Assembly: GCA_022641775.1 (NCBI GenBank) | Contig: JALCDS010000006.1 | Span: forward strand, 1-64,000 | From: Clostridiaceae bacterium | GTDB lineage: Bacteria; Cyanobacteriota; Vampirovibrionia; Gastranaerophilales; Gastranaerophilaceae | DNA: 64,000 nucleotides | Direction: 5' to 3' | In this document: piece by piece, positions 1-64,000 of the stretch | How positions within the stretch are numbered: position 1 is the stretch's first letter | How the letters are laid out: every line of letters starts with the position of its first letter | Notes under the pieces: generated by a model | Databases searched by the model: none | Told to the model about the DNA's origin: nothing | Seen by the model: only the letters and a program-made list of their open reading frames with translations | Translations under genes and position numbers: made by a program

Positions 1-1
1 T

Positions 2-175
2 GTCCCTGCAGAAACAAATCAAAATTCTATTATGAAGATAAGGCATTTATCTCCAAGAGAATTCTATTTGAATCAAGTGGATGCTCCTAGAGAATTTGTT
101 CTCAAAGTTGTTGAAACAATATGTGGCGGTGGTTTGTACCACGAAGAAGGTTCCAGAAAGAGTTTTAATATCTAA
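2..175 (+). CDS. C-terminal fragment of an unidentified protein (truncated by window start)
   Basis: Open frame from base 2 (VPAETNQNSIMKIRHLSPREFYLNQVDAPREFVLKVVETICGGGLYHEEGSRKSFNI*); its stop overlaps the stop of the convergent ABC ATPase gene. Confidence 0.55.
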   Translation, partial: VPAETNQNSIMKIRHLSPREFYLNQVDAPREFVLKVVETICGGGLYHEEGSRKSFNI

Positions 176-1158
176 ACTCTTTTACCTGTTTGTTTATCAA
201 ATAAGTAGATATCGGATTTGTTTATACTCAAATCCAATGTTTTGCCTATTTGAAAATCAGCATCCAGTTTTGCTGAACATTTATTTTCGCCTATATTGAA
301 ATATGCTATTTGTTCACTACCTAAAAGTTCAGTCATATCAACATTTACTGTTAATTTTATATCACCTGAAGTTATCATTTTCTCAGGACGAATTCCGACT
401 GTATAATCTCCGAGGTTTAAAATGTTTCCATCTATAAAATTCATTTGAGGTGAACCTATAAACCCTGCAACAAAAGTGTTAGAAGGGTTGTTATAAATGT
501 TTTCAGGAGTGTCTACCTGTTGAATTTTGCCTTGATTTAAAACAACAATTCTGTCCCCCATAGTCAAGGCTTCTGTTTGATCGTGAGTTACATATATAAA
601 TGTTGTTTGTAATTTTTCATGAAGTTTTTTAATTTCAGAACGCATTTGGACACGAAGTTTTGCATCCAAATTTGATAATGGTTCATCCATCAAAAATACT
701 TTTGGATTTCTTACAATGGCACGACCTAACGCTACTCTCTGACGTTGTCCGCCTGAAAGTTGTTTAGGCTTTCTATCTAAATATTCGCCCAAATCCAATA
801 TTTCTGCAGCTTCTTGAACTTTTTTTTCAATTGTTGCTTTATCAACTTTTCTCATTTTTAAGCCGAAAGCTATATTTTCTCTGACTGTCATATGCGGATA
901 TAGTGCATAACTTTGAAAAACAAATGCAATATCTCTGTCTTTTGGTTGGACGTCATTTACACATTTGTCGCCAATAAATATTTCGCCCGATGTAATATCT
1001 TCCAAACCGGCAATCATTCTCAACACAGTTGACTTTCCGCAACCGGAAGCACCTACAAGAACGATGAATTCTTTATCCTTAATTTCTAAATTTATTTCAT
1101 CAATTACTCTCTTTTTATCGTAGGCTTTAACCAAATTTTTTAATATTACATTACTCAT
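172..1158 (-). CDS. Sugar-type ABC transporter ATP-binding protein (MalK/UgpC/MsmK-like)
   Basis: Walker A GASGCGKST, signature LSGGQRQRVALGRAI, Walker B VFLMDEPLSNLD, H-loop THDQTEA, C-terminal TOBE-like region. Confidence 0.93.
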   Translation of the reverse strand: MSNVILKNLVKAYDKKRVIDEINLEIKDKEFIVLVGASGCGKSTVLRMIAGLEDITSGEIFIGDKCVNDVQPKDRDIAFVFQSYALYPHMTVRENIAFGLKMRKVDKATIEKKVQEAAEILDLGEYLDRKPKQLSGGQRQRVALGRAIVRNPKVFLMDEPLSNLDAKLRVQMRSEIKKLHEKLQTTFIYVTHDQTEALTMGDRIVVLNQGKIQQVDTPENIYNNPSNTFVAGFIGSPQMNFIDGNILNLGDYTVGIRPEKMITSGDIKLTVNVDMTELLGSEQIAYFNIGENKCSAKLDADFQIGKTLDLSINKSDIYLFDKQTGKRV

Positions 1159-2293
1159 TTTCTATTTCTTTATCCTTTTCAACAGGCAAAACTATGTTAA
1201 AAACAGTGCCTTTCATAACTTCTGTATCTATCTGAATACATCCTCCCAAACGGTTAACAATATTTTTGACTGTATTCATAATTATTGCGTGCAAAATTGC
1301 TTTTTTGTTGGAAGAATCCATTATTGCATATGGGTTGTAGATATTTTTCATTTCGGTGGATGAAAAACCCATTCCGGTATCTTTTATTTGTATTTTTAAA
1401 TAGTCGGTAGAAATCGCATCAACGTACCAATAAACGTCGGAGTGTTTTACTTCATCAATATCCGGATTAAAAATTCTGATTGTTATTGTTCCGATTTCTG
1501 TTAAATTTACAGCAAGTTCAAGTATTTGTTGGATGACTTTTCTCAGCGCATCTTCATCCATATAAACAGTTTTGCGCTGTAAATATTCGTTATCCAAAAC
1601 AAGTGTCAGCTTTTTATTTTGAAATAAAAGTTCGTTGTCCTTACAAATGCTTTGGAATAAAGTAAGAACATCAAACAATTTGCGTTTAACTTTAAACGTT
1701 GAAGATTCTACATAAGAAAAATCAAGGAATTTTTCCATAAAGTTGAGCAAATCTTTAGAATTTTTATTTATGATTTGTACATATTTTGATTGCTTTTCAG
1801 TAAGCGGATCATCAATATTATCAAGTAATGCTTGAGAAAAACCTATAATGGATTGCATAGGAGATTTGAAATCACTGGCAAGTTGCGTCAACATTATGTT
1901 TTTTTCGCGGTTAACTTTGCTTGTGTTTTCGGCTTGAGAGAGTACAGAAGTCATATGGGTTGTATTTCTCAAGGTTACAAAAAATTGCATTCCGTATTTT
2001 CTTGCGTTTAATTCAACAAAAAATTCTTTTGAACTAGGAGTTATTGCGCCGGTTACGAAAGACGATTTTTTAACATGCGATTTTTCAGCTAAATGCATTC
2101 CATCAACTACTATGTCATCCAGATGTAAGCCTAAAATATCATCTCTGGAAGTTTCAAATGTATAGATTGCTCTATCATTAACCCATGAAATCAGTCCATC
2201 CTCTTCTATAACAAGGACTGCATCAGGTAAATTTGTTAATACTTCTTTAGTATTTATTGAACTGAAAAAATTTGAGAAATTCATAGGTTGCAT
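1151..2293 (-). CDS. PAS-domain sensor histidine kinase-like protein
   Basis: N-terminal PAS-like region (LPDAVLVIEEDGLISWVNDRA), HisKA-like helix (LASDFKSPMQSIIGFSQALLD) with no obvious canonical H-E, HATPase-like IQIKDTGMGFSSTEMKNIYNPY and GTVFNIVLP. Confidence 0.75.
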   Translation of the reverse strand: MQPMNFSNFFSSINTKEVLTNLPDAVLVIEEDGLISWVNDRAIYTFETSRDDILGLHLDDIVVDGMHLAEKSHVKKSSFVTGAITPSSKEFFVELNARKYGMQFFVTLRNTTHMTSVLSQAENTSKVNREKNIMLTQLASDFKSPMQSIIGFSQALLDNIDDPLTEKQSKYVQIINKNSKDLLNFMEKFLDFSYVESSTFKVKRKLFDVLTLFQSICKDNELLFQNKKLTLVLDNEYLQRKTVYMDEDALRKVIQQILELAVNLTEIGTITIRIFNPDIDEVKHSDVYWYVDAISTDYLKIQIKDTGMGFSSTEMKNIYNPYAIMDSSNKKAILHAIIMNTVKNIVNRLGGCIQIDTEVMKGTVFNIVLPVEKDKEIENE

Positions 2294-2479
2294 TACTTTC
2301 CATTATGTTATATAATGCATAATAACATAAAAATTTGTAATGAAAAATTTTTATATTAATTTTTGTAATTTTTTTTTTACAAAATAGCAAAAAAATATGT
2401 TTTAAGGTTTTAAAGCAATAAATGAAACACAGAGAAGACAGCAAAAGTATTTTGTTGTACAAAACGAAGGACGTGACCT

Positions 2480-2833
2480 ATGAGAGAAATAGATAAAGTA
2501 AACAATGGTATTCAGCCTATTCAACCGGCAAAGGTTGACTCTTCAAAGGAAAATCTTAAAGATGAAAATGTAGCAGCAGAAAATGCAGAACCTAAAAAAG
2601 AAATTAAAGATTTAGGTAATACTCCTGCTGAAACATTGGGACGTTCTCAAGTTGCTGCGGATAATATTGAAAATGACCTAAAGGTTATGAAAGAAAATCC
2701 GAAAATGGTTGAAGAAGCAAACAAATTCTTTGATATGGCAGAAAAAGTATTAAAGAAAAATGGTGCTGAACATCCTGCAGAAGAAGCTGCATTATTGACT
2801 GATGCATACAAAAAAGAATTCTTAACAAAATAA
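2480..2833 (+). CDS. Hypothetical acidic/charged protein
   Basis: 117-aa ORF, Lys/Glu/Ala rich; start follows a purine-rich stretch. Confidence 0.6.
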   Translation: MREIDKVNNGIQPIQPAKVDSSKENLKDENVAAENAEPKKEIKDLGNTPAETLGRSQVAADNIENDLKVMKENPKMVEEANKFFDMAEKVLKKNGAEHPAEEAALLTDAYKKEFLTK

Positions 2834-2887
2834 GACTCTTTTATTTTAGAGCAGTAAACTTTACATCTTAGGAGAAAAATTTAAACA

Positions 2888-3331
2888 TTATTTATCCTTG
2901 TCGTTCAAAAAATCGACAATGGCTTTTAGCCCCAAATTATAACTGTCAGCTCCAAATCCGGATATTTGACCGATGCAAACAGGAGCGAGGTAAGAGTTTT
3001 TTCTAAACTCTTCACGTGAGTATATGTTTGTCATATGAACTTCCACGGTTGGAATGCCAACAGAGGATATTGCATCTCGAATTGCAATACTTGTATGAGT
3101 ATATGCGCCGGCATTGATTAATATTCCGTCAAAAATGTTAAGCGCTTTGTGAATTTTCTCAACAATTTCACCTTCAAAATTGCTTTGAAAAGTTTCTATA
3201 TCTACACCAAGTGAAAATGAATATGCATACAATTCTTTTTCGATATCTTTAAGGGTTGTATTCCCGTATTTGTCAGGCTCTCTGATACCTAACATATTCA
3301 TATTTACGCCATTAATAACTAATATTTTCAT
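2888..3331 (-). CDS. aroQ: 3-dehydroquinate dehydratase, type II
   Basis: [67 protein letters not shown]. Confidence 0.96.
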
Positions 3332-3439
3332 GCTTTTCTCCTACTAAAATTATAATATAAAATCAAGTAATTGTAAATTTTTATTAATTTTTAAAAAATA
3401 AATGTAACATATTTGACATGCTTAGAGTATCATGCATGT

Positions 3440-3505
3440 ACAACTATCCCCAAATCTCCTCCCAAGATTATTGTTCAAAGTCGCAAAGAAGCGGCTTTTT
3501 TTTTT
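3440..3505 (+). ncRNA. Putative small RNA ending in an intrinsic terminator
   Basis: In the divergent intergenic region between aroQ(-) and the 3692(+) gene: hairpin AATCT-CCTCCCA-AGATT (3453-3469), then AAGTCGC-AAAGAA-GCGGCTT (3478-3497) with a T10 tract (3496-3505). Confidence 0.35.
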
Positions 3506-3691
3506 ACCCCGAGCAAAGGCACGAGCGAATGAAACAAAATCCAATTCAATAAGCAGAGGGATGATTGAGTAAAACTGGTGAAAGTCAAGTAAAACGTAGC
3601 TTTTCAAATCATAATCTTTTCTTAATTTTTCAAATATTGACTTATAGATATAAATAACTACAATATAAGTATAGGATTACGGGGAGCATTT

Positions 3692-3943
3692 ATGAAATTA
3701 GTCGAAAAATTAAAAGGTTATGAAAATCAATACATGTTTGTCAAATGGGCAACCGGCGGCGAATATGGAAAACTTGTTTATGTAGGCGATGATTTTATTG
3801 AATTCAATATTATTGATGTTGATACAATGGAATACTCTGAAACCGTATTTATTCAATCGGCATTAATTTTAGAAGTTGCTGTAGGCGGTGCTGATGTTCA
3901 AAGAATTTTGGCAGAAGTATCATCTAAAATGAGTTTAGAATAA
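3692..3943 (+). CDS. Conserved-type small hypothetical protein
   Basis: 83-aa ORF with RBS-like ggggagc upstream. Confidence 0.65.
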   Translation: MKLVEKLKGYENQYMFVKWATGGEYGKLVYVGDDFIEFNIIDVDTMEYSETVFIQSALILEVAVGGADVQRILAEVSSKMSLE

Positions 3944-3986
3944 TTTTTTTATTGATATAATCGTTGAAACAATATATAATTAGTTT

Positions 3987-5531
3987 ATGGTAAACAAGGT
4001 TAATACGGCAACTGTTATCGGATTAAATCCGTATAAGGTTGATGTTGAGATAGATTCAGTGCGTTCTTTGCCTGCAATATCAATTGTAGGGCTACCTGAT
4101 ACTGCAATCAATGAGGCTCGTGACAGAGTTCGTTCTGCAATAAGGAATTCAAATTTTACGTTTCCTAATGGAAAGGTTGTTGTAAATTTGGCGCCTGCGG
4201 ATTTGAAAAAGGAAGGTTCGCATTTTGATTTACCAATAGCTGTAGGGATTTTGGTTGAAGAAGAAGTTTTAAAATCCGAACAGTTAAAAAATTATGCATT
4301 TTTAGGTGAGTTATCTTTAGATGGAACTTTGCGTGGCGTTAATGGCGTTTTACCGTTAGTTTTGGGTTTGCAAAAATTTGGGATAAAAAATGTCATTGTT
4401 CCTTTTTCAAATGCAAAAGAAGCCGGACTGGCAGAAGGAATAAATGTTTTTGGCGCAAAGACTCTTAATGATGTAGTTGCTCATTTTATTGATAATCCGA
4501 TTGTTCAGACAAAAATCGATACTCAAAAATATTTGCAAGAACAGGAAGAACGGGATTATATTTATGATTTTAAAGATGTAAAAGGTCAGCATAAGGCAAA
4601 AAGAGCATTAGAAATAGCTGCTGCCGGTAATCATAATATATTAATGATAGGTTCTCCGGGTTCCGGAAAAACGTTGATGGCGAAATGTTTTCCATCTATT
4701 TTGCCACCGTTGGAATTATCAGAAGCATTGGAATTAACAAAGATTTATAGTATTTCAGGATTGTTGTCCTCCGATGAACCGTTGATGTGTAAACGTCCTT
4801 TCCGTCCGGTGCATCACACGGCATCTCCAAACGGGATAATAGGTGGGGGCACGACTCCAAAACCCGGAGAAATTACACTTGCGCATCGCGGAGTTTTGTT
4901 TTTGGATGAAATGGTTGAATTCCCAAGGCAGGTGTTAGAGGTGTTAAGACAACCTTTAGAAGATAGTGAAATTGTTATATCTCGTGCAAAACATTCAATA
5001 AAATATCCTGCTAAATTTTTGCTATTGGGTGCGATGAATCCTTGCCCTTGTGGATTTTTAGGTGATAAAGAAAAACAGTGTACATGTTCTGAATTTCAAA
5101 TTTCAAGATATTTATCAAGATTGTCAGGTCCGTTGTTGGATAGAATTGATTTGCAAATAGAGGTCCCGAGATTAACTTCAAATGAATTGTTGAACTACAA
5201 TCAAGAGGAAGAATCTTCCTATGTAATTCGTGAAAGGGTTTGCAAGGCAAGAAGACGTCAAGTTGAGCGTTATAAAAATGATGGGATATTGACAAATTCC
5301 GAATTAACTCCAAAATTAATAAAAAAATATTGTAAAATTGATAAAGTATCAAGTGAATTATTTAAAGTTGCCATTGTAAAATATCAACTTTCAGGTAGAC
5401 GTTATGACAGAATTTTAAAACTTGCAAGAACTATTGCAGATTTGGATGAAAGTGAAAATATTGAACAAACCCATTTGATGCAAGCTCTTCAATATAAAAT
5501 GTTTGATAAAGAAAAAATGTTAATCAACTAA
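3987..5531 (+). CDS. YifB/ComM family Mg-chelatase-like AAA ATPase
   Basis: Walker A MIGSPGSGKTLMA, FRPVHHTASPNGIIGGG, HRGVLFLDEMVEFPRQVLEVLRQPLE, AMNPCPCGFLGD. Confidence 0.96.
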   Translation: MVNKVNTATVIGLNPYKVDVEIDSVRSLPAISIVGLPDTAINEARDRVRSAIRNSNFTFPNGKVVVNLAPADLKKEGSHFDLPIAVGILVEEEVLKSEQLKNYAFLGELSLDGTLRGVNGVLPLVLGLQKFGIKNVIVPFSNAKEAGLAEGINVFGAKTLNDVVAHFIDNPIVQTKIDTQKYLQEQEERDYIYDFKDVKGQHKAKRALEIAAAGNHNILMIGSPGSGKTLMAKCFPSILPPLELSEALELTKIYSISGLLSSDEPLMCKRPFRPVHHTASPNGIIGGGTTPKPGEITLAHRGVLFLDEMVEFPRQVLEVLRQPLEDSEIVISRAKHSIKYPAKFLLLGAMNPCPCGFLGDKEKQCTCSEFQISRYLSRLSGPLLDRIDLQIEVPRLTSNELLNYNQEEESSYVIRERVCKARRRQVERYKNDGILTNSELTPKLIKKYCKIDKVSSELFKVAIVKYQLSGRRYDRILKLARTIADLDESENIEQTHLMQALQYKMFDKEKMLIN

Positions 5532-6053
5532 ATTGAAAAATCCTGCAATTAATCCAACAAGTGCTGAAATTGCAAGGTAAAATAAAGGATCACGTTTTTC
5601 TTTTGTGGTTAAATACAAGAAAAATCCGAATAACAAAAGTCCGAGTAAATTCAAATTATCAATAAACATTTTGATACCTACAGCAGCTAATAATCCGCAG
5701 CTTACAGGCTTTAGCACATATATTATAGTTTGTGTATATTTGTTTGTTCTGAAAGCTTCCAATAATTTTGCTACGATTAAACAAATAATAAATGATGGTA
5801 AAACGATTGCTACTGTTGCTATCAACGCACCTTTTATTCCGCTTGTTGTATAACCTGCAAATGTTGCCATGTTAACTCCGACAGGTCCCGGTGTTATTGA
5901 TGATAGCGCTATCATATCTGACAATTGTTGAGAGGTGAACCATTTTTCTGTTGAAATTAAATGGTATAAGAATGGTATCGTTGCATATCCGCCACCAAAA
6001 GAGAACAACCCTATTCTGAAGAATTCTAAAAATAATTTTATGTATAAAATCAT
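5520..6053 (-). CDS. Chromate transporter family protein, half-size subunit
   Basis: FRIGLFSFGGGYATIPFLYH, SSITPGPVGVNMATFAGYTTSG. Confidence 0.9.
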   Translation of the reverse strand: MILYIKLFLEFFRIGLFSFGGGYATIPFLYHLISTEKWFTSQQLSDMIALSSITPGPVGVNMATFAGYTTSGIKGALIATVAIVLPSFIICLIVAKLLEAFRTNKYTQTIIYVLKPVSCGLLAAVGIKMFIDNLNLLGLLLFGFFLYLTTKEKRDPLFYLAISALVGLIAGFFNLVD

Positions 6054-6610
6054 TCTTCTTCTCCTTCATCTTCATTTGGTTTAACAAATGCAACTACAAT
6101 TGCACCGAGTATTGCAACAACAATTATAAATATCGGAGATACTTTACAAAAAGCTGAGAGTAAAAATGCTCCCAAAAACATCCAACCTGTACGACGATTG
6201 ACTACGCTTTTCGGCCACATTTCCTTCACGGCAAGAAAAATAAGAGTTAAAACTCCGATTCCGATACCCCAGAACATACTTTTGACAAATCTCATATGAG
6301 TTATAATTGTCATTAATTGTGCAAGTATAACAATTGATACAAATGCAGGAAGAATTATCCCAAAAATTGCAGCTAATGCTCCCCAGAATTTTCTCAATTT
6401 GTAACCTACAAAAATTGCCATGTTTGCAGAAATAATTCCCGGAACACTTTGGCTTAAGGCATAATATTCACAAAGTTCGTTGTCATCTATCCAACGTCGT
6501 TTGTCTATCAATTCCACCTGTAATAGCGGAAGAATAACATATCCGCCACCGAGAAGCAAGACTCCAACATAGAAAAATAATTTGAAAATATTGTATAAAC
6601 TCTTATTCAT
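6050..6610 (-). CDS. Chromate transporter family protein, half-size subunit
   Basis: VGVLLLGGGYVILPLLQ, LSQSVPGIISANMAIFVGYK; 4-nt overlap with the next gene. Confidence 0.9.
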   Translation of the reverse strand: MNKSLYNIFKLFFYVGVLLLGGGYVILPLLQVELIDKRRWIDDNELCEYYALSQSVPGIISANMAIFVGYKLRKFWGALAAIFGIILPAFVSIVILAQLMTIITHMRFVKSMFWGIGIGVLTLIFLAVKEMWPKSVVNRRTGWMFLGAFLLSAFCKVSPIFIIVVAILGAIVVAFVKPNEDEGEEE

Positions 6611-6611
6611 A

Positions 6612-7004
6612 TTATTTATTCAATGATGCTTTCAATCTTACCATAGCTCTGGAAATAGCTGCCTGAGCTCGTTTTACATCAACCTGAGCGTTGTTTTCGG
6701 ACAATCTTAATTGTGCTCTTTTCAAAGCTTCTTGAGCTCTTACGGTATCAATTTCACTGCCAGGTTCTGCTGTTGTTGTAAGAATTATGGCGTCATCGTT
6801 TTTGAATTGTAATACACCACCCATAGTTGTAAAGGATTTAGGTTGTCCGTTTTGGATAACTTTTGTAACACCTATATCAAGGGCTGCCATAACCGGTACG
6901 TGATCTTTCAAGATCCCGAATTCTCCGTCAACACCTCTTGTGTAGATTTCTGTAACATCTTCATCAAATACAACTTTTTCATGTGTGATTATTTTTAAAT
7001 GCAT
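6612..7004 (-). CDS. atpC: F1F0 ATP synthase epsilon subunit
   Basis: Follows atpD; MHLKIITHEKVVFDEDVTEIYTRGVDGEFGILKDHVPVMAAL. Confidence 0.95.
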   Translation of the reverse strand: MHLKIITHEKVVFDEDVTEIYTRGVDGEFGILKDHVPVMAALDIGVTKVIQNGQPKSFTTMGGVLQFKNDDAIILTTTAEPGSEIDTVRAQEALKRAQLRLSENNAQVDVKRAQAAISRAMVRLKASLNK

Positions 7005-7017
7005 AATTTCCCTTTAA

Positions 7018-8445
<1,428 letters not shown>

Positions 8446-8702
8446 TTATTAATTTAATTATATTACAAGAAAAAAAATGTGCAAACGTGTTTCAAGCGTA
8501 ATACAGAGAGTATTTTCATTTGGAAATGAATTTTCGATTACATTTGCATGACTTTTTTGAATAAATCATTAAAGTTCTTATAGATAAGTAGGTTGATATT
8601 TTACAAAATCCCTCGTTTATACGGATGATTTTTGATGAAATATCTATATACAAACATGTAAAATGTTGTAGAATAAATTAGAAAGGCAGGCGTAATTTAA
8701 AG

Positions 8703-9053
8703 ATGTTTGACACAAACAACAATATAATGCCTCGTTATGACTTGGCAGGGAGAATTGAACATACAAAGCTTGATACAGGCTTTGGGGGTATGCCGTCTGC
8801 AAGAATAGGCGAAGTTGAAGATACCTCGACTTCTGATTTTAAACAAGTTATGTCAGGATTGGTAGAAAACTTTAATACTCAATTGAATGAGCCGGACAAT
8901 TTGTTAAAAGACGTTATGTCAGGAAACAAAAACGTTGATATCCACGATGTTATGACTGCTATGGCAAAATCAGAAATCAGTGTCAACGTTGCGACTCAAT
9001 TGACAGGGAAAGTAATTCAAGCATACGACAAGATTATGCAGATATCTGTATAA
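8703..9053 (+). CDS. fliE: Flagellar hook-basal body protein FliE
   Basis: C-terminal VDIHDVMTAMAKSEISVNVATQLTGKVIQAYDKIMQISV; directly upstream of fliF. Confidence 0.85.
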   Translation: MFDTNNNIMPRYDLAGRIEHTKLDTGFGGMPSARIGEVEDTSTSDFKQVMSGLVENFNTQLNEPDNLLKDVMSGNKNVDIHDVMTAMAKSEISVNVATQLTGKVIQAYDKIMQISV

Positions 9054-9103
9054 AATATATAAAATAACCAGACAAATTTAAAAAAGACTAAGGGAAGAAA
9101 AAC

Positions 9104-10771
9104 ATGGATTTTCAAAAATTAATGGAAAACAAACCGTTGCTATACTCAATAATAGGTGGGCTTGTAGCAGTATTTTTGTTTGTTACGATTATCGGAATTG
9201 TTGTTGGTAATAAAAATGCAAGTAAACCTCAAACCGTCAGTGAACAGCCGCTGAAAGAGGATGTCGACTTATTAACAACTGATAATTTGGGCAAAGCTTT
9301 GGAAATTCAAGCACTTTTGGCAAAAAGAAATATTGCTGTTAGCCGTAAGCTTGATGGTACAAAATCAATTCTTTATTTGAAAAAAGGTGATTGTACAACA
9401 GGATTCAAAAAATGTACTACAGAACAACGTGATATGGCAATTATTGCTATTGTTGAAAGTGGTTTGTTTGATGAAAACGTAGGTCTTGAAGTTTTTGATA
9501 AAGGTGATTTTACTTCAACTAAGGAAGATAAGAAAATTAGATTGACTCGTGCTATAAATGGTGAGTTATCAAGACTTATCAGAAAAATAAGCGATATTGA
9601 TAATGCTACAGTATTTATTTCTATTCCTGAGCAAACAATGTTTTCATCAATGCAAAAACCTGTAACTGCAACAGTTCAGATTGCGACAAAAGATGGTGAA
9701 AGACTTGATCAAGGAAAAGTTAAAGCAATAACAAATTTACTTTTAGGCAGTGTAAGCGGGTTAACACCTGAAAATGTTTCAATTACGGATACGAATGGTA
9801 ATGTATATCATAGCATTATGAATGCAAATGATGATATGATAGAAAAAGTCGAAGAAAACGACAAATATATGCAACAAAAAGTTTCCTCTCAATTGGATAG
9901 TTTGGTTGGTAAGGGCAATTATGTTGCAACAGTAAGTACATTCTTACGTCAAGCTCCTGTAGAAAAATTCACAGTAGAATATGATCCGAACAAAAAAGCT
10001 CCTATAAATCAACAATCATTCCAGGAAGGATTGGGCGACAGAACAGCAGATGCTAATAGAAATACAAATGCGGTAAGTGTTTATCTTCCAAATGGTTTGG
10101 GTGCCGGTAATTCTAATTCAAGTCAGGACAGAAGCTATTCTCGTTCTGCTACAGAAACCCAATATGGAGTTACAAAAACTCAAACTAATGAATATATTTC
10201 GCAAGGTGTTGTTGAAGATATTTCAGTCGCAGTAACATTGGACAGAAATGCGATTCCTGAAAATACTACAATGGATGAATTGAAAGAACTTATTGCAAAA
10301 GCTGCAAGCCCGAAAGTTTCTGCAGCAAATGTTTCTATTGCATTTAAGGATTCAACAGATCCTAATTTATTGACAGATAAGCCGTCAAACCTTCCAAAAC
10401 CTGATGAAACAGGTAATCCTTGGTGGTTAGCAATTGCATGTTCAGGGATAGGTCTTTTGATTGTATTAAAGATAGTATCTGACAAGGTTAGGGCTGCAGA
10501 AGAAGCAAATAAAGAAGAAGTAGAAATGTTGCGTCAACAAGCAGCTCAACAAAATGCTCAATTAGATAATATTCACCAACAAGCTGCGCAGTTAGCATCT
10601 CGTCAATCAGAATTGGCTCAAGGCTTGATTGATCAGCAGAATAGAGAATTGCTGCCGCAACAGCAAGATCCTGCACTTTTAGCAAATGCACTTGATAGTC
10701 TATCAAATGAACTTTCAAATGAAGATGATGAAACTGCCGATAAGATAAAGAGTTGGATTGAAGAAGGATAG
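9104..10771 (+). CDS. fliF: Flagellar MS-ring protein FliF
   Basis: N- and C-terminal TM helices, secretin/YscJ-like region (IDNATVFISIPEQTMFSSMQKPVTATVQI, VKAITNLLLGSVSGLTPENVSITDTNG). Confidence 0.9.
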   Translation: MDFQKLMENKPLLYSIIGGLVAVFLFVTIIGIVVGNKNASKPQTVSEQPLKEDVDLLTTDNLGKALEIQALLAKRNIAVSRKLDGTKSILYLKKGDCTTGFKKCTTEQRDMAIIAIVESGLFDENVGLEVFDKGDFTSTKEDKKIRLTRAINGELSRLIRKISDIDNATVFISIPEQTMFSSMQKPVTATVQIATKDGERLDQGKVKAITNLLLGSVSGLTPENVSITDTNGNVYHSIMNANDDMIEKVEENDKYMQQKVSSQLDSLVGKGNYVATVSTFLRQAPVEKFTVEYDPNKKAPINQQSFQEGLGDRTADANRNTNAVSVYLPNGLGAGNSNSSQDRSYSRSATETQYGVTKTQTNEYISQGVVEDISVAVTLDRNAIPENTTMDELKELIAKAASPKVSAANVSIAFKDSTDPNLLTDKPSNLPKPDETGNPWWLAIACSGIGLLIVLKIVSDKVRAAEEANKEEVEMLRQQAAQQNAQLDNIHQQAAQLASRQSELAQGLIDQQNRELLPQQQDPALLANALDSLSNELSNEDDETADKIKSWIEEG

Positions 10772-10811
10772 ATAAAGTAAAATAAAAATATTATATTGAT
10801 AAGGGGAAAAG

Positions 10812-11819
10812 ATGACAGCGCAAGGCTTTGATTACAAAACATTCGTACAAAATTTGACACAACAAGCACAAGAAATTGTACCACAAGAATTTGACGACAA
10901 TCAGAAGGGTTATGTAGTCAATACTCTGTTTAATTTTGCAAATGTCGCAGGACAAGCTCTCGCTGAAGATCCTTCACTGAATTTTTCTGCCGAACAGGCT
11001 CAAATGATTACTCAGATTATTGCTGAGTGGTCGTTTCATAAATCTGTGGATTTAATTCGTTCCGGAATTCCGCAACAATATTGGGATCCTGTTATGCAAA
11101 AAATTGCGTATGTAATTTTTGAAATTGCAAAACAAACATTCTCTCAGAATCTTCCTCAGGATCAAATTCTTGATGTTATTCAACACCATGTTGATAAGAC
11201 TTACAAAGAATGTATTGAAGAATTAAAACAGAAAAACCTTATTACAGGAGAATTGGCAGATGTTGCAGAACATGAATCAAATATTGATCAAATGATGCAA
11301 GATGCTGCAACCCAACAAGAAGCACAAGATGCGCAAGGAGAACCTCCTGCAACACAATCCGGAATAAATATAGATGCAGCTACAGCTGCTGCTGTTCCAT
11401 TAGGTGCCGGAGGAAAAACTCTTAAACTTGCTACATTAGCACTTTTGTTTAAACGGATGAAGCAGGACAGAGTTCAAACAATGTTGGATAAGTTCCAAAC
11501 TGATGATGCCAATTCTGTTATAAAATTTATGAATGTTCCGGATTTGGAATCAAAAGTTGATACAAATATTGCGCTGAAATGTTTACAAGAGATTAGAACA
11601 AATCTTCCTACGCAACTTGGAACGCTCACTCCGGCCAAGCTTATTGCTAAAATGCAAAGTATAGCACAATATATCGACAGACCACGTTTAGAGCAAATGT
11701 TACAGAATGAGCGGCCGAAAGTCAAAAGATTTGTATTCAATGCAATAGATGGTGAGTTTTATTCTATATCTCCAAAAGTTGCAAACATTATTGCCCACCA
11801 TATAGAACTTAGTGTATAA
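10812..11819 (+). CDS. Divergent FliG-like motor-switch candidate (by position and weak C-terminal similarity)
   Basis: Lies between fliF and fliH; 335 aa; C-terminal alpha-helical repeat-like region LKLATLALLFKRMKQDRVQTMLDKFQTDDANSVIKFM. Confidence 0.5.
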   Translation: MTAQGFDYKTFVQNLTQQAQEIVPQEFDDNQKGYVVNTLFNFANVAGQALAEDPSLNFSAEQAQMITQIIAEWSFHKSVDLIRSGIPQQYWDPVMQKIAYVIFEIAKQTFSQNLPQDQILDVIQHHVDKTYKECIEELKQKNLITGELADVAEHESNIDQMMQDAATQQEAQDAQGEPPATQSGINIDAATAAAVPLGAGGKTLKLATLALLFKRMKQDRVQTMLDKFQTDDANSVIKFMNVPDLESKVDTNIALKCLQEIRTNLPTQLGTLTPAKLIAKMQSIAQYIDRPRLEQMLQNERPKVKRFVFNAIDGEFYSISPKVANIIAHHIELSV

Positions 11820-11830
11820 TATAGTTAATC

Positions 11831-12523
11831 ATGATTATTAAAAAGAAGATAAAAAAACAGGACGTAACAGAAGAGCATATAGAGCCTAAAGAATCGCCCG
11901 AAAGTGTTGATGAAAATTCTATTGACTTGTTCAATCTTGATAATATAGATTTTAAACAACGTCAGGAACGCCGCAGAGGGGATAGGCGACGTGGTTTTCG
12001 TCGTGTTGATGACAGGAATTTGATATCTCGTGCCAGAGAAGAAGCTGTAGCAATAAAAGAAGCTGCAGTAAAAGAAGGATATCAAAAAGGACTTGCTGAT
12101 TCCAAGGCTGATATTGAAGAATTGAAAAATTCTTTAGGAGTTTTTTTGTCGGCCAAACAGGATGTATTTGATTATATAGCCCCAAGCATTCTTGATATAA
12201 GTATTGATATTGCTGAAAAAATCATTAAAAAGGAAGTAGAACAAGATCCTCAGATTATAATCAATAATATAACTGAGATTTTAAAATCTCTATCAAAAGA
12301 TGAAAGCAGAATTACACTAAAAGTCAATCCTATACAAGTTGATTTGTTAAAACAAGAGATGCCTGAAGTGATGGGCAGTATGGGATTAGACGCAAAAGTT
12401 AATGTTATACCGGATGAAACGGTTTTAGAAGGCGGATGTATGGTAACAACGACAAACGGGATTATTGATGCCACTTTAGAAACCCAATTATCCATAATTA
12501 GTGAGGCATTAAGGGAAATTTAA
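11831..12523 (+). CDS. fliH: Flagellar assembly protein FliH-like
   Basis: Position between fliG-like and flhA; AREEAVAIKEAAVKEGYQKGLADSKADIEELK, EGGCMVTTTNGIIDATLETQLSII. Confidence 0.8.
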   Translation: MIIKKKIKKQDVTEEHIEPKESPESVDENSIDLFNLDNIDFKQRQERRRGDRRRGFRRVDDRNLISRAREEAVAIKEAAVKEGYQKGLADSKADIEELKNSLGVFLSAKQDVFDYIAPSILDISIDIAEKIIKKEVEQDPQIIINNITEILKSLSKDESRITLKVNPIQVDLLKQEMPEVMGSMGLDAKVNVIPDETVLEGGCMVTTTNGIIDATLETQLSIISEALREI

Positions 12524-14634
12524 TGGCACAAGCAGAACAATCAGCAGCACAGGGAGGAAACGGAGCAAATTTAAGCGAAATCGTAACCGCGTTATTCGTT
12601 CTAACTCTTATCGTCCTTTTGTTATGCGAATTGCCTAACTGGGTTATTAATATTTGTATATGTTTTAATATTACCCTAGGTATTGTTCTGTTGATGATAT
12701 CGTTATATGTTAAAAAGACTTTGGAATTAGCATCATTTCCATCAATCCTTCTTATCGGTACAATGTTCAGGTTGGTTTTATCTATTGCATCAACGAGGTT
12801 GATTTTATCAAAAGGTGAAGCCGGTGAAGTTATTCATGCATTCGGAACATTCGTAACCGGTGGTAATATGATTGTTGGTGGTGTTATATTCTTGATTATC
12901 ACGGTTGTACAATTTATGGTAATCACAAAAGGTGCTGAACGTATCGCTGAAGTTGCTGCCAGATTCGCATTGGATGCTATGCCAGGTAAACAGATGACAA
13001 TTGATGCCGACTTTAACGCAGGTTTGATTTCACCTGAAGAAGCTACTAAACGAAGAGAGGATTTGCAAAGAGAGTCAAACTTATTTGGTAGTATGGATGG
13101 TGCTATGAAGTTCGTAAAAGGTGATACGATAGCAGGTATCATCATCGTATTGATTAACATTATCGGTGGCTTATGTATCGGATGTTTAATGAATCAAATG
13201 CCTGTTGCAGATGCGGTTTCAAAATATACGGTATTAACAATAGGTGATGGATTGGCATCGCAGTTACCATCTTTGTTAATGTCAATATCAGCAGGTATCT
13301 TTATGACACGTTCATCTGCAGCAAATTCATTAGGTGTTGATGTTGCAAGCCAGATTGTAAGTAAGCCAAATGCATTGTTCTTGGCTGCAGGTTTCTTGAT
13401 GTTCTTGGCATTTACATCCCACTTTACAGGTTTGCCGTTTGGTCCGTTCTTCTTGTTCTCAATTGGTCTTGGAGTTGCAGGATTTTCTCAACTCATCAAT
13501 GCGGATGTTCAATCCCAGTTGGGTCAATTAGAAAATGTTCGACAGAATATGCAAGATTTGGTTAATCCGAATAGAATGTATGAACGTTTGGGTGTTGACG
13601 TATTGAGCTTGCAGGTAGGTTCAAATTTGCTTGTTATTGCCGATCCTGATCAAGAAGGTCAGTTGTTGGCAAAAATTGCTGCACTTCGTCAGAGAATTAC
13701 GGATGAATTAGGTTATATTATTCCAAACATAAGAATTATGGATTCTTCAGCACTTGATGCGAATGAATATATGATTTCAATTCGTGGTAATACTGTTGCA
13801 ACGGGATATGTTTACCCCGGCAAATTGATGGTTATTGCTGATCAATGGGATGCAACAGGTAAAGAAGTTCCGGAAGATGCGATTATAGGTATCGATCCGA
13901 CATACCAAACTCAGGCATATTGGATTACGGCAGATGATGCTAAAACATCAAGAACGGTTACTGCGGTTGATCCTACAGATGTTATTGTTACACACTTACA
14001 GGAATGTGTAAGAAAACATGTTGACGATGTTATGACCAAGACAGATGTCTTAAAATTGATGGAATTGGTTCGTTCTCAAGATCCAACGCTTGTTAATGAC
14101 CTTGTTCCTACAATTATTTCAACCAGTGATTTGAGAAAGATTTTTGTTAACTTAATCAGAGAAAAAGTTTCAATAAAAGATATTATATTTATTTTTGAAA
14201 GACTTTGTGATTATGCAAGATTTTCAAAAGAACCGGATATATTGTCTGAAAGACTTCGTGCTGCCCTAGGTCGTCAAATATGTCTTGCAAATGTTCAGGA
14301 AGACAATGTATTGTATGCGTTGACACTTTCTCCAGAATGGGAGAAAACGCTGGATGACAGTTGTCAGAGAACCGAACTTGGTACAATGTTCTTGCTTAAT
14401 CCAATGCAAGTTCAAGAACTTATTGAATCTACGGCAACAACATTGATGAGAGCGCATCAGGCATGCGGAGAGCAGCCTGTTGTCTTGTGTTCCCCTAGAA
14501 TAAGATTGCCACTGTTCCAGTTGTTGGAACGTCATATACCGACGATTGTTGTAATTTCTTATTCTGAATTGATTACTGATATAAAGGTAGAAGCTGTTGA
14601 TACAGTTGGGGAAGCATACGCTGAAGGTGAATAA
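12523..14634 (+). CDS. flhA: Flagellar/type III export gate protein FlhA
   Basis: FRLVLSIASTRLILSKGEAGEVIHAFG, ERIAEVAARFALDAMPGKQMTIDADFNAGLI; FHIPEP family length and topology. Confidence 0.95.
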   Translation: MAQAEQSAAQGGNGANLSEIVTALFVLTLIVLLLCELPNWVINICICFNITLGIVLLMISLYVKKTLELASFPSILLIGTMFRLVLSIASTRLILSKGEAGEVIHAFGTFVTGGNMIVGGVIFLIITVVQFMVITKGAERIAEVAARFALDAMPGKQMTIDADFNAGLISPEEATKRREDLQRESNLFGSMDGAMKFVKGDTIAGIIIVLINIIGGLCIGCLMNQMPVADAVSKYTVLTIGDGLASQLPSLLMSISAGIFMTRSSAANSLGVDVASQIVSKPNALFLAAGFLMFLAFTSHFTGLPFGPFFLFSIGLGVAGFSQLINADVQSQLGQLENVRQNMQDLVNPNRMYERLGVDVLSLQVGSNLLVIADPDQEGQLLAKIAALRQRITDELGYIIPNIRIMDSSALDANEYMISIRGNTVATGYVYPGKLMVIADQWDATGKEVPEDAIIGIDPTYQTQAYWITADDAKTSRTVTAVDPTDVIVTHLQECVRKHVDDVMTKTDVLKLMELVRSQDPTLVNDLVPTIISTSDLRKIFVNLIREKVSIKDIIFIFERLCDYARFSKEPDILSERLRAALGRQICLANVQEDNVLYALTLSPEWEKTLDDSCQRTELGTMFLLNPMQVQELIESTATTLMRAHQACGEQPVVLCSPRIRLPLFQLLERHIPTIVVISYSELITDIKVEAVDTVGEAYAEGE

Positions 14635-14650
14635 TAAGTAAGTTTAATAA

Positions 14651-14857
14651 ATGAAAAAGATAATTATATTTTTAATAAAGATTTATCAAAAAATATCTGC
14701 GCATACGCCATCAGTTTGCAGGTTTTCTCCCACGTGTTCAGAGTATATGAAACAAGCTATTGAAAAATACGGCGTAATTAAAGGCGGTTGGCTTGGGATA
14801 AAACGTATTTGTCGTTGTCACCCCGGCAATCCCGGCGGATATGATCCTGTACCCTAA
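14651..14857 (+). CDS. yidD: Membrane protein insertion efficiency factor YidD
   Basis: [46 protein letters not shown]. Confidence 0.95.
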
Positions 14858-14865
14858 AATAATTA

Positions 14866-17800
14866 TTACTTAATCCATTTGAAAGATTTAACGTAATTGC
14901 TTCCGTTGATATCACCATAAATATCAACCGTAAATATTCTGCTGCTTTGATTCTTTTCATTAGGAATTTTCGATATTTCTTTTTGGAATTTTAAATTGTT
15001 TTCGTTTGAATTAATTCCAGGAATTGTATTCAAAAGGGTGTTCAAAGAGGCATTTTTGATTTTAGAAAATACATTTGAGATGCTTTTTGAAAGACTTCCG
15101 AATATTCTCATATCCGCAATAGCATTTGAAAAGTTGTAAGCTCCTGTCATATACATATTCAAATCTTTCCCTTTTGAATAAATATCAATTTTTTGTGCAA
15201 TACCGTTCAAGATATGAAAATCACCAGAAATACTTTCAAATTCACCTGTTTTTAATGGCGTTATAAGGTCAATAATTCCGTTTATGCTTAGTCCGGTTAA
15301 CCCGCTATTGAGAAGGTTTCCGGCTTTTAATAAATATTCCAAAGAACCCAACTTAGGCATTTTCCCATCTGCAGCCATGAAATAGCCGTTACCTTGAAGT
15401 GTTTGCATACATTTTTTGTGAGATTTGCCGTTACATGTCAAATCAATATCACCGGTTACAGAACCGTAAATCTGGTTTTTCAAATCAAACAAGGCTTCTG
15501 ATAACATTTGAGCATTAGCATTTTCTGCATGCATTTTCATTCCTATTTGATGTGATAAAAGATTATAGTATGAATCACCGGAAACTTTGCCTTGTGCAAT
15601 ATTAAATTTGTATTTGTCAATTGTCAAAAGCATTTTATTATTAAGTGAGCCGTTAGCTTCAAAATTTGTTGCGCTTATATTTTTCATTTTTACTTTATCT
15701 GCAAAGACTTCTGCATTACGTATAATAAATTGTGACAAATCCAAATTTTGAATTGCAGAGGTTGTCTTGGTTTGAGTTGATTCAACTTCATAATCTCTAA
15801 GGGCATCTGTAATTGTATCAATATTCAAATCGTGTAATTTGACTTTTACGTCTTCGACAACAAAAGGTGCAGATAATTTATTTTTCATAATTCCATTGAA
15901 ACTTATATCGTTTGATAAAATTTCACCTTTTAGTGTTACTAAGATTTTTTCAGGTTTTAAATCCATACTGATATCACGAATTGTAGAATTATAAAACGGC
16001 ATATCAACACTTGTAACGTTAATTTTGCCGATAGCTTTAAGGTCGTTTGATTTTCCGTTTACAACCAAATTCGTTGTGAAAATACCTTGTTTCATAATAG
16101 GTTTTTTAAATACAATGTTAAATATTTTTGCATCTGTAGGTGTTAGAGTTTTTACTTTTAAATTTTTTAATCTTACGAGGTTATCTTTTAGAAGGTAAAT
16201 ATCTCCGGATGCAATCAACTGATGATTTGCGAATGGTTCATTGTTTTGAGATTCAATAATTTTGTCATATTCAAGGCTGTTTAATTTGATATGATTTTTT
16301 GAATAATTTGAATTAATATTCAGGACAACTGAATTTTCAATATCTCCCAATGTAGAGCCCATATAATAAATACTTGAATTTGGAGTTAAAGATAATTTTG
16401 ATTTTGTATTAAGGTCTTTTAAATAGCCTTTTGCGTATGATGTTAGGTTCAAATCCCCTTTTATTTTTAGCGGATAAACCATTTTGTTGTTAACATAGCT
16501 GTCAATAAAATCTTGAGAAGGTTTTGCATTTATGTAAAGGTTAAGATATGGGTTCTTGTATATATTAGAAACCTTTCCGTTTATCAATATCGGCATTCCC
16601 CCAAGTTTTGAATTCAACTTGTTTAAGTTAATATTTTCATTATTTATAAAAATATTTCCGCTGATTATTGAGAATTTCATGTTTTTAGGAACGTAGTAGA
16701 AACTTACGTTGTCAAGTGTTGAATATGCACGAATGTTGTTGTTTTCTATTTTTGCACTTAAGTTAACATTACCTGACAAATCTTTGTAATCTGATATTTT
16801 TTTAGAAATGTTTGTAGGCAAAATTTCTATTATATCATTGATTATACTTACATCTAATTGATTTATTTTTATATTTCCGTTTACTTTAATATCTTTATCA
16901 AAAGCGTTTTTAATGTTTAACGATAAAAAGTATGGATAATTTCTTATCTTACCATATAGTTTGTTGATTTTGAAGGATGAATTCTTTAATTCAAAGGAGC
17001 TGTTGCTTACCAATAAATTTGGATTATACGCTTTGTTTGAATATATTTTTCCTTTTATGAAAATCTTATTGGTGTCTATTTTTGTAACGGAACCTTTGTA
17101 ACTCGCAACAAAAGATGAAATTATGTTGTTCAAGTCGGTTCTGTATGGAAGTTTAATGTTTTTAGGTAAGAATGCAAAAATATCTCCGGCATGAAATTTG
17201 TTCGAGGATATTTTCATATCTGCGATAGAATCTTTTATTTTACCAATTATTAAAATTGAAGAATTGTTTATGTACCCTTTCATATCAATTTTTGCATCAG
17301 TATTATTGAAACCTACAGTGCCATTTACCTTTGAAATTTTTGCAGGAGCTGATTTTATTTTGAAACTGCTATTTGTAAGTTTTAGATTTCCTTTTGCAAA
17401 TACATTTTTCAAAAATTTCATATCTTTAGGATCTTTAACGTGCCCTGTTATATTTAATTGTAAATCGGCTAGTCCCGAGGCATTTTCTATTTCTGCAATC
17501 AGATTAGAAATGTCTTTCAGCATTGGGGAAGTCTGGACTATTTTAATAATATTATTTGGATTTTGTTTTGATGTTTTTACTTTGAAGTCAAAATCGCCAA
17601 ATAAATTACATGTTCCATCGACGCTGACAGGTCTTCCGTTTAATGTCGCAGATTTTGTTTTGAAAACTGTATCAAGATTTTTAAATGTTAAAATACCGGA
17701 ACCGTTTTTTAATATCATATTGTGAACATCATTAAAAGATGCCGTTGTATTGTAAAACTTGAACCAACCAAATGCATGCGGATTTTTTGTATTTCCGGTT

Positions 17801-19287
17801 ACTCTTAAATCAATCAAACCTTTACCGTCAAGTTTCATAACAGGAACAGGTCCTATTAGAAAATGCAATATTTCATGTAACGGATTCAGAACAAATTCAG
17901 CGGTTGCCAAGTCCACTGCTTTTGTACTTGTTATTTTTAAATCTGCATATTTGTTTCCATACAATTCAACAGGACCTTTTACCCACACATTTTGATTCTT
18001 TGAAATTGGAACATTTACGTACAAATTTAAAATATCATCTGCAAAATTTAATTTTATTGTTGCCCCTGCAGTATTTTTTATAGGTTTTATTAAATAACTG
18101 TTCGATATAAGAATATTTCCGTTTATATTTGGAGTTTTGGTATCTCCCTCAATGTGTAAATTCCCGATTATATCGCCATATAAAGGTGATTTTTTCAATA
18201 AATACAAATTTATATCAGGACTGAGGGTTTCACTTCCCGGTAAAAGTGAGATAATGGTTTCTGTCCTTGATTTGTTTACCGTTATGTTCAAGTTTTGTTT
18301 TGGGTTGTTAGAATTTATGTCTGAAATTTTTCCGGATATAAAGGCGGCGATATTTTTGCCTGAAACTGATACCGATTTAATCGTTAGAGTTCTTTTTGTA
18401 AATTGTAGTACGGATGTGGCTTTTAACTTTTCTTTGAAAAATATTGATTTTGCAGAATCTTGTTGATATATCCCGAAATCTTTAATATTCAGATTCATCA
18501 ATATATTTTTTCTATTGGAATATTTAGAGGTTTTTGATGTAAAATTTATTACTCCGGAACTTCTTTTGTATTCGCCCTTAGAAAAATAGTTGATATATGG
18601 AGAAAAATCTGATAGATCAAGATTTTGAATATATCCGTTTAAAATAATTTTGTCTGTATCAATATTTTTAAATGGTAATTGTAAATTTCCATCAATGTTT
18701 ATTAATGCGGATTTTTTGCCGGTGCAGATGAACGTATTTGTTTTCAGTGAAACATTTTTGTTATCTCTGAAAGTTGTTGCTAAACCGTTTTGGGAAGAGA
18801 TGACAGTTGTATTATTTGTATATGTGTCTGTTAGATTGATTTTATATTTTGCAATATTGGCATTATATTTTTTTAATGAATATGGCAGTCTTATATCTTT
18901 AATATTATAATTGCCTAATTTCAGTATAAGATTTTTTGAAATATTAAAATCAGCGTATGCATTTTCAGCAGTTAATTTGTTGATATAAAGATTTTTAAAA
19001 ATTAACGGTAAAAGTTCAATATCTATATATGGTTTGTCAATAACAAGAACATTTTTGTTGTTATCATCTGATACGGATATTTTATCAGCTTTGATTTTTA
19101 TTGAGGGTAATATCCCTGTTTTAAAATGCGGATTTGAAATGTTAACGGGAATATTTATTTCATTTTGAATTGTTTGGGTAACGTATTTTGAAACTTGTGG
19201 CATATTAAGTAGCGCAGGAATTATAAATAAATAAATTCCATAAAAAGAAACTAATACCGCTGTTAATATTTTAAAATTCCTACCCAT
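14866..19287 (-). CDS. AsmA/TamB/YhdP-like large envelope protein
   Basis: 1473 aa, one N-terminal TM helix then long beta-rich repetitive region; C-terminal FDLKNQIYGSVTGDIDLTCNGKS...NGIAQKIDIYSKGKDLNMYMTGAYN. Confidence 0.75.
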   Translation of the reverse strand: MGRNFKILTAVLVSFYGIYLFIIPALLNMPQVSKYVTQTIQNEINIPVNISNPHFKTGILPSIKIKADKISVSDDNNKNVLVIDKPYIDIELLPLIFKNLYINKLTAENAYADFNISKNLILKLGNYNIKDIRLPYSLKKYNANIAKYKINLTDTYTNNTTVISSQNGLATTFRDNKNVSLKTNTFICTGKKSALINIDGNLQLPFKNIDTDKIILNGYIQNLDLSDFSPYINYFSKGEYKRSSGVINFTSKTSKYSNRKNILMNLNIKDFGIYQQDSAKSIFFKEKLKATSVLQFTKRTLTIKSVSVSGKNIAAFISGKISDINSNNPKQNLNITVNKSRTETIISLLPGSETLSPDINLYLLKKSPLYGDIIGNLHIEGDTKTPNINGNILISNSYLIKPIKNTAGATIKLNFADDILNLYVNVPISKNQNVWVKGPVELYGNKYADLKITSTKAVDLATAEFVLNPLHEILHFLIGPVPVMKLDGKGLIDLRVTGNTKNPHAFGWFKFYNTTASFNDVHNMILKNGSGILTFKNLDTVFKTKSATLNGRPVSVDGTCNLFGDFDFKVKTSKQNPNNIIKIVQTSPMLKDISNLIAEIENASGLADLQLNITGHVKDPKDMKFLKNVFAKGNLKLTNSSFKIKSAPAKISKVNGTVGFNNTDAKIDMKGYINNSSILIIGKIKDSIADMKISSNKFHAGDIFAFLPKNIKLPYRTDLNNIISSFVASYKGSVTKIDTNKIFIKGKIYSNKAYNPNLLVSNSSFELKNSSFKINKLYGKIRNYPYFLSLNIKNAFDKDIKVNGNIKINQLDVSIINDIIEILPTNISKKISDYKDLSGNVNLSAKIENNNIRAYSTLDNVSFYYVPKNMKFSIISGNIFINNENINLNKLNSKLGGMPILINGKVSNIYKNPYLNLYINAKPSQDFIDSYVNNKMVYPLKIKGDLNLTSYAKGYLKDLNTKSKLSLTPNSSIYYMGSTLGDIENSVVLNINSNYSKNHIKLNSLEYDKIIESQNNEPFANHQLIASGDIYLLKDNLVRLKNLKVKTLTPTDAKIFNIVFKKPIMKQGIFTTNLVVNGKSNDLKAIGKINVTSVDMPFYNSTIRDISMDLKPEKILVTLKGEILSNDISFNGIMKNKLSAPFVVEDVKVKLHDLNIDTITDALRDYEVESTQTKTTSAIQNLDLSQFIIRNAEVFADKVKMKNISATNFEANGSLNNKMLLTIDKYKFNIAQGKVSGDSYYNLLSHQIGMKMHAENANAQMLSEALFDLKNQIYGSVTGDIDLTCNGKSHKKCMQTLQGNGYFMAADGKMPKLGSLEYLLKAGNLLNSGLTGLSINGIIDLITPLKTGEFESISGDFHILNGIAQKIDIYSKGKDLNMYMTGAYNFSNAIADMRIFGSLSKSISNVFSKIKNASLNTLLNTIPGINSNENNLKFQKEISKIPNEKNQSSRIFTVDIYGDINGSNYVKSFKWIK

Positions 19288-19360
19288 ATCCCATACGATT
19301 ATACGCTTAACTACCTTAAATTTAAAGTGTTATTGAAAAATCTTATCATTTTGTAAAACT

Positions 19361-19933
19361 CTAAAAGTTTTCACATAAAATTTGGAAATATGATTGAGGG
19401 TGAGAGCAACAAGGACATTTTTCAGGCGCTAAAGCTCCTTTTACAATATAACCACAGTTTCTGCAAATCCATAACTCTTCCTTTTCTTTTTTGAAAACTG
19501 TATTATTTTTAATGTTTTCTAAAAGTTTAGAATACCGTTGCATATGGTGCATTTCAACATGTCTAATGTCTTTGAAAGTTTTTTCAATCTCAAAAAAACC
19601 TTCTTCTTTTGCAATTTGTTCTCCGTTATAATACAAAATGTCTGATTCTTCTTTTTCTCCCGCGATTGCACTTAAAAGATTTTCCATTGTGTTCCCGTAT
19701 TCAAATGGGTAAAAACCGTCAACTTGTGCAGAGGTATTCCCGATAAATTTGTAAAAAAGTTTTGCATGTTCCTTTTCATTATCTGCTGTTTCTAAAAAAA
19801 TCCCGGATATTTGTTCATAACCTTCATTTTTTGCAATTTTAGAAAAGAAGGTGTACCTGTTTCTTGCCATAGATTCTCCGGCAAAAGAATTTATTAACTG
19901 TTGTCTTGTTTGGGACGTATCAAAGTCTGTCAT
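19361..19933 (-). CDS. Rubrerythrin
   Basis: Di-iron helices (FAGESMARNRYTFFSKIAKNEGY, DIRHVEMHHMQRY) plus C-terminal rubredoxin-like CRNCGYIVKGALAPEKCPCC. Confidence 0.95.
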   Translation of the reverse strand: MTDFDTSQTRQQLINSFAGESMARNRYTFFSKIAKNEGYEQISGIFLETADNEKEHAKLFYKFIGNTSAQVDGFYPFEYGNTMENLLSAIAGEKEESDILYYNGEQIAKEEGFFEIEKTFKDIRHVEMHHMQRYSKLLENIKNNTVFKKEKEELWICRNCGYIVKGALAPEKCPCCSHPQSYFQILCENF

Positions 19934-20036
19934 TTGTGTCTCTCCTTATTTTATATGGTTATGTTTTAAGATTTCGGCACAATTATCAATTGCCGTAAAA
20001 GCTTAATTCAAAAGGATAAAAATAATTTTTTGCAAA

Positions 20037-20252
20037 ATGACACTTTTCGGTAATTATTTAAACAAGCCTATATATCATAATAATTATGTCAGGAATAATA
20101 TTATGAAATTATTAAATTATACGGAAAAATTAACGAAAAAGATTTTGTTTTACGATAGTATCGCAAAACAAGGTTTATTTAATATGCAGACAAATCCGTT
20201 TTTTATAAAAAAACCGATTACAATTGTTTGGATAGAAGATGAAAAATCTTAA
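20037..20252 (+). CDS. Small hypothetical protein
   Basis: 71-aa ORF in an otherwise empty intergenic segment; an internal Met offers an alternative start. Confidence 0.3.
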   Translation: MTLFGNYLNKPIYHNNYVRNNIMKLLNYTEKLTKKILFYDSIAKQGLFNMQTNPFFIKKPITIVWIEDEKS

Positions 20253-20253
20253 A

Positions 20254-20937
20254 TTATGCTAAGAAAGAATTGTCGCTAACTGATTTTTGGGCTAAATGAT
20301 TTGCTAAATCAGTTTTTGTAATTTTTCCATCGTGATTGTAGTCTAAACCTTTGTTGCAGTTGTAATATGCTTCACCTTTTGTACAAAGTGTTTCACGACG
20401 AGCACGTCCAGGTAAATAAACTAAAGCATATAATTCACCTGCTGATAAAGGTTGTGTTGGTGCAAAACCTGCTTTGACTTTCATATTCATTATAAATTTT
20501 TCTACATAATCAAGCTGTTCAACAGGAGACATTGATTTTAATGCCCATTGAGATGTTCCAACTGAGGCTGCAGCACTTGCTGACATTTGAATAAGTCCTA
20601 CATATTTGCTACCGATTGAAGAATTTAAACCTGATTCTGAATTCATCAAGGCTAATAAATCTTGATAGTCACAACCTAAGCGACTTGCAATTTCTTTTGC
20701 TTTTGCCAAGAATTCAGGTCCTAATTTTTGAGCAGATTTAAGGTTCATTGCTGATCTTGGAGCTGTTGCTTCAGCTTCAGGGTTAGAAAATCCGATTTGA
20801 AAATCTGAATTGCCGGATTGTTTTTTTAATTCAATATAACCTGAAGTGTCGCCTGCTGCAGCAACTACTCTTTGCGCATTATTCATAATGTTAGTATTAT
20901 TAAAACCATTAAATGATGCTATTGCTTGTGTTGACAT
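20254..20937 (-). CDS. Lytic transglycosylase-like protein with C-terminal EF-hand
   Basis: DLLALMNSESGLNSSIGSKYVGLIQMS (SLT-like catalytic Glu context) and EF-hand loop DYNHDGKITKTDL. Confidence 0.7.
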   Translation of the reverse strand: MSTQAIASFNGFNNTNIMNNAQRVVAAAGDTSGYIELKKQSGNSDFQIGFSNPEAEATAPRSAMNLKSAQKLGPEFLAKAKEIASRLGCDYQDLLALMNSESGLNSSIGSKYVGLIQMSASAAASVGTSQWALKSMSPVEQLDYVEKFIMNMKVKAGFAPTQPLSAGELYALVYLPGRARRETLCTKGEAYYNCNKGLDYNHDGKITKTDLANHLAQKSVSDNSFLA

Positions 20938-21097
20938 AATATCCCCGTTAAATAATTCCCTTATATCTATAAAGTATATAAACTTTACAAAATTGCTTAT
21001 TTGTTAAAAACATGTTACGATTTATTAACAAATAATTCTTGCAGATGAGAAAAAACCGTTATGTTTATAATAAGATAGTTTTAGGGTAAGAGATAAT

Positions 21098-21784
21098 ATG
21101 ATTTACAATGAAACAAAAACACATGAAATTACAGTCGACGTCGTTATTTTGACTTTGAAAAATAATGCATTGCAGGTTTTACTTGTCAAAAGATTGAATG
21201 AACCGTTTAAAGATAAATGGGCAATCCCCGGCGGTTATATCAGATTGTCAGAAACTCTTGATCAAGCTGCATTGAGAATTTTGAAAGAACGTACAAACGT
21301 TGATAATATTTATCTTGAACAGCTTTATACATTTGGTGACCCACTTCGTCACCCGAATGCCAGAGTTATAACTTGTGCATATTTTGCACTTGTTCGTGCT
21401 GAAGATATTCAAATCGTTTCAACACCGGAACTCGGATGGCACAAGGTTTCAGACTTGCCTCCATTGGCATATGACCACAAAGAAATTATTGAATACTCAC
21501 TGAAACGTACACGTGAAAGACTTGAACTTTGTCCTGTTGCGTATCAGTTGTTGAATGAAAAATTTACACTAACAGAAATGCAAAAAGCTTACGAACTTAT
21601 TATGGGTAAAAAACTTGATAAGCGTAACTTTAGAAAAAAAGCTCTTTCGACAGACGGATTGATAGAACTTAATGAATTTACAAAATCATCTTCAAAACGT
21701 CCTGCAAGACTTTATACATTTGAAAAAATTGAGTTGAATTCAAAAAGAGCGCATTTCATTTCCAAGAAAAAGGAGAAGAAATAA
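21098..21784 (+). CDS. NUDIX-domain protein with C-terminal winged-helix (NrtR-like)
   Basis: AIPGGYIRLSETLDQAALRILKERTNV, C-terminal FTLTEMQKAYELIMGKKLDKRNFRKKAL. Confidence 0.85.
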   Translation: MIYNETKTHEITVDVVILTLKNNALQVLLVKRLNEPFKDKWAIPGGYIRLSETLDQAALRILKERTNVDNIYLEQLYTFGDPLRHPNARVITCAYFALVRAEDIQIVSTPELGWHKVSDLPPLAYDHKEIIEYSLKRTRERLELCPVAYQLLNEKFTLTEMQKAYELIMGKKLDKRNFRKKALSTDGLIELNEFTKSSSKRPARLYTFEKIELNSKRAHFISKKKEKK

Positions 21785-21785
21785 A

Positions 21786-22010
21786 ATGGTAGGATTTATT
21801 TGGGCAGTACAAATTATATCATCAGTATTGCTTTGTATTTTAATATTATTACATTCACCGAAAGGTGATGGAATTGCCGGCATAGGCGGTGCATCACATA
21901 TTTTCGCCTCACAAAAGAGTGCTGAAACAGGTTTGAACAAGTTGACAGGAATTATTTCTGCAATATTTATTATATGCTCATTTATTTTGGGTTACGGTTT
22001 AATCAAGTAA
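21786..22010 (+). CDS. secG: Preprotein translocase subunit SecG
   Basis: LLCILILLHSPKGDGIAGIGGASHIFASQKSAETGLNKLTGI. Confidence 0.9.
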   Translation: MVGFIWAVQIISSVLLCILILLHSPKGDGIAGIGGASHIFASQKSAETGLNKLTGIISAIFIICSFILGYGLIK

Positions 22011-22027
22011 TTAGGTGAGAATGTAAA

Positions 22028-22765
22028 TTGGAAATATTTTCGCGAAATGTTTTATTTTGGGGAGAAGACTCCCAAAAGCTTTTGGCTGAAAAACATGTAG
22101 CTGTATTCGGTCTTGGCGGAGTCGGTGGATTTTGTGCAGAAGCTTTAGTTCGTTCCGGCATCGGTGAGTTAACAATTGTTGATTTTGATAAAGTTTCATC
22201 CTCAAATATTAATCGTCAGCTTATTGCTCTAAATTCAACGGTTGGTAAAAGTAAAGTGGAATTATTTAAAACAAGGTTGAAAGATATTAATCCTGATATA
22301 AAATTAAATGTTGTTGATGATTTTTATACATCAGAAACCAAAATTTTAGATGGAGTGGATTACGTCGCAGATGCAATAGATACAATGCGTTCAAAAATAA
22401 GTTTGCTTGAATATTGCCATAAAAACGATATTCCTGTTATAACATCAATGGGTGCTGGTAATAGAATGGATCCTACAAAACTCTACGTATCGGATATTTC
22501 AAAAATGGAAAATCGTAATGCCCCATTTATCTCAAATGTTTTGTATCAATTGAAAAAACGAGGGATAACTCAGGGTATAACTGTTGTTGCAAGTCGAGAG
22601 ACTCCGCATTGCGAGGAAAAACTTTCTGAACAAGAAAAAATTATTACAAAATCAGGCGAAAAAATAGAATTTACAAAGATTACGCCATCATCTACGCCAT
22701 TTGTGGCTAGTTGCTCAGGAATTTTTATGGCAAGTGAAATTGTAAAGGGGTTTATTAATGAATAA
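22028..22765 (+). CDS. ThiF/MoeB-type E1-like protein, TcdA (t6A dehydratase) family
   Basis: VFGLGGVGGFCAEALVRSGIGELTIVDFDKVSSSNINRQ; TTG start. Confidence 0.88.
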   Translation: MEIFSRNVLFWGEDSQKLLAEKHVAVFGLGGVGGFCAEALVRSGIGELTIVDFDKVSSSNINRQLIALNSTVGKSKVELFKTRLKDINPDIKLNVVDDFYTSETKILDGVDYVADAIDTMRSKISLLEYCHKNDIPVITSMGAGNRMDPTKLYVSDISKMENRNAPFISNVLYQLKKRGITQGITVVASRETPHCEEKLSEQEKIITKSGEKIEFTKITPSSTPFVASCSGIFMASEIVKGFINE

Positions 22766-23471
22766 CAAAAAAAATATTTTGGTAACGGGTGCAAGTCGTG
22801 GGATAGGAAATGCTATTTTCAATGAGTTGCATGATTTGGGCGAAATTTATGTCTCAGGACGTGACGAAAATACTCTTAAAACGCTTGGGGCAAAAGATTT
22901 TTGCGTATGTGATTTGAGTAAAAATACAGATACTTTAGAAAAATTTATTCTTGATAAAAAAATAGATATCTTGATAAATAATGCTGGTGAATATATTTAT
23001 GGCGGAATTGAAGCTATGAGTGAGACTCAAATTCAAAGTATTTTTTCTACAAATTTGATTTCACCTGTAAAATTGATTAGTAAAGCTGTTACGAATATGA
23101 AAGAAAACAAGTTTGGGCGAATTATTAATATCGGCTCTATTTCAGGGGTGATGGGAGAAGCTTATGCGAGTCTCTATTCTTCATCAAAAGCAGGGTTGAT
23201 AGGATTGACAAAGGCATTGGCACTGGAACTTGCCGAATTTAATATAACAGTAAACACTATAAATCCCGGTTGGGTTGAAACAGGTCTTGGGTTGGAATCT
23301 ATTGAAGAAAGTGAATTTTCAAAAGAAGAAATTATTGATACTATCCCACAAAAGCGTTTTGTAAAGCCTGTTGAAGTGGCAAAATTGTGCAGATATTTGA
23401 TTTCAGAAGATGCAAAGGGTGTTACCGGACAATCTATTAATATTTGTGCAGGTTTGAGCGTAGGTATATAA
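22758..23471 (+). CDS. Short-chain dehydrogenase/reductase (FabG-like)
   Basis: TGASRGIGNAIF, NNAGEYIYGG, YSSSKAGLIGLTKALALELA. Confidence 0.93.
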   Translation: MNNKKNILVTGASRGIGNAIFNELHDLGEIYVSGRDENTLKTLGAKDFCVCDLSKNTDTLEKFILDKKIDILINNAGEYIYGGIEAMSETQIQSIFSTNLISPVKLISKAVTNMKENKFGRIINIGSISGVMGEAYASLYSSSKAGLIGLTKALALELAEFNITVNTINPGWVETGLGLESIEESEFSKEEIIDTIPQKRFVKPVEVAKLCRYLISEDAKGVTGQSINICAGLSVGI

Positions 23472-23490
23472 AATAACAAATGATTTACTA

Positions 23491-23526
23491 AAAAAGCTCT
23501 TAAAGAAATTTCTTTAAGAGCTTTTT
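23491..23526. terminator. Bidirectional intrinsic terminator
   Basis: AAAAAGCTCTTAAAGAAATTTCTTTAAGAGCTTTTT perfect inverted repeat between convergent genes. Confidence 0.85.
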
Positions 23527-23548
23527 AATTTGTTTAATCAACCTTTAA

Positions 23549-24508
23549 TTAGTCGTCTGCGTGACCTGCAGTACCTAGAACGTCACGCATTTTGTGCATA
23601 ACAAGTTCTTTAATGTTTGTACGACCTGGTCCCATATATTCTCTTGGGTCAAATTTTTCAGGATGTTCAATAAAGAATTCTCTGATTGTTGAAGTCATAG
23701 CCAATCTTAAATCTGTATCGATGTTAATCTTAGCAACACCATTTTTAGATGCGAAGTTCAACATTTCTTCAGGAACACCTTGTGCGTTAGGCAATTTGCC
23801 ACCGAATTGGTTGCATTTGTCAACTAAGTATTTAGGAACTGAAGATGAACCGTGTAAAACGATTGGGAAATCATATCCAACAACATCGTTGATAGCTTTT
23901 TTACAAGCAGCAAGTCTTGGGAAGTCCAATTCAGGTTTTTCTTTGAATTTGTAAGCACCGTGAGAAGTTCCGATAGCGATTGCAAGAGAATCACAACCAG
24001 TTTCTTTAACGAATTTTGCAGCATCTTCTGGATCTGTATAAGTTGCATCTTTTGTATGAACTTTAACAGCATCTTCAACACCGGCAAGTTTACCAAGTTC
24101 AGCTTCAACAGAAACACCGTGAGCGTGAGCATATTCAACTACTTGTTTTGTGATTTTAATATTTTCTTCCAATGGGAAACGGCTTCCGTCTATCATAACT
24201 GATGAAAAACCACCGTCTACACAAGCTTTACAAATTTCAAAATCAGCACCGTGATCTAAGTGAAGTGCGATTGGAACTGTAGTTGTAGCAAGAGCAGCTT
24301 CAACCAATTTTACCAAGTAAGTTTGGTTAGCATATTTTCTTGCGCCGGCAGATACTTGAAGAATGATTGGTGATCTTGTTTCTTCAGCAGCTTCTGCGAT
24401 AGCTTGCAAAATTTCCATGTTGTTAACGTTGTAAGCACCAATAGCATACTTGCCTTTTAGCGCTTTTTTGAACATTTCTTCTGTTCCGACTAATTTTCTT
24501 TCGCTCAT
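23549..24508 (-). CDS. fba: Class II fructose-bisphosphate aldolase
   Basis: GAYNVNNMEILQAIAEAAEETRSPIILQ, VPIALHLDHGADFE, VMIDGSRFPLEENI, FPIVLHGSSSVP. Confidence 0.96.
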   Translation of the reverse strand: MSERKLVGTEEMFKKALKGKYAIGAYNVNNMEILQAIAEAAEETRSPIILQVSAGARKYANQTYLVKLVEAALATTTVPIALHLDHGADFEICKACVDGGFSSVMIDGSRFPLEENIKITKQVVEYAHAHGVSVEAELGKLAGVEDAVKVHTKDATYTDPEDAAKFVKETGCDSLAIAIGTSHGAYKFKEKPELDFPRLAACKKAINDVVGYDFPIVLHGSSSVPKYLVDKCNQFGGKLPNAQGVPEEMLNFASKNGVAKINIDTDLRLAMTSTIREFFIEHPEKFDPREYMGPGRTNIKELVMHKMRDVLGTAGHADD

Positions 24509-24635
24509 TTTAAGCTCTCCTTTTTTAATGTACGTATTACATGATTAAATTTATAACAAAAATAAAGTTAATACAACTTTTCAAAGTATGTTTTATTCTT
24601 TAGGTATTAAGAAATATTAAATTGGTATATAACTC

Positions 24636-24664
24636 TTTACAAAACTTGAAACCACTGTTATAAT
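24636..24664 (+). promoter_or_regulatory. Sigma70-type promoter
   Basis: TTTACA - 17 nt - TATAAT upstream of the 24776 gene. Confidence 0.65.
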
Positions 24665-24775
24665 GCGAATTAAGGTTAATGTAAAAAAATATAAAAAACA
24701 AGATGTAGCAAAATTCTATTTTTGCAAGTTTTGTAATACAAAATTAATGTGGGTTAAAAATATCAGGAGAAAAAT

Positions 24776-25474
24776 ATGAGTATAATGCCTGTACAAAGTG
24801 TAAATCTGAATAATCGAAGTGTAAGTTTTCAAGGAAGACATAATAATGAAGAAGAAATGCCGGTGCAATCACATCATAATAGAATGCCTATGAAAGCAAT
24901 TCCTGTGATTGCCTTGATTGCAATGAGTCCTATGGCAAATGTAAATAAAAGTTATGCGACAGAGCCGAATAAAAATATGGTAGAAATGGTTGAAAGTCCG
25001 AATACTCAACAAGTTAGACAATCAAAATTTGTTCCGATGCCTTCAAATTTTAAAATATTAAAACAGGTAAGACTAAATGTTAGTGAACGGGAGTTTTATG
25101 ATTTAAATTTGATAAGTACCGATGGAAATAATAAAAATTATGAGGAAGTGGAATATAAAGAATATTCATTAGATGGAGAAAGAGTCTTAAAAAGAGGAAT
25201 GTTAAAAGCTGTAACATTTTTCAATAATGGAGATGGAAAAGATGTTGAATTAGAAGGAATAGAATTAGACAAAGATAATCTTGATAATTATGCTCCACAA
25301 TATGTTTTTCATAGATTTCTAGGTGGAGCCTTAATTAAGGAGGCTTTTAATACTATGGTCAGACTTAACTCTAATAATGCTGTATATTGTTATAAAATTT
25401 CTCAAGGTTATGTAAGTGAAGGTTATTATGATGAAGATTTAAAAACTTACAAAAAAGAACTTGGTATGGAATAA
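24776..25474 (+). CDS. Hypothetical protein with N-terminal 'VSFQG' tag
   Basis: 232-aa ORF, RBS aggagaaaaat, upstream consensus promoter. Confidence 0.7.
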   Translation: MSIMPVQSVNLNNRSVSFQGRHNNEEEMPVQSHHNRMPMKAIPVIALIAMSPMANVNKSYATEPNKNMVEMVESPNTQQVRQSKFVPMPSNFKILKQVRLNVSEREFYDLNLISTDGNNKNYEEVEYKEYSLDGERVLKRGMLKAVTFFNNGDGKDVELEGIELDKDNLDNYAPQYVFHRFLGGALIKEAFNTMVRLNSNNAVYCYKISQGYVSEGYYDEDLKTYKKELGME

Positions 25475-25565
25475 TATTAACAAATGTAACAAAATAAAAA
25501 CATGTTGAAATCAGCTCAAATAGCATGTTTTTACATGTTTAGAAGTACAATTGAGAGATTTATAA

Positions 25566-28331
25566 ATGGCTGAAGTTCAAAATACACAATTAAATAGTAG
25601 TGTGAATGGCGCAAGCGGACAAAACTTGACTGTGTCTACTAATGTTTCTGCGACAGGAACTTCTAGCTCAAATATTCCTTTAGTTACAAAAAACAAAAAA
25701 GCATTGACAGCTGAAGATTTGAAAAAGCTTGCAGCATTAGGTTACACACAAGAAAAACTTACTACAATGTCTGATGACGCAATTCAAAAAGCGCTAAATC
25801 AAACTGTTCCAGTAACACCTAAAGCCTCAGCGTCTTCAATGAGTTCTGCACTTGAAGTAGAGGGAGATACTCCAAGTGATAATTCTAAAGTTAAAACTAC
25901 AAATGCAAAAGCACATAGTAAAGCAAAAGTAAAAAATGTCGGTTCTGAATATAATTTTAAATCATTTAAAAATGAAAAAAATTATTATACAAAAGCAAAA
26001 ATGCTGTTGCGAGAGTTTGTCAAAAACAAATACAATAATAGTAATAATGGCAAATCTTGGGATGATTTATCAGATCAGGAAAAAACTAATATAGAAAATC
26101 AAACATCAGCTTCACTTTTGAAAAAATACAATAAATCAGGTAAAAATATTTCTATTGCTAAAATTATAAGTGCCTTGAAAAATCCAAAGTCAAAATCTAT
26201 TTCTCAACGGGCATTGAAACGTTATAGCGATCAGATGGATACTTTTATGAGTGATATCCAAGCTGCAAATGAAAAAGGAATGGAGTATTCTACATTTAAA
26301 GCACAAGCAAAAGATATCAGGAATGATCAAAAATATGCGATGTTGGATAGGATTGCAAAAGCTAATCATTCAGAAATAAAAGATAGTATGAGTACTTCTG
26401 ACTATGAATTTTACCAAACAGAAAATACATTGAATGAAGCAGGTAAATTACGTTTTGGTCTTGACGAAAATTGTTCAAATTCAAAAATTAGAGATGAAAT
26501 ACAACAATATAACAAATCTCATCCTGATAATCCTATAAGTGAAATATCTATCAAATATGATTATTTAAATGACAAAATTAAAAAAGGCGAATCTTTAACA
26601 TCTGCAGAGCGTAGGAGTTATCACTATTATGATTCTTTAGCCAAAGCAAAATTTAATTTGGGTAAACAACCTAATTATGATTCTAGTAATACAACATTTG
26701 CAAATATGTATGAAGATTCCATTTATCAAAAGGCAATAGCAAGTGGTAAGAGTCCAAAAGATGCTGAAATTGCATATTTGAACGCAAAATTAAAAGCCGG
26801 TAAAGGTAAAGGTTGTTCTCCAGAAGAATTTGATAAACGTTTTAAGGCATTATTGGAAGGGTGTTCTGAAGAAGGCGCACAAGAATTAATTGCTACAGCT
26901 TCATATATGAAAGAACATGGTTACATTGTTTTTGCCGGTCAAAATATGGCAGTTAACAACAAAGCAGCTGTTGCCGGTATTGGTAAAATTGACGGCAAAT
27001 CATTACATTCGGCTGTAAAAAAGGGCAATGTTAGTTCTGAATATGAAGTTTGTTTTGACAATTATTATCAACAGCATAAACAATGGGATAGAGTAAAAGA
27101 CGTACATCGTAATTGTCCGGCGACAGCAAAAGATGCTTATAAAAGAGCTAAAGAAAATAATGTTACTGATGACGAGTGGAATGCTATAGCCGATGATTAT
27201 ACAACTAATCGTAAAGAATATACTACAGATGCTTCTGCTGCAATATTAGATGCAGGCGGTTCTTATGTTTCTAAATCTCACCAAACTGCATTTATTAATA
27301 ATATTAAAAGTATGATTGCTGATACTAAAAATGCAAATGATTACAAACATTTTGCTGGTAGTGCTCATACATACGAAGTTGAAAATCAAACTAAAGTTGC
27401 TGATAGTGTAATGTCTTTATCAAAAAGTTTTGATAAAAAATCTGCAATTGTAGCAATTAATGCATTATCTGATGATATCCAAAATTGTGACAAGTCAAAT
27501 CAACTTGCAATGCATAAAACTGTAATGACATCTGATTACACAGAAGTTAGACAACATGCAGCAGGTAATATAGGCAATTATGATTCATCTGTTCAAGCAG
27601 ATGCTTATCGTGCAACTATTGCAACCGGAGATGAAAAAGCTATTGCTGTCGCTACAGCTCAACATGACAGAATGACTCCTGAGGCACAAGCATCTACTGC
27701 TTCTGAATACAAAGCAGCATCAGCACAGTCTGAAACTCAATATGCACCGCAAGTTATTTCAGATATTATTGAAGCTGATAACAATTTGAAGGGTTCTTCA
27801 AAAACAACTTTAGAAGATACTTTGGCTTCTAAAATGAAAGAATATCAAAGTGGTCAATGTTCTATTAATGCAGTTATGGACGCTTTCTTAAAGGCTCCGA
27901 ATAATGAACGTATGGCTATGTTAAAACCTTTGGTTGACAAAAATGCTCTTAGACCTGACACATTAAGACTATTAGTTAAATATTGTCCTAACTTGTTGTT
28001 ATCTATGGTTGATACATTTATCGCTAACGGACAAGGACAGGCTATATTGAGTGTTATTGGTAAATCTTCTGAAGTTACATATAAGGTTGTTCAGTTGATG
28101 ATGACAAGAGGTTCAAATGCTGACAAGGCTGTTGCTGCAAAATATGTAATTGACAACCCGTCTCAATTCTCAAAAGAAACTCGTCAGGAAGCTTTGAGAC
28201 TTATTGATTCATCAGCTTCAAATGTAATTGTTTCATACAAAACTGATGAAGATACAAAATATATGACTTCTCTTCATCAAAATGATAATACTGAAAAAGT
28301 AAAAAAAGAAAAGATTGCTTATAAAGCTTAA
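25566..28331 (+). CDS. Large hypothetical polar/alpha-helical protein
   Basis: 921-aa ORF; Ser/Thr-rich N-terminus; Ala-rich helical C-terminal half. Confidence 0.8.
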   Translation: MAEVQNTQLNSSVNGASGQNLTVSTNVSATGTSSSNIPLVTKNKKALTAEDLKKLAALGYTQEKLTTMSDDAIQKALNQTVPVTPKASASSMSSALEVEGDTPSDNSKVKTTNAKAHSKAKVKNVGSEYNFKSFKNEKNYYTKAKMLLREFVKNKYNNSNNGKSWDDLSDQEKTNIENQTSASLLKKYNKSGKNISIAKIISALKNPKSKSISQRALKRYSDQMDTFMSDIQAANEKGMEYSTFKAQAKDIRNDQKYAMLDRIAKANHSEIKDSMSTSDYEFYQTENTLNEAGKLRFGLDENCSNSKIRDEIQQYNKSHPDNPISEISIKYDYLNDKIKKGESLTSAERRSYHYYDSLAKAKFNLGKQPNYDSSNTTFANMYEDSIYQKAIASGKSPKDAEIAYLNAKLKAGKGKGCSPEEFDKRFKALLEGCSEEGAQELIATASYMKEHGYIVFAGQNMAVNNKAAVAGIGKIDGKSLHSAVKKGNVSSEYEVCFDNYYQQHKQWDRVKDVHRNCPATAKDAYKRAKENNVTDDEWNAIADDYTTNRKEYTTDASAAILDAGGSYVSKSHQTAFINNIKSMIADTKNANDYKHFAGSAHTYEVENQTKVADSVMSLSKSFDKKSAIVAINALSDDIQNCDKSNQLAMHKTVMTSDYTEVRQHAAGNIGNYDSSVQADAYRATIATGDEKAIAVATAQHDRMTPEAQASTASEYKAASAQSETQYAPQVISDIIEADNNLKGSSKTTLEDTLASKMKEYQSGQCSINAVMDAFLKAPNNERMAMLKPLVDKNALRPDTLRLLVKYCPNLLLSMVDTFIANGQGQAILSVIGKSSEVTYKVVQLMMTRGSNADKAVAAKYVIDNPSQFSKETRQEALRLIDSSASNVIVSYKTDEDTKYMTSLHQNDNTEKVKKEKIAYKA

Positions 28332-28351
28332 TGTTAATAGATTTTATTTGC

Positions 28352-28377
28352 AAAAAAAAGACGGTAGCTAACCGTCT
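28352..28377 (-). terminator. Intrinsic terminator of the sepF transcript
   Basis: On the minus strand AGACGGT-TAGCT-ACCGTCT followed by T-rich tract. Confidence 0.65.
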
Positions 28378-28503
28378 ATTTATGTAAATAATTAAATCTT
28401 ACTCTCTAGTCTTATTGTAAACTATCTCTTTTTTCTCTTTTCCCATATTGTGTATTTCACACAAACTGTTTTACTCTATGCTCGTTCGCGCTGTCTTATT
28501 CCG

Positions 28504-29004
28504 CTATTGTAGAGAACTTCTCCACATTGCATCATTAAATTTGTTTTGATTAGTCATATCAACTGACAATGTTACGTTGCTTGGAGTGAAGATAAATACT
28601 AAATCGCCAACCTTTTGTGGCTTACCGTTCAATGCATGAGCTGCACCGCAAACAAAATCAATAGTTCTTTGTGATTGTTCTTTATCTAATAGGTGTAAGT
28701 TTAAAACGATTGTTTTTCTGTCTTTAAGGTTTTGTACAATCATTGCAGCATCATCAAATGAGCGAGGCTCCATAACTTTAACTTCATATCCTCTGAAGTT
28801 TGGATGATTTACAACTTTTAAGTTGCTAGTTCTTTCAACTTCTGGTTGTTGATAACCACTATAATTTGGATCAATTGCCAAATTGTCTTCTACTTCATAA
28901 TCATTTTGCATATCTTCTGCGATATCGTCAAAGTCTGTTTCTCTAGGGTCGAATCCCTTTACTAAAAAGTCTACTACTGATCTGATTTTGTCTGCTACTG
29001 CCAC
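28504..29004 (-). CDS. sepF: Cell division protein SepF
   Basis: VKVMEPRSFDDAAMIVQNLKDRKTIVLNLHLLDKEQSQRTIDFVCGAAHALNG. Confidence 0.95.
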   Translation of the reverse strand: MAVADKIRSVVDFLVKGFDPRETDFDDIAEDMQNDYEVEDNLAIDPNYSGYQQPEVERTSNLKVVNHPNFRGYEVKVMEPRSFDDAAMIVQNLKDRKTIVLNLHLLDKEQSQRTIDFVCGAAHALNGKPQKVGDLVFIFTPSNVTLSVDMTNQNKFNDAMWRSSLQ

Positions 29005-29022
29005 CGATTTATCCTCCGTATT

Positions 29023-29718
29023 TTATTTAAATAATTTTCTTCCAATTCTCAAGTATGTTGCACCTTTTTTTGCTGCAATTTTATAATCTTGACTCATTCC
29101 CATTGATATTTCTTGCATATTACAATTAAATTTTTCGTTTAATTCGTTTTTAGTTTTAATTACATCTTCAAACAAGTTCTCCAACTCATCTTCGCTTGCG
29201 CCAAGCGGAGCCATACTCATTATCCCTACAATTTGTATCCCTTTTAAATCTTTTAATTTCTCGAAATTTGTAAAGATTTCATCTTTTGAAAACCCTGATT
29301 TTTGTTCTTCCCCTGCAAGATTTAGTTCTATGAATATTTTCTGAACTTTACTTATAGCAAGGGCTTCATCTGAAATTTTTTGTGCTATTTCAAATGTATC
29401 AACCGAATGGATATATTCAAAATGGTTTACAACTTTTTTTACTTTGTTTGATTGAAGATGACCGATAAAATGAAATGTTGAATTAGATTTTATTTCATCA
29501 GGCAGTTCTTCAATTTTTTTGATAGCCTCAACTGCTCTTGATTCGCCGAAATTTCTCAATCCGACATTGTATGCTGCAACAATTGCGCTTCCGTCAAAGT
29601 ATTTTGTAACTGCAATAATATTTGGTTTACAAGGTGCGATGTCTTCCTGTATTTGTAAAAGATTTCTTCTAACTGTTTCTTCTTGCATCAATTTACCCCT
29701 ACAAGAACTTGTGTTCAC
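29023..29718 (-). CDS. YggS family PLP-binding protein
   Basis: IIAVTKYFDG, NFGESRAVEAIKKIEEL, FHFIGHLQSNKVKK, SMGMSQDYKIAAKKGATYLRIGRKLF; true start probably the internal Met (about 29688). Confidence 0.94.
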   Translation of the reverse strand: MNTSSCRGKLMQEETVRRNLLQIQEDIAPCKPNIIAVTKYFDGSAIVAAYNVGLRNFGESRAVEAIKKIEELPDEIKSNSTFHFIGHLQSNKVKKVVNHFEYIHSVDTFEIAQKISDEALAISKVQKIFIELNLAGEEQKSGFSKDEIFTNFEKLKDLKGIQIVGIMSMAPLGASEDELENLFEDVIKTKNELNEKFNCNMQEISMGMSQDYKIAAKKGATYLRIGRKLFK

Positions 29719-29881
29719 ATCTTATGAGCACATATTCTATTGTACTCTATCTTTTGGATGTGGACAACTTTTTGTTATTTTGCCTGTCACCTCCTTTTGA
29801 AATTTTCTTGAAACCATGAATTAACCATGTTTTCCGCCGATTTAATATTTCTTAAATATTGGTAACAATTTGTAATACAGC

Positions 29882-29909
29882 CTTTAAATTGAGCATGCTC
29901 AGTTTAAAG
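29882..29909. repeat. 28-bp near-perfect palindrome upstream of the gcv genes
   Basis: CTTTAAATTGAGCATGCTCAGTTTAAAG, one mismatched pair. Confidence 0.6.
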
Positions 29910-30069
29910 TTATAGTGTCCCTCTCGTCTGTTTACATTAAGAGGATATAATATTTTTTCTGAAATGTTATCCTCTTTATGATGTAGATTTTAAAATCTTT
30001 AAAATATTTGATTTTGTGTTGACATTTCGGCAAATATTAACGACAATAAAACCAGAATGGGGAGAAAAA

Positions 30070-31182
30070 ATGACTAAAGAAACTTTTTTACATGGCAAAC
30101 ACGTTGCGCTTGGCGCAAAGATGGTAGATTTTGCCGGATGGCATATGCCGGTTCAGTACACTTCAATTATTGAAGAACACAAAACTGTTAGAGAAAAAGT
30201 AGGCTTGTTTGATGTCTCCCATATGGGTGAAGTCTTTGTCTTTGGTAAAGATGCAATGGAATTTTTGAACCACATAGTTCCTCAAAATATCGAGAAACTT
30301 GTTTTTGAAAAGGCTGTTTATTGTCAATTGCCAAATAAAGACGGTGGTTTGATAGATGATTTAATAATATATAAAATAGGTATCCAAAATTATTTGATAA
30401 TTTGTAATGCTGCCAGAATTGATGAAGATTTGAATTGGATGATTAGAAACAAAAAAGGTTTTGATGTAACTATTGAGAATGAATCTAATAATTATTCTCT
30501 TTTGGCAATTCAAGGGCCTTCAGCATATGATTTGGTAAAAAAGATGGGTTATGATGCAAAAGAACAAGAATCTTTTACAATAAAGCTTGCAAAAGTTGCA
30601 GGGCATAAAATGCTTGTATCTCGTACCGGTTATACAGGTGAAGATGGATTTGAACTACTTGTTGAAAATGAAATTGCTGAAGAAATTTGGGATAAAATTT
30701 TATCAGATGGCAACGAATTTGGTATAAAACCTATTGGTTTAGGTGCAAGAGATACATTGAGATTGGAAGCAGCGCTTCACTTGTACGGAAATGATTTGGA
30801 CGAAAATACAACGCCTATTGAAGCAGGTCTTTCTTGGTCTGTGCCGAAAGATAAAGTTGCTGATTACAACGGCAAAAATGTCATTATGAATCAAATTCAA
30901 AACGGTGTCGAAAAACGTTTAATTGGAATAAAAATGGTGGATAAATTTATTGCTCGTCATGGCTATGAAGTTTATTTTAACGGTGAAAAAGTTGGAACTA
31001 TTACAAGTGGTGGGATTTCACCTGTACTAGGTTCAAACATTGCACTTGCCTATGTTAAAAATATTAAGGAGATTTGCACAGGTGCTACTGTACAAGTTAT
31101 GATAAGAGAAAAATTACATGATGCCCAAGTCGTTAAACGACCATTTGTGCAAAAAAGAAATATTGTTAAAACTAATAAATAA
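30070..31182 (+). CDS. gcvT: Glycine cleavage system T protein (aminomethyltransferase)
   Basis: GLFDVSHMGEVFV, SRTGYTGEDGFELL, LGARDTLRLEAALHLYGNDL; ATG at 30070 with RBS ggggagaaaa preferred over the ORF-track GTG start at 30016. Confidence 0.95.
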   Translation: MTKETFLHGKHVALGAKMVDFAGWHMPVQYTSIIEEHKTVREKVGLFDVSHMGEVFVFGKDAMEFLNHIVPQNIEKLVFEKAVYCQLPNKDGGLIDDLIIYKIGIQNYLIICNAARIDEDLNWMIRNKKGFDVTIENESNNYSLLAIQGPSAYDLVKKMGYDAKEQESFTIKLAKVAGHKMLVSRTGYTGEDGFELLVENEIAEEIWDKILSDGNEFGIKPIGLGARDTLRLEAALHLYGNDLDENTTPIEAGLSWSVPKDKVADYNGKNVIMNQIQNGVEKRLIGIKMVDKFIARHGYEVYFNGEKVGTITSGGISPVLGSNIALAYVKNIKEICTGATVQVMIREKLHDAQVVKRPFVQKRNIVKTNK

Positions 31183-31195
31183 TTAAGGAGAAAAA

Positions 31196-31579
31196 ATGAG
31201 TATACAAGAGAAAATTCTATGTTCAAAAAGTCATGAATATCTGCTTGATAATGAAGACGGAACTTATACAATCGGATTAACCGAATATGCAGTAAAACAA
31301 TTGGGTGATATTGTATTTGTTGAATTGCCTGAAGTCGGAGCCGAATTCAAAAAAGGTGAATCATTTGCTGCTATTGAATCTGTTAAAGCTGCATCTGAAA
31401 TTTATATGCCTATATCAGGTACTATAAAAGAAATTAATGATGCGGTTGTTGATAATCCTGAAACATTGAATGAAGATGTTTATGAAAAAGGTTGGTTAGT
31501 AAAAATTGAAAGCAAAGCTCCTCAATCTGAATTTGCTGATTTACTTGAATACGAAGATTATAAAGAAGAAGTGGAATAA
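31196..31579 (+). CDS. gcvH: Glycine cleavage system H protein
   Basis: LGDIVFVELPEVGAEFKKGESFAAIESVKAASEIYMPISG lipoyl-lysine context. Confidence 0.97.
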   Translation: MSIQEKILCSKSHEYLLDNEDGTYTIGLTEYAVKQLGDIVFVELPEVGAEFKKGESFAAIESVKAASEIYMPISGTIKEINDAVVDNPETLNEDVYEKGWLVKIESKAPQSEFADLLEYEDYKEEVE

Positions 31580-32823
31580 TGAATAATTTTTTAGTACATA
31601 CACCGGAAACCAGAAAAGAAATGTTAAAATCTATCGGTTTGGAATCTGTTGAAGATTTGTTTAAACAAATCCCTGAAAAAGCAAATTACAAAGATTTTAA
31701 AATGGAAAATCCGATATCTGAAATGGAAGCCCAAAAAAAAGTCAGAGCGTTGGCAAAGAAAAACTCCTCTGAATATGTAAGCTTTTTAGGTGGCGGGGTT
31801 TATAACAAATATATTCCTGCTGTTGTATCAGATGTTGCCAGACGTTGGGAATTTTTGACGGCATATACCCCTTATCAGCCGGAAATTTCACAAGGTACGT
31901 TACAGGTTATGTATGAATTCCAAACCATGATGTGCCGATTGACAGGCATGGATATTTCAAATGCCACAGTTTATGATGGAGCTAATGCTTGCGCGGAAGC
32001 TTGTTTGATGGCAGTAAGAATTTCTAAAAAAGACAAGGTTTTGGTATCTAAAAAATTAAATCCTGATTACCTTCAGGTTGTAAAAACCTATTGTTGGGCA
32101 GGCGATATCCAAGTTGAAGAATTTGAAGATATTCCTTCAAATACATCTGATTATGCTTGTGTATTAGTTCAAAACCCTGATTATTACGGTGAAATTTCTG
32201 AAATAAAACCTGTTGATTGTCTTTTGATTATATGTTGTGATGTTTCAACTCTTTCAATATTGAAAACACCGGCCCAATGTGGTGCTGATATTGTAGTTGG
32301 AGATGTCCAATCGTTGGGAATTCCGATGAATTTTGGCGGACCGCATGCAGGATTTATTGCTTGTCGTGAAAAATATATGAGACAAATGCCTGGGCGTCTT
32401 GCCGGACAAACTTTGGATAAAGACGGTAAAACAGCTTATACTTTGACTATTCAAACTCGTGAACAACACATAAAAAGGGAAAAAGCTACAAGTAATATTT
32501 GTTCCAATCAGGCATTAATCGGGTTATGCGCTAATGTTTATTTGTCTGCTGTGGGCGAAGATGGTTTTAAACAAGCCGGATTTTTATCAACGAAATATGC
32601 TCATCTTTTAGCCGACAAATTGGCTAAAAAGGGTGTGAAGATTTTAAGCAAAAATTTCTTTAATGAATTTACTTATGAAGTTGATGATGCTGAAAAAGTT
32701 TTAAACAAATTGAAAGAAAATAATATTCTTGGTGGGATAAAACTAGATTCTAAAAGAATTTTAGTATCAACAACAGAAATGAATTCAATAGACGAAATCA
32801 ATCTTTACGCTGAATTATTTTAA
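31579..32823 (+). CDS. gcvPA: Glycine dehydrogenase (decarboxylating) subunit 1
   Basis: FLGGGVYNKYIPAVVSDVARRWEFLTAYTPYQPEISQGTLQVMYEFQTMMCRLTGMD; FGGPHAGFIACREKYMRQMPGRLAG. Confidence 0.95.
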   Translation: MNNFLVHTPETRKEMLKSIGLESVEDLFKQIPEKANYKDFKMENPISEMEAQKKVRALAKKNSSEYVSFLGGGVYNKYIPAVVSDVARRWEFLTAYTPYQPEISQGTLQVMYEFQTMMCRLTGMDISNATVYDGANACAEACLMAVRISKKDKVLVSKKLNPDYLQVVKTYCWAGDIQVEEFEDIPSNTSDYACVLVQNPDYYGEISEIKPVDCLLIICCDVSTLSILKTPAQCGADIVVGDVQSLGIPMNFGGPHAGFIACREKYMRQMPGRLAGQTLDKDGKTAYTLTIQTREQHIKREKATSNICSNQALIGLCANVYLSAVGEDGFKQAGFLSTKYAHLLADKLAKKGVKILSKNFFNEFTYEVDDAEKVLNKLKENNILGGIKLDSKRILVSTTEMNSIDEINLYAELF

Positions 32824-32852
32824 TTTTGTAAAAAAGGGTTGATGGAGGTTAT

Positions 32853-33563
32853 ATGAAAAAAGCATTTACGTTGGCAGAAGTTTTAATTACGCTTGGTATT
32901 ATCGGAGTTGTTGCGGCTTTAACGTTGCCGACTTTAATTACAAATTACAAAAAACGACAAACGGTTGTACAATTAAAAAAAGCTTATACCGAATTGGCTC
33001 AGGCTGTAAAATTATCAGAAGTTGAAAATGGAGATCTAAAATCTTGGGATTGTTGGAATACTAGAATTCAGGGGACGGAATTTTTTGATAAATATTTGTC
33101 TCAATATATAAAGTTGAGTGAGACTCCAATGTCTGACGTAAATCAACATATTACATATTATGAGATTTCAGGACATCCAGAGAGAGCTTTGGCACAGTTT
33201 TGGTATTCTAATTCCAAGATGTATGTTTTACCTTCAGGAACTCAAATATTTGCATACGGAGGCGGTACCTCCGGCTCTACTTTACGTTATGGTTTTTTTG
33301 TGGACTTGAATGGATTAAAAAGACCGAATACATTTGGTAAGGACTTATTTTACTTATGTGTAGATAAAAATAAAGGTGTAGTTTTTATGCAATTGAATGA
33401 TAATGATAATGACTATAGCCATGTTACCCGTGAAGAATTGTTGAATGGCGATTCAATCGGTGGAAATTATAATTATCAATGCAATCGACAAGGCCGTGGG
33501 ATGTGGTGTGGTGCTTTAATCCAAATGGATGGCTGGGAAATTAAAGATGACTATCCATGGTAA
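32853..33563 (+). CDS. Type IV pilin-like/pseudopilin with prepilin N-terminus
   Basis: MKKAFTLAEVLITLGIIGVVAALTLPTLI. Confidence 0.88.
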   Translation: MKKAFTLAEVLITLGIIGVVAALTLPTLITNYKKRQTVVQLKKAYTELAQAVKLSEVENGDLKSWDCWNTRIQGTEFFDKYLSQYIKLSETPMSDVNQHITYYEISGHPERALAQFWYSNSKMYVLPSGTQIFAYGGGTSGSTLRYGFFVDLNGLKRPNTFGKDLFYLCVDKNKGVVFMQLNDNDNDYSHVTREELLNGDSIGGNYNYQCNRQGRGMWCGALIQMDGWEIKDDYPW

Positions 33564-33566
33564 TTA

Positions 33567-35306
33567 TTATTCATTGCGTTCAAAAAATGCAGCGATATCT
33601 TTATGCTTTATTGTATGAGTTATCGGGCGTCCATGAGGGCAAGTATATGGCATTTTTGTTGTTCTCCATTGTTTGATTATTTCTTGCATTTGCCACATAT
33701 TTAACTTTTCTCCGGCTTTTACAGATGCTTTGCAGGCTGTAGTTCTTAAAATCTTTTCTTCCAGAGAATCCAAATTCCCTTCAATATTCTCTAAAATATC
33801 AGATAATATTTCTTTCGGGCTTATTTTTGATAAAATTTGAGGTATTTTTCTGAAAATTATTTCATTTTCTTTTAAAAATTCTATTTCATATCCAAATTTT
33901 TCAAATTTATCAAGATTATCTTTTATTAGTTCAGCTTCACTTGCAGAAATTTCCAAAACATCTGACACAAAAAGCATCTGCGATACGATATTCTTATTTT
34001 CTAAAAGCCTTTCATAATTGTAACGTTCTTGAGCAATATGTTGGTCAACTATTTCAAGACCGTCCTCTTTTTCAATCAAAATATATGTATTTTTGTATTG
34101 TCCTATAATATTTTCAGAATATTCGGTAAGTTTGCTTTCTTTTGGCTCAAAAAATTGTTGTTGGCTGACATTTTGAATTTGTGAGAAGTCCTTTATTCCT
34201 GTATCTGACACATACATTGAATCATCTTTTTTATCAACGAATACATTTTCGCTTTTCGGTAAATCTACAACGGAATTTGAGTAACTAGGAGTGTAGCTAT
34301 CAGGAACAATTTGTTCAGCATAGTTTGATAATCCGCCTTTTATTGAGGTGACGATAAAATTGAAAATTTGATTAGTATTTTTGTATCTTACTTCTTTTTT
34401 GGTCGGATGAACATTGACGTCAACATCAGTTGGTGGAATTTCCAAGTTCAATACTACAAACGGATATTTGCCGTTCGCAATCAGATTTTTGTATGCTGTA
34501 TCAACAGCTTTTTGAAAAATCGGACATTTTACTGTACGTGAATTTATAAATGTATAAAAATCTTTTTTACTTGAACGCGTAAAATCAGGAGTAGAAACGT
34601 ACCCTGAGATTTTCAAATTTGAAATTTTATCTGTTTTTGAAACTTCTTTCAGATTTGCAGAAACTGCATTTGAAAAAAGTTCTTTAATTGTCTGTTCGAG
34701 ATTTCCGGAACCTGAAGTTGTCAAAACTTCTTTCCCATATTTTTTTAAAGAAAAAGAAACTTCCGGATGTGATATTGCAAGAGATTGCACAAGTTCTTGA
34801 ATATAGGAGAATTCTGTATCAGGTTTGCGCAAAAATTTTAGTCTTGCAGGAAGATTATAAAATAAATCTTTAATATCCATAATCGTTCCGATAGCGCAGC
34901 CTGTTTCAACTTTTTTTACTTCGGAATTTTCACAAATGACTTTAACTCCGGTGTCAAAATCTTTTGTTCTTGTAATACATGTAAGTTTTGAAATAGAAAT
35001 TATGCTTGATAAAGCTTCGCCTCTGAAACCAAGTGTTTTTATATTGTACAAATCTTCATCATTTTCGATTTTGCTTGTCGCATGTTTTGAAAACGCCAAC
35101 ATAATGTCATCAGGATAGATTCCGGAACCGTTGTCGGCAACTCTGATATTCCTACACTCATTTGTGATTTCAATGCTTACTTTTTTGCTTCCTGCATCAA
35201 CCGAATTTTCGACAAGTTCTTTTACAACAGATGATGGTCTTTCAATAACTTCGCCTGCCGCAATTTGATTTATTAAATTTTTTGATAATTGTTTAATTCT
35301 TGTCAT
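33567..35306 (-). CDS. mutL: DNA mismatch repair protein MutL
   Basis: IAAGEVIERPSSVVKELVENSVDAGSKK, TLGFRGEALSSI, DVNVHPTKKEVRY, CPHGRPITH. Confidence 0.97.
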   Translation of the reverse strand: MTRIKQLSKNLINQIAAGEVIERPSSVVKELVENSVDAGSKKVSIEITNECRNIRVADNGSGIYPDDIMLAFSKHATSKIENDEDLYNIKTLGFRGEALSSIISISKLTCITRTKDFDTGVKVICENSEVKKVETGCAIGTIMDIKDLFYNLPARLKFLRKPDTEFSYIQELVQSLAISHPEVSFSLKKYGKEVLTTSGSGNLEQTIKELFSNAVSANLKEVSKTDKISNLKISGYVSTPDFTRSSKKDFYTFINSRTVKCPIFQKAVDTAYKNLIANGKYPFVVLNLEIPPTDVDVNVHPTKKEVRYKNTNQIFNFIVTSIKGGLSNYAEQIVPDSYTPSYSNSVVDLPKSENVFVDKKDDSMYVSDTGIKDFSQIQNVSQQQFFEPKESKLTEYSENIIGQYKNTYILIEKEDGLEIVDQHIAQERYNYERLLENKNIVSQMLFVSDVLEISASEAELIKDNLDKFEKFGYEIEFLKENEIIFRKIPQILSKISPKEILSDILENIEGNLDSLEEKILRTTACKASVKAGEKLNMWQMQEIIKQWRTTKMPYTCPHGRPITHTIKHKDIAAFFERNE

Positions 35307-35314
35307 TTTTTACT

Positions 35315-36331
35315 TTACATAAAATGTGTTGTTATAAGATGGAAGATTGTTCTGTATTGAGTAATTCCTATTACAAATACAGTTGATACTACCAATCCTA
35401 TCATTATTTTTACAAAATCTTTGAAAATGTGCTTGTACATTTTTTTAGGTGATTCAAATCTCAATCTGTGATACAAGGCTACTTCACGACCTGCCAACAA
35501 GCCCATAAATACCCAAGTCGTTGACATCGGAATATTGTTCATCTGTATAAAGTATAAAAGTAAACTTGCATAAATCAAGTCAATAATCGTTGCAGAACGA
35601 GGGTCTTGAACGTTTGTTTTCATTTTTACAATATTTTGAATTCTGCCGCCTCGGTTATATGTCACATATCCTAAAAATAGAACCAAAGATATTATTACAA
35701 ACATCAAAACATTGAATGTCGCATGTCGAGGCATATAAACAAACAAATTTGCGGCATCTTGCATCAACCATTGTGACCAAATGAAAGCAGTTGAGCCCCA
35801 TTTTGCAACCATCCACCATTTTGAAATGTGTTCATTGCCGGAGCGTTTTTGTGTGTAATAAAAATATCTTTCCAGTGGTCGTGCAATTATATTATAGATA
35901 ATTATTGCTAAAATAAAGGCTACGCCGTAACCCAAAAAGGATTTTAAAAGCATTAGCCATATTACACTAACATTTTCAATTGTAAATACACTCAAGATTA
36001 AAAAAGCTGTTCCAACGGGAATCCCGAATTCTGTCAATATCAAAACGCATATCGGAGGCAGAATTTGTTCAAAGGTAAAGGTTGTTGTAATCGGAATCCT
36101 GTCCAACCTGCCAAATGAGATATCTCCGCCGTTAAAATGCCATCCTAAAAGAAGGGTGACAACTGTTATGATAGCGATAAATGCCCACATATAATAAAAT
36201 GGGGTTTTTTTATTCGCACTTAAATATGTTCCTAAAGTTTGAATAACGTCATTTGATATGCAAGCGTACATGGAAAGGAAAAATCCTATTACCATATAAA
36301 TCTCGCTCATCGTGATATGTTCTAAGAACAT
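35315..36331 (-). CDS. Polytopic membrane protein, possible divergent PiT-type transporter
   Basis: SNDVIQTLGTYL and later IPMSTTWVFMGLLAGRE resemble the paired PiT signatures (ND..N..GT and P.STT.V..G). Confidence 0.5.
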   Translation of the reverse strand: MFLEHITMSEIYMVIGFFLSMYACISNDVIQTLGTYLSANKKTPFYYMWAFIAIITVVTLLLGWHFNGGDISFGRLDRIPITTTFTFEQILPPICVLILTEFGIPVGTAFLILSVFTIENVSVIWLMLLKSFLGYGVAFILAIIIYNIIARPLERYFYYTQKRSGNEHISKWWMVAKWGSTAFIWSQWLMQDAANLFVYMPRHATFNVLMFVIISLVLFLGYVTYNRGGRIQNIVKMKTNVQDPRSATIIDLIYASLLLYFIQMNNIPMSTTWVFMGLLAGREVALYHRLRFESPKKMYKHIFKDFVKIMIGLVVSTVFVIGITQYRTIFHLITTHFM

Positions 36332-36457
36332 AAATTATCCATGCCTTTCTTATTCAATTCTAATTTACAACAAAAACGATTTCATCTAAACGTTTGATTA
36401 CAATTTTGAAACAATTCGATATGATATGAAAAATGATAAGAATAGGGAGAGAGAATT

Positions 36458-37330
36458 TTGCCAAGACTTAGAACAAATACGAAATTAAAACCGTCTAAAA
36501 AAGCGGATTTGCAGGTCGTAAAACCTGTCAAAACTACAAAATACAGCGATATAAACCTAAATGCGTGGAAAAATTATGATCATATAAAAACCGATACGCT
36601 ATGGGAATTTCCTCAAAGATTAAGAGAACACGGCCATTCAAACGAATATCACGGAAATTATATTCCGCAAATAGCACAACAGTTGTATGAACGCTTTACA
36701 AAGAAAAATGATATTGTTTTAGATTTGTTCTTTGGCTCAGGCACTTCAGGAATTGAAGCGTTGAATATGCACAGACGTTGTATTGGTGTAGAATTGAAGC
36801 CTGAACTTGCAGAATCTGTATCTGAAAAATTTACTCCAAAAGAACTCGTAACTGATGTAAATATAATTTGTGGTGATTCAACTTCAGAACTTGCAAAAGA
36901 AAAAGTTAAAGCAAGATTGGAAATTATGGGTGAAGAAAAAGCTCAAATGCTTATCTTACATCCACCTTATGATGATATTATAAAGTTTTCCGATAAACCT
37001 GAAGACTTGTCAAATTGTGAAAATACAGAAGTTTTCTATGACATGTTTGAACAAGTTGCACAAAACGGATATGATTTGCTGGAAAAAGGCAGATTTGCAG
37101 CGTTGATAATCGGTGACAGCTACAAAAATTCAGAAGTACAACCTTTGGGTTTTGAATGTATGGCAAGAATGATGAAGCTGGGCTTTAGATTGAAAGCTAT
37201 TATTGTAAAAGATATTCAAGGCAACGAAAAAGCAAAAGGTAAAACAGCAAATTTGTGGCGCTATAGAGCACTAGCAGGCGGGTTTTATATCTTTAAACAT
37301 GAATATGTAATGGTATTTCAAAAAGTTTAA
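36458..37330 (+). CDS. SAM-dependent DNA methyltransferase (N4/N6-type) with HPPY motif
   Basis: VLDLFFGSGTSGIEALNMHRRCIGVEL (motif I) then LILHPPYDDIIKFS (motif IV); TTG start. Confidence 0.8.
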   Translation: MPRLRTNTKLKPSKKADLQVVKPVKTTKYSDINLNAWKNYDHIKTDTLWEFPQRLREHGHSNEYHGNYIPQIAQQLYERFTKKNDIVLDLFFGSGTSGIEALNMHRRCIGVELKPELAESVSEKFTPKELVTDVNIICGDSTSELAKEKVKARLEIMGEEKAQMLILHPPYDDIIKFSDKPEDLSNCENTEVFYDMFEQVAQNGYDLLEKGRFAALIIGDSYKNSEVQPLGFECMARMMKLGFRLKAIIVKDIQGNEKAKGKTANLWRYRALAGGFYIFKHEYVMVFQKV

Positions 37331-38338
37331 TTAAAAGGTTCCGAAGTAATTTTTTAAACCGAATGCAAGCTTTTTGTTTTTGCATAGTTTTTTCAATTTT
37401 GAAATAGCTCTGTTTTCAATTTGACGTATTCTTTCTCTTGAAACGCCATATTGTGAACCTATATCGTCAAGTGTTTTTTTAGTTCCGTTGTTGTCTAATC
37501 CGTATCTTAAAATTAAAACATCACGTTCTTTCTGACTTAATTGATTAAGCATTTTTCTAATATCATCAAAAAGATTTTCTTGTGAAACTCTGTTTTCAGG
37601 TGCGATAGATACATCATCTACAATGAAATCGGCAATTTTTGAGGAATCTTCGCCTGATGTCGCCGGAGTTTCCATACTGATTGTGGATTGTGCAGATTTG
37701 ATAATAGAATTCAATTTGCTGGTTGTAATCCCTAATCTCGCCGCTATTTCTTGTTTTGTAGGTGTTCTTCCCAATTCTGTTGTCAAATCAATAGTTGATT
37801 TTCTGATTTTGCCCAGAGATTCAATCATATGAATAGGAAGTCTTATAATTCTTGCTTTATCTGCAATGGCACGTGTTATTGATTGTTGAATCCACCATGT
37901 TGCATATGTTGAAAATTTATAACCTTTTGTATAGTCAAATCTGCCTGCAGCCTTCATCAATCCCATATTGCCTTCTTGAATCAAGTCAAGAAAAGAAAGT
38001 CCGCGACCTATGTATTTTTTTGCGATACTCACAACAAGTCTCAAATTTGCGTTCACAAGGAGATTTTTGTAAAATTCATCGTGAGTTTCGTATATTCTTT
38101 TTGCGACATCGTGCTCTTGTGCTGATGTCAAAAGCGGAATTTTGCCTATTTGTTGAAGATAAATTTTTACACTATCATCAGAGTTTACGGATTTTAAGTT
38201 TTCTTGAATTTTAGGATCATTTACTGTATCAAGAACGTCCTCTTCCTCATCCTGTTCTATTGGTAAATTGTGGAAATCAACATCCTCATCAGAAATTTCA
38301 TCAGTAAGTAATCCGTATTTTTCAATGTCGTTTTTCAT
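37331..38338 (-). CDS. RNA polymerase sigma-70 family factor (RpoD-like)
   Basis: [64 protein letters not shown], region 4 [22 protein letters not shown]. Confidence 0.96.
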
Positions 38339-38388
38339 TGTTGTGAAACTCTCCCTAAAATTAATATATAGTATTAGAAAAAAATAAT

Positions 38389-39141
38389 CTATTTTGTAAT
38401 TTTACTTAACTTTTGACGTACTGTTTCAAAAATAATTGTACTGAAGGCATTTGATACATTGAGAGAATTGAAATCTGTCAACATTGGTATTTTAACTGTA
38501 AAGTCTGCTGCATTTAGTACGGTTTTTGATACTCCCGCATGTTCTGCGCCCATTACAAGTACAAAATTCATATCGGTATAATCAACGTCATAATAATTTT
38601 GTCTTGCACTAGCGTCAGCCGCAACTACCCACCAGTTGGATTTTTTTAATTTTTCTATTGCATTTTGAATACTGTTTACTTTTATTATTGGAATTCTATT
38701 AATAGCACCGGCACTAACCTTATCTACTGTAGAATTTACTTGAACATTTCTTCTGGAAGGAATTATTATTGCTTTTACTCCGGCACAAACTGCTGTCCTT
38801 ATTATTGCGCCAAGGTTGTGAGAGTCCTCTATCCCATCTAAAATTGCAATTGATTCATTTTCATAATTTTCTTTTTCTAAAAATTCATCAAGTTCTACAT
38901 ATTTTATAGGGGAAACATTTGCTATAATACCTTGGTGATTCAAAGAAGAATACTCTTGAAATTTTTCTTTTCCTACAAATTGGAATACTATTCCCTTGCT
39001 TTGAGCAAGTTCTTTTATACTTGTAACTTTTTGGTCAGAATGGAGTGTTCTTAATATCAGAATCTTGTTAATTTCTCGAGTATTTGAATTCAAAGCTTCA
39101 ATTACGGCATTTTTACCATATATAATGTCATTTTCGTTCAT
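38389..39141 (-). CDS. SpoU family 23S rRNA 2'-O-methyltransferase (RlmB/TrmH group 3)
   Basis: [56 protein letters not shown]; start placed at the internal Met. Confidence 0.9.
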
Positions 39142-39142
39142 T

Positions 39143-40048
39143 TTAAACCTCAAGCATTCTGTTAATACAAATTACAGCTTTTTTTGCAATTTCTTTATCT
39201 ACGGTTATTTCATTAGTTTCATTCTTTAACGTGTTATAAATATCTCCCAATGTGTTAAATTTCATATTTGGACAAATAATGTTTTCTTTTATTAAAATAA
39301 ATTCTTTATCTGGATAATCTCTTTTCAATCTGTCGACGACACCTTTTTCTGTTGCTATTACAAATTGTTTTTTATTACTTTCTTGGGCAAATTTCATAAT
39401 TGCTGTTGTACTGCCGACAAAATCTGCAAGTTTTACGACTTCGTTATGACATTCAGGATGTGCCAAAATAGGTGCGTTTGGGTATTTTTTTCTGGCATTT
39501 ATGATATCATCAGGTCGGATTTGTAAGTGCGTTGGGCAAAATCCAGGATAGGTATGAACGGTAACATCTTCAAGTTGTGTTTCAACATATTTGCCAAGAT
39601 ATGTGTCAGGAACGAACATAATTTCTTTTGCATTAAGACTGTTTACGATTTTTACTGCATTTGAACTCGTACAACAAATATCACATTCAGATTTAACTTC
39701 AGCTGTAGAATTTACATAGCATACTGTCGGCATATTTTTGTATTTCGACTTGAAATCTCTGAGCTGCTGTAAGTTTATCATATCAGCCATACGACAACCG
39801 GATTCCATAACAGGAAGTAATACTTTTTTATTTGGAGAAAGTAGTTTTGCAGTTTGAGCCATAAAATAAACACCTGCGAAAACTATGATATCTGCATCAG
39901 TTTGTGCAGCTTGTCTGCTTAAATAAAGTGAATCTCCTACATAATCTGCAACATTATCAATCTCTACATTTTGATAGCAATGTGCAAGAATAACAGCGTT
40001 TTTCTCTTTCTTTAGTTCGTTTATTTGTTCAATAATATTTTTCATCAA
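39143..40048 (-). CDS. nadA: Quinolinate synthase
   Basis: ILAHCYQNVEIDNVADYVGDSLYLSRQAA, MESGCRMADMI, YVNSTAEVKSECDICCTSSNA. Confidence 0.96.
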   Translation of the reverse strand: MMKNIIEQINELKKEKNAVILAHCYQNVEIDNVADYVGDSLYLSRQAAQTDADIIVFAGVYFMAQTAKLLSPNKKVLLPVMESGCRMADMINLQQLRDFKSKYKNMPTVCYVNSTAEVKSECDICCTSSNAVKIVNSLNAKEIMFVPDTYLGKYVETQLEDVTVHTYPGFCPTHLQIRPDDIINARKKYPNAPILAHPECHNEVVKLADFVGSTTAIMKFAQESNKKQFVIATEKGVVDRLKRDYPDKEFILIKENIICPNMKFNTLGDIYNTLKNETNEITVDKEIAKKAVICINRMLEV

Positions 40049-40156
40049 AGGTAAATCTTTCTTCTTGAGTTGTAAATAAATGTTAAAATTTCGTCATTTA
40101 TAAAATGTATTGTATAATAAAAAAAGGATTAGTAAAGTATATAAAGAAGAGAGCTT

Positions 40157-41893
40157 ATGGATTTTTTAAATAATATGTTATCAGCTGTAGGAGCATCGAG
40201 TAAAGATATGGTGCATATGTCTGTTACTCCGGGAGTCGGCTTGGAACTGATTGTTCTTGATCAGGTTACTAAAACTGTTAAAAATTATTCTTGCAAGCCT
40301 CTTGACTATGATGAAACGGCTAGAGAAATTGCGGATTATGACCAATTTAAAGAAGCTGCTTCAGCATTGTTCCAGGAATTGCATTTGAATCCAAAATGCA
40401 AAGTTGTTGTAAACTTGCCGACGGTGCTTTTTGGTAGCAAAGAAATTTCGCTTGTTGTCGGAAATGAAGGTGTTACAACTGCTATTACGTCTGAAGTCGA
40501 ACAATCTTATATATTTAAACGTTCTGAACCTGTTGTAAGTTGGGTTGAATCAAATAGCAGTTCAAAACAAGAAGTTAGAACAGTATTTTATACTGCAATC
40601 CAAAAAAATGCTGTTGATAATATAAAAAATGCACTTTCTGAAATTGGAGCTGAACTTGGTAATATTGAAATAGGTTTAACCTCAATTCTGAGAGCCTTAG
40701 AATATACCGATATGGCTGACTCTCAAATGCAAGAAGGTGTTACTTGGAATTTATTATTGATTAGTCCTGTAGGATATTCAATATGTTCTATGGTTGGCAA
40801 AAATCTAATTGATTATTATGAAGAAGCAATTCCGGTAAAATCTTTTGAAGGTGAAGAAATTTACAAGGCAATAAGTGCATCTGCACAATTGACTTTGATG
40901 AGCTATCCTGCAAATTATCTGTATATAGTTTCTGATACTGATGCTGTAAGTGCAGAAGGTTTGGCTAACAAATTACCTATTGACGGTAATCTTCAATATT
41001 TGGAAAATAATAAATTTAAAAAACAAGAATTTTTGGAAGCAAGTTTAGATGTAATTCAAGAAAATGTATTAAGCATTTCTTTAGAGGCTATTGGTGTTGC
41101 GGTTAACAGAATTGTTTCCACCAATTTAAACTTTAATATTTTAGGAGGAGCTGATGAAGGTGAAGTTGACCTTGATTCTCCTGTTAAAATTAGAATAGGT
41201 GACAAAGAATACGAAATTACACCAAAGACTGCGAATATAATTGCAGCCATAATTTCTGCTGTATTGATTATTCCGGCATTATTTTTGATGGTTATAATTC
41301 CGATGTACACAAAAAAACTCGATGCTAAATTACAGGATATACAAAGTCAAGTGCAAGCAACAGAGAGTCAAATTTCTACATTGGAAAAACAAGAGAGCGG
41401 CTCAGGAGGATTTGATCCGAAGACTGAAGTTAAAAAAGTTTTAGATTTTAATAGAACAAAACTTATGTCATATGCGGCTTTAGGTGAGTCTGTTCCAAAG
41501 CACCTTTGGGTAACATATTTTACAGCCTCAGGTGATGGCAAAGTTGATATTAAAGGAAAAGCTTCAACCGTTGAAGATGTTTATGCTTTCTTTAGCAATA
41601 TGAAGGATTCTTTAATAAATGTCGATTTAAGATTGCATAAATTGGAGATGGAATCTTCAAATATTGATGATGTTGTTGGTGCTACATCTAACAAACATCC
41701 GTATTATGTTTTTGAAATAACAAATATGTCTGATGCAGAATTAATTCCGGTAGGTCAGGCTGCAAGTGCTGCAGCGGCAAATGGTGCTGCTACACCTGCT
41801 AATCCTGATGCAAGTTCTGTAAATATGCCACCAATCAGTGGAACTCCGGGTGCACCAGGTGCAGTACCGGCAAGTCCATTACAGGCAAAATAA
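40157..41893 (+). CDS. PilM-like/PilN-like fusion protein
   Basis: N-terminal about 350 aa without TM, then one TM helix (IIAAIISAVLIIPALFLMVIIPMY), coiled coil and PilN-like domain; followed by a PilO-like gene. Confidence 0.65.
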   Translation: MDFLNNMLSAVGASSKDMVHMSVTPGVGLELIVLDQVTKTVKNYSCKPLDYDETAREIADYDQFKEAASALFQELHLNPKCKVVVNLPTVLFGSKEISLVVGNEGVTTAITSEVEQSYIFKRSEPVVSWVESNSSSKQEVRTVFYTAIQKNAVDNIKNALSEIGAELGNIEIGLTSILRALEYTDMADSQMQEGVTWNLLLISPVGYSICSMVGKNLIDYYEEAIPVKSFEGEEIYKAISASAQLTLMSYPANYLYIVSDTDAVSAEGLANKLPIDGNLQYLENNKFKKQEFLEASLDVIQENVLSISLEAIGVAVNRIVSTNLNFNILGGADEGEVDLDSPVKIRIGDKEYEITPKTANIIAAIISAVLIIPALFLMVIIPMYTKKLDAKLQDIQSQVQATESQISTLEKQESGSGGFDPKTEVKKVLDFNRTKLMSYAALGESVPKHLWVTYFTASGDGKVDIKGKASTVEDVYAFFSNMKDSLINVDLRLHKLEMESSNIDDVVGATSNKHPYYVFEITNMSDAELIPVGQAASAAAANGAATPANPDASSVNMPPISGTPGAPGAVPASPLQAK

Positions 41894-41906
41894 CGAGGAG
41901 TAACAG

Positions 41907-42662
41907 GTGAATAAAGAAGATTTAATAAAATTAAAAACGGCATTTATAATATTAGGAGTAGGTTTACTTGTATTTTTGTTAATTATGGTATCCTTGTTCC
42001 CAAAATTAAAACAAATTCCGCAAACTACGAATGATATAAAGACACAACAGCAAACGCTTGATGACGATAATAGAAAGTTACAGGATATGCAGAATGCCGA
42101 AAAGCAAGTTGAGGCAAATGCTGATAATACATTCAAAGCTTTCTTTAATCCTGGAGAATCCGGATTAGATGCTGAGGCCGCATTGGGACTTGAGTTTTCT
42201 GAATTGTTAGCATCTATGCGTCAAAACAGAATAAAAACTCGTTCTATAAACTATGAATATAATCCGTCGGATGATAATTTTGTTAAAAATCTTCCAAATA
42301 AATATCAATCTTGTCGTGTTACGATGGAAATGGTTGCCCATTATTCTGATTTTGAAAATTTCTTACGTGAATTATATAAACATCCACACTTCTTGGAAAT
42401 TTCAAAAATTGAGATTGCACCATATACAAAAAACAAAAGAATTTTGTTAATCAACTTACAAATAAAAATATATGCACAAAAAGATTCATCATCAGCTGCT
42501 GGTGTTGGTCCTACTGCTGCAGGTGCTCCTGCAGTGTCAGGTTCACCTTTGGCTCCTGCTGCTGCTCCTGCATCTCCTGCTGCCGCTGGTCCATCAGCTC
42601 CTGGCTCGTCACATTCAGGTTCGGTTCCTATGCAACCTACAAATGTTGAATCTAACAGATAA
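41907..42662 (+). CDS. PilO-like type IV pilus assembly protein
   Basis: Single N-terminal TM, coiled coil, YHEFENFLREL-like segment (VAHYSDFENFLRELYKHPHFLEISKIEI), Ala/Pro-rich tail. Confidence 0.7.
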   Translation: MNKEDLIKLKTAFIILGVGLLVFLLIMVSLFPKLKQIPQTTNDIKTQQQTLDDDNRKLQDMQNAEKQVEANADNTFKAFFNPGESGLDAEAALGLEFSELLASMRQNRIKTRSINYEYNPSDDNFVKNLPNKYQSCRVTMEMVAHYSDFENFLRELYKHPHFLEISKIEIAPYTKNKRILLINLQIKIYAQKDSSSAAGVGPTAAGAPAVSGSPLAPAAAPASPAAAGPSAPGSSHSGSVPMQPTNVESNR

Positions 42663-42664
42663 AT

Positions 42665-43537
42665 TTATTCAAATAACGAATAATTAATAGAAAAAACAGA
42701 ATCTTTGTTCTTCAAACATGTTGAACAAAGATTTGTTTCAAGTGCATTTTTCTTTGAAAAATCTTTGAAATTGCTTCCACATCTTCCTCTATGGTCATTA
42801 GCCAAGTATGGACATGTGTAGATTCCGTTTTTTGTTAGAATTCTACCACTTTCACAATCGAGATTATTCCATTGCCATTCTACGGTATCAACAGGTGTAT
42901 TTTTGTCTTGCCAGTTGTTGATTTTTATATTGCTGTTATTGATATCAAAATTTATTTCGTTAAAAATTAATTTTAAATTACTTAGAATTTCTTTTTCATT
43001 CAAATTGTAGTAGTTTGCAAAATTTATTATAGGATTAAATCCATATTTAGTAAGATGTTTGATTGCATGAAGTGTTTGACGAAATGCTCCTCTACTTCTT
43101 ATGTCGTCATTTTTGATTTCATCATAGTGGTTAAGGCTCAATTGAAAAATTATTTCATTGTGTCCTTCATCTTCAACTTTTTTTAAAAATCTTGCTTTTT
43201 TTTCGTTAATAAATGACCCGTTTGTGCAAATACATACATTTGCTCTTTTAAGACACAACCTTAAAATTGCATTGAAGTCAGGATGCGTCATAGGTTCGGC
43301 ACCTGTCAAATATATGGTTTCTATACCTTCATGGATTGTATCTGTCAAGGCTTCTTTTATACTATCGATTGAGATGAAATCTTTTATATTATGAGATAGA
43401 GGAAAATCTATAAAACATTTTTTGCATTTCATATTACAGTTTTTGGCGGTCATTTCAATAAACAAATTTTTTAATATTTTCATTTGGCAGATTGGTGATT
43501 GGTAGATTGTTGTTTTCATAATTAATTGCTCCTTCAT
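42665..43537 (-). CDS. Radical SAM protein with C-terminal cysteine cluster (SPASM-like)
   Basis: CNMKCKKC (CxxxCxxC), YLTGAEPMTHPDF, C-terminal CPYLANDHRGRCG...CSTC. Confidence 0.85.
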   Translation of the reverse strand: MKEQLIMKTTIYQSPICQMKILKNLFIEMTAKNCNMKCKKCFIDFPLSHNIKDFISIDSIKEALTDTIHEGIETIYLTGAEPMTHPDFNAILRLCLKRANVCICTNGSFINEKKARFLKKVEDEGHNEIIFQLSLNHYDEIKNDDIRSRGAFRQTLHAIKHLTKYGFNPIINFANYYNLNEKEILSNLKLIFNEINFDINNSNIKINNWQDKNTPVDTVEWQWNNLDCESGRILTKNGIYTCPYLANDHRGRCGSNFKDFSKKNALETNLCSTCLKNKDSVFSINYSLFE

Positions 43538-43639
43538 TCTATAAAAATTGTAATGAGAAAAAAAATCAAAAAAAATTCGCCATGGGGCTAAAATTTTTAT
43601 AAAATAGTTTATGCTATAATTGAGAAAAAGGACTGATAA

Positions 43640-44893
43640 ATGGATTTTATTGATATTGCAAAAAACGCTAAAGAAGCAAGTTTAAAAATTGCTGATATGC
43701 CTTCAGAAATTAAAAACAGTGCATTGAATTTTATCGCTTGTACCCTTGAAAATAACAAAAGCCAAATTTTTGATGCTAATAAAAAAGATTTGAAAGAAGC
43801 TGAAAATTTGGTCAATGAAGGTAAAATTTCAAAACAAACATTTAATCGTCTGAAACTTGATGATAACAAAATGCGAGATATGATTAAAGGTATTCGCGAT
43901 GTCGCAATTTTAGCTGATCCTGTTAATAAAATTCTTTTAAAAAGAGAGCTTGATAAGGATTTAGTTTTGACAAAAGTAACTTGTCCTATCGGGGTTTTAG
44001 GTATAATCTTTGAATCCAGACCGGATGTCATCGCGCAAATTTCTTCACTTGCAATAAAATCCGGTAATGCGGTGATATTAAAAGGTGGGAAAGAAAGTAT
44101 AAATACTAATAAAACAATTTTAAATCTTATTAATATGGCGCTTTCAATGACCGATGGATTTCCTAAAAATGTTTTGCAACAGGTGTTTACCCATGAAGAT
44201 ATTGCCGAAATGTTAAAATGTGACAAATATATCAACTTAATTATCCCTCGAGGAGGGAATAAACTTGTCCAATACATAAAAGAAAACACAAAGATTCCGG
44301 TATTGGGACACGCATCAGGGATTTGTCATACATTCGTTGACAGTTCGGCGGATTTAGAAATGGCACAAAAAATTGTAGTTGATGCTAAAACTCAATATCC
44401 GAGTGCATGTAATTCAATCGAGACTCTATTGATACATAAAGATTTTCAAAAAAAAGATGAATTACTTGCAAGTTTAGAACTTTCTGATATCAAATTGATT
44501 GATAAACCTGAACGTTGGGATTTTGAATATGGTGACAAGATATTGGCATTTAAGTATGTAGAAAATCTTGATGAGGCAATTAAACATATAAATACATATG
44601 GCTCAGGTCACACAGATTGTATTATTACAAATGACATCAAGAATGCCGAAACTTTTATGAACAAAATTGATAGTGCCGGAGTATATTTTAATGCTTCTAC
44701 CCGTTTTGCAGATGGCTTTAGATATGGATTCGGAGCTGAGGTGGGTATTTCTACCAACAAAACTCATGCACGCGGTCCTGTCGGTCTGGAAGGGCTTACA
44801 ATTTATAAATACAAATTAGTCGGTAAAGGTCAGATTGTAAAAGATTATGTAGATGGTGTAAAAACCTTTACTCATAAAGATTTAGTTTCCTAA
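43640..44893 (+). CDS. proA: Gamma-glutamyl phosphate reductase
   Basis: PIGVLGIIFESRPDVIAQISSLAIKSGNAVILKGGKE, YPSACNSIETLLIH, FGAEVGISTNKTHARGPVGLEGLT. Confidence 0.98.
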   Translation: MDFIDIAKNAKEASLKIADMPSEIKNSALNFIACTLENNKSQIFDANKKDLKEAENLVNEGKISKQTFNRLKLDDNKMRDMIKGIRDVAILADPVNKILLKRELDKDLVLTKVTCPIGVLGIIFESRPDVIAQISSLAIKSGNAVILKGGKESINTNKTILNLINMALSMTDGFPKNVLQQVFTHEDIAEMLKCDKYINLIIPRGGNKLVQYIKENTKIPVLGHASGICHTFVDSSADLEMAQKIVVDAKTQYPSACNSIETLLIHKDFQKKDELLASLELSDIKLIDKPERWDFEYGDKILAFKYVENLDEAIKHINTYGSGHTDCIITNDIKNAETFMNKIDSAGVYFNASTRFADGFRYGFGAEVGISTNKTHARGPVGLEGLTIYKYKLVGKGQIVKDYVDGVKTFTHKDLVS

Positions 44894-46105
44894 GCTTTTC
44901 CAATCTTTTGCAACTCTACCAAGAGCCTTTTTTGTCGGTGTTTTGCCGAGTAAAATTTCTTGTACTGCAGAATTTATAATTGTATTTACTTCTTTTTGAT
45001 TTCTGTCGGGACGAAGGACGGGATTGATTTTATTCAACTGCTTTGCGCTGATTACACGGGCTTTTGCCATCAAATCATCCGGCTCGTATTTAGTATAAAA
45101 ATCATCTTGTAGTGATTTATTGTTTGTTGCAATAACGTTTGTCAATTTTGCAAGTTCTAGCTGGTTTTGAGCGTTTGTCAAATACAGAGCGAATTTAAGA
45201 GCTGCACTTTTGTGTTTTGCCCTTTGAGGAATAATAAAATTCATCAAAGAAAAATCATTTTGACCGAGTTTTCCGGTGATTTGCGGTGCAACATCAGTAT
45301 TTTTGTAAGTGGATGGTGCATTTTCTTTAATCATATTTAAGAAATTTGCGCCGGCTTGGAAAAATACGATTTTTTCTGCCATATATTTTTCTAATGCTTC
45401 TCGTTGAGTTTGAGTTACTGTTTCTTTCGGAATCAAATCTTTTGCATACAGATTTTTGTAGAAATCAAAAACAGCAATGCTTTCCGGAGAATTTATTTTG
45501 TCAGATGAATTTACGCCATATTTGTTCAGAATTTTTACCATAGTATCGTTTTCGGTAATATTCGGAAGTTGTGCATAAGCACCTGTTTTAGACTTTATTT
45601 GTGGTGAAATTGTGGCAATATCTTCATAAGTTTTTGGTAAACTTACACCGGCTTTTTTTACCAAAGATTTATTATAAATTGTAATAGCGCTTGTCGCGTA
45701 CCAAGGCAAAGAGTATAATTTACCGTTATATTTTAAAGAATTTACGATTTCTTGATTATATTGGGCAATTTCAGGTGTGTTAATTTCATATAATGCGCCA
45801 CGTTGAGCGAGCAAATTTGTAAAATCAGGGTTAAGGTTGATTAAATCAGGCGGATTATCTGATAGAATACTGGCTAAAGTACGTTTTTCTCCTTCAGAAA
45901 ACGGAACATCAATCCATTTTATTTTGATTGTCGGATTTTCTTTCTCAAAATTTGAAATAACTTTGTTCATATACGGTGCAAAGTCGCCCATCTGAAGTGT
46001 CCATAAGACAACATCGTTATTGTCTTTTTGCGGTGTTTTTAGCATAAAAAAGCTCAAAACAACGGTAATTAAAACGATTATTGAAATTAAAAATTTTTTA
46101 TTCAT
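44882..46105 (-). CDS. ABC transporter extracellular sugar-binding protein (family 1)
   Basis: N-terminal TM/signal, ISNFEKENPTIKIKWIDVPFSEGEKR, PDLINLNPDF, LYSLPWYATSAITIYNKSLVKKAGVSLPKTYED. Confidence 0.88.
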   Translation of the reverse strand: MNKKFLISIIVLITVVLSFFMLKTPQKDNNDVVLWTLQMGDFAPYMNKVISNFEKENPTIKIKWIDVPFSEGEKRTLASILSDNPPDLINLNPDFTNLLAQRGALYEINTPEIAQYNQEIVNSLKYNGKLYSLPWYATSAITIYNKSLVKKAGVSLPKTYEDIATISPQIKSKTGAYAQLPNITENDTMVKILNKYGVNSSDKINSPESIAVFDFYKNLYAKDLIPKETVTQTQREALEKYMAEKIVFFQAGANFLNMIKENAPSTYKNTDVAPQITGKLGQNDFSLMNFIIPQRAKHKSAALKFALYLTNAQNQLELAKLTNVIATNNKSLQDDFYTKYEPDDLMAKARVISAKQLNKINPVLRPDRNQKEVNTIINSAVQEILLGKTPTKKALGRVAKDWKSLGN

Positions 46106-46145
46106 TATTGACCTTTTACCCCTTTTTATATGATATTATATTATC

Positions 46146-47378
46146 ATGAATAATTTATTTACGGAATTGGAAAATCAAAATAAGCAAATACCGCTTGCCG
46201 AAATTTTAAGGCCTAAAACTCTGGAAGATTTTTTAGGTCAAAGTAACGTTATATCTGAACATAGCCCGTTATTAAATCTTTTAAAAACTAACAGATTATT
46301 TTCACTTATTTTTTGGGGTACTCCGGGGTGTGGCAAAACGACACTTGCAAGGCTGATTGCTTCCAAAACCAATGCGAATTTTATTGAAATTTCTGCTGTG
46401 ACGTCAGGGGTAAAAGATATAAAAGAAGCGGTTGAAAATGCAAAAGAAAATTTGCGCGCGGGTGTAAAGACAATCCTATTTATTGATGAAATACACAGAT
46501 ATTCAAAAACTCAGCAAGATGCACTCTTGCCACATTTAGAAAATGGTACGTTATTTTTAATCGGTTCAACTACTGAAAACCCGTCATTTCAGGTTATACC
46601 TGCACTTTTGAGTAGGCTTCAAGTCATAAGGCTAAATTCTATTGATGATAATAGTATGAAAAGTATTATAAATAGAGGGTTTGCATACCTTGCGAAAAAT
46701 AATCTTCCTATGGATTGCGAGAGTGGCGTTATTGATTTTATTATCAATTTGGCAAGAGGAGATGCTAGATATGCGTTGAATGTCGTTGAAAATGCTTATT
46801 TTGCGAGTGATTTGGTTGATAACAGACGTAATTTAACGGTAAATGTTATAGAACAAATTTGCCAAAAACGTAACACAAGATACTCAATTGATGAGCATTA
46901 TGATTGTGCATCTGCATTTCAAAAAAGTTTGAGAGGAAGTGACCCTGACGCTGCAATTTATTATTTAGCCAAAATGATTGCAGCGGGAGAAGATCCGAGA
47001 TTTATTGCAAGACGTTTAATAGTTTGTGCTTCAGAAGATGTCGGCAATGCTGATCCTATGGCTTTGAATGTGGCAGTCAATGCATATCGTGCAGTTGAAC
47101 TTTTAGGACTGCCTGAAGGTAGAATTCCTTTAGCGCAAGCCGTTGTCTATGTTGCACGTGCAAAAAAATCCAATGAATCTATTTGTGCAATTGATGAGGC
47201 GCTTTCCGATATCCAATCTGGAAAAGATTATCCTCCTCCAATGAGTTTGAGAGATACACATTACAAAGATGCTTCAAAATACGGGTTTGGAGAAGGTTAT
47301 ATTTATACACATAGTGCTCCTGATATTGAACAACAATTTATGCCGGATGAGCTTGTCGGTAAAAAGTATACCAGATAA
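46146..47378 (+). CDS. rarA: Replication-associated recombination protein A (AAA ATPase)
   Basis: FWGTPGCGKTTLARLIA, ILFIDEIHRYSKTQQDALLPHLENGTLFLIGSTTENPSF. Confidence 0.97.
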   Translation: MNNLFTELENQNKQIPLAEILRPKTLEDFLGQSNVISEHSPLLNLLKTNRLFSLIFWGTPGCGKTTLARLIASKTNANFIEISAVTSGVKDIKEAVENAKENLRAGVKTILFIDEIHRYSKTQQDALLPHLENGTLFLIGSTTENPSFQVIPALLSRLQVIRLNSIDDNSMKSIINRGFAYLAKNNLPMDCESGVIDFIINLARGDARYALNVVENAYFASDLVDNRRNLTVNVIEQICQKRNTRYSIDEHYDCASAFQKSLRGSDPDAAIYYLAKMIAAGEDPRFIARRLIVCASEDVGNADPMALNVAVNAYRAVELLGLPEGRIPLAQAVVYVARAKKSNESICAIDEALSDIQSGKDYPPPMSLRDTHYKDASKYGFGEGYIYTHSAPDIEQQFMPDELVGKKYTR

Positions 47379-47443
47379 GCGTTTTACCTTTGTCGGCTTT
47401 ACAATATCTAAAAAAAATGTTATTCTCATTTTATAAGTAGGAG

Positions 47444-49198
47444 ATGAGAATAATGAAATATGAATTTAATTTATCTTTAGAAGAACTGGAAAAAAGAACA
47501 AATAAGGATTATTTGGCAACAAAAAAACTTTTAACCCCTGAATCAAGTGAATATTTAAACCTGAAAGACGGTGACAAAACCGCTTTGAAATATTTGGTAA
47601 AAGCCGGTGATATTTTGGAAAAAATTAACATGCAGCTTGATAATAAGGAAAATTTGCCGTTTAAAAAATTTATTGATGATGAGATTAAAAAAGGTAACAA
47701 GCAAGCTGAATTAACAAAAATATTGTTTGATGCCCAAAAAGGTATCTGTGCACTGGATAGAGAGTCAAACAAAATTGAACTTGTTAAAGGTGTAAAAGAA
47801 TTACCGGGAAAAGGGTTGTATCCGACGGATTTATCCAAGGATGAATTTCATAATATTTTAATTAAAATGTTAAAATCAGGAAAAGTTGAAGAAGTCCGTA
47901 AAATTTTAAATCAACGTTCTGTAATTGAACGAGATGGCGATGAATTGAAAGCTACAGATTATATAGATTACTTTAAAGAAGATTTTGCAAAAATCGCAGA
48001 ATTTTTGGATAAAGCAAGCGAAGTTTCTACAGATTCTGATTTCAATGAATATTTGAAGTTGCAAGCAAAAGCTTTCAGAGGTGCAGATCCTATGCTTGAT
48101 GCTTATGCCGATAAGAAGTGGGCAACATTAGAAGAAACTCCATTGGAATTTACTATAACTCGTGAAAATTACGCAGATGAAATGACTGAATCTGCTATTG
48201 AATGTCCTGAATTGAAAAAAATGTTGGACGAAAATAAAATTGAAGTAATTTCAAAAGACTTTTTGGGTGCACGTATCGGAATTGTAAACAAAGAAGGTAC
48301 TGAATATCTTTTCCAAATAAAAAAATATCTTCCTCTTTTGGCTTACAATATGCCATTTAAAGATGAATATGAGCAAAATATAAAGCCTGAAAATAAGATT
48401 ATGGATGAAGGTCCAAAATCGTCAAAACAAACTATGGTTGATGTTGATTTGGTACAGGTAAACGGCGATGTCGGTGAATATCGTGCGGGTATCACTTTGG
48501 CAGAAAATCTCCCGAACGATGACAAACTGTCTTTGACAATAGGTGGTGGGCGCAGAAACGTTTATCATAGACAAATAAGGTTTATTTCTGATTATAAAAA
48601 ACTTCAAAAACGTTTGAATACACTTTTAGATAAAGAACAGCACAAATATTATTTGAATGATGCTGACCACTGGTTCACAATAGGGCATGAAAATACTCAC
48701 TCCCTTGGACCAAACAAAGGGACTGAAGCTTTGGGCAAATACAAGAGTATAATTGAAGAAAACAAGGCTGACATGGGTGCGTTGGCAATGCTCGACGTTT
48801 TGCAGAAAAATGGTATGTACACAAAAGAACAGGTTGAACAAATTGTTGTTACTTTTGCCGCTGACAATTTTCTTAAATCGAAACCGACTCTTTCCCAAGC
48901 CCATAGAGTTCGTTCAGTTATGCAAAACAAATATTTATTGGAACATGGTGCCGTTGAACTTACAAAAGATGGTAAAATTCACGTAAATATTGATAAAATG
49001 GTTCCGACAGCAAAGAAAATGCTATCTGAAATTGTCAGGGTTCAAATTGACGGAGATTTTAAAAAAGGCGAAAAATACGTTCTAGACAACTTTGTATGGA
49101 CAGATGAGATGGAAAAGCTTGCAATAAAAATGCGAGAAATTGATAAAAACCTCAACGGTAGGGTTGAAGCAAAACTTGCAGAAAAACTGTTGAAATAA
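47444..49198 (+). CDS. Dipeptidyl-peptidase III-like (M49-type) zinc metallopeptidase homologue
   Basis: TIGHENTHSLGPNKG (HExxH) plus IIEENKADMGALAML second zinc-ligand motif. Confidence 0.65.
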   Translation: MRIMKYEFNLSLEELEKRTNKDYLATKKLLTPESSEYLNLKDGDKTALKYLVKAGDILEKINMQLDNKENLPFKKFIDDEIKKGNKQAELTKILFDAQKGICALDRESNKIELVKGVKELPGKGLYPTDLSKDEFHNILIKMLKSGKVEEVRKILNQRSVIERDGDELKATDYIDYFKEDFAKIAEFLDKASEVSTDSDFNEYLKLQAKAFRGADPMLDAYADKKWATLEETPLEFTITRENYADEMTESAIECPELKKMLDENKIEVISKDFLGARIGIVNKEGTEYLFQIKKYLPLLAYNMPFKDEYEQNIKPENKIMDEGPKSSKQTMVDVDLVQVNGDVGEYRAGITLAENLPNDDKLSLTIGGGRRNVYHRQIRFISDYKKLQKRLNTLLDKEQHKYYLNDADHWFTIGHENTHSLGPNKGTEALGKYKSIIEENKADMGALAMLDVLQKNGMYTKEQVEQIVVTFAADNFLKSKPTLSQAHRVRSVMQNKYLLEHGAVELTKDGKIHVNIDKMVPTAKKMLSEIVRVQIDGDFKKGEKYVLDNFVWTDEMEKLAIKMREIDKNLNGRVEAKLAEKLLK

Positions 49199-49200
49199 AT

Positions 49201-49234
49201 AAAAAGGCGGAAAGTTTAAACTTTCCGCCTTTTT
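49201..49234. terminator. Bidirectional intrinsic terminator
   Basis: AAAAAGGCGGAAAGTTTAAACTTTCCGCCTTTTT between convergent genes. Confidence 0.9.
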
Positions 49235-50287
49235 CTATTTTTCTGTATCTCTTAATAATTTATATAATTCTATTTGTTTCCCTGTAAGTATTTTTGGAAT
49301 AACTATTTTTATTCTGATGTTCAAATTTCCATTTCCACTTTTTGTTGGTAATCCTAGTTTTTTTAATCTGAGCATTTGACCCGTAGAAGTCTTTGGCGGA
49401 ATTTTGACAGTAACATTACCTTGAAGAGTTTTAACGTCCTTCACGGTTCCTAGAACTGCCTCAGATGGAGTTATTTCTAAATCTTTTGTTAAATCGGCTC
49501 CGGAAACTTCATATTCTGAATCTTTAATGTTTATAATTAAATATAAATCACCTTTTTGACCGTAGGCATCAGCTTTTCCTCCGCCTTTTACTCTGACTTT
49601 TTGACCTTCTTTAACATCTTTTGGCAATTTTACTTTGAAAGATTCTGTTGTATTTTTGTAACCGGTTCCTCCGCATGCACTGCAATAACCTCCATTCGGC
49701 GGACATTGAGTACATTTTTCCATGCTGTTGATTTTTACTGTAACCGGTTTGCCGTCATATAAGTCTTTGATTGTAACGTTTAAAGTTTTTGTAATATCAA
49801 GATTTTCATCCGATTGAGGAGATCTTCTTTGTCTTGCTCTGGCGCCCTGAGTTGCACCTTGAGCTCCGGCAAAATCAAATCCACCAAAGTTCATACCTGA
49901 AGTTCTGCCTCTTTGTGTTTGTCCGGCCATCATATCTCCAAATAATGAACTAAAGAAATCTGAAAATCCGCCCATATCAGAACCGAATTCAAAAGACTGA
50001 AAATTTCCGTTCCCTCCGCCAAAATTGAATTGTTCAAATCCCGGAGGTGGGGTATATTCAGCGCCACCTTGCCAATTTGAACCAAGGCTGTCATATCTTT
50101 GTCTTTTTTGTTTGTCGCCTAAAACTTCATAAGCTTCATTTATATCTTTAAATTTGCTTTCAGCATCTTTAGTTTTATTTACGTCGGGGTGGTATTTGCG
50201 TGCAAGTTTACGGTATGCCGATTTTATTTCAGCTGCCGTTGCATCTCGTTTTACGCCTAATGTTTCATAATAATCTTTATATTGCAT
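49235..50287 (-). CDS. DnaJ-like co-chaperone with reduced zinc-finger region
   Basis: J domain [56 protein letters not shown]-terminal DnaJ substrate-binding domain. Confidence 0.9.
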
Positions 50288-50413
50288 ATTTATCTCCTAT
50301 TTACAATGATAATATAAATTTTTCAAAATCAGTTAATAATTAATTATTTTTTAATACTATTTATTCATATATAAAGATGACAAAATTTTTGAAAAATAGG
50401 GTATAATAAAGAC

Positions 50414-51100
50414 ATGAATATATTCCAAAGAATTGCCTATTTTTTTATGTCTCAGAAAGAGAAGAGTCTTTCTAAAAAGTTAAATAAGCATTTCGAAACA
50501 AGTGCAACTAATTCTACATCTAAAACAGTAATATCTACGGCATATACAATGACATTAAACTCTGTGACACAAAAGAATATAGAACTTGTGAAAACAACGG
50601 TAACAGGAATGGTAAAGCAATTTAATTATCATCCCGGAAAGTTGCTTGATTTCATCATTGCAAAGGGTACCCCAGTTGTAAAAATTAAAGATGCGACAAA
50701 AAAATTGGCGAAAATAAAGTTGGAACCAGGGTTTATTGGTGAAATTACAGGGTTAGATGCTATTTATTTAGGATTTATTTCAGGATTAAATATGGGTTTG
50801 TCTACTGTTCCTTTGATTGCGATTGAGGATGATAAGCTCGATACAACATTTATTATTCACGAATTTTATAAATGGTTTTCTTACTATAAGGGTTTACCGG
50901 GATTTGATAAAGCTTCGCAGGAGCTTTTTAGAGCAAGCTTAGCCGGTAAAATTAATATGAAATCACTAACGCTTAAACAAATGACAGGATTAAGAGAGGC
51001 AATAAATAGAGATCAGGAGGCAACTGATTTCTCATTGCTTATTGTAAGGGAATTTGAAGCTGCAAAAAAAATCCAAGAAAACGGCGAAGCGAATGTTTAG
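50414..51100 (+). CDS. Hypothetical protein
   Basis: 228-aa ORF followed by an intrinsic terminator. Confidence 0.7.
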   Translation: MNIFQRIAYFFMSQKEKSLSKKLNKHFETSATNSTSKTVISTAYTMTLNSVTQKNIELVKTTVTGMVKQFNYHPGKLLDFIIAKGTPVVKIKDATKKLAKIKLEPGFIGEITGLDAIYLGFISGLNMGLSTVPLIAIEDDKLDTTFIIHEFYKWFSYYKGLPGFDKASQELFRASLAGKINMKSLTLKQMTGLREAINRDQEATDFSLLIVREFEAAKKIQENGEANV

Positions 51101-51105
51101 ATAAT

Positions 51106-51136
51106 AAAAACACCTTTCTAACTGGAAAGGTGTTTA
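51106..51136 (+). terminator. Intrinsic terminator
   Basis: AAACACCTTTC-TAACT-GGAAAGGTGTTT. Confidence 0.75.
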
Positions 51137-51225
51137 TCATGTAAAAAATACTTGGTATTTTGGAGTATATTGTTTTATTTTAGTTTATTTGGGGTATATA
51201 TTGGGGTAAATGTATCAATTTTATT

Positions 51226-51507
51226 CTAACCGTAATATGTAAAAACATTATTAGGTGTATCTTTTACGTTCTTTTTTGAGTTAAATAGTATATTATAAGT
51301 CTTGACAAACTTGTAACCCAATGCTGTCAATGGATTTGCCTGTACAGCATCAGAGTTGCTTGTTGCGTTAAAGTCTTTTTCAAACTTTACTTTTGCATTT
51401 GGGTTTTGTAGTGACATAATAGCCACATTTCTTGATATATCGTTATTTTTTTCTCCGAAAGATATCGGTTTTACTGTTGTTAATTTTATAGGATTTACTG
51501 TTATCAT
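51226..51507 (-). CDS. Small hypothetical protein with N-terminal 'ISFGE' tag
   Basis: MITVNPIKLTTVKPISFGEKNND; RBS aaggaggg just upstream of this ATG on the minus strand; the ORF-track start is probably too long. Confidence 0.65.
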   Translation of the reverse strand: MITVNPIKLTTVKPISFGEKNNDISRNVAIMSLQNPNAKVKFEKDFNATSNSDAVQANPLTALGYKFVKTYNILFNSKKNVKDTPNNVFTYYG

Positions 51508-51770
51508 GTTTCCCTCCTTGAGGTTTTCTCTTGAATAAGTGTTTTTTAAACACTTCATCTAACATTTTTACTATAGACTATAAAGATTATTTTGTCAACC
51601 CCTATTGTGAAGATTTGTAAATAAGGCTAAAACAAAATGAATACAGGGCTTTTACATAAAGTGTACAAAATGCACTTATTGCGGCGTTACAGGAATTTTA
51701 TTCTCTAAAAATTTTTATGACAAGCGTAATATTCATAATAAAAATAAATTATTAAGACTATAAAATTTAT

Positions 51771-51883
51771 TGTCCGGTAGGGTAATTGTAAAAGCATGGC
51801 ATGTAAAGTTTAATATAATTAAATCTTTTTCATACTTCCAGCTATTCTTAATTCCAACGGGAGCGCAAGCTCCCTTTTTTTTT
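51771..51883 (+). ncRNA. Putative small RNA ending in an intrinsic terminator
   Basis: GGGAGC-GCAA-GCTCCC hairpin (51859-51874) followed by T9; TATAAA at 51759-51764 as possible -10; no credible + strand CDS upstream. Confidence 0.3.
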
Positions 51884-51975
51884 GACTATAATATTTTGGC
51901 AAAAAAATATCACTTTTTAAAAAGTGAAAAAACATATATTCCAAAATTAAGACCATATTATTTAAGTTTATAAAA

Positions 51976-52045
51976 GGCGACACCCAGATTCGAACTGGGG
52001 ATAAAAGCTTTGCAGGCTTCTGCCTTACCACTTGGCCATGTCGCC
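51976..52045 (-). tRNA. tRNA-Cys (GCA)
   Basis: GGCGACA...TGTCGCC acceptor stem, T-arm CCCCAGTTCGAATCTGGG, anticodon loop CTGCAAA on the minus strand. Confidence 0.95.
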
Positions 52046-52122
52046 ACAACGTTACTTTATAATACGTTACACATACTTTAATGTCAAGGTTATGATAGGC
52101 AAAAAAAAATTTTAGAGGTTTT

Positions 52123-53028
52123 ATGTCTTTTATGAAAATTCCTGAAGTCTCATATAATTTTATGCACAGAGTAACCTCTGTATTCAAATCAAAACCAAAA
52201 GTAACTACACAAGGTTTGCCTGATATATTATATCAGGTTTCTAATGATACATTTTGCAAAAGTCCGATAAAAACTATCGAAGATTTTTATAAAGCTCAAA
52301 AATTTGAAGTTGAAGATTATAAAAATATGACACCTGAATTGAAGAATAGAATTGCAAAATCTGTCCCTGCCGGTGTTAAGTATAGAGTCAATGAAACAAT
52401 TGGACCATCAATTGCTATAAAATCTTTTTTGGATAAAAAATACGGGGAAAATAATTACATATTTTTATCACTCGGAACGTCCCCTTCTACTGTTGCAAAA
52501 GCTCTAGAATTTATGGGGGTTGAAACTAAGTATATGCCAGGCTCAAAGTTGTCTGAATTGTATTGTCACCATCCTCATTTCTATTATAAAATAAAAGCTT
52601 ATGCAAAATATATGAATGATTTAGGAATTGAGAGAAAATTATTAAAGAGCAGACAAAAGAAACTGGTTTGTTATGATTTTACTTTTTCAGGGGAATCTTT
52701 GAGAATGTTCAAGTATATGGCATGGCATGAAGGTAAACTTTCAATATTTAATACTCGTTTTAGAAGCTTGAATGATGATTTATATAAAATTGCCAGAGAA
52801 AAAGGGCATGCAAATATGTTTGATTATTTTGTAAAAAATCATATGGGATGCTCTAATGTGCAGCATTTTTCAACTATTCCGCATATAAATTTTATGGAAT
52901 TTGATAATATTGAAAAAATAATGAAAAACCATAACTATACACGCGATGTAAAGTTTTTCAATTTCGATTTGTTTAAAGCTTTAGAAGATAAAATGGCTAA
53001 ATGTAACCAATCTCAAACTCTCCGTTAG
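52123..53028 (+). CDS. Hypothetical protein
   Basis: 301-aa ORF; YIFLSLGTSPSTVAKALEFMGVETKYMPGSKL and LVCYDFTFSGESLRMFKYM. Confidence 0.75.
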   Translation: MSFMKIPEVSYNFMHRVTSVFKSKPKVTTQGLPDILYQVSNDTFCKSPIKTIEDFYKAQKFEVEDYKNMTPELKNRIAKSVPAGVKYRVNETIGPSIAIKSFLDKKYGENNYIFLSLGTSPSTVAKALEFMGVETKYMPGSKLSELYCHHPHFYYKIKAYAKYMNDLGIERKLLKSRQKKLVCYDFTFSGESLRMFKYMAWHEGKLSIFNTRFRSLNDDLYKIAREKGHANMFDYFVKNHMGCSNVQHFSTIPHINFMEFDNIEKIMKNHNYTRDVKFFNFDLFKALEDKMAKCNQSQTLR

Positions 53029-53932
53029 CAAAATTTACTCTAACTCTTAACGTTGTATTATTATACCCGTCAGGTGGAGCGGAGAAGGTTGGAACACTCA
53101 TCAACATATAGTAAACTGCATCATTTAATGATTTGTTATCAGACATTCTTACAAATTTGCGATTCAGAAGTTTTCCGTTATCACTAACAGAAAAAGAAAC
53201 TGTACAACTTCCTGAGCCAGAAAGCCCCCCTACAACAAATTTAGAATATAATCTTCTAAGTAGAGCACTGTTATAATTTGAAGTAGCCTGATAATCAATT
53301 CTTGATGTTTCTTGGGCTTTAGGTGCTGAAACTGTTGGAGCTTTAACTACATTAGTTGTATGTGGTGTAGAAACTCTTATTATTGGTTTTGCTGTTACAG
53401 GTTTTGCTTTTGGTTTTACCTTTTTAACAGCGGTATTCTTTTTAACCGGTTTAAAGATGATTGGAGTCTGGACAACTTTTGGTTGAACATTATATGATGT
53501 TGTAGGCTTGTTGAACAGTTGGCTTACAAAAGGTGGTTCTTCAATTTGGATTGTCTTAACTTTTTGAGGTGCAGGCTGTTGAACAGGTGTCGGGGCTTTT
53601 GGCGTTACTTTTACCGGAGTATTATCCCAAAAAGTATCCAAATTCGGAATGTTTTCTACTTTTTGCAATTGCTTGTGAACTTTTTTAGTTGAAGTACTTT
53701 TTTGAGGATTCCAAGCAAAAAATATTATAAGCAATGAGAGTAAAATACACATTGAAAATATACCCCATGATATAACGTTTGATTTATCAATAGGCTTTTT
53801 TTCAATTGTAGATTTTGGCTTTTTCGCTATGGTTGGTGTGTCATCAACGATATTGAAAGTATTATTTCCACAATCACAATACTCTACTTTTGAATTAAAT
53901 TCTTTTCCACAATCTTTACAAATAAATTTCAT
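52997..53932 (-). CDS. Zinc-ribbon, TM, TonB/TolA C-terminal-like protein
   Basis: N-terminal CKDCGKEF...CDCGN, TM VISWGIFSMCILLSLLIIFFAW, Pro/Lys/Thr-rich linker, C-terminal GSGSCTVSFSVSDNGKLLNRKFVRMSDNKSLNDAVYYMLMSVPTFSAPP. Confidence 0.7.
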   Translation of the reverse strand: MKFICKDCGKEFNSKVEYCDCGNNTFNIVDDTPTIAKKPKSTIEKKPIDKSNVISWGIFSMCILLSLLIIFFAWNPQKSTSTKKVHKQLQKVENIPNLDTFWDNTPVKVTPKAPTPVQQPAPQKVKTIQIEEPPFVSQLFNKPTTSYNVQPKVVQTPIIFKPVKKNTAVKKVKPKAKPVTAKPIIRVSTPHTTNVVKAPTVSAPKAQETSRIDYQATSNYNSALLRRLYSKFVVGGLSGSGSCTVSFSVSDNGKLLNRKFVRMSDNKSLNDAVYYMLMSVPTFSAPPDGYNNTTLRVRVNFANGEFEIGYI

Positions 53933-53951
53933 AATTTTAGTCTAGCACAAA

Positions 53952-54137
53952 TTAAATTATTGGCACAATATGCTTAATAATAAGTACCATAAAAAAAATA
54001 AGTAGCATCATTATAAGTGCAGTGGATGTTTGATGCATTATATCAATTTCTTTTTGATACTTTTTGTATTTTAAAAACAGCCTGTATTCAATAAAGGTAA
54101 GACATATTAAGATTAATATTGCAATGATTTTGATCAA
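53952..54137 (-). CDS. Small two-TM membrane protein
   Basis: 61 aa, two hydrophobic helices; packed within the operon. Confidence 0.55.
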   Translation of the reverse strand: MIKIIAILILICLTFIEYRLFLKYKKYQKEIDIMHQTSTALIMMLLIFFMVLIIKHIVPII

Positions 54138-54149
54138 AAATAAATTCCT

Positions 54150-54305
54150 TTATTTTGTATTTTTTTGTACTTGAGTTTTGATAATTAATTTTTCAATAAG
54201 CATTGTAGGGTGCATTTTTGGTTTGAAATTCAATACAACAGCTGTTCCTATTACAAGTAGTATAATTAATAAAATTCCTATAATGCTAAATTTTTTCAAA
54301 TCCAT
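54150..54305 (-). CDS. Small single-TM protein (below ORF-track cutoff)
   Basis: My translation: MDLKKFSIIGILLIILLVIGTAVVLNFKPKMHPTMLIEKLIIKTQVQKNTK*; fills the gap between neighbouring operon genes. Confidence 0.5.
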   Translation of the reverse strand: MDLKKFSIIGILLIILLVIGTAVVLNFKPKMHPTMLIEKLIIKTQVQKNTK

Positions 54306-54307
54306 AG

Positions 54308-55198
54308 TTATTTTACCCTTTCATAATCTGAATAATCATTAGGTGAGGCATACCTATCAGCAGTAGACATTACAAATGAGCCTGCAACTATAGTAGAAGT
54401 TCTTCTTGTTCCTCTCGGGAAATTCAAAACTGAAGAGCGTTGAAGTCCTGCTATTGCCGGCTTTACGTATCGTTTTGAAATTGGTGTATATTCTGATGCT
54501 GTTGACCAAGTATTGATATTTGAAATGTTGCCGTATTTATCAACTATGCAAGAAAACATAAATACTGTTCCAAGCGGAGCGGCTATATTTCCTGAATTTT
54601 GCATAACTGCATTTTGAAAATTTGCTCTCCATTTGTTCCAAGCAATAATTTCTTCTTGATCTGTCATGTAAGGATTGCCGTTTTTGTGATTATTTACCTG
54701 TGGTTTTGGCTGCTCATTTTGCTGACCTGTAAGTGTTTTTACAACTGTTTTTACTTCATTATTGGTCAGATTTTTATTTGGATTTTTTTGACTTTCATTT
54801 ACAATTTCTTCAAATGTTTTTTCATGATGTGGTGTTGGCTTTGAAACTACCCTTTGAGTTGTACTTTTCGGTTGATTTACATATACAACTCTTTGTTGTT
54901 GCGCAGGTTTGTTTTGCTGAAAAATCCAATTATTTTGGTTACTTATAGCTGGTTCTGTCGGAATTGTATAAGTTTTAGGCTGTACGACATGAACTACATG
55001 TGTTGTGTTTGTCGTTGCAGGTTTCATTGTAGATACCGGTTGTTGTTCAATTTGTTTTTGAATTTCTTGAACTTCTGTAATTTTGAAATCTTGATTTTCC
55101 AGTATCACAGGTTTATGTACGTCAGGATGTGTGGCGATAGTTCCTAACGTCAATATTACAAACAATATTATGTATAAAACTTTAAAAAAAGTATTCAT
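54308..55198 (-). CDS. TonB/TolA-like protein
   Basis: N-terminal TM, Pro/Gln/Thr/Val-rich linker, C-terminal APLGTVFMFSCIVDKYGNISNINTWSTASEYTPISKRYVKPAIAGLQRSSVLNFPRGTRR. Confidence 0.65.
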   Translation of the reverse strand: MNTFFKVLYIILFVILTLGTIATHPDVHKPVILENQDFKITEVQEIQKQIEQQPVSTMKPATTNTTHVVHVVQPKTYTIPTEPAISNQNNWIFQQNKPAQQQRVVYVNQPKSTTQRVVSKPTPHHEKTFEEIVNESQKNPNKNLTNNEVKTVVKTLTGQQNEQPKPQVNNHKNGNPYMTDQEEIIAWNKWRANFQNAVMQNSGNIAAPLGTVFMFSCIVDKYGNISNINTWSTASEYTPISKRYVKPAIAGLQRSSVLNFPRGTRRTSTIVAGSFVMSTADRYASPNDYSDYERVK

Positions 55199-55200
55199 GA

Positions 55201-56814
55201 TTAATCTTTATCTAATTTTGCTATCAATTCATCACAAGAAGTTACTTCAAATCTTGTTTGACTCATCATAACTGTTTCAGCGATTAATAATGCCGTTGGA
55301 ACAAGTGCTGCTACGATACTCAAAAGAATACCGTTAAGGTCTCCACCTATTTCTGTCATAAAATAGGATACGTTCATTGAAAATTCAATCAAGATAATTG
55401 AAATAGCTATTGCAAAAGAACGTCTCTTTTCAAATTCCAAACGACGGATGCCTTCAAGTCCGTAGATTGTTACACCGTGTTGAATGTAATCAGAAAATCC
55501 GTCTTGTTTTATAACTTGTGAGCCTTGAATTTTCTTTGAAGCTGTAAATGCACTTACAAACGTAAAGAATGCAAATATAATCAAGAAAGTTGCTAATACC
55601 AAGAATACAGGGCTTATTCTTAAGCCTGAAATTCTTACCCAACCGGCAGCTTCAGGGAAACACATAGCTAAGGTGTTTGAAACACCATATGCTAAGAACG
55701 GTGCTGTTAAAATACCTACCAAAATTTCAAAACCTGATTTTATTTGTAAATTGAACATCTTGTCTTTTATATATTGGATTTTTGAATTGCTTAAACTGTT
55801 TACATACCTATCAATCCATTTTCTGTAAGCTTTTATTACACCTTCAAAATCTTCTCTGTATTCATGTTTATTTAATTCCAAATTCCATTCAGATTCGTTA
55901 CACTTAAAGTATCCGCAACTTATTGCAAGAACTGCCATAATTCCTGAGAAGAAGAATGAAATAAATATTGCAAATGTCAAAAAGTCATTCAAATTCATAT
56001 AATAAACAAGGTTTACAACATAAATTCCAAGTACAAATATAAGTGCAAATGTCAACATAAATACTTCTGCTATTTTGTTTGAACGGTTCATGTCTTTTTG
56101 GATATTACTTTGCAGGTATAAATAGACACCTTGTTTTAGTAATAAACATATTCCGTAAATTAAAACTGTGTAAATCCCCCAAACTTTTAAGTTTGTAGGA
56201 AGATGAAGATAATTTGCTGATTCTTGAATTGATAAACCCATAAGGTAGTTTGAAACACCAAATGCGCAAACCATTGCACTAAATAGCATTGCTATATGTA
56301 AAAATATCTTTGTTCTTCCGTTTGAGGTTAATTTAGATTTTAAATCGGAGATTGTAAACCCAACTTCTTTGATAATACTTACACGAGCAGCTTCAATATC
56401 TTCTTTTTGTTTTTCAAGTTTAACTTTTGTTGAAGCATTTACTTCATTGCCGTAAAGACCTTTGATATCTGCTTCTGTAAAGTCTTCTTGCGCGATTGAA
56501 GTTACCGTCTTTGAATGTGAAAAATCTTCTTTTACCAGTCTCACACCGATAAATTCATCAGTATCAGCAATCATAATTTTGCAAACATCACTAATTTCGA
56601 TTTTTTTAATCGGTTTGCCTCTAAATAAAACTTTCGGAGATTGGAAGTTATTTATAATAGTACATTTTTGAGTGTCCGGATTGTATTGAACCGAAATCAA
56701 AAGATCAAAATTGATATTCAGTTTAACGTCGCAATTCGGGTTAGAACCTATGTTAATTACATCTGTACCTGCAAATGTTTTTTCTTCAGTAGATGTTGAA
56801 ATTATAACTGCCAT
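55201..56814 (-). CDS. Polytopic membrane protein with N-terminal FHA-like domain
   Basis: INIGSNPNCDVKLN...KVLFRGKPIKKIEISDVCKIMIADTDEFIGVRL followed by multiple TM helices. Confidence 0.65.
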   Translation of the reverse strand: MAVIISTSTEEKTFAGTDVINIGSNPNCDVKLNINFDLLISVQYNPDTQKCTIINNFQSPKVLFRGKPIKKIEISDVCKIMIADTDEFIGVRLVKEDFSHSKTVTSIAQEDFTEADIKGLYGNEVNASTKVKLEKQKEDIEAARVSIIKEVGFTISDLKSKLTSNGRTKIFLHIAMLFSAMVCAFGVSNYLMGLSIQESANYLHLPTNLKVWGIYTVLIYGICLLLKQGVYLYLQSNIQKDMNRSNKIAEVFMLTFALIFVLGIYVVNLVYYMNLNDFLTFAIFISFFFSGIMAVLAISCGYFKCNESEWNLELNKHEYREDFEGVIKAYRKWIDRYVNSLSNSKIQYIKDKMFNLQIKSGFEILVGILTAPFLAYGVSNTLAMCFPEAAGWVRISGLRISPVFLVLATFLIIFAFFTFVSAFTASKKIQGSQVIKQDGFSDYIQHGVTIYGLEGIRRLEFEKRRSFAIAISIILIEFSMNVSYFMTEIGGDLNGILLSIVAALVPTALLIAETVMMSQTRFEVTSCDELIAKLDKD

Positions 56815-56827
56815 TTTTTACTCCTCA

Positions 56828-57502
56828 TTATCTTCCAAGAACATTTATGAATGTTCTTATAGCTTTATCAGTACTTTCTTTTGTGGCAACAATAAGTTTT
56901 GTTTCGCCGAGAACAGGTGTCAACTTATCTTTAACCAAATCCAATTTTGAAGGATGTGCATCCAAAAACATCATTGTAAGTTCGGGAGCATATGTTTTAA
57001 CATGTGCTACATTTTTTGGTAATGTAGACCAGTTTAGTTGTTTGGTGACATCACCTTCATTTGCCAAATCTCCGATAACAACGATTGCCGGATTGTAGCC
57101 TGCTTGCTTCATCGACAGAGCATATTTGAATGCTTTTCTCATTCCGATTCCGTAGGCTGTGCCATAATCTTTTGCATTGTATTGAGTGAAAGCATTCATT
57201 GCTTTTGTTATTTCACTTCCATTCATTGGAGAACCTTCATAAATCAAATAAGCATCTTCAGATACGTTGAATATTTTTATTTTATCTTCAGGATCAAGTA
57301 AATTACAAATTTGTCTCAAAATTTTCTTTTGTTCAGGCAAATTCTTTTGGTTTGAAGCTGATGAATCAACTACAAACATAACGGCTTCAGGATGGAAGTC
57401 ATCAACTTTAATCTTTCTGGCTGCACTCCATACCAATTTCCCAATGATTGACATTGCAAGAATTAGTATTCCGATTGTTATTATTCTTTTATTCAATTTC
57501 AT
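56828..57502 (-). CDS. Membrane-anchored VWA-domain protein
   Basis: N-terminal TM RIITIGILILAMSIIGKLVWSA; VMFVVDSSASNQKN (DxSxS MIDAS); AIVVIGDLANEGD. Confidence 0.8.
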   Translation of the reverse strand: MKLNKRIITIGILILAMSIIGKLVWSAARKIKVDDFHPEAVMFVVDSSASNQKNLPEQKKILRQICNLLDPEDKIKIFNVSEDAYLIYEGSPMNGSEITKAMNAFTQYNAKDYGTAYGIGMRKAFKYALSMKQAGYNPAIVVIGDLANEGDVTKQLNWSTLPKNVAHVKTYAPELTMMFLDAHPSKLDLVKDKLTPVLGETKLIVATKESTDKAIRTFINVLGR

Positions 57503-57552
57503 AATTTCTATCCTTTATTATGTTTAAAATATATCATATTAAAAATTTCTTA

Positions 57553-58560
57553 TCAATTATATGGAGAAATATTAATAGGTTGAGTGAGTTTTAATTGAAT
57601 TTTTGTGCCGTCAGGAATTTTTACGTCATCCCCTCTGGTCATTGCTCCGTGCGCTCCACCGGCTACGGTTCCGATTCCTCCGCCAATTGCAATTGCACGT
57701 ATAAAATCTTCTCCACCGGCACCTCCGGTTAGTAAAAATCCTAACATTCCTCCCAAAATCCCCATTCCTGTTCCGATTAATACATCACGGGTCATATTTT
57801 TGGCACGAGTGCTTTTTGCGGTTACAACAATTGTTTCTGTTGAAATTTTAAACGGAGAGCCGTTTGTCGGTTCAATCTCATCAAATTGTATCGCCATAGA
57901 GCCTGAACCATAGGCATATCCTGCGGATTTTGAATCCTGAACGCTGCCTGATACCATGCTGCCTGCAGGTGCAACTACTCTGCCGTTATAGACAAAATCT
58001 TGCGGCAACGTTACGGTAAGTCTGTCACTTTTGTCAAGGCTTCCGGAACTTATTCCCGATTCAAATACAACATCAAAAGTTGTTCCTGCCGGAACATATA
58101 CAACAGAGCCTTGTAACGTTTTGTTTGTTGGTGAAGATGTTGTAGATGTGTTGGTTTCATCAACATTATTATTATCATTATTATTATATTCTTGATAGTT
58201 AGAATTGTCATTTTGGGAATTGTTATCTTGATAATTATCCGAGTTGTCATTATTTTGATAATTGTTAGTATCTTCATTATCTGAATTGTTTTCATCGCTC
58301 GGATTTACATAATTATCCTCGTCAACATAGACTGGTGGTTGTGTTTTGGTCTGAGAAGAGTTTTTGTTTTTAGGCTTTTCAACCGAATAATCATCGTTTT
58401 TTGAAGTCGGATTATATGTGTTTTGATTATCAAATTGGCGTTGCGCTTCATCTGAAAAATCATATTTGGAATAGTCAAAAACCTCAGCAGATACAGGTAG
58501 TAATGTTATATTTACTGCCAATACTAATGCTAATAAAACTTTTCCATACTTATTCATCAT
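57553..58560 (-). CDS. Secreted protein with Asn/Asp-rich linker and glycine-zipper segment
   Basis: Signal peptide, NSDNEDTNNYQNNDNSDNYQDNNSQNDN... low-complexity region, GTTFDVVFESGISSGSLDKSDRLTVTLPQDFVYNGRVVAPAGS, GTGMGILGGMLGFLLTGGAGG. Confidence 0.75.
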   Translation of the reverse strand: MMNKYGKVLLALVLAVNITLLPVSAEVFDYSKYDFSDEAQRQFDNQNTYNPTSKNDDYSVEKPKNKNSSQTKTQPPVYVDEDNYVNPSDENNSDNEDTNNYQNNDNSDNYQDNNSQNDNSNYQEYNNNDNNNVDETNTSTTSSPTNKTLQGSVVYVPAGTTFDVVFESGISSGSLDKSDRLTVTLPQDFVYNGRVVAPAGSMVSGSVQDSKSAGYAYGSGSMAIQFDEIEPTNGSPFKISTETIVVTAKSTRAKNMTRDVLIGTGMGILGGMLGFLLTGGAGGEDFIRAIAIGGGIGTVAGGAHGAMTRGDDVKIPDGTKIQLKLTQPINISPYN

Positions 58561-58654
58561 AAAATCTCACGTTTAACTAGATTATAATTTATTATTAATT
58601 ATATTGCAATATTAGATTAAAATTGCTAAAATAATAAAAGCAAGAGGAGACGTT

Positions 58655-59263
58655 ATGTTAAATAATATATTTGAAGTTTTATTTGTAATTTTGGGCGCAT
58701 ATTTAATTGGTTCTATACCTACCGGATACATTGTAGTGAAGCTATTTACAGGCAAAGATATAAGGCAAATAGGTTCCGGTTCGACAGGGGCTACAAATGT
58801 AAAGCGTGTAATGGGAAAAACATGGTTTTTTATTGTTTTGCTTTTAGATGCATTTAAAGGTGCGCTACCTGTAATTTTAGCCAAAATGTTTACGATAGGG
58901 TTGACAAGTATAGGTATTATGCCTGTAGTAGCTGCGGTTGCTGTAATTGTTGGACATAGTAAATCTATTTTCTTAAACTTTACCGGCGGAAAGTCTGTTG
59001 CATCAAGCATTGGTACAATTATTGCATTGAATTGGCAAGTAGGATTGATATTGGCAGGAATTTGGGCAGCAGTAACATTTGTATCAAGATATGTTTCAGT
59101 AGGTTCTATTGTTGCTCTTTGGCTTGCTCCTTTTGTAATGTTAATTTTTAAACAACCTATTGCTTACGCTTGGTATTGTACAATTGGCGCGATTTATATT
59201 ACTTACCTTCACAGAGGCAATATTAAAAGATTGCTTAAAGGTGATGAAAGTAAAGTAAGATAA
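58655..59263 (+). CDS. plsY: Acyl-phosphate glycerol-3-phosphate acyltransferase
   Basis: LIGSIPTGYIVVKLFTGKDIRQIGSGSTGATNVKRVMGK, FLNFTGGKSVASSIGT. Confidence 0.97.
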   Translation: MLNNIFEVLFVILGAYLIGSIPTGYIVVKLFTGKDIRQIGSGSTGATNVKRVMGKTWFFIVLLLDAFKGALPVILAKMFTIGLTSIGIMPVVAAVAVIVGHSKSIFLNFTGGKSVASSIGTIIALNWQVGLILAGIWAAVTFVSRYVSVGSIVALWLAPFVMLIFKQPIAYAWYCTIGAIYITYLHRGNIKRLLKGDESKVR

Positions 59264-59266
59264 GTT

Positions 59267-59941
59267 ATGCAAATTATAAAATTAAACGATGATTATGGTT
59301 CTAAAATAATTTTAATGTTCGTAAGTTTTGTTACAATCATCCTACTTCCGTGTATATGGAGTTTGTACGATGGACAGCTTATTAATTCATATGTACTTTT
59401 TCTTTTTGGCTCAGTTTTTGTGTGTGGAATTATTTTGTTATGGTCCATATTTGTTTCGGGTTACGAATATCCTTGTGAAATGAGAATTGATGATTCATCA
59501 TTAAAAATTGTTTACAAACGTAAGCATAAAATTTCACAAATTAAAGAACTTGATTTAGCCGAAATTAAAAAAATAAAATTTGATATAAATGCAAAAGAAC
59601 AGGTGGTTAACTATGAGTTACATTTCCTTTGTAAAAATCCCAAAAAATCTATTGATATAGAGTTTGGAATTCATAAATTATTATTTTTTGTAGACCAATA
59701 TAGTCTTTTTTATCAAATGTGTGAACTAAAAGAAATTTTGCCAAACTTAACATGTAATGTTTCAAGTATAGATTTAGCAGAAATGATAGATTTAGAAACA
59801 TATTTTAAAGATGGAATCCATACCAAAAACTATTCGGAAAATAATAATAAATTCAACATAATCAAACCATATATTTCCCCTGTTATTCTAATCATTTTGG
59901 GAATTATTGCATTGTTTGTTGCATATAATTTTGGGAAATAA
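59267..59941 (+). CDS. Hypothetical membrane protein
   Basis: 224-aa ORF with two N-terminal and one C-terminal TM segments, 3 nt after plsY. Confidence 0.7.
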   Translation: MQIIKLNDDYGSKIILMFVSFVTIILLPCIWSLYDGQLINSYVLFLFGSVFVCGIILLWSIFVSGYEYPCEMRIDDSSLKIVYKRKHKISQIKELDLAEIKKIKFDINAKEQVVNYELHFLCKNPKKSIDIEFGIHKLLFFVDQYSLFYQMCELKEILPNLTCNVSSIDLAEMIDLETYFKDGIHTKNYSENNNKFNIIKPYISPVILIILGIIALFVAYNFGK

Positions 59942-60031
59942 AACTATTAGAGTTTGCTGTTTGCAATTTTATTGTTGTAAAAGTCTCGAAATCTTTCTTT
60001 ATAACTGATTTTGGCTTCTTCCATATATACT

Positions 60032-60787
60032 CTACTGTATAAAGGCTTCATACAAAACAACTGCGGCAGAAATACTTAAATTTAATGATTCTACATTTTC
60101 TTTCATTTCTATTTTTACAGAAGTTGTTGCAAAATCAATCAGTTCTTTACTCAAACCATCAGCTTCAGATCCAAACATTACAAGACTCGGTAATTTGATT
60201 TTGAAATCTTTTAACATTGTAGTTGCTTTTGGTAATGTTGCTACTCTTTCATAGTCTTTAAACATTTCTTTCAGTTCATTAATTTCAGAAATGGAAACAG
60301 TAGGAACTTTCCACAAGTTACCTACTGCAGAGCGCACACATTTTGGGTTATACAAATCTACGGTTTCTTTTCCGTATAAGACGATTGCATCGGCATTGAA
60401 GGCTGCTGCTGTTCTCATAATTGTACCTAGATTACCGGTATCTTTGATATTTTCCAACAGAACTACACGTTTTGTCCCTTTAAGAATCGATTTGTCAAAG
60501 TGTTTTTGAATTCCGACGGCAACTGCATCAGGCGCAGATTCAGTCGTTGAAATCTTTTTTAAAATCGGTTCTGTTACCAAAATGATTTTATCTTTCAAAA
60601 ATTCATAGCGAGAGATATGTTCTTTGAGCACAAAAACATGCTCTATCTCTATATTGAAATCATAAGCTTCTTTTATGACCTTGAAACCTTCCAACAAAAA
60701 TTTATTTTCTGAATTCCTGAACTTTTTTTGCTGTAATTTGGCAGTATCCTTTACCAGTTCATTATTAACGCTTGTGATTTCTATCAT
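60032..60787 (-). CDS. TrmH/SpoU family RNA methyltransferase
   Basis: LLEGFKVIKEA, LENIKDTGNLGTIMRTAAAF, VMFGSEADGLS, ENVESLNLSISAAVVLYEA. Confidence 0.94.
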   Translation of the reverse strand: MIEITSVNNELVKDTAKLQQKKFRNSENKFLLEGFKVIKEAYDFNIEIEHVFVLKEHISRYEFLKDKIILVTEPILKKISTTESAPDAVAVGIQKHFDKSILKGTKRVVLLENIKDTGNLGTIMRTAAAFNADAIVLYGKETVDLYNPKCVRSAVGNLWKVPTVSISEINELKEMFKDYERVATLPKATTMLKDFKIKLPSLVMFGSEADGLSKELIDFATTSVKIEMKENVESLNLSISAAVVLYEAFIQ

Positions 60788-62368
60788 TTATAGTACCTTA
60801 AATAGTTTTAACTGTTTCTTTTCAGTATCGTTCAACATTGAAAAATTAATCAATTTTTTTTCGTAACACATGTCTGTAAATGAATTAATTATCCCATATT
60901 TTTTGTAACACGAATTTTCCAATCTTACACCAAAGAATTTTTCGTTATATAGTCCTGGTTCTATTGTAAAACACATATTTTCTTCAATAGGAACTTTCGC
61001 AAGTTCATTTTTGCTCAAATTTGGCGGATATTCATGAACGCTTATTCCGATACCATGCCCGAGGCCGTGATTGAATTCAAAGCCTTCTATCTTGTTTTGT
61101 TCTTCCAATATTCTTGCGTTATTATCAATTTCATATCCTGTCGTATCTGTTTTCAGACTATAATTAAAACAGTTTAAAAACATTTTTAAAACAGTTGTGT
61201 AAACGTGTTTTTGGAGTTCTGTAGGATTTCCTTTCACGAAAACTCTTGTAATATCTGTAGCAAGTCCGCCATCATAATATGCACCACAGTCTATCAGAAC
61301 GAGTCCGCCGTCTTTTAAAATAACATTTTTATCTGTTTTTGAATAGTGTGCTAATGCAGCGTTTTTATCTATTGCAACAATAGATTTGAAGCTTAAACTT
61401 TTTGCGCCAAATTGGTAAAAATATTCTTCCAGTTTGTTATCAATATCATGTTCTGACAAGTTCTCATGTTCATTTATGTATGCGCGAATAGCATACATTG
61501 TTCTATCAGTCATTTCAAAACAATGCTTGTAATGCTCAAGCTCTTCATCTGTTTTGATAGATTTCATATGCATAACAGGATTTGTTTCAAATATTTTTGC
61601 TCGGTCTTTTATCAGAGAATAATCATGAGCATTAATTGTTGATTTATCAACATAAATATTCCCTTTGAAATTTTTAATATAATTTTCAAAAGATTCCATT
61701 TTGTCAGGGGTAAAAAGTAATGTTTTTTTGTGTGAAATCAAAGCTTTTGCTTTTATTTTTGCAGAATATTGTTTCGCAAAATCTCTAGAATTAAAAATGT
61801 ATGAAACATTTTCTAAATTCGTAATCAAGAGAGCATCATCTTGATTAATGCCTGCTAAAATCTTCTTTAATTTTTCTTCTATTGTTATTCCTGTTAAAGA
61901 TTTTGGTATCTTTTTTATCCCTAAATCAGGCTCTCTGTTTAATTTTGTTATTGGATCTTTATCCAAAAGTTTTATGAATACATTTTTGTCTTTCAATTTT
62001 GAAGTTAATTTTTCAAACCTCATCTCGCTTGTTTTGTATGAAAAAATTCCTAATTTTGAATTGGGTTTTATGTATTCACAAAATTCATCAATAAAATTTT
62101 GACCTGTTTGCAATTTTACAACAGTGACAATATCTTTGTTGACTTCTAAATCGGCTTGAATATGGTATCTCCCGTCGACAAATAAATAAATTTTGTCTTT
62201 AGTAACCAGTGCATCTCCGGTTGAACCAGTAAAATCTGTAAGATAAAAACGCGAATTCTCCTTTAAATCGTTGTATTCTACCAAAAAATCATTGGTAGAG
62301 TTTACGAGTAAATAGTTCAAACCTTGAATTTTTAAAAATTCACGTATTTTATCTACAAATTCTTTCAT
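60788..62368 (-). CDS. Xaa-Pro aminopeptidase (M24 family)
   Basis: LIDCGAYYDGGLATDITRVF, FNHGLGHGIGISVHEYP, CFTIEPGLY, GVRLENSCY. Confidence 0.95.
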   Translation of the reverse strand: MKEFVDKIREFLKIQGLNYLLVNSTNDFLVEYNDLKENSRFYLTDFTGSTGDALVTKDKIYLFVDGRYHIQADLEVNKDIVTVVKLQTGQNFIDEFCEYIKPNSKLGIFSYKTSEMRFEKLTSKLKDKNVFIKLLDKDPITKLNREPDLGIKKIPKSLTGITIEEKLKKILAGINQDDALLITNLENVSYIFNSRDFAKQYSAKIKAKALISHKKTLLFTPDKMESFENYIKNFKGNIYVDKSTINAHDYSLIKDRAKIFETNPVMHMKSIKTDEELEHYKHCFEMTDRTMYAIRAYINEHENLSEHDIDNKLEEYFYQFGAKSLSFKSIVAIDKNAALAHYSKTDKNVILKDGGLVLIDCGAYYDGGLATDITRVFVKGNPTELQKHVYTTVLKMFLNCFNYSLKTDTTGYEIDNNARILEEQNKIEGFEFNHGLGHGIGISVHEYPPNLSKNELAKVPIEENMCFTIEPGLYNEKFFGVRLENSCYKKYGIINSFTDMCYEKKLINFSMLNDTEKKQLKLFKVL

Positions 62369-62650
62369 CTAGTTCTTGTCCGTAAGTTTTATCAAATGCC
62401 ATCCGAATTGCGTTTGAATAGGTTTTGATACTTGACCTTTTTCAAGAGCAAAAGCAGCATCTTCAAATTCTTTAACCATCATACCTTTACCAAAATAGCC
62501 TAAATCTCCGCCTGCAGCTCCTGATGGACAAAGTGAAACATCTTTTGCAATGTCTTCAAAACTTTCTCCGGAATTAATTTTGTTTAGTAATTCATTTGCT
62601 TCATTTTCTGTTTTTACAAGAATATGACTAGCTCTAACTTCTGTTGTCAT
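62369..62650 (-). CDS. Parvulin-type peptidyl-prolyl isomerase (PpiC-like)
   Basis: RASHILVKTENEANELLNKINSGESFEDIAKDVSLCPSGAAGGDLGYFGKGMMVKEFEDAAF. Confidence 0.95.
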   Translation of the reverse strand: MTTEVRASHILVKTENEANELLNKINSGESFEDIAKDVSLCPSGAAGGDLGYFGKGMMVKEFEDAAFALEKGQVSKPIQTQFGWHLIKLTDKN

Positions 62651-63069
62651 TCTCTCTCCTTTATCGAATTATACGATATCTCACTATACTTGCCAAATTA
62701 TAGTACATTTTTCTACTATTTGCAACCAAAAAGAAAGACTTGCTCAAGGAATCCTTTTACAAGCCATGCATATTAAACATAGAGTTTGTTAATTATGAAA
62801 TTGTACATATTATCAATTTAAAAAGTGTAAGTTCATTATATTTTAAAACCAAACCCGCTCTAAGAAAATCTTGTCGCAACCCCGAAAAAAGTGTCTGGAT
62901 ATAACAAACTTACATTATTATATTAACCGTTTTAATGGGGGATTTCACCATTCAAAAGGATAGATTTTTTTTATAAAACTAGTATTTAATAACTAATTCA
63001 AAAGAACTAAGGATACTTTTGAGGTAAAAACTTGCAATATTTTTTTTTTTATTATAAATTTAAAAGTAC

Positions 63070-63141
63070 GCGGAGGTAACTCAATGGTAGAGTCCCTGCC
63101 TTCCAAGCAGGTTGTTGCGAGTTCGAGTCTCGTCTTCCGCT
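63070..63141 (+). tRNA. tRNA-Gly (TCC)
   Basis: GCGGAGG...CTTCCGC acceptor stem, anticodon stem CCTGC/GCAGG with loop CTTCCAA, T-arm GTTCGAGTC. Confidence 0.95.
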
Positions 63142-63171
63142 TTTTTGCTATCAATTTAAAGGTAAAAAAGC

Positions 63172-64000
63172 ATGAATAGTGATATTTTCGTTAATGCAAA
63201 GGATTTCTTAAAACTGTTTCACGGAAAACATTTTGATATTGCGATGGAATTGATTTTGAATATTCTTGTGTGTCTTGTGGTATTCAAACTTATTGATGCA
63301 TTTACAAAGAAAATTTTGACAGGATTGTCAAATATTCAAAACAAAGAAGGATTGGTAAAATCTATACCTGTTGTAGCAAGAATTATTAAATTTTTAGTTT
63401 TATTCTTGGTAATTGCCTGTTTTCTGGAAAGTCATGGATATTCAATAACTTCTTTAGTTGCAGGTTTGGGAATTACCGGTATCGCAGTCGGTTTTGCTGC
63501 GCAGGAAACTATTTCTAACATATTTGGCTCTTTTGCAATATTTTATGATAAAGCTTACAAAATCGGAGATTATGTTATCTTAGGAACTGCTGAAGGTGTC
63601 GTTGAAGATATAAATTCGCGTTCTACAATACTTCGTGCTCTTGATCATTCAAGAATTATTGTTCCGAACGGATTGATTGCAAAAAGTGTGATAGAAAATG
63701 TTACTGATTCTCACAAACGTAGAATTTCTGAGCTTTTTGAAGTTACGTATGAGACTTCGGATGAAAATATTGTAAAAGCAAAAACAATAATTAAAGAAGT
63801 GGCACTTTCTCATAAAGATGTTCACAGAGATTTGAAAGTTTTTGTAGAAAAATTAGATGCAAGTTCAATAAATATCAGGCTTGTAGCCGATGTAAAAACA
63901 AACAATTATTATAAATATGCAGAAGTTAAAGATGAAATCATTTTAGAAGTTATTAAACGCTTCAGAAGTGAAGGAATTGAATTTGCATATCCTACAAAAA
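63172..64000 (+). CDS. MscS-family mechanosensitive channel (truncated by window end)
   Basis: My translation from ATG 63172: VAGLGITGIAVGFAAQETISNIFGSFAIFYDKAYKIGDYVI...ILRALDHSRIIVPNGLIAKSVIENV; not in the ORF track because it runs off the window. Confidence 0.93.
   Translation, partial: MNSDIFVNAKDFLKLFHGKHFDIAMELILNILVCLVVFKLIDAFTKKILTGLSNIQNKEGLVKSIPVVARIIKFLVLFLVIACFLESHGYSITSLVAGLGITGIAVGFAAQETISNIFGSFAIFYDKAYKIGDYVILGTAEGVVEDINSRSTILRALDHSRIIVPNGLIAKSVIENVTDSHKRRISELFEVTYETSDENIVKAKTIIKEVALSHKDVHRDLKVFVEKLDASSINIRLVADVKTNNYYKYAEVKDEIILEVIKRFRSEGIEFAYPTK

Follow-up and report, generated by a model that had tools for sequence, protein, structure and literature searches.

Six closely spaced genes on the minus strand of a Gastranaerophilales contig, often preceded by a seventh, form a real unit that goes beyond chance association. 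For the proteins of this cassette we infer, tentatively, both a function and an energy source: they may make up a trans-envelope coupling complex that is Ton- or Tol-like in its working but is neither Ton nor Tol. The Gastranaerophilales are gut bacteria, an order branching off near the cyanobacteria.

Gene organization of the locus

The window is the whole analysed stretch of 64,000 nucleotides from contig JALCDS010000006.1. As the first-pass annotation had described, six close-packed ORFs occupy 52997–57502, all on the minus strand, with gaps of 13, 2, 2, 12 and 19 nt in transcription order. The first encodes a TM-anchored von Willebrand A protein with a complete MIDAS motif (VWA, 56828–57502, 224 aa). 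It is followed by a polytopic protein with a degenerate FHA fold, a helical linker and about eight TM helices (POLY, 55201–56814, 537 aa); by TonB-like 1 (54308–55198, 296 aa), with a TM anchor carrying a PxMHKP motif, a linker and a TonB/TolA-type C-terminal domain; and by two micro-proteins, the single-TM TM51 (54150–54305, 51 aa) and the two-TM TM61 (53952–54137, 61 aa, TTG start). TonB-like 2 (52997–53932, 311 aa) combines an N-terminal zinc ribbon, a TM helix, a linker and a TonB_2 domain.

All six genes are present as first proposed, but the unit often begins one gene earlier, at UP335 (57553–58560, minus strand), whose product is secreted and carries a TrbI/VirB10-like domain and a glycine zipper. 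The UP335 gene lies 50 nt before the VWA gene and opens the unit in about 50 of the 81 loci compared below. A promoter scan returned no more matches than chance, and a terminator scan returned 6 versus 3.2 ± 2.1.

Conservation and distribution

Loci were compared using the surroundings of 81 POLY genes with 53–100% identity. The core gene order is kept at these loci and at others with identity as low as 40%, while the flanking genes vary; the short distances between the genes are conserved as well. VWA adjoins POLY in 80 of the 81 loci, TonB-like 1 comes directly after POLY in 78, and TonB-like 2 is found in 70. The micro-proteins and the first gene are less constant – TM51-like proteins are present in about 64 loci (9 of which have them ahead of UP335 in transcription order), TM61 holds the same position in 31 and is confined to close relatives, and about one-third of the loci have no recognised UP335 nearby. 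Second copies in two genomes, G012 and G015, retain UP335, POLY, TonB-like 1 and TonB-like 2 without VWA, so these four genes look like the core. Near the unit, a divergent plsY gene was found on the opposite strand in 57 of the 81 loci; MlaA-like and MCE-like genes, both read by eye only, occur in about a dozen loci each.

All matches with a stated lineage are from Gastranaerophilales, nearly all from one family, and when 386 genomes of the phylum were sampled, every one of the matches listed was in the window's own family. Conservation of the gene order holds within Gastranaerophilales (81 loci) and was not seen across the Cyanobacteria (386-genome sample).

Predicted folds and conserved residues

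The VWA assignment is supported by Pfam (VWA_2, E = 7e-9; VWA, 2e-5) and by the MIDAS residues D46-S48-S50, T115 and D145, all five of which are invariant in 30 homologues. The core of its TM helix has an acidic residue in 2 of 108 sequences, and neither a His nor an SHLS motif in any of the 108.

For both membrane-anchored, long-linker proteins the proposed TonB_C-like domain is supported, on different evidence. The C-terminal domain of TonB-like 2 matches Pfam TonB_2 (E = 2.6e-7). TonB-like 1 has no Pfam match; the AlphaFold2 model of its C-terminal domain (pLDDT 86) is matched best in Foldseek by TonB-CTD and TolA-III structures, with a top probability of 0.98. The SHLS-type motor-binding Ser/His motif was found in the TM helix of none of 108 TonB-like 1 and none of 90 TonB-like 2 sequences; the canonical TonB proteins of the order, read by eye, carry S-x3-H or SH. 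TM51 is homologous to the TonB-like 1 anchor (hhalign E = 1.6e-14), and this duplication suggests a shared docking site.

Residues 1–95 of POLY are predicted to form a cytoplasmic FHA fold (AlphaFold2 on 50 sequences, pLDDT 80), and Foldseek places FHA domains first among the matches of the model (probability 1.0; TM-scores on target reach 0.77). The FHA-like segment reported in the first-pass annotation was therefore upheld as a fold, but not in the phosphothreonine binding associated with it: S-R-x-H is present in 0 of 111 POLY homologues and G-R, which has become G-T/S, in 1 of 111; most of these genomes have no Ser/Thr kinase match. On motif loss and kinase scarcity a phosphothreonine reader was rejected, and phospho-signalling is unlikely.

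The membrane part of POLY, delimited by hydropathy and conservation in 111 sequences, contains five residues, each within a TM helix or close to one, that are approximately 100% conserved (E477, T507, E513, T370 and N481). An internal repeat of 4+4 TM helices is suggestive only. This 8-TM part has no Pfam match, no known family and no convincing Foldseek match. Against ExbB/TolQ/MotA, hhalign gave a probability of 0.1 and no ExbB was among the top 50 Foldseek matches; homology to these motor proteins was rejected on Pfam, Foldseek and hhalign.

In the UP335 family, 21 of 32 members match PF03743 TrbI (best 1.1e-7), though the copy in the window, taken alone, gives no match; its assignment also draws on a signal peptide read from the sequence and on its position. 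In two other genomes, UP335-like proteins adjoin the canonical TonB operon, and several more are encoded elsewhere in the window's own genome. Among the clustered neighbours at the 81 loci (unnamed clusters read by eye), no VirB-type genes recur.

Comparison with known systems

No named system matches the whole set in Pfam, NCBIfam, PHROGs, PADLOC, a PDB sequence search or a full-text literature search, in agreement with the original claim that no described system with this combination is known. A defence or phage system was considered and gave no credible PADLOC or PHROG match. The outcomes named beforehand as refuting – a missing TonB_C or FHA fold, an unconserved gene order, an already named system – did not occur.

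The cassette resembles Ton (ExbB-ExbD-TonB) and Tol-Pal (TolQ-TolR-TolA) in having inner-membrane-anchored linker proteins with a TonB/TolA-type C-terminal domain, encoded in a cluster with a polytopic inner-membrane protein. It differs in adding VWA, FHA and TrbI-like parts, and it is neither Ton nor Tol because its operon has no ExbB/TolQ or ExbD/TolR homologue, its arms have no SHLS motif and no plug domain of a TonB-dependent receptor was found in the genome. The usual energy role of TonB/TolA proteins, cited in the first-pass annotation, is not supported on the same three grounds (SHLS in 0 of 198 sequences, no adjacent ExbB or ExbD, no plug domain). The outer-membrane target is a TonB-dependent receptor in the Ton system and Pal in Tol. 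As the search of the window's own genome, which is 94% complete, gave no receptor plug domain, TonB-dependent uptake was rejected. Two OmpA-like domain proteins are encoded in this genome, with no link to the cassette operon.

TM-anchored vWA "force transducers" adjoin TolQ-like motors (PMC12204202). As in those systems, the gene for a TM-anchored VWA lies directly beside that for a polytopic inner-membrane protein, without tolR/exbD. In contrast, POLY is not TolQ-like in sequence or fold, TonB-type proteins share the operon, and both the SHLS motif and a pore-helix aspartate are missing from the TM helix of VWA. Like YscD/PrgH/MxiG of type III secretion, POLY is a membrane protein whose cytoplasmic end has an FHA fold without the phosphothreonine motif (PMC3635987), but the type III counterpart is a ring protein with a periplasmic domain, whereas POLY has eight TM helices and is distributed differently from T3SS genes. 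UP335 has a TrbI-type domain like VirB10/TrbI of type IV secretion, but it starts with a signal peptide where VirB10/TrbI has a membrane-anchored N-terminal part, and no VirB partners were recognised nearby.

Proposed model and alternatives

The first-pass annotation had suggested cell-surface assembly or signalling as putative roles for an envelope-spanning complex. In the coupling complex proposed here, POLY would be a platform in the inner membrane that receives the anchors of VWA, TM51 and TonB-like 1. Its FHA domain may bind a cytoplasmic partner or a second POLY, independently of phosphorylation. The TonB-like tips would reach across the periplasm to a binding partner at the cell wall or outer membrane, for which UP335 is the simplest candidate, and VWA could contribute metal-dependent contacts. 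More speculatively, POLY might drive the arms by an ion gradient via the invariant intramembrane Glu477 and Thr507. Since its TM part has no similarity to ExbB/TolQ/MotA and no convincing Foldseek match, energy coupling is suggested by the conserved residues only. The specific form of this idea – an ion-driven inner-membrane motor with a fold unrelated to MotA/ExbB/TolQ, Glu477/Thr507 as its ion path, and a TrbI-like outer-envelope partner against which it pulls the TonB-type arms and the head of VWA – is quite unlikely to hold in full.

The lack of a motor homologue in the operon and of SHLS in the arms fits a static structure, in which VWA and the TonB-like tips, with POLY as a scaffold, tie the inner membrane to the cell wall and the outer membrane without energy transduction. 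Such a tether might serve stability or surface-protein anchoring. The degenerate FHA domains of PrgH/YscD do act as scaffolds (PMC3635987), but the invariant acidic and Thr residues in the TM helices of POLY exceed what a scaffold needs, and a passive role is considered somewhat unlikely. The same invariant membrane Glu, the eight TM helices and the possible 4+4 repeat could instead mark POLY as a transporter or channel, whose substrate might be a lipid or glycan precursor that the other proteins guide across the periplasm. The plsY, MlaA-like and MCE-like neighbours agree with this, but these lipid genes are inconstant, plsY is on the other strand, and POLY matches no transporter family, which leaves transport improbable.

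The genome does have one canonical tonB-exbB-exbD-exbD operon, for which the TonB-like proteins might be extra arms regulated by POLY and VWA; the motif that is missing from all the cassette arms is present in canonical TonB proteins, and with no receptor plug domain in the genome this is highly unlikely. Least credible is that the cassette supplies a part missing from the flagellar-type type III apparatus whose fliE, fliF, fliH and flhA genes are in the same window, even though POLY, like YscD/PrgH, has a degenerate FHA fold at its cytoplasmic N-terminus. FlhA is found in 57 of 59 genomes and POLY in 27 of 59, with no fixed linkage, and a part of the flagellin-less apparatus was rejected on this distribution. 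A replacement for flagella was also rejected: a negative association between POLY and flagellin is seen across the full set of 59 genomes (p = 1e-4) but is weak inside the family (p = 0.06), which makes phylogeny the probable cause.

Conclusions

No paper describing this gene combination was found by full-text literature search, and in that literature the envelope of the Gastranaerophilales is hardly studied; the cassette is a conserved membrane system of these gut bacteria. Known energy relays to the outer membrane that use TonB/TolA arms share one motor family, ExbB/TolQ with ExbD/TolR (PMC12204202). Here the arms are present, but the place of the motor is taken by an 8-TM protein outside all families searched. 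Either the arms function motor-free or a motor of another kind exists, and both can be tested. If POLY is an ion-driven motor, it would be an independently evolved means of energising the outer membrane.

Organization and conservation of the cassette

The six tightly spaced minus-strand ORFs claimed by the first-pass annotation are present, with gaps of 13, 2, 2, 12 and 19 nt in transcription order: the von Willebrand A protein VWA (56828–57502), the polytopic POLY (55201–56814), TonB-like 1 (54308–55198), the micro-proteins TM51 (54150–54305) and TM61 (53952–54137), and the zinc-ribbon protein TonB-like 2 (52997–53932). A seventh gene on the same strand, UP335 (57553–58560), precedes VWA with a gap of 50 nt. 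On the plus strand, a convergent 301-aa ORF with no family match (52123–53028) shares 32 nt with the 3' end of TonB-like 2.

The cassette is a real gene unit. POLY relatives are encoded at 310 loci in the genome collection, and neighbourhoods were counted at 81 loci – the window's POLY and the best 80 of the 310. The gene order was conserved, with VWA near POLY at 80 of the 81 loci, TonB-like 1 at 78, TonB-like 2 at 70, a TM51-like protein at ca. 64 (9 of these upstream of UP335), UP335 at 50 and TM61 at 31; these counts are lower bounds because some contigs end near the cassette. Median spacing was 2 nt between POLY and TonB-like 1 and ca. 18 nt between VWA and POLY. The commonest flanking gene was a divergent plsY (57 of 81 loci), with all others at 36 or fewer. 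Some genomes have a second cassette copy in a different gene setting, and VWA is missing from two of these copies. At 25 of 81 loci, including L065:10610-11350 (minus strand), a secreted protein ending in a TonB-type domain is encoded convergently downstream; it aligns with canonical TonB (hhalign E 1e-16).

POLY was found in 27 of 59 relatives – 26 of the 36 in the window's own family and one genome from another family of the order. Across a 386-genome sample of the phylum, POLY occurs in 128, and among the matches listed all are in the window's own family. Informative titles among the best 80 of 310 loci were Gastranaerophilales, Melainabacteria or cyanobacteria, bar two. These two loci, L067 and L122, carry a Gastranaerophilales cassette; their records, by title Fusobacterium sp. 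CAG:439 and Brachyspira sp. RUG745, are probably misnamed metagenome bins.

Domains of the cassette proteins

Fold assignments, like the synteny, were established by computation. The proposed VWA domain with a MIDAS motif was confirmed by a Pfam VWA_2 match (7e-9) and by MIDAS residues unchanged across 30 homologues. Both proposed TonB_C-like proteins were also recovered, by different routes. TonB-like 2 matched Pfam TonB_2 (2.6e-7) and the C-domain of the order's canonical TonB (hhalign E 6.5e-10). TonB-like 1 had no TonB match in Pfam across 43 homologues; its C-terminal 127 residues were modelled by AlphaFold2 (pLDDT 86) in the order helix-strand-strand-helix-strand, and the top PDB matches were the H. 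pylori TonB-CTD, P. aeruginosa TonB and TolA-III (probability 0.93–0.98, E 0.01–0.06). TM51 corresponds to the membrane anchor of TonB-like 1 (TM and PxMHK motif) minus the remainder (hhalign E 1.6e-14). UP335 has a TrbI/VirB10-type domain with a glycine zipper; 21 of 32 family members matched PF03743. Two other genomes have UP335-like glycine-zipper proteins (L172:1-337 and L177:1-390, minus strand) immediately next to their canonical tonB-exbB-exbD-exbD operon.

Sequence searches of Pfam, NCBIfam, PHROGs and PDB gave no match for POLY. In its AlphaFold2 model (pLDDT 80), the N-terminal beta sandwich had FHA domains as top PDB matches (probability 1.0); the remainder, ca. 8 TM helices, had no usable match. 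The FHA-like assignment stands, and the phosphothreonine reading does not: the S-R-x-H motif is missing in 111 of 111 sequences, and Thr or Ser stands in for the Arg of G-R. By these residues the domain is degenerate. Ser/Thr kinase matches, many of them weak, were found in 17 of 59 genomes. The FHA domain of type III secretion protein PrgH was concluded to serve as a scaffold without phosphorylation (PMC3635987), and a phosphorylation-free scaffold is more likely than signalling for POLY. The latter half of the membrane region is the best conserved across the 111 sequences: E477, T507, E513, T370, N481 and H446 are each at ca. 100%; E477 and T507 are placed near the midpoint of hydrophobic segments. 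The two halves of POLY may form a 4+4 TM repeat, a suggestive result only (score 21.1, against 14.7 ± 2.3 and a maximum of 19.1 in 40 locally shuffled controls).

Type III genes in the window

Genes for fliE, fliF, fliH and flhA lie at 8703–14634 on the plus strand, and the place of fliG among them is taken by a gene that had no match. Flagellin had no match in the window's genome, and the sole MotA/ExbB gene there is ExbB. FlhA matches across the order form two classes, one in flagellin-bearing genomes and the other in nearly all, which suggests that a second, flagellin-less type III apparatus is kept throughout the order.

Comparison with known systems and proposed function

The window's genome has one canonical Ton operon, sited away from the cassette. 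This operon, tonB-exbB-exbD-exbD (G000:C22:1-3000, L168), carries two different ExbD genes, as in most relatives. The cassette shares TonB-type C-domains with Ton and Tol, but an assignment to either was rejected: the SHLS-type motif occurs in 0 of 198 cassette TonB-like proteins, POLY is not ExbB-like by hhalign and was rejected as an ExbB homologue, and the window's genome (94% complete) showed no plug domain of a TonB-dependent receptor. The closest published proposal concerns a class of vWA proteins, TM-anchored and adjoining TolQ-like motors without tolR (PMC12204202). That gene pairing resembles VWA-POLY, although POLY does not resemble TolQ and the pore aspartate is absent from the TM helix of VWA.

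The strongest rival explanation is a passive tether. The best reading is that the cassette encodes a trans-envelope coupling complex with a putative energy source. In such a coupling complex POLY would be the platform, the membrane anchors would dock, and the TonB-like tips would bind UP335.
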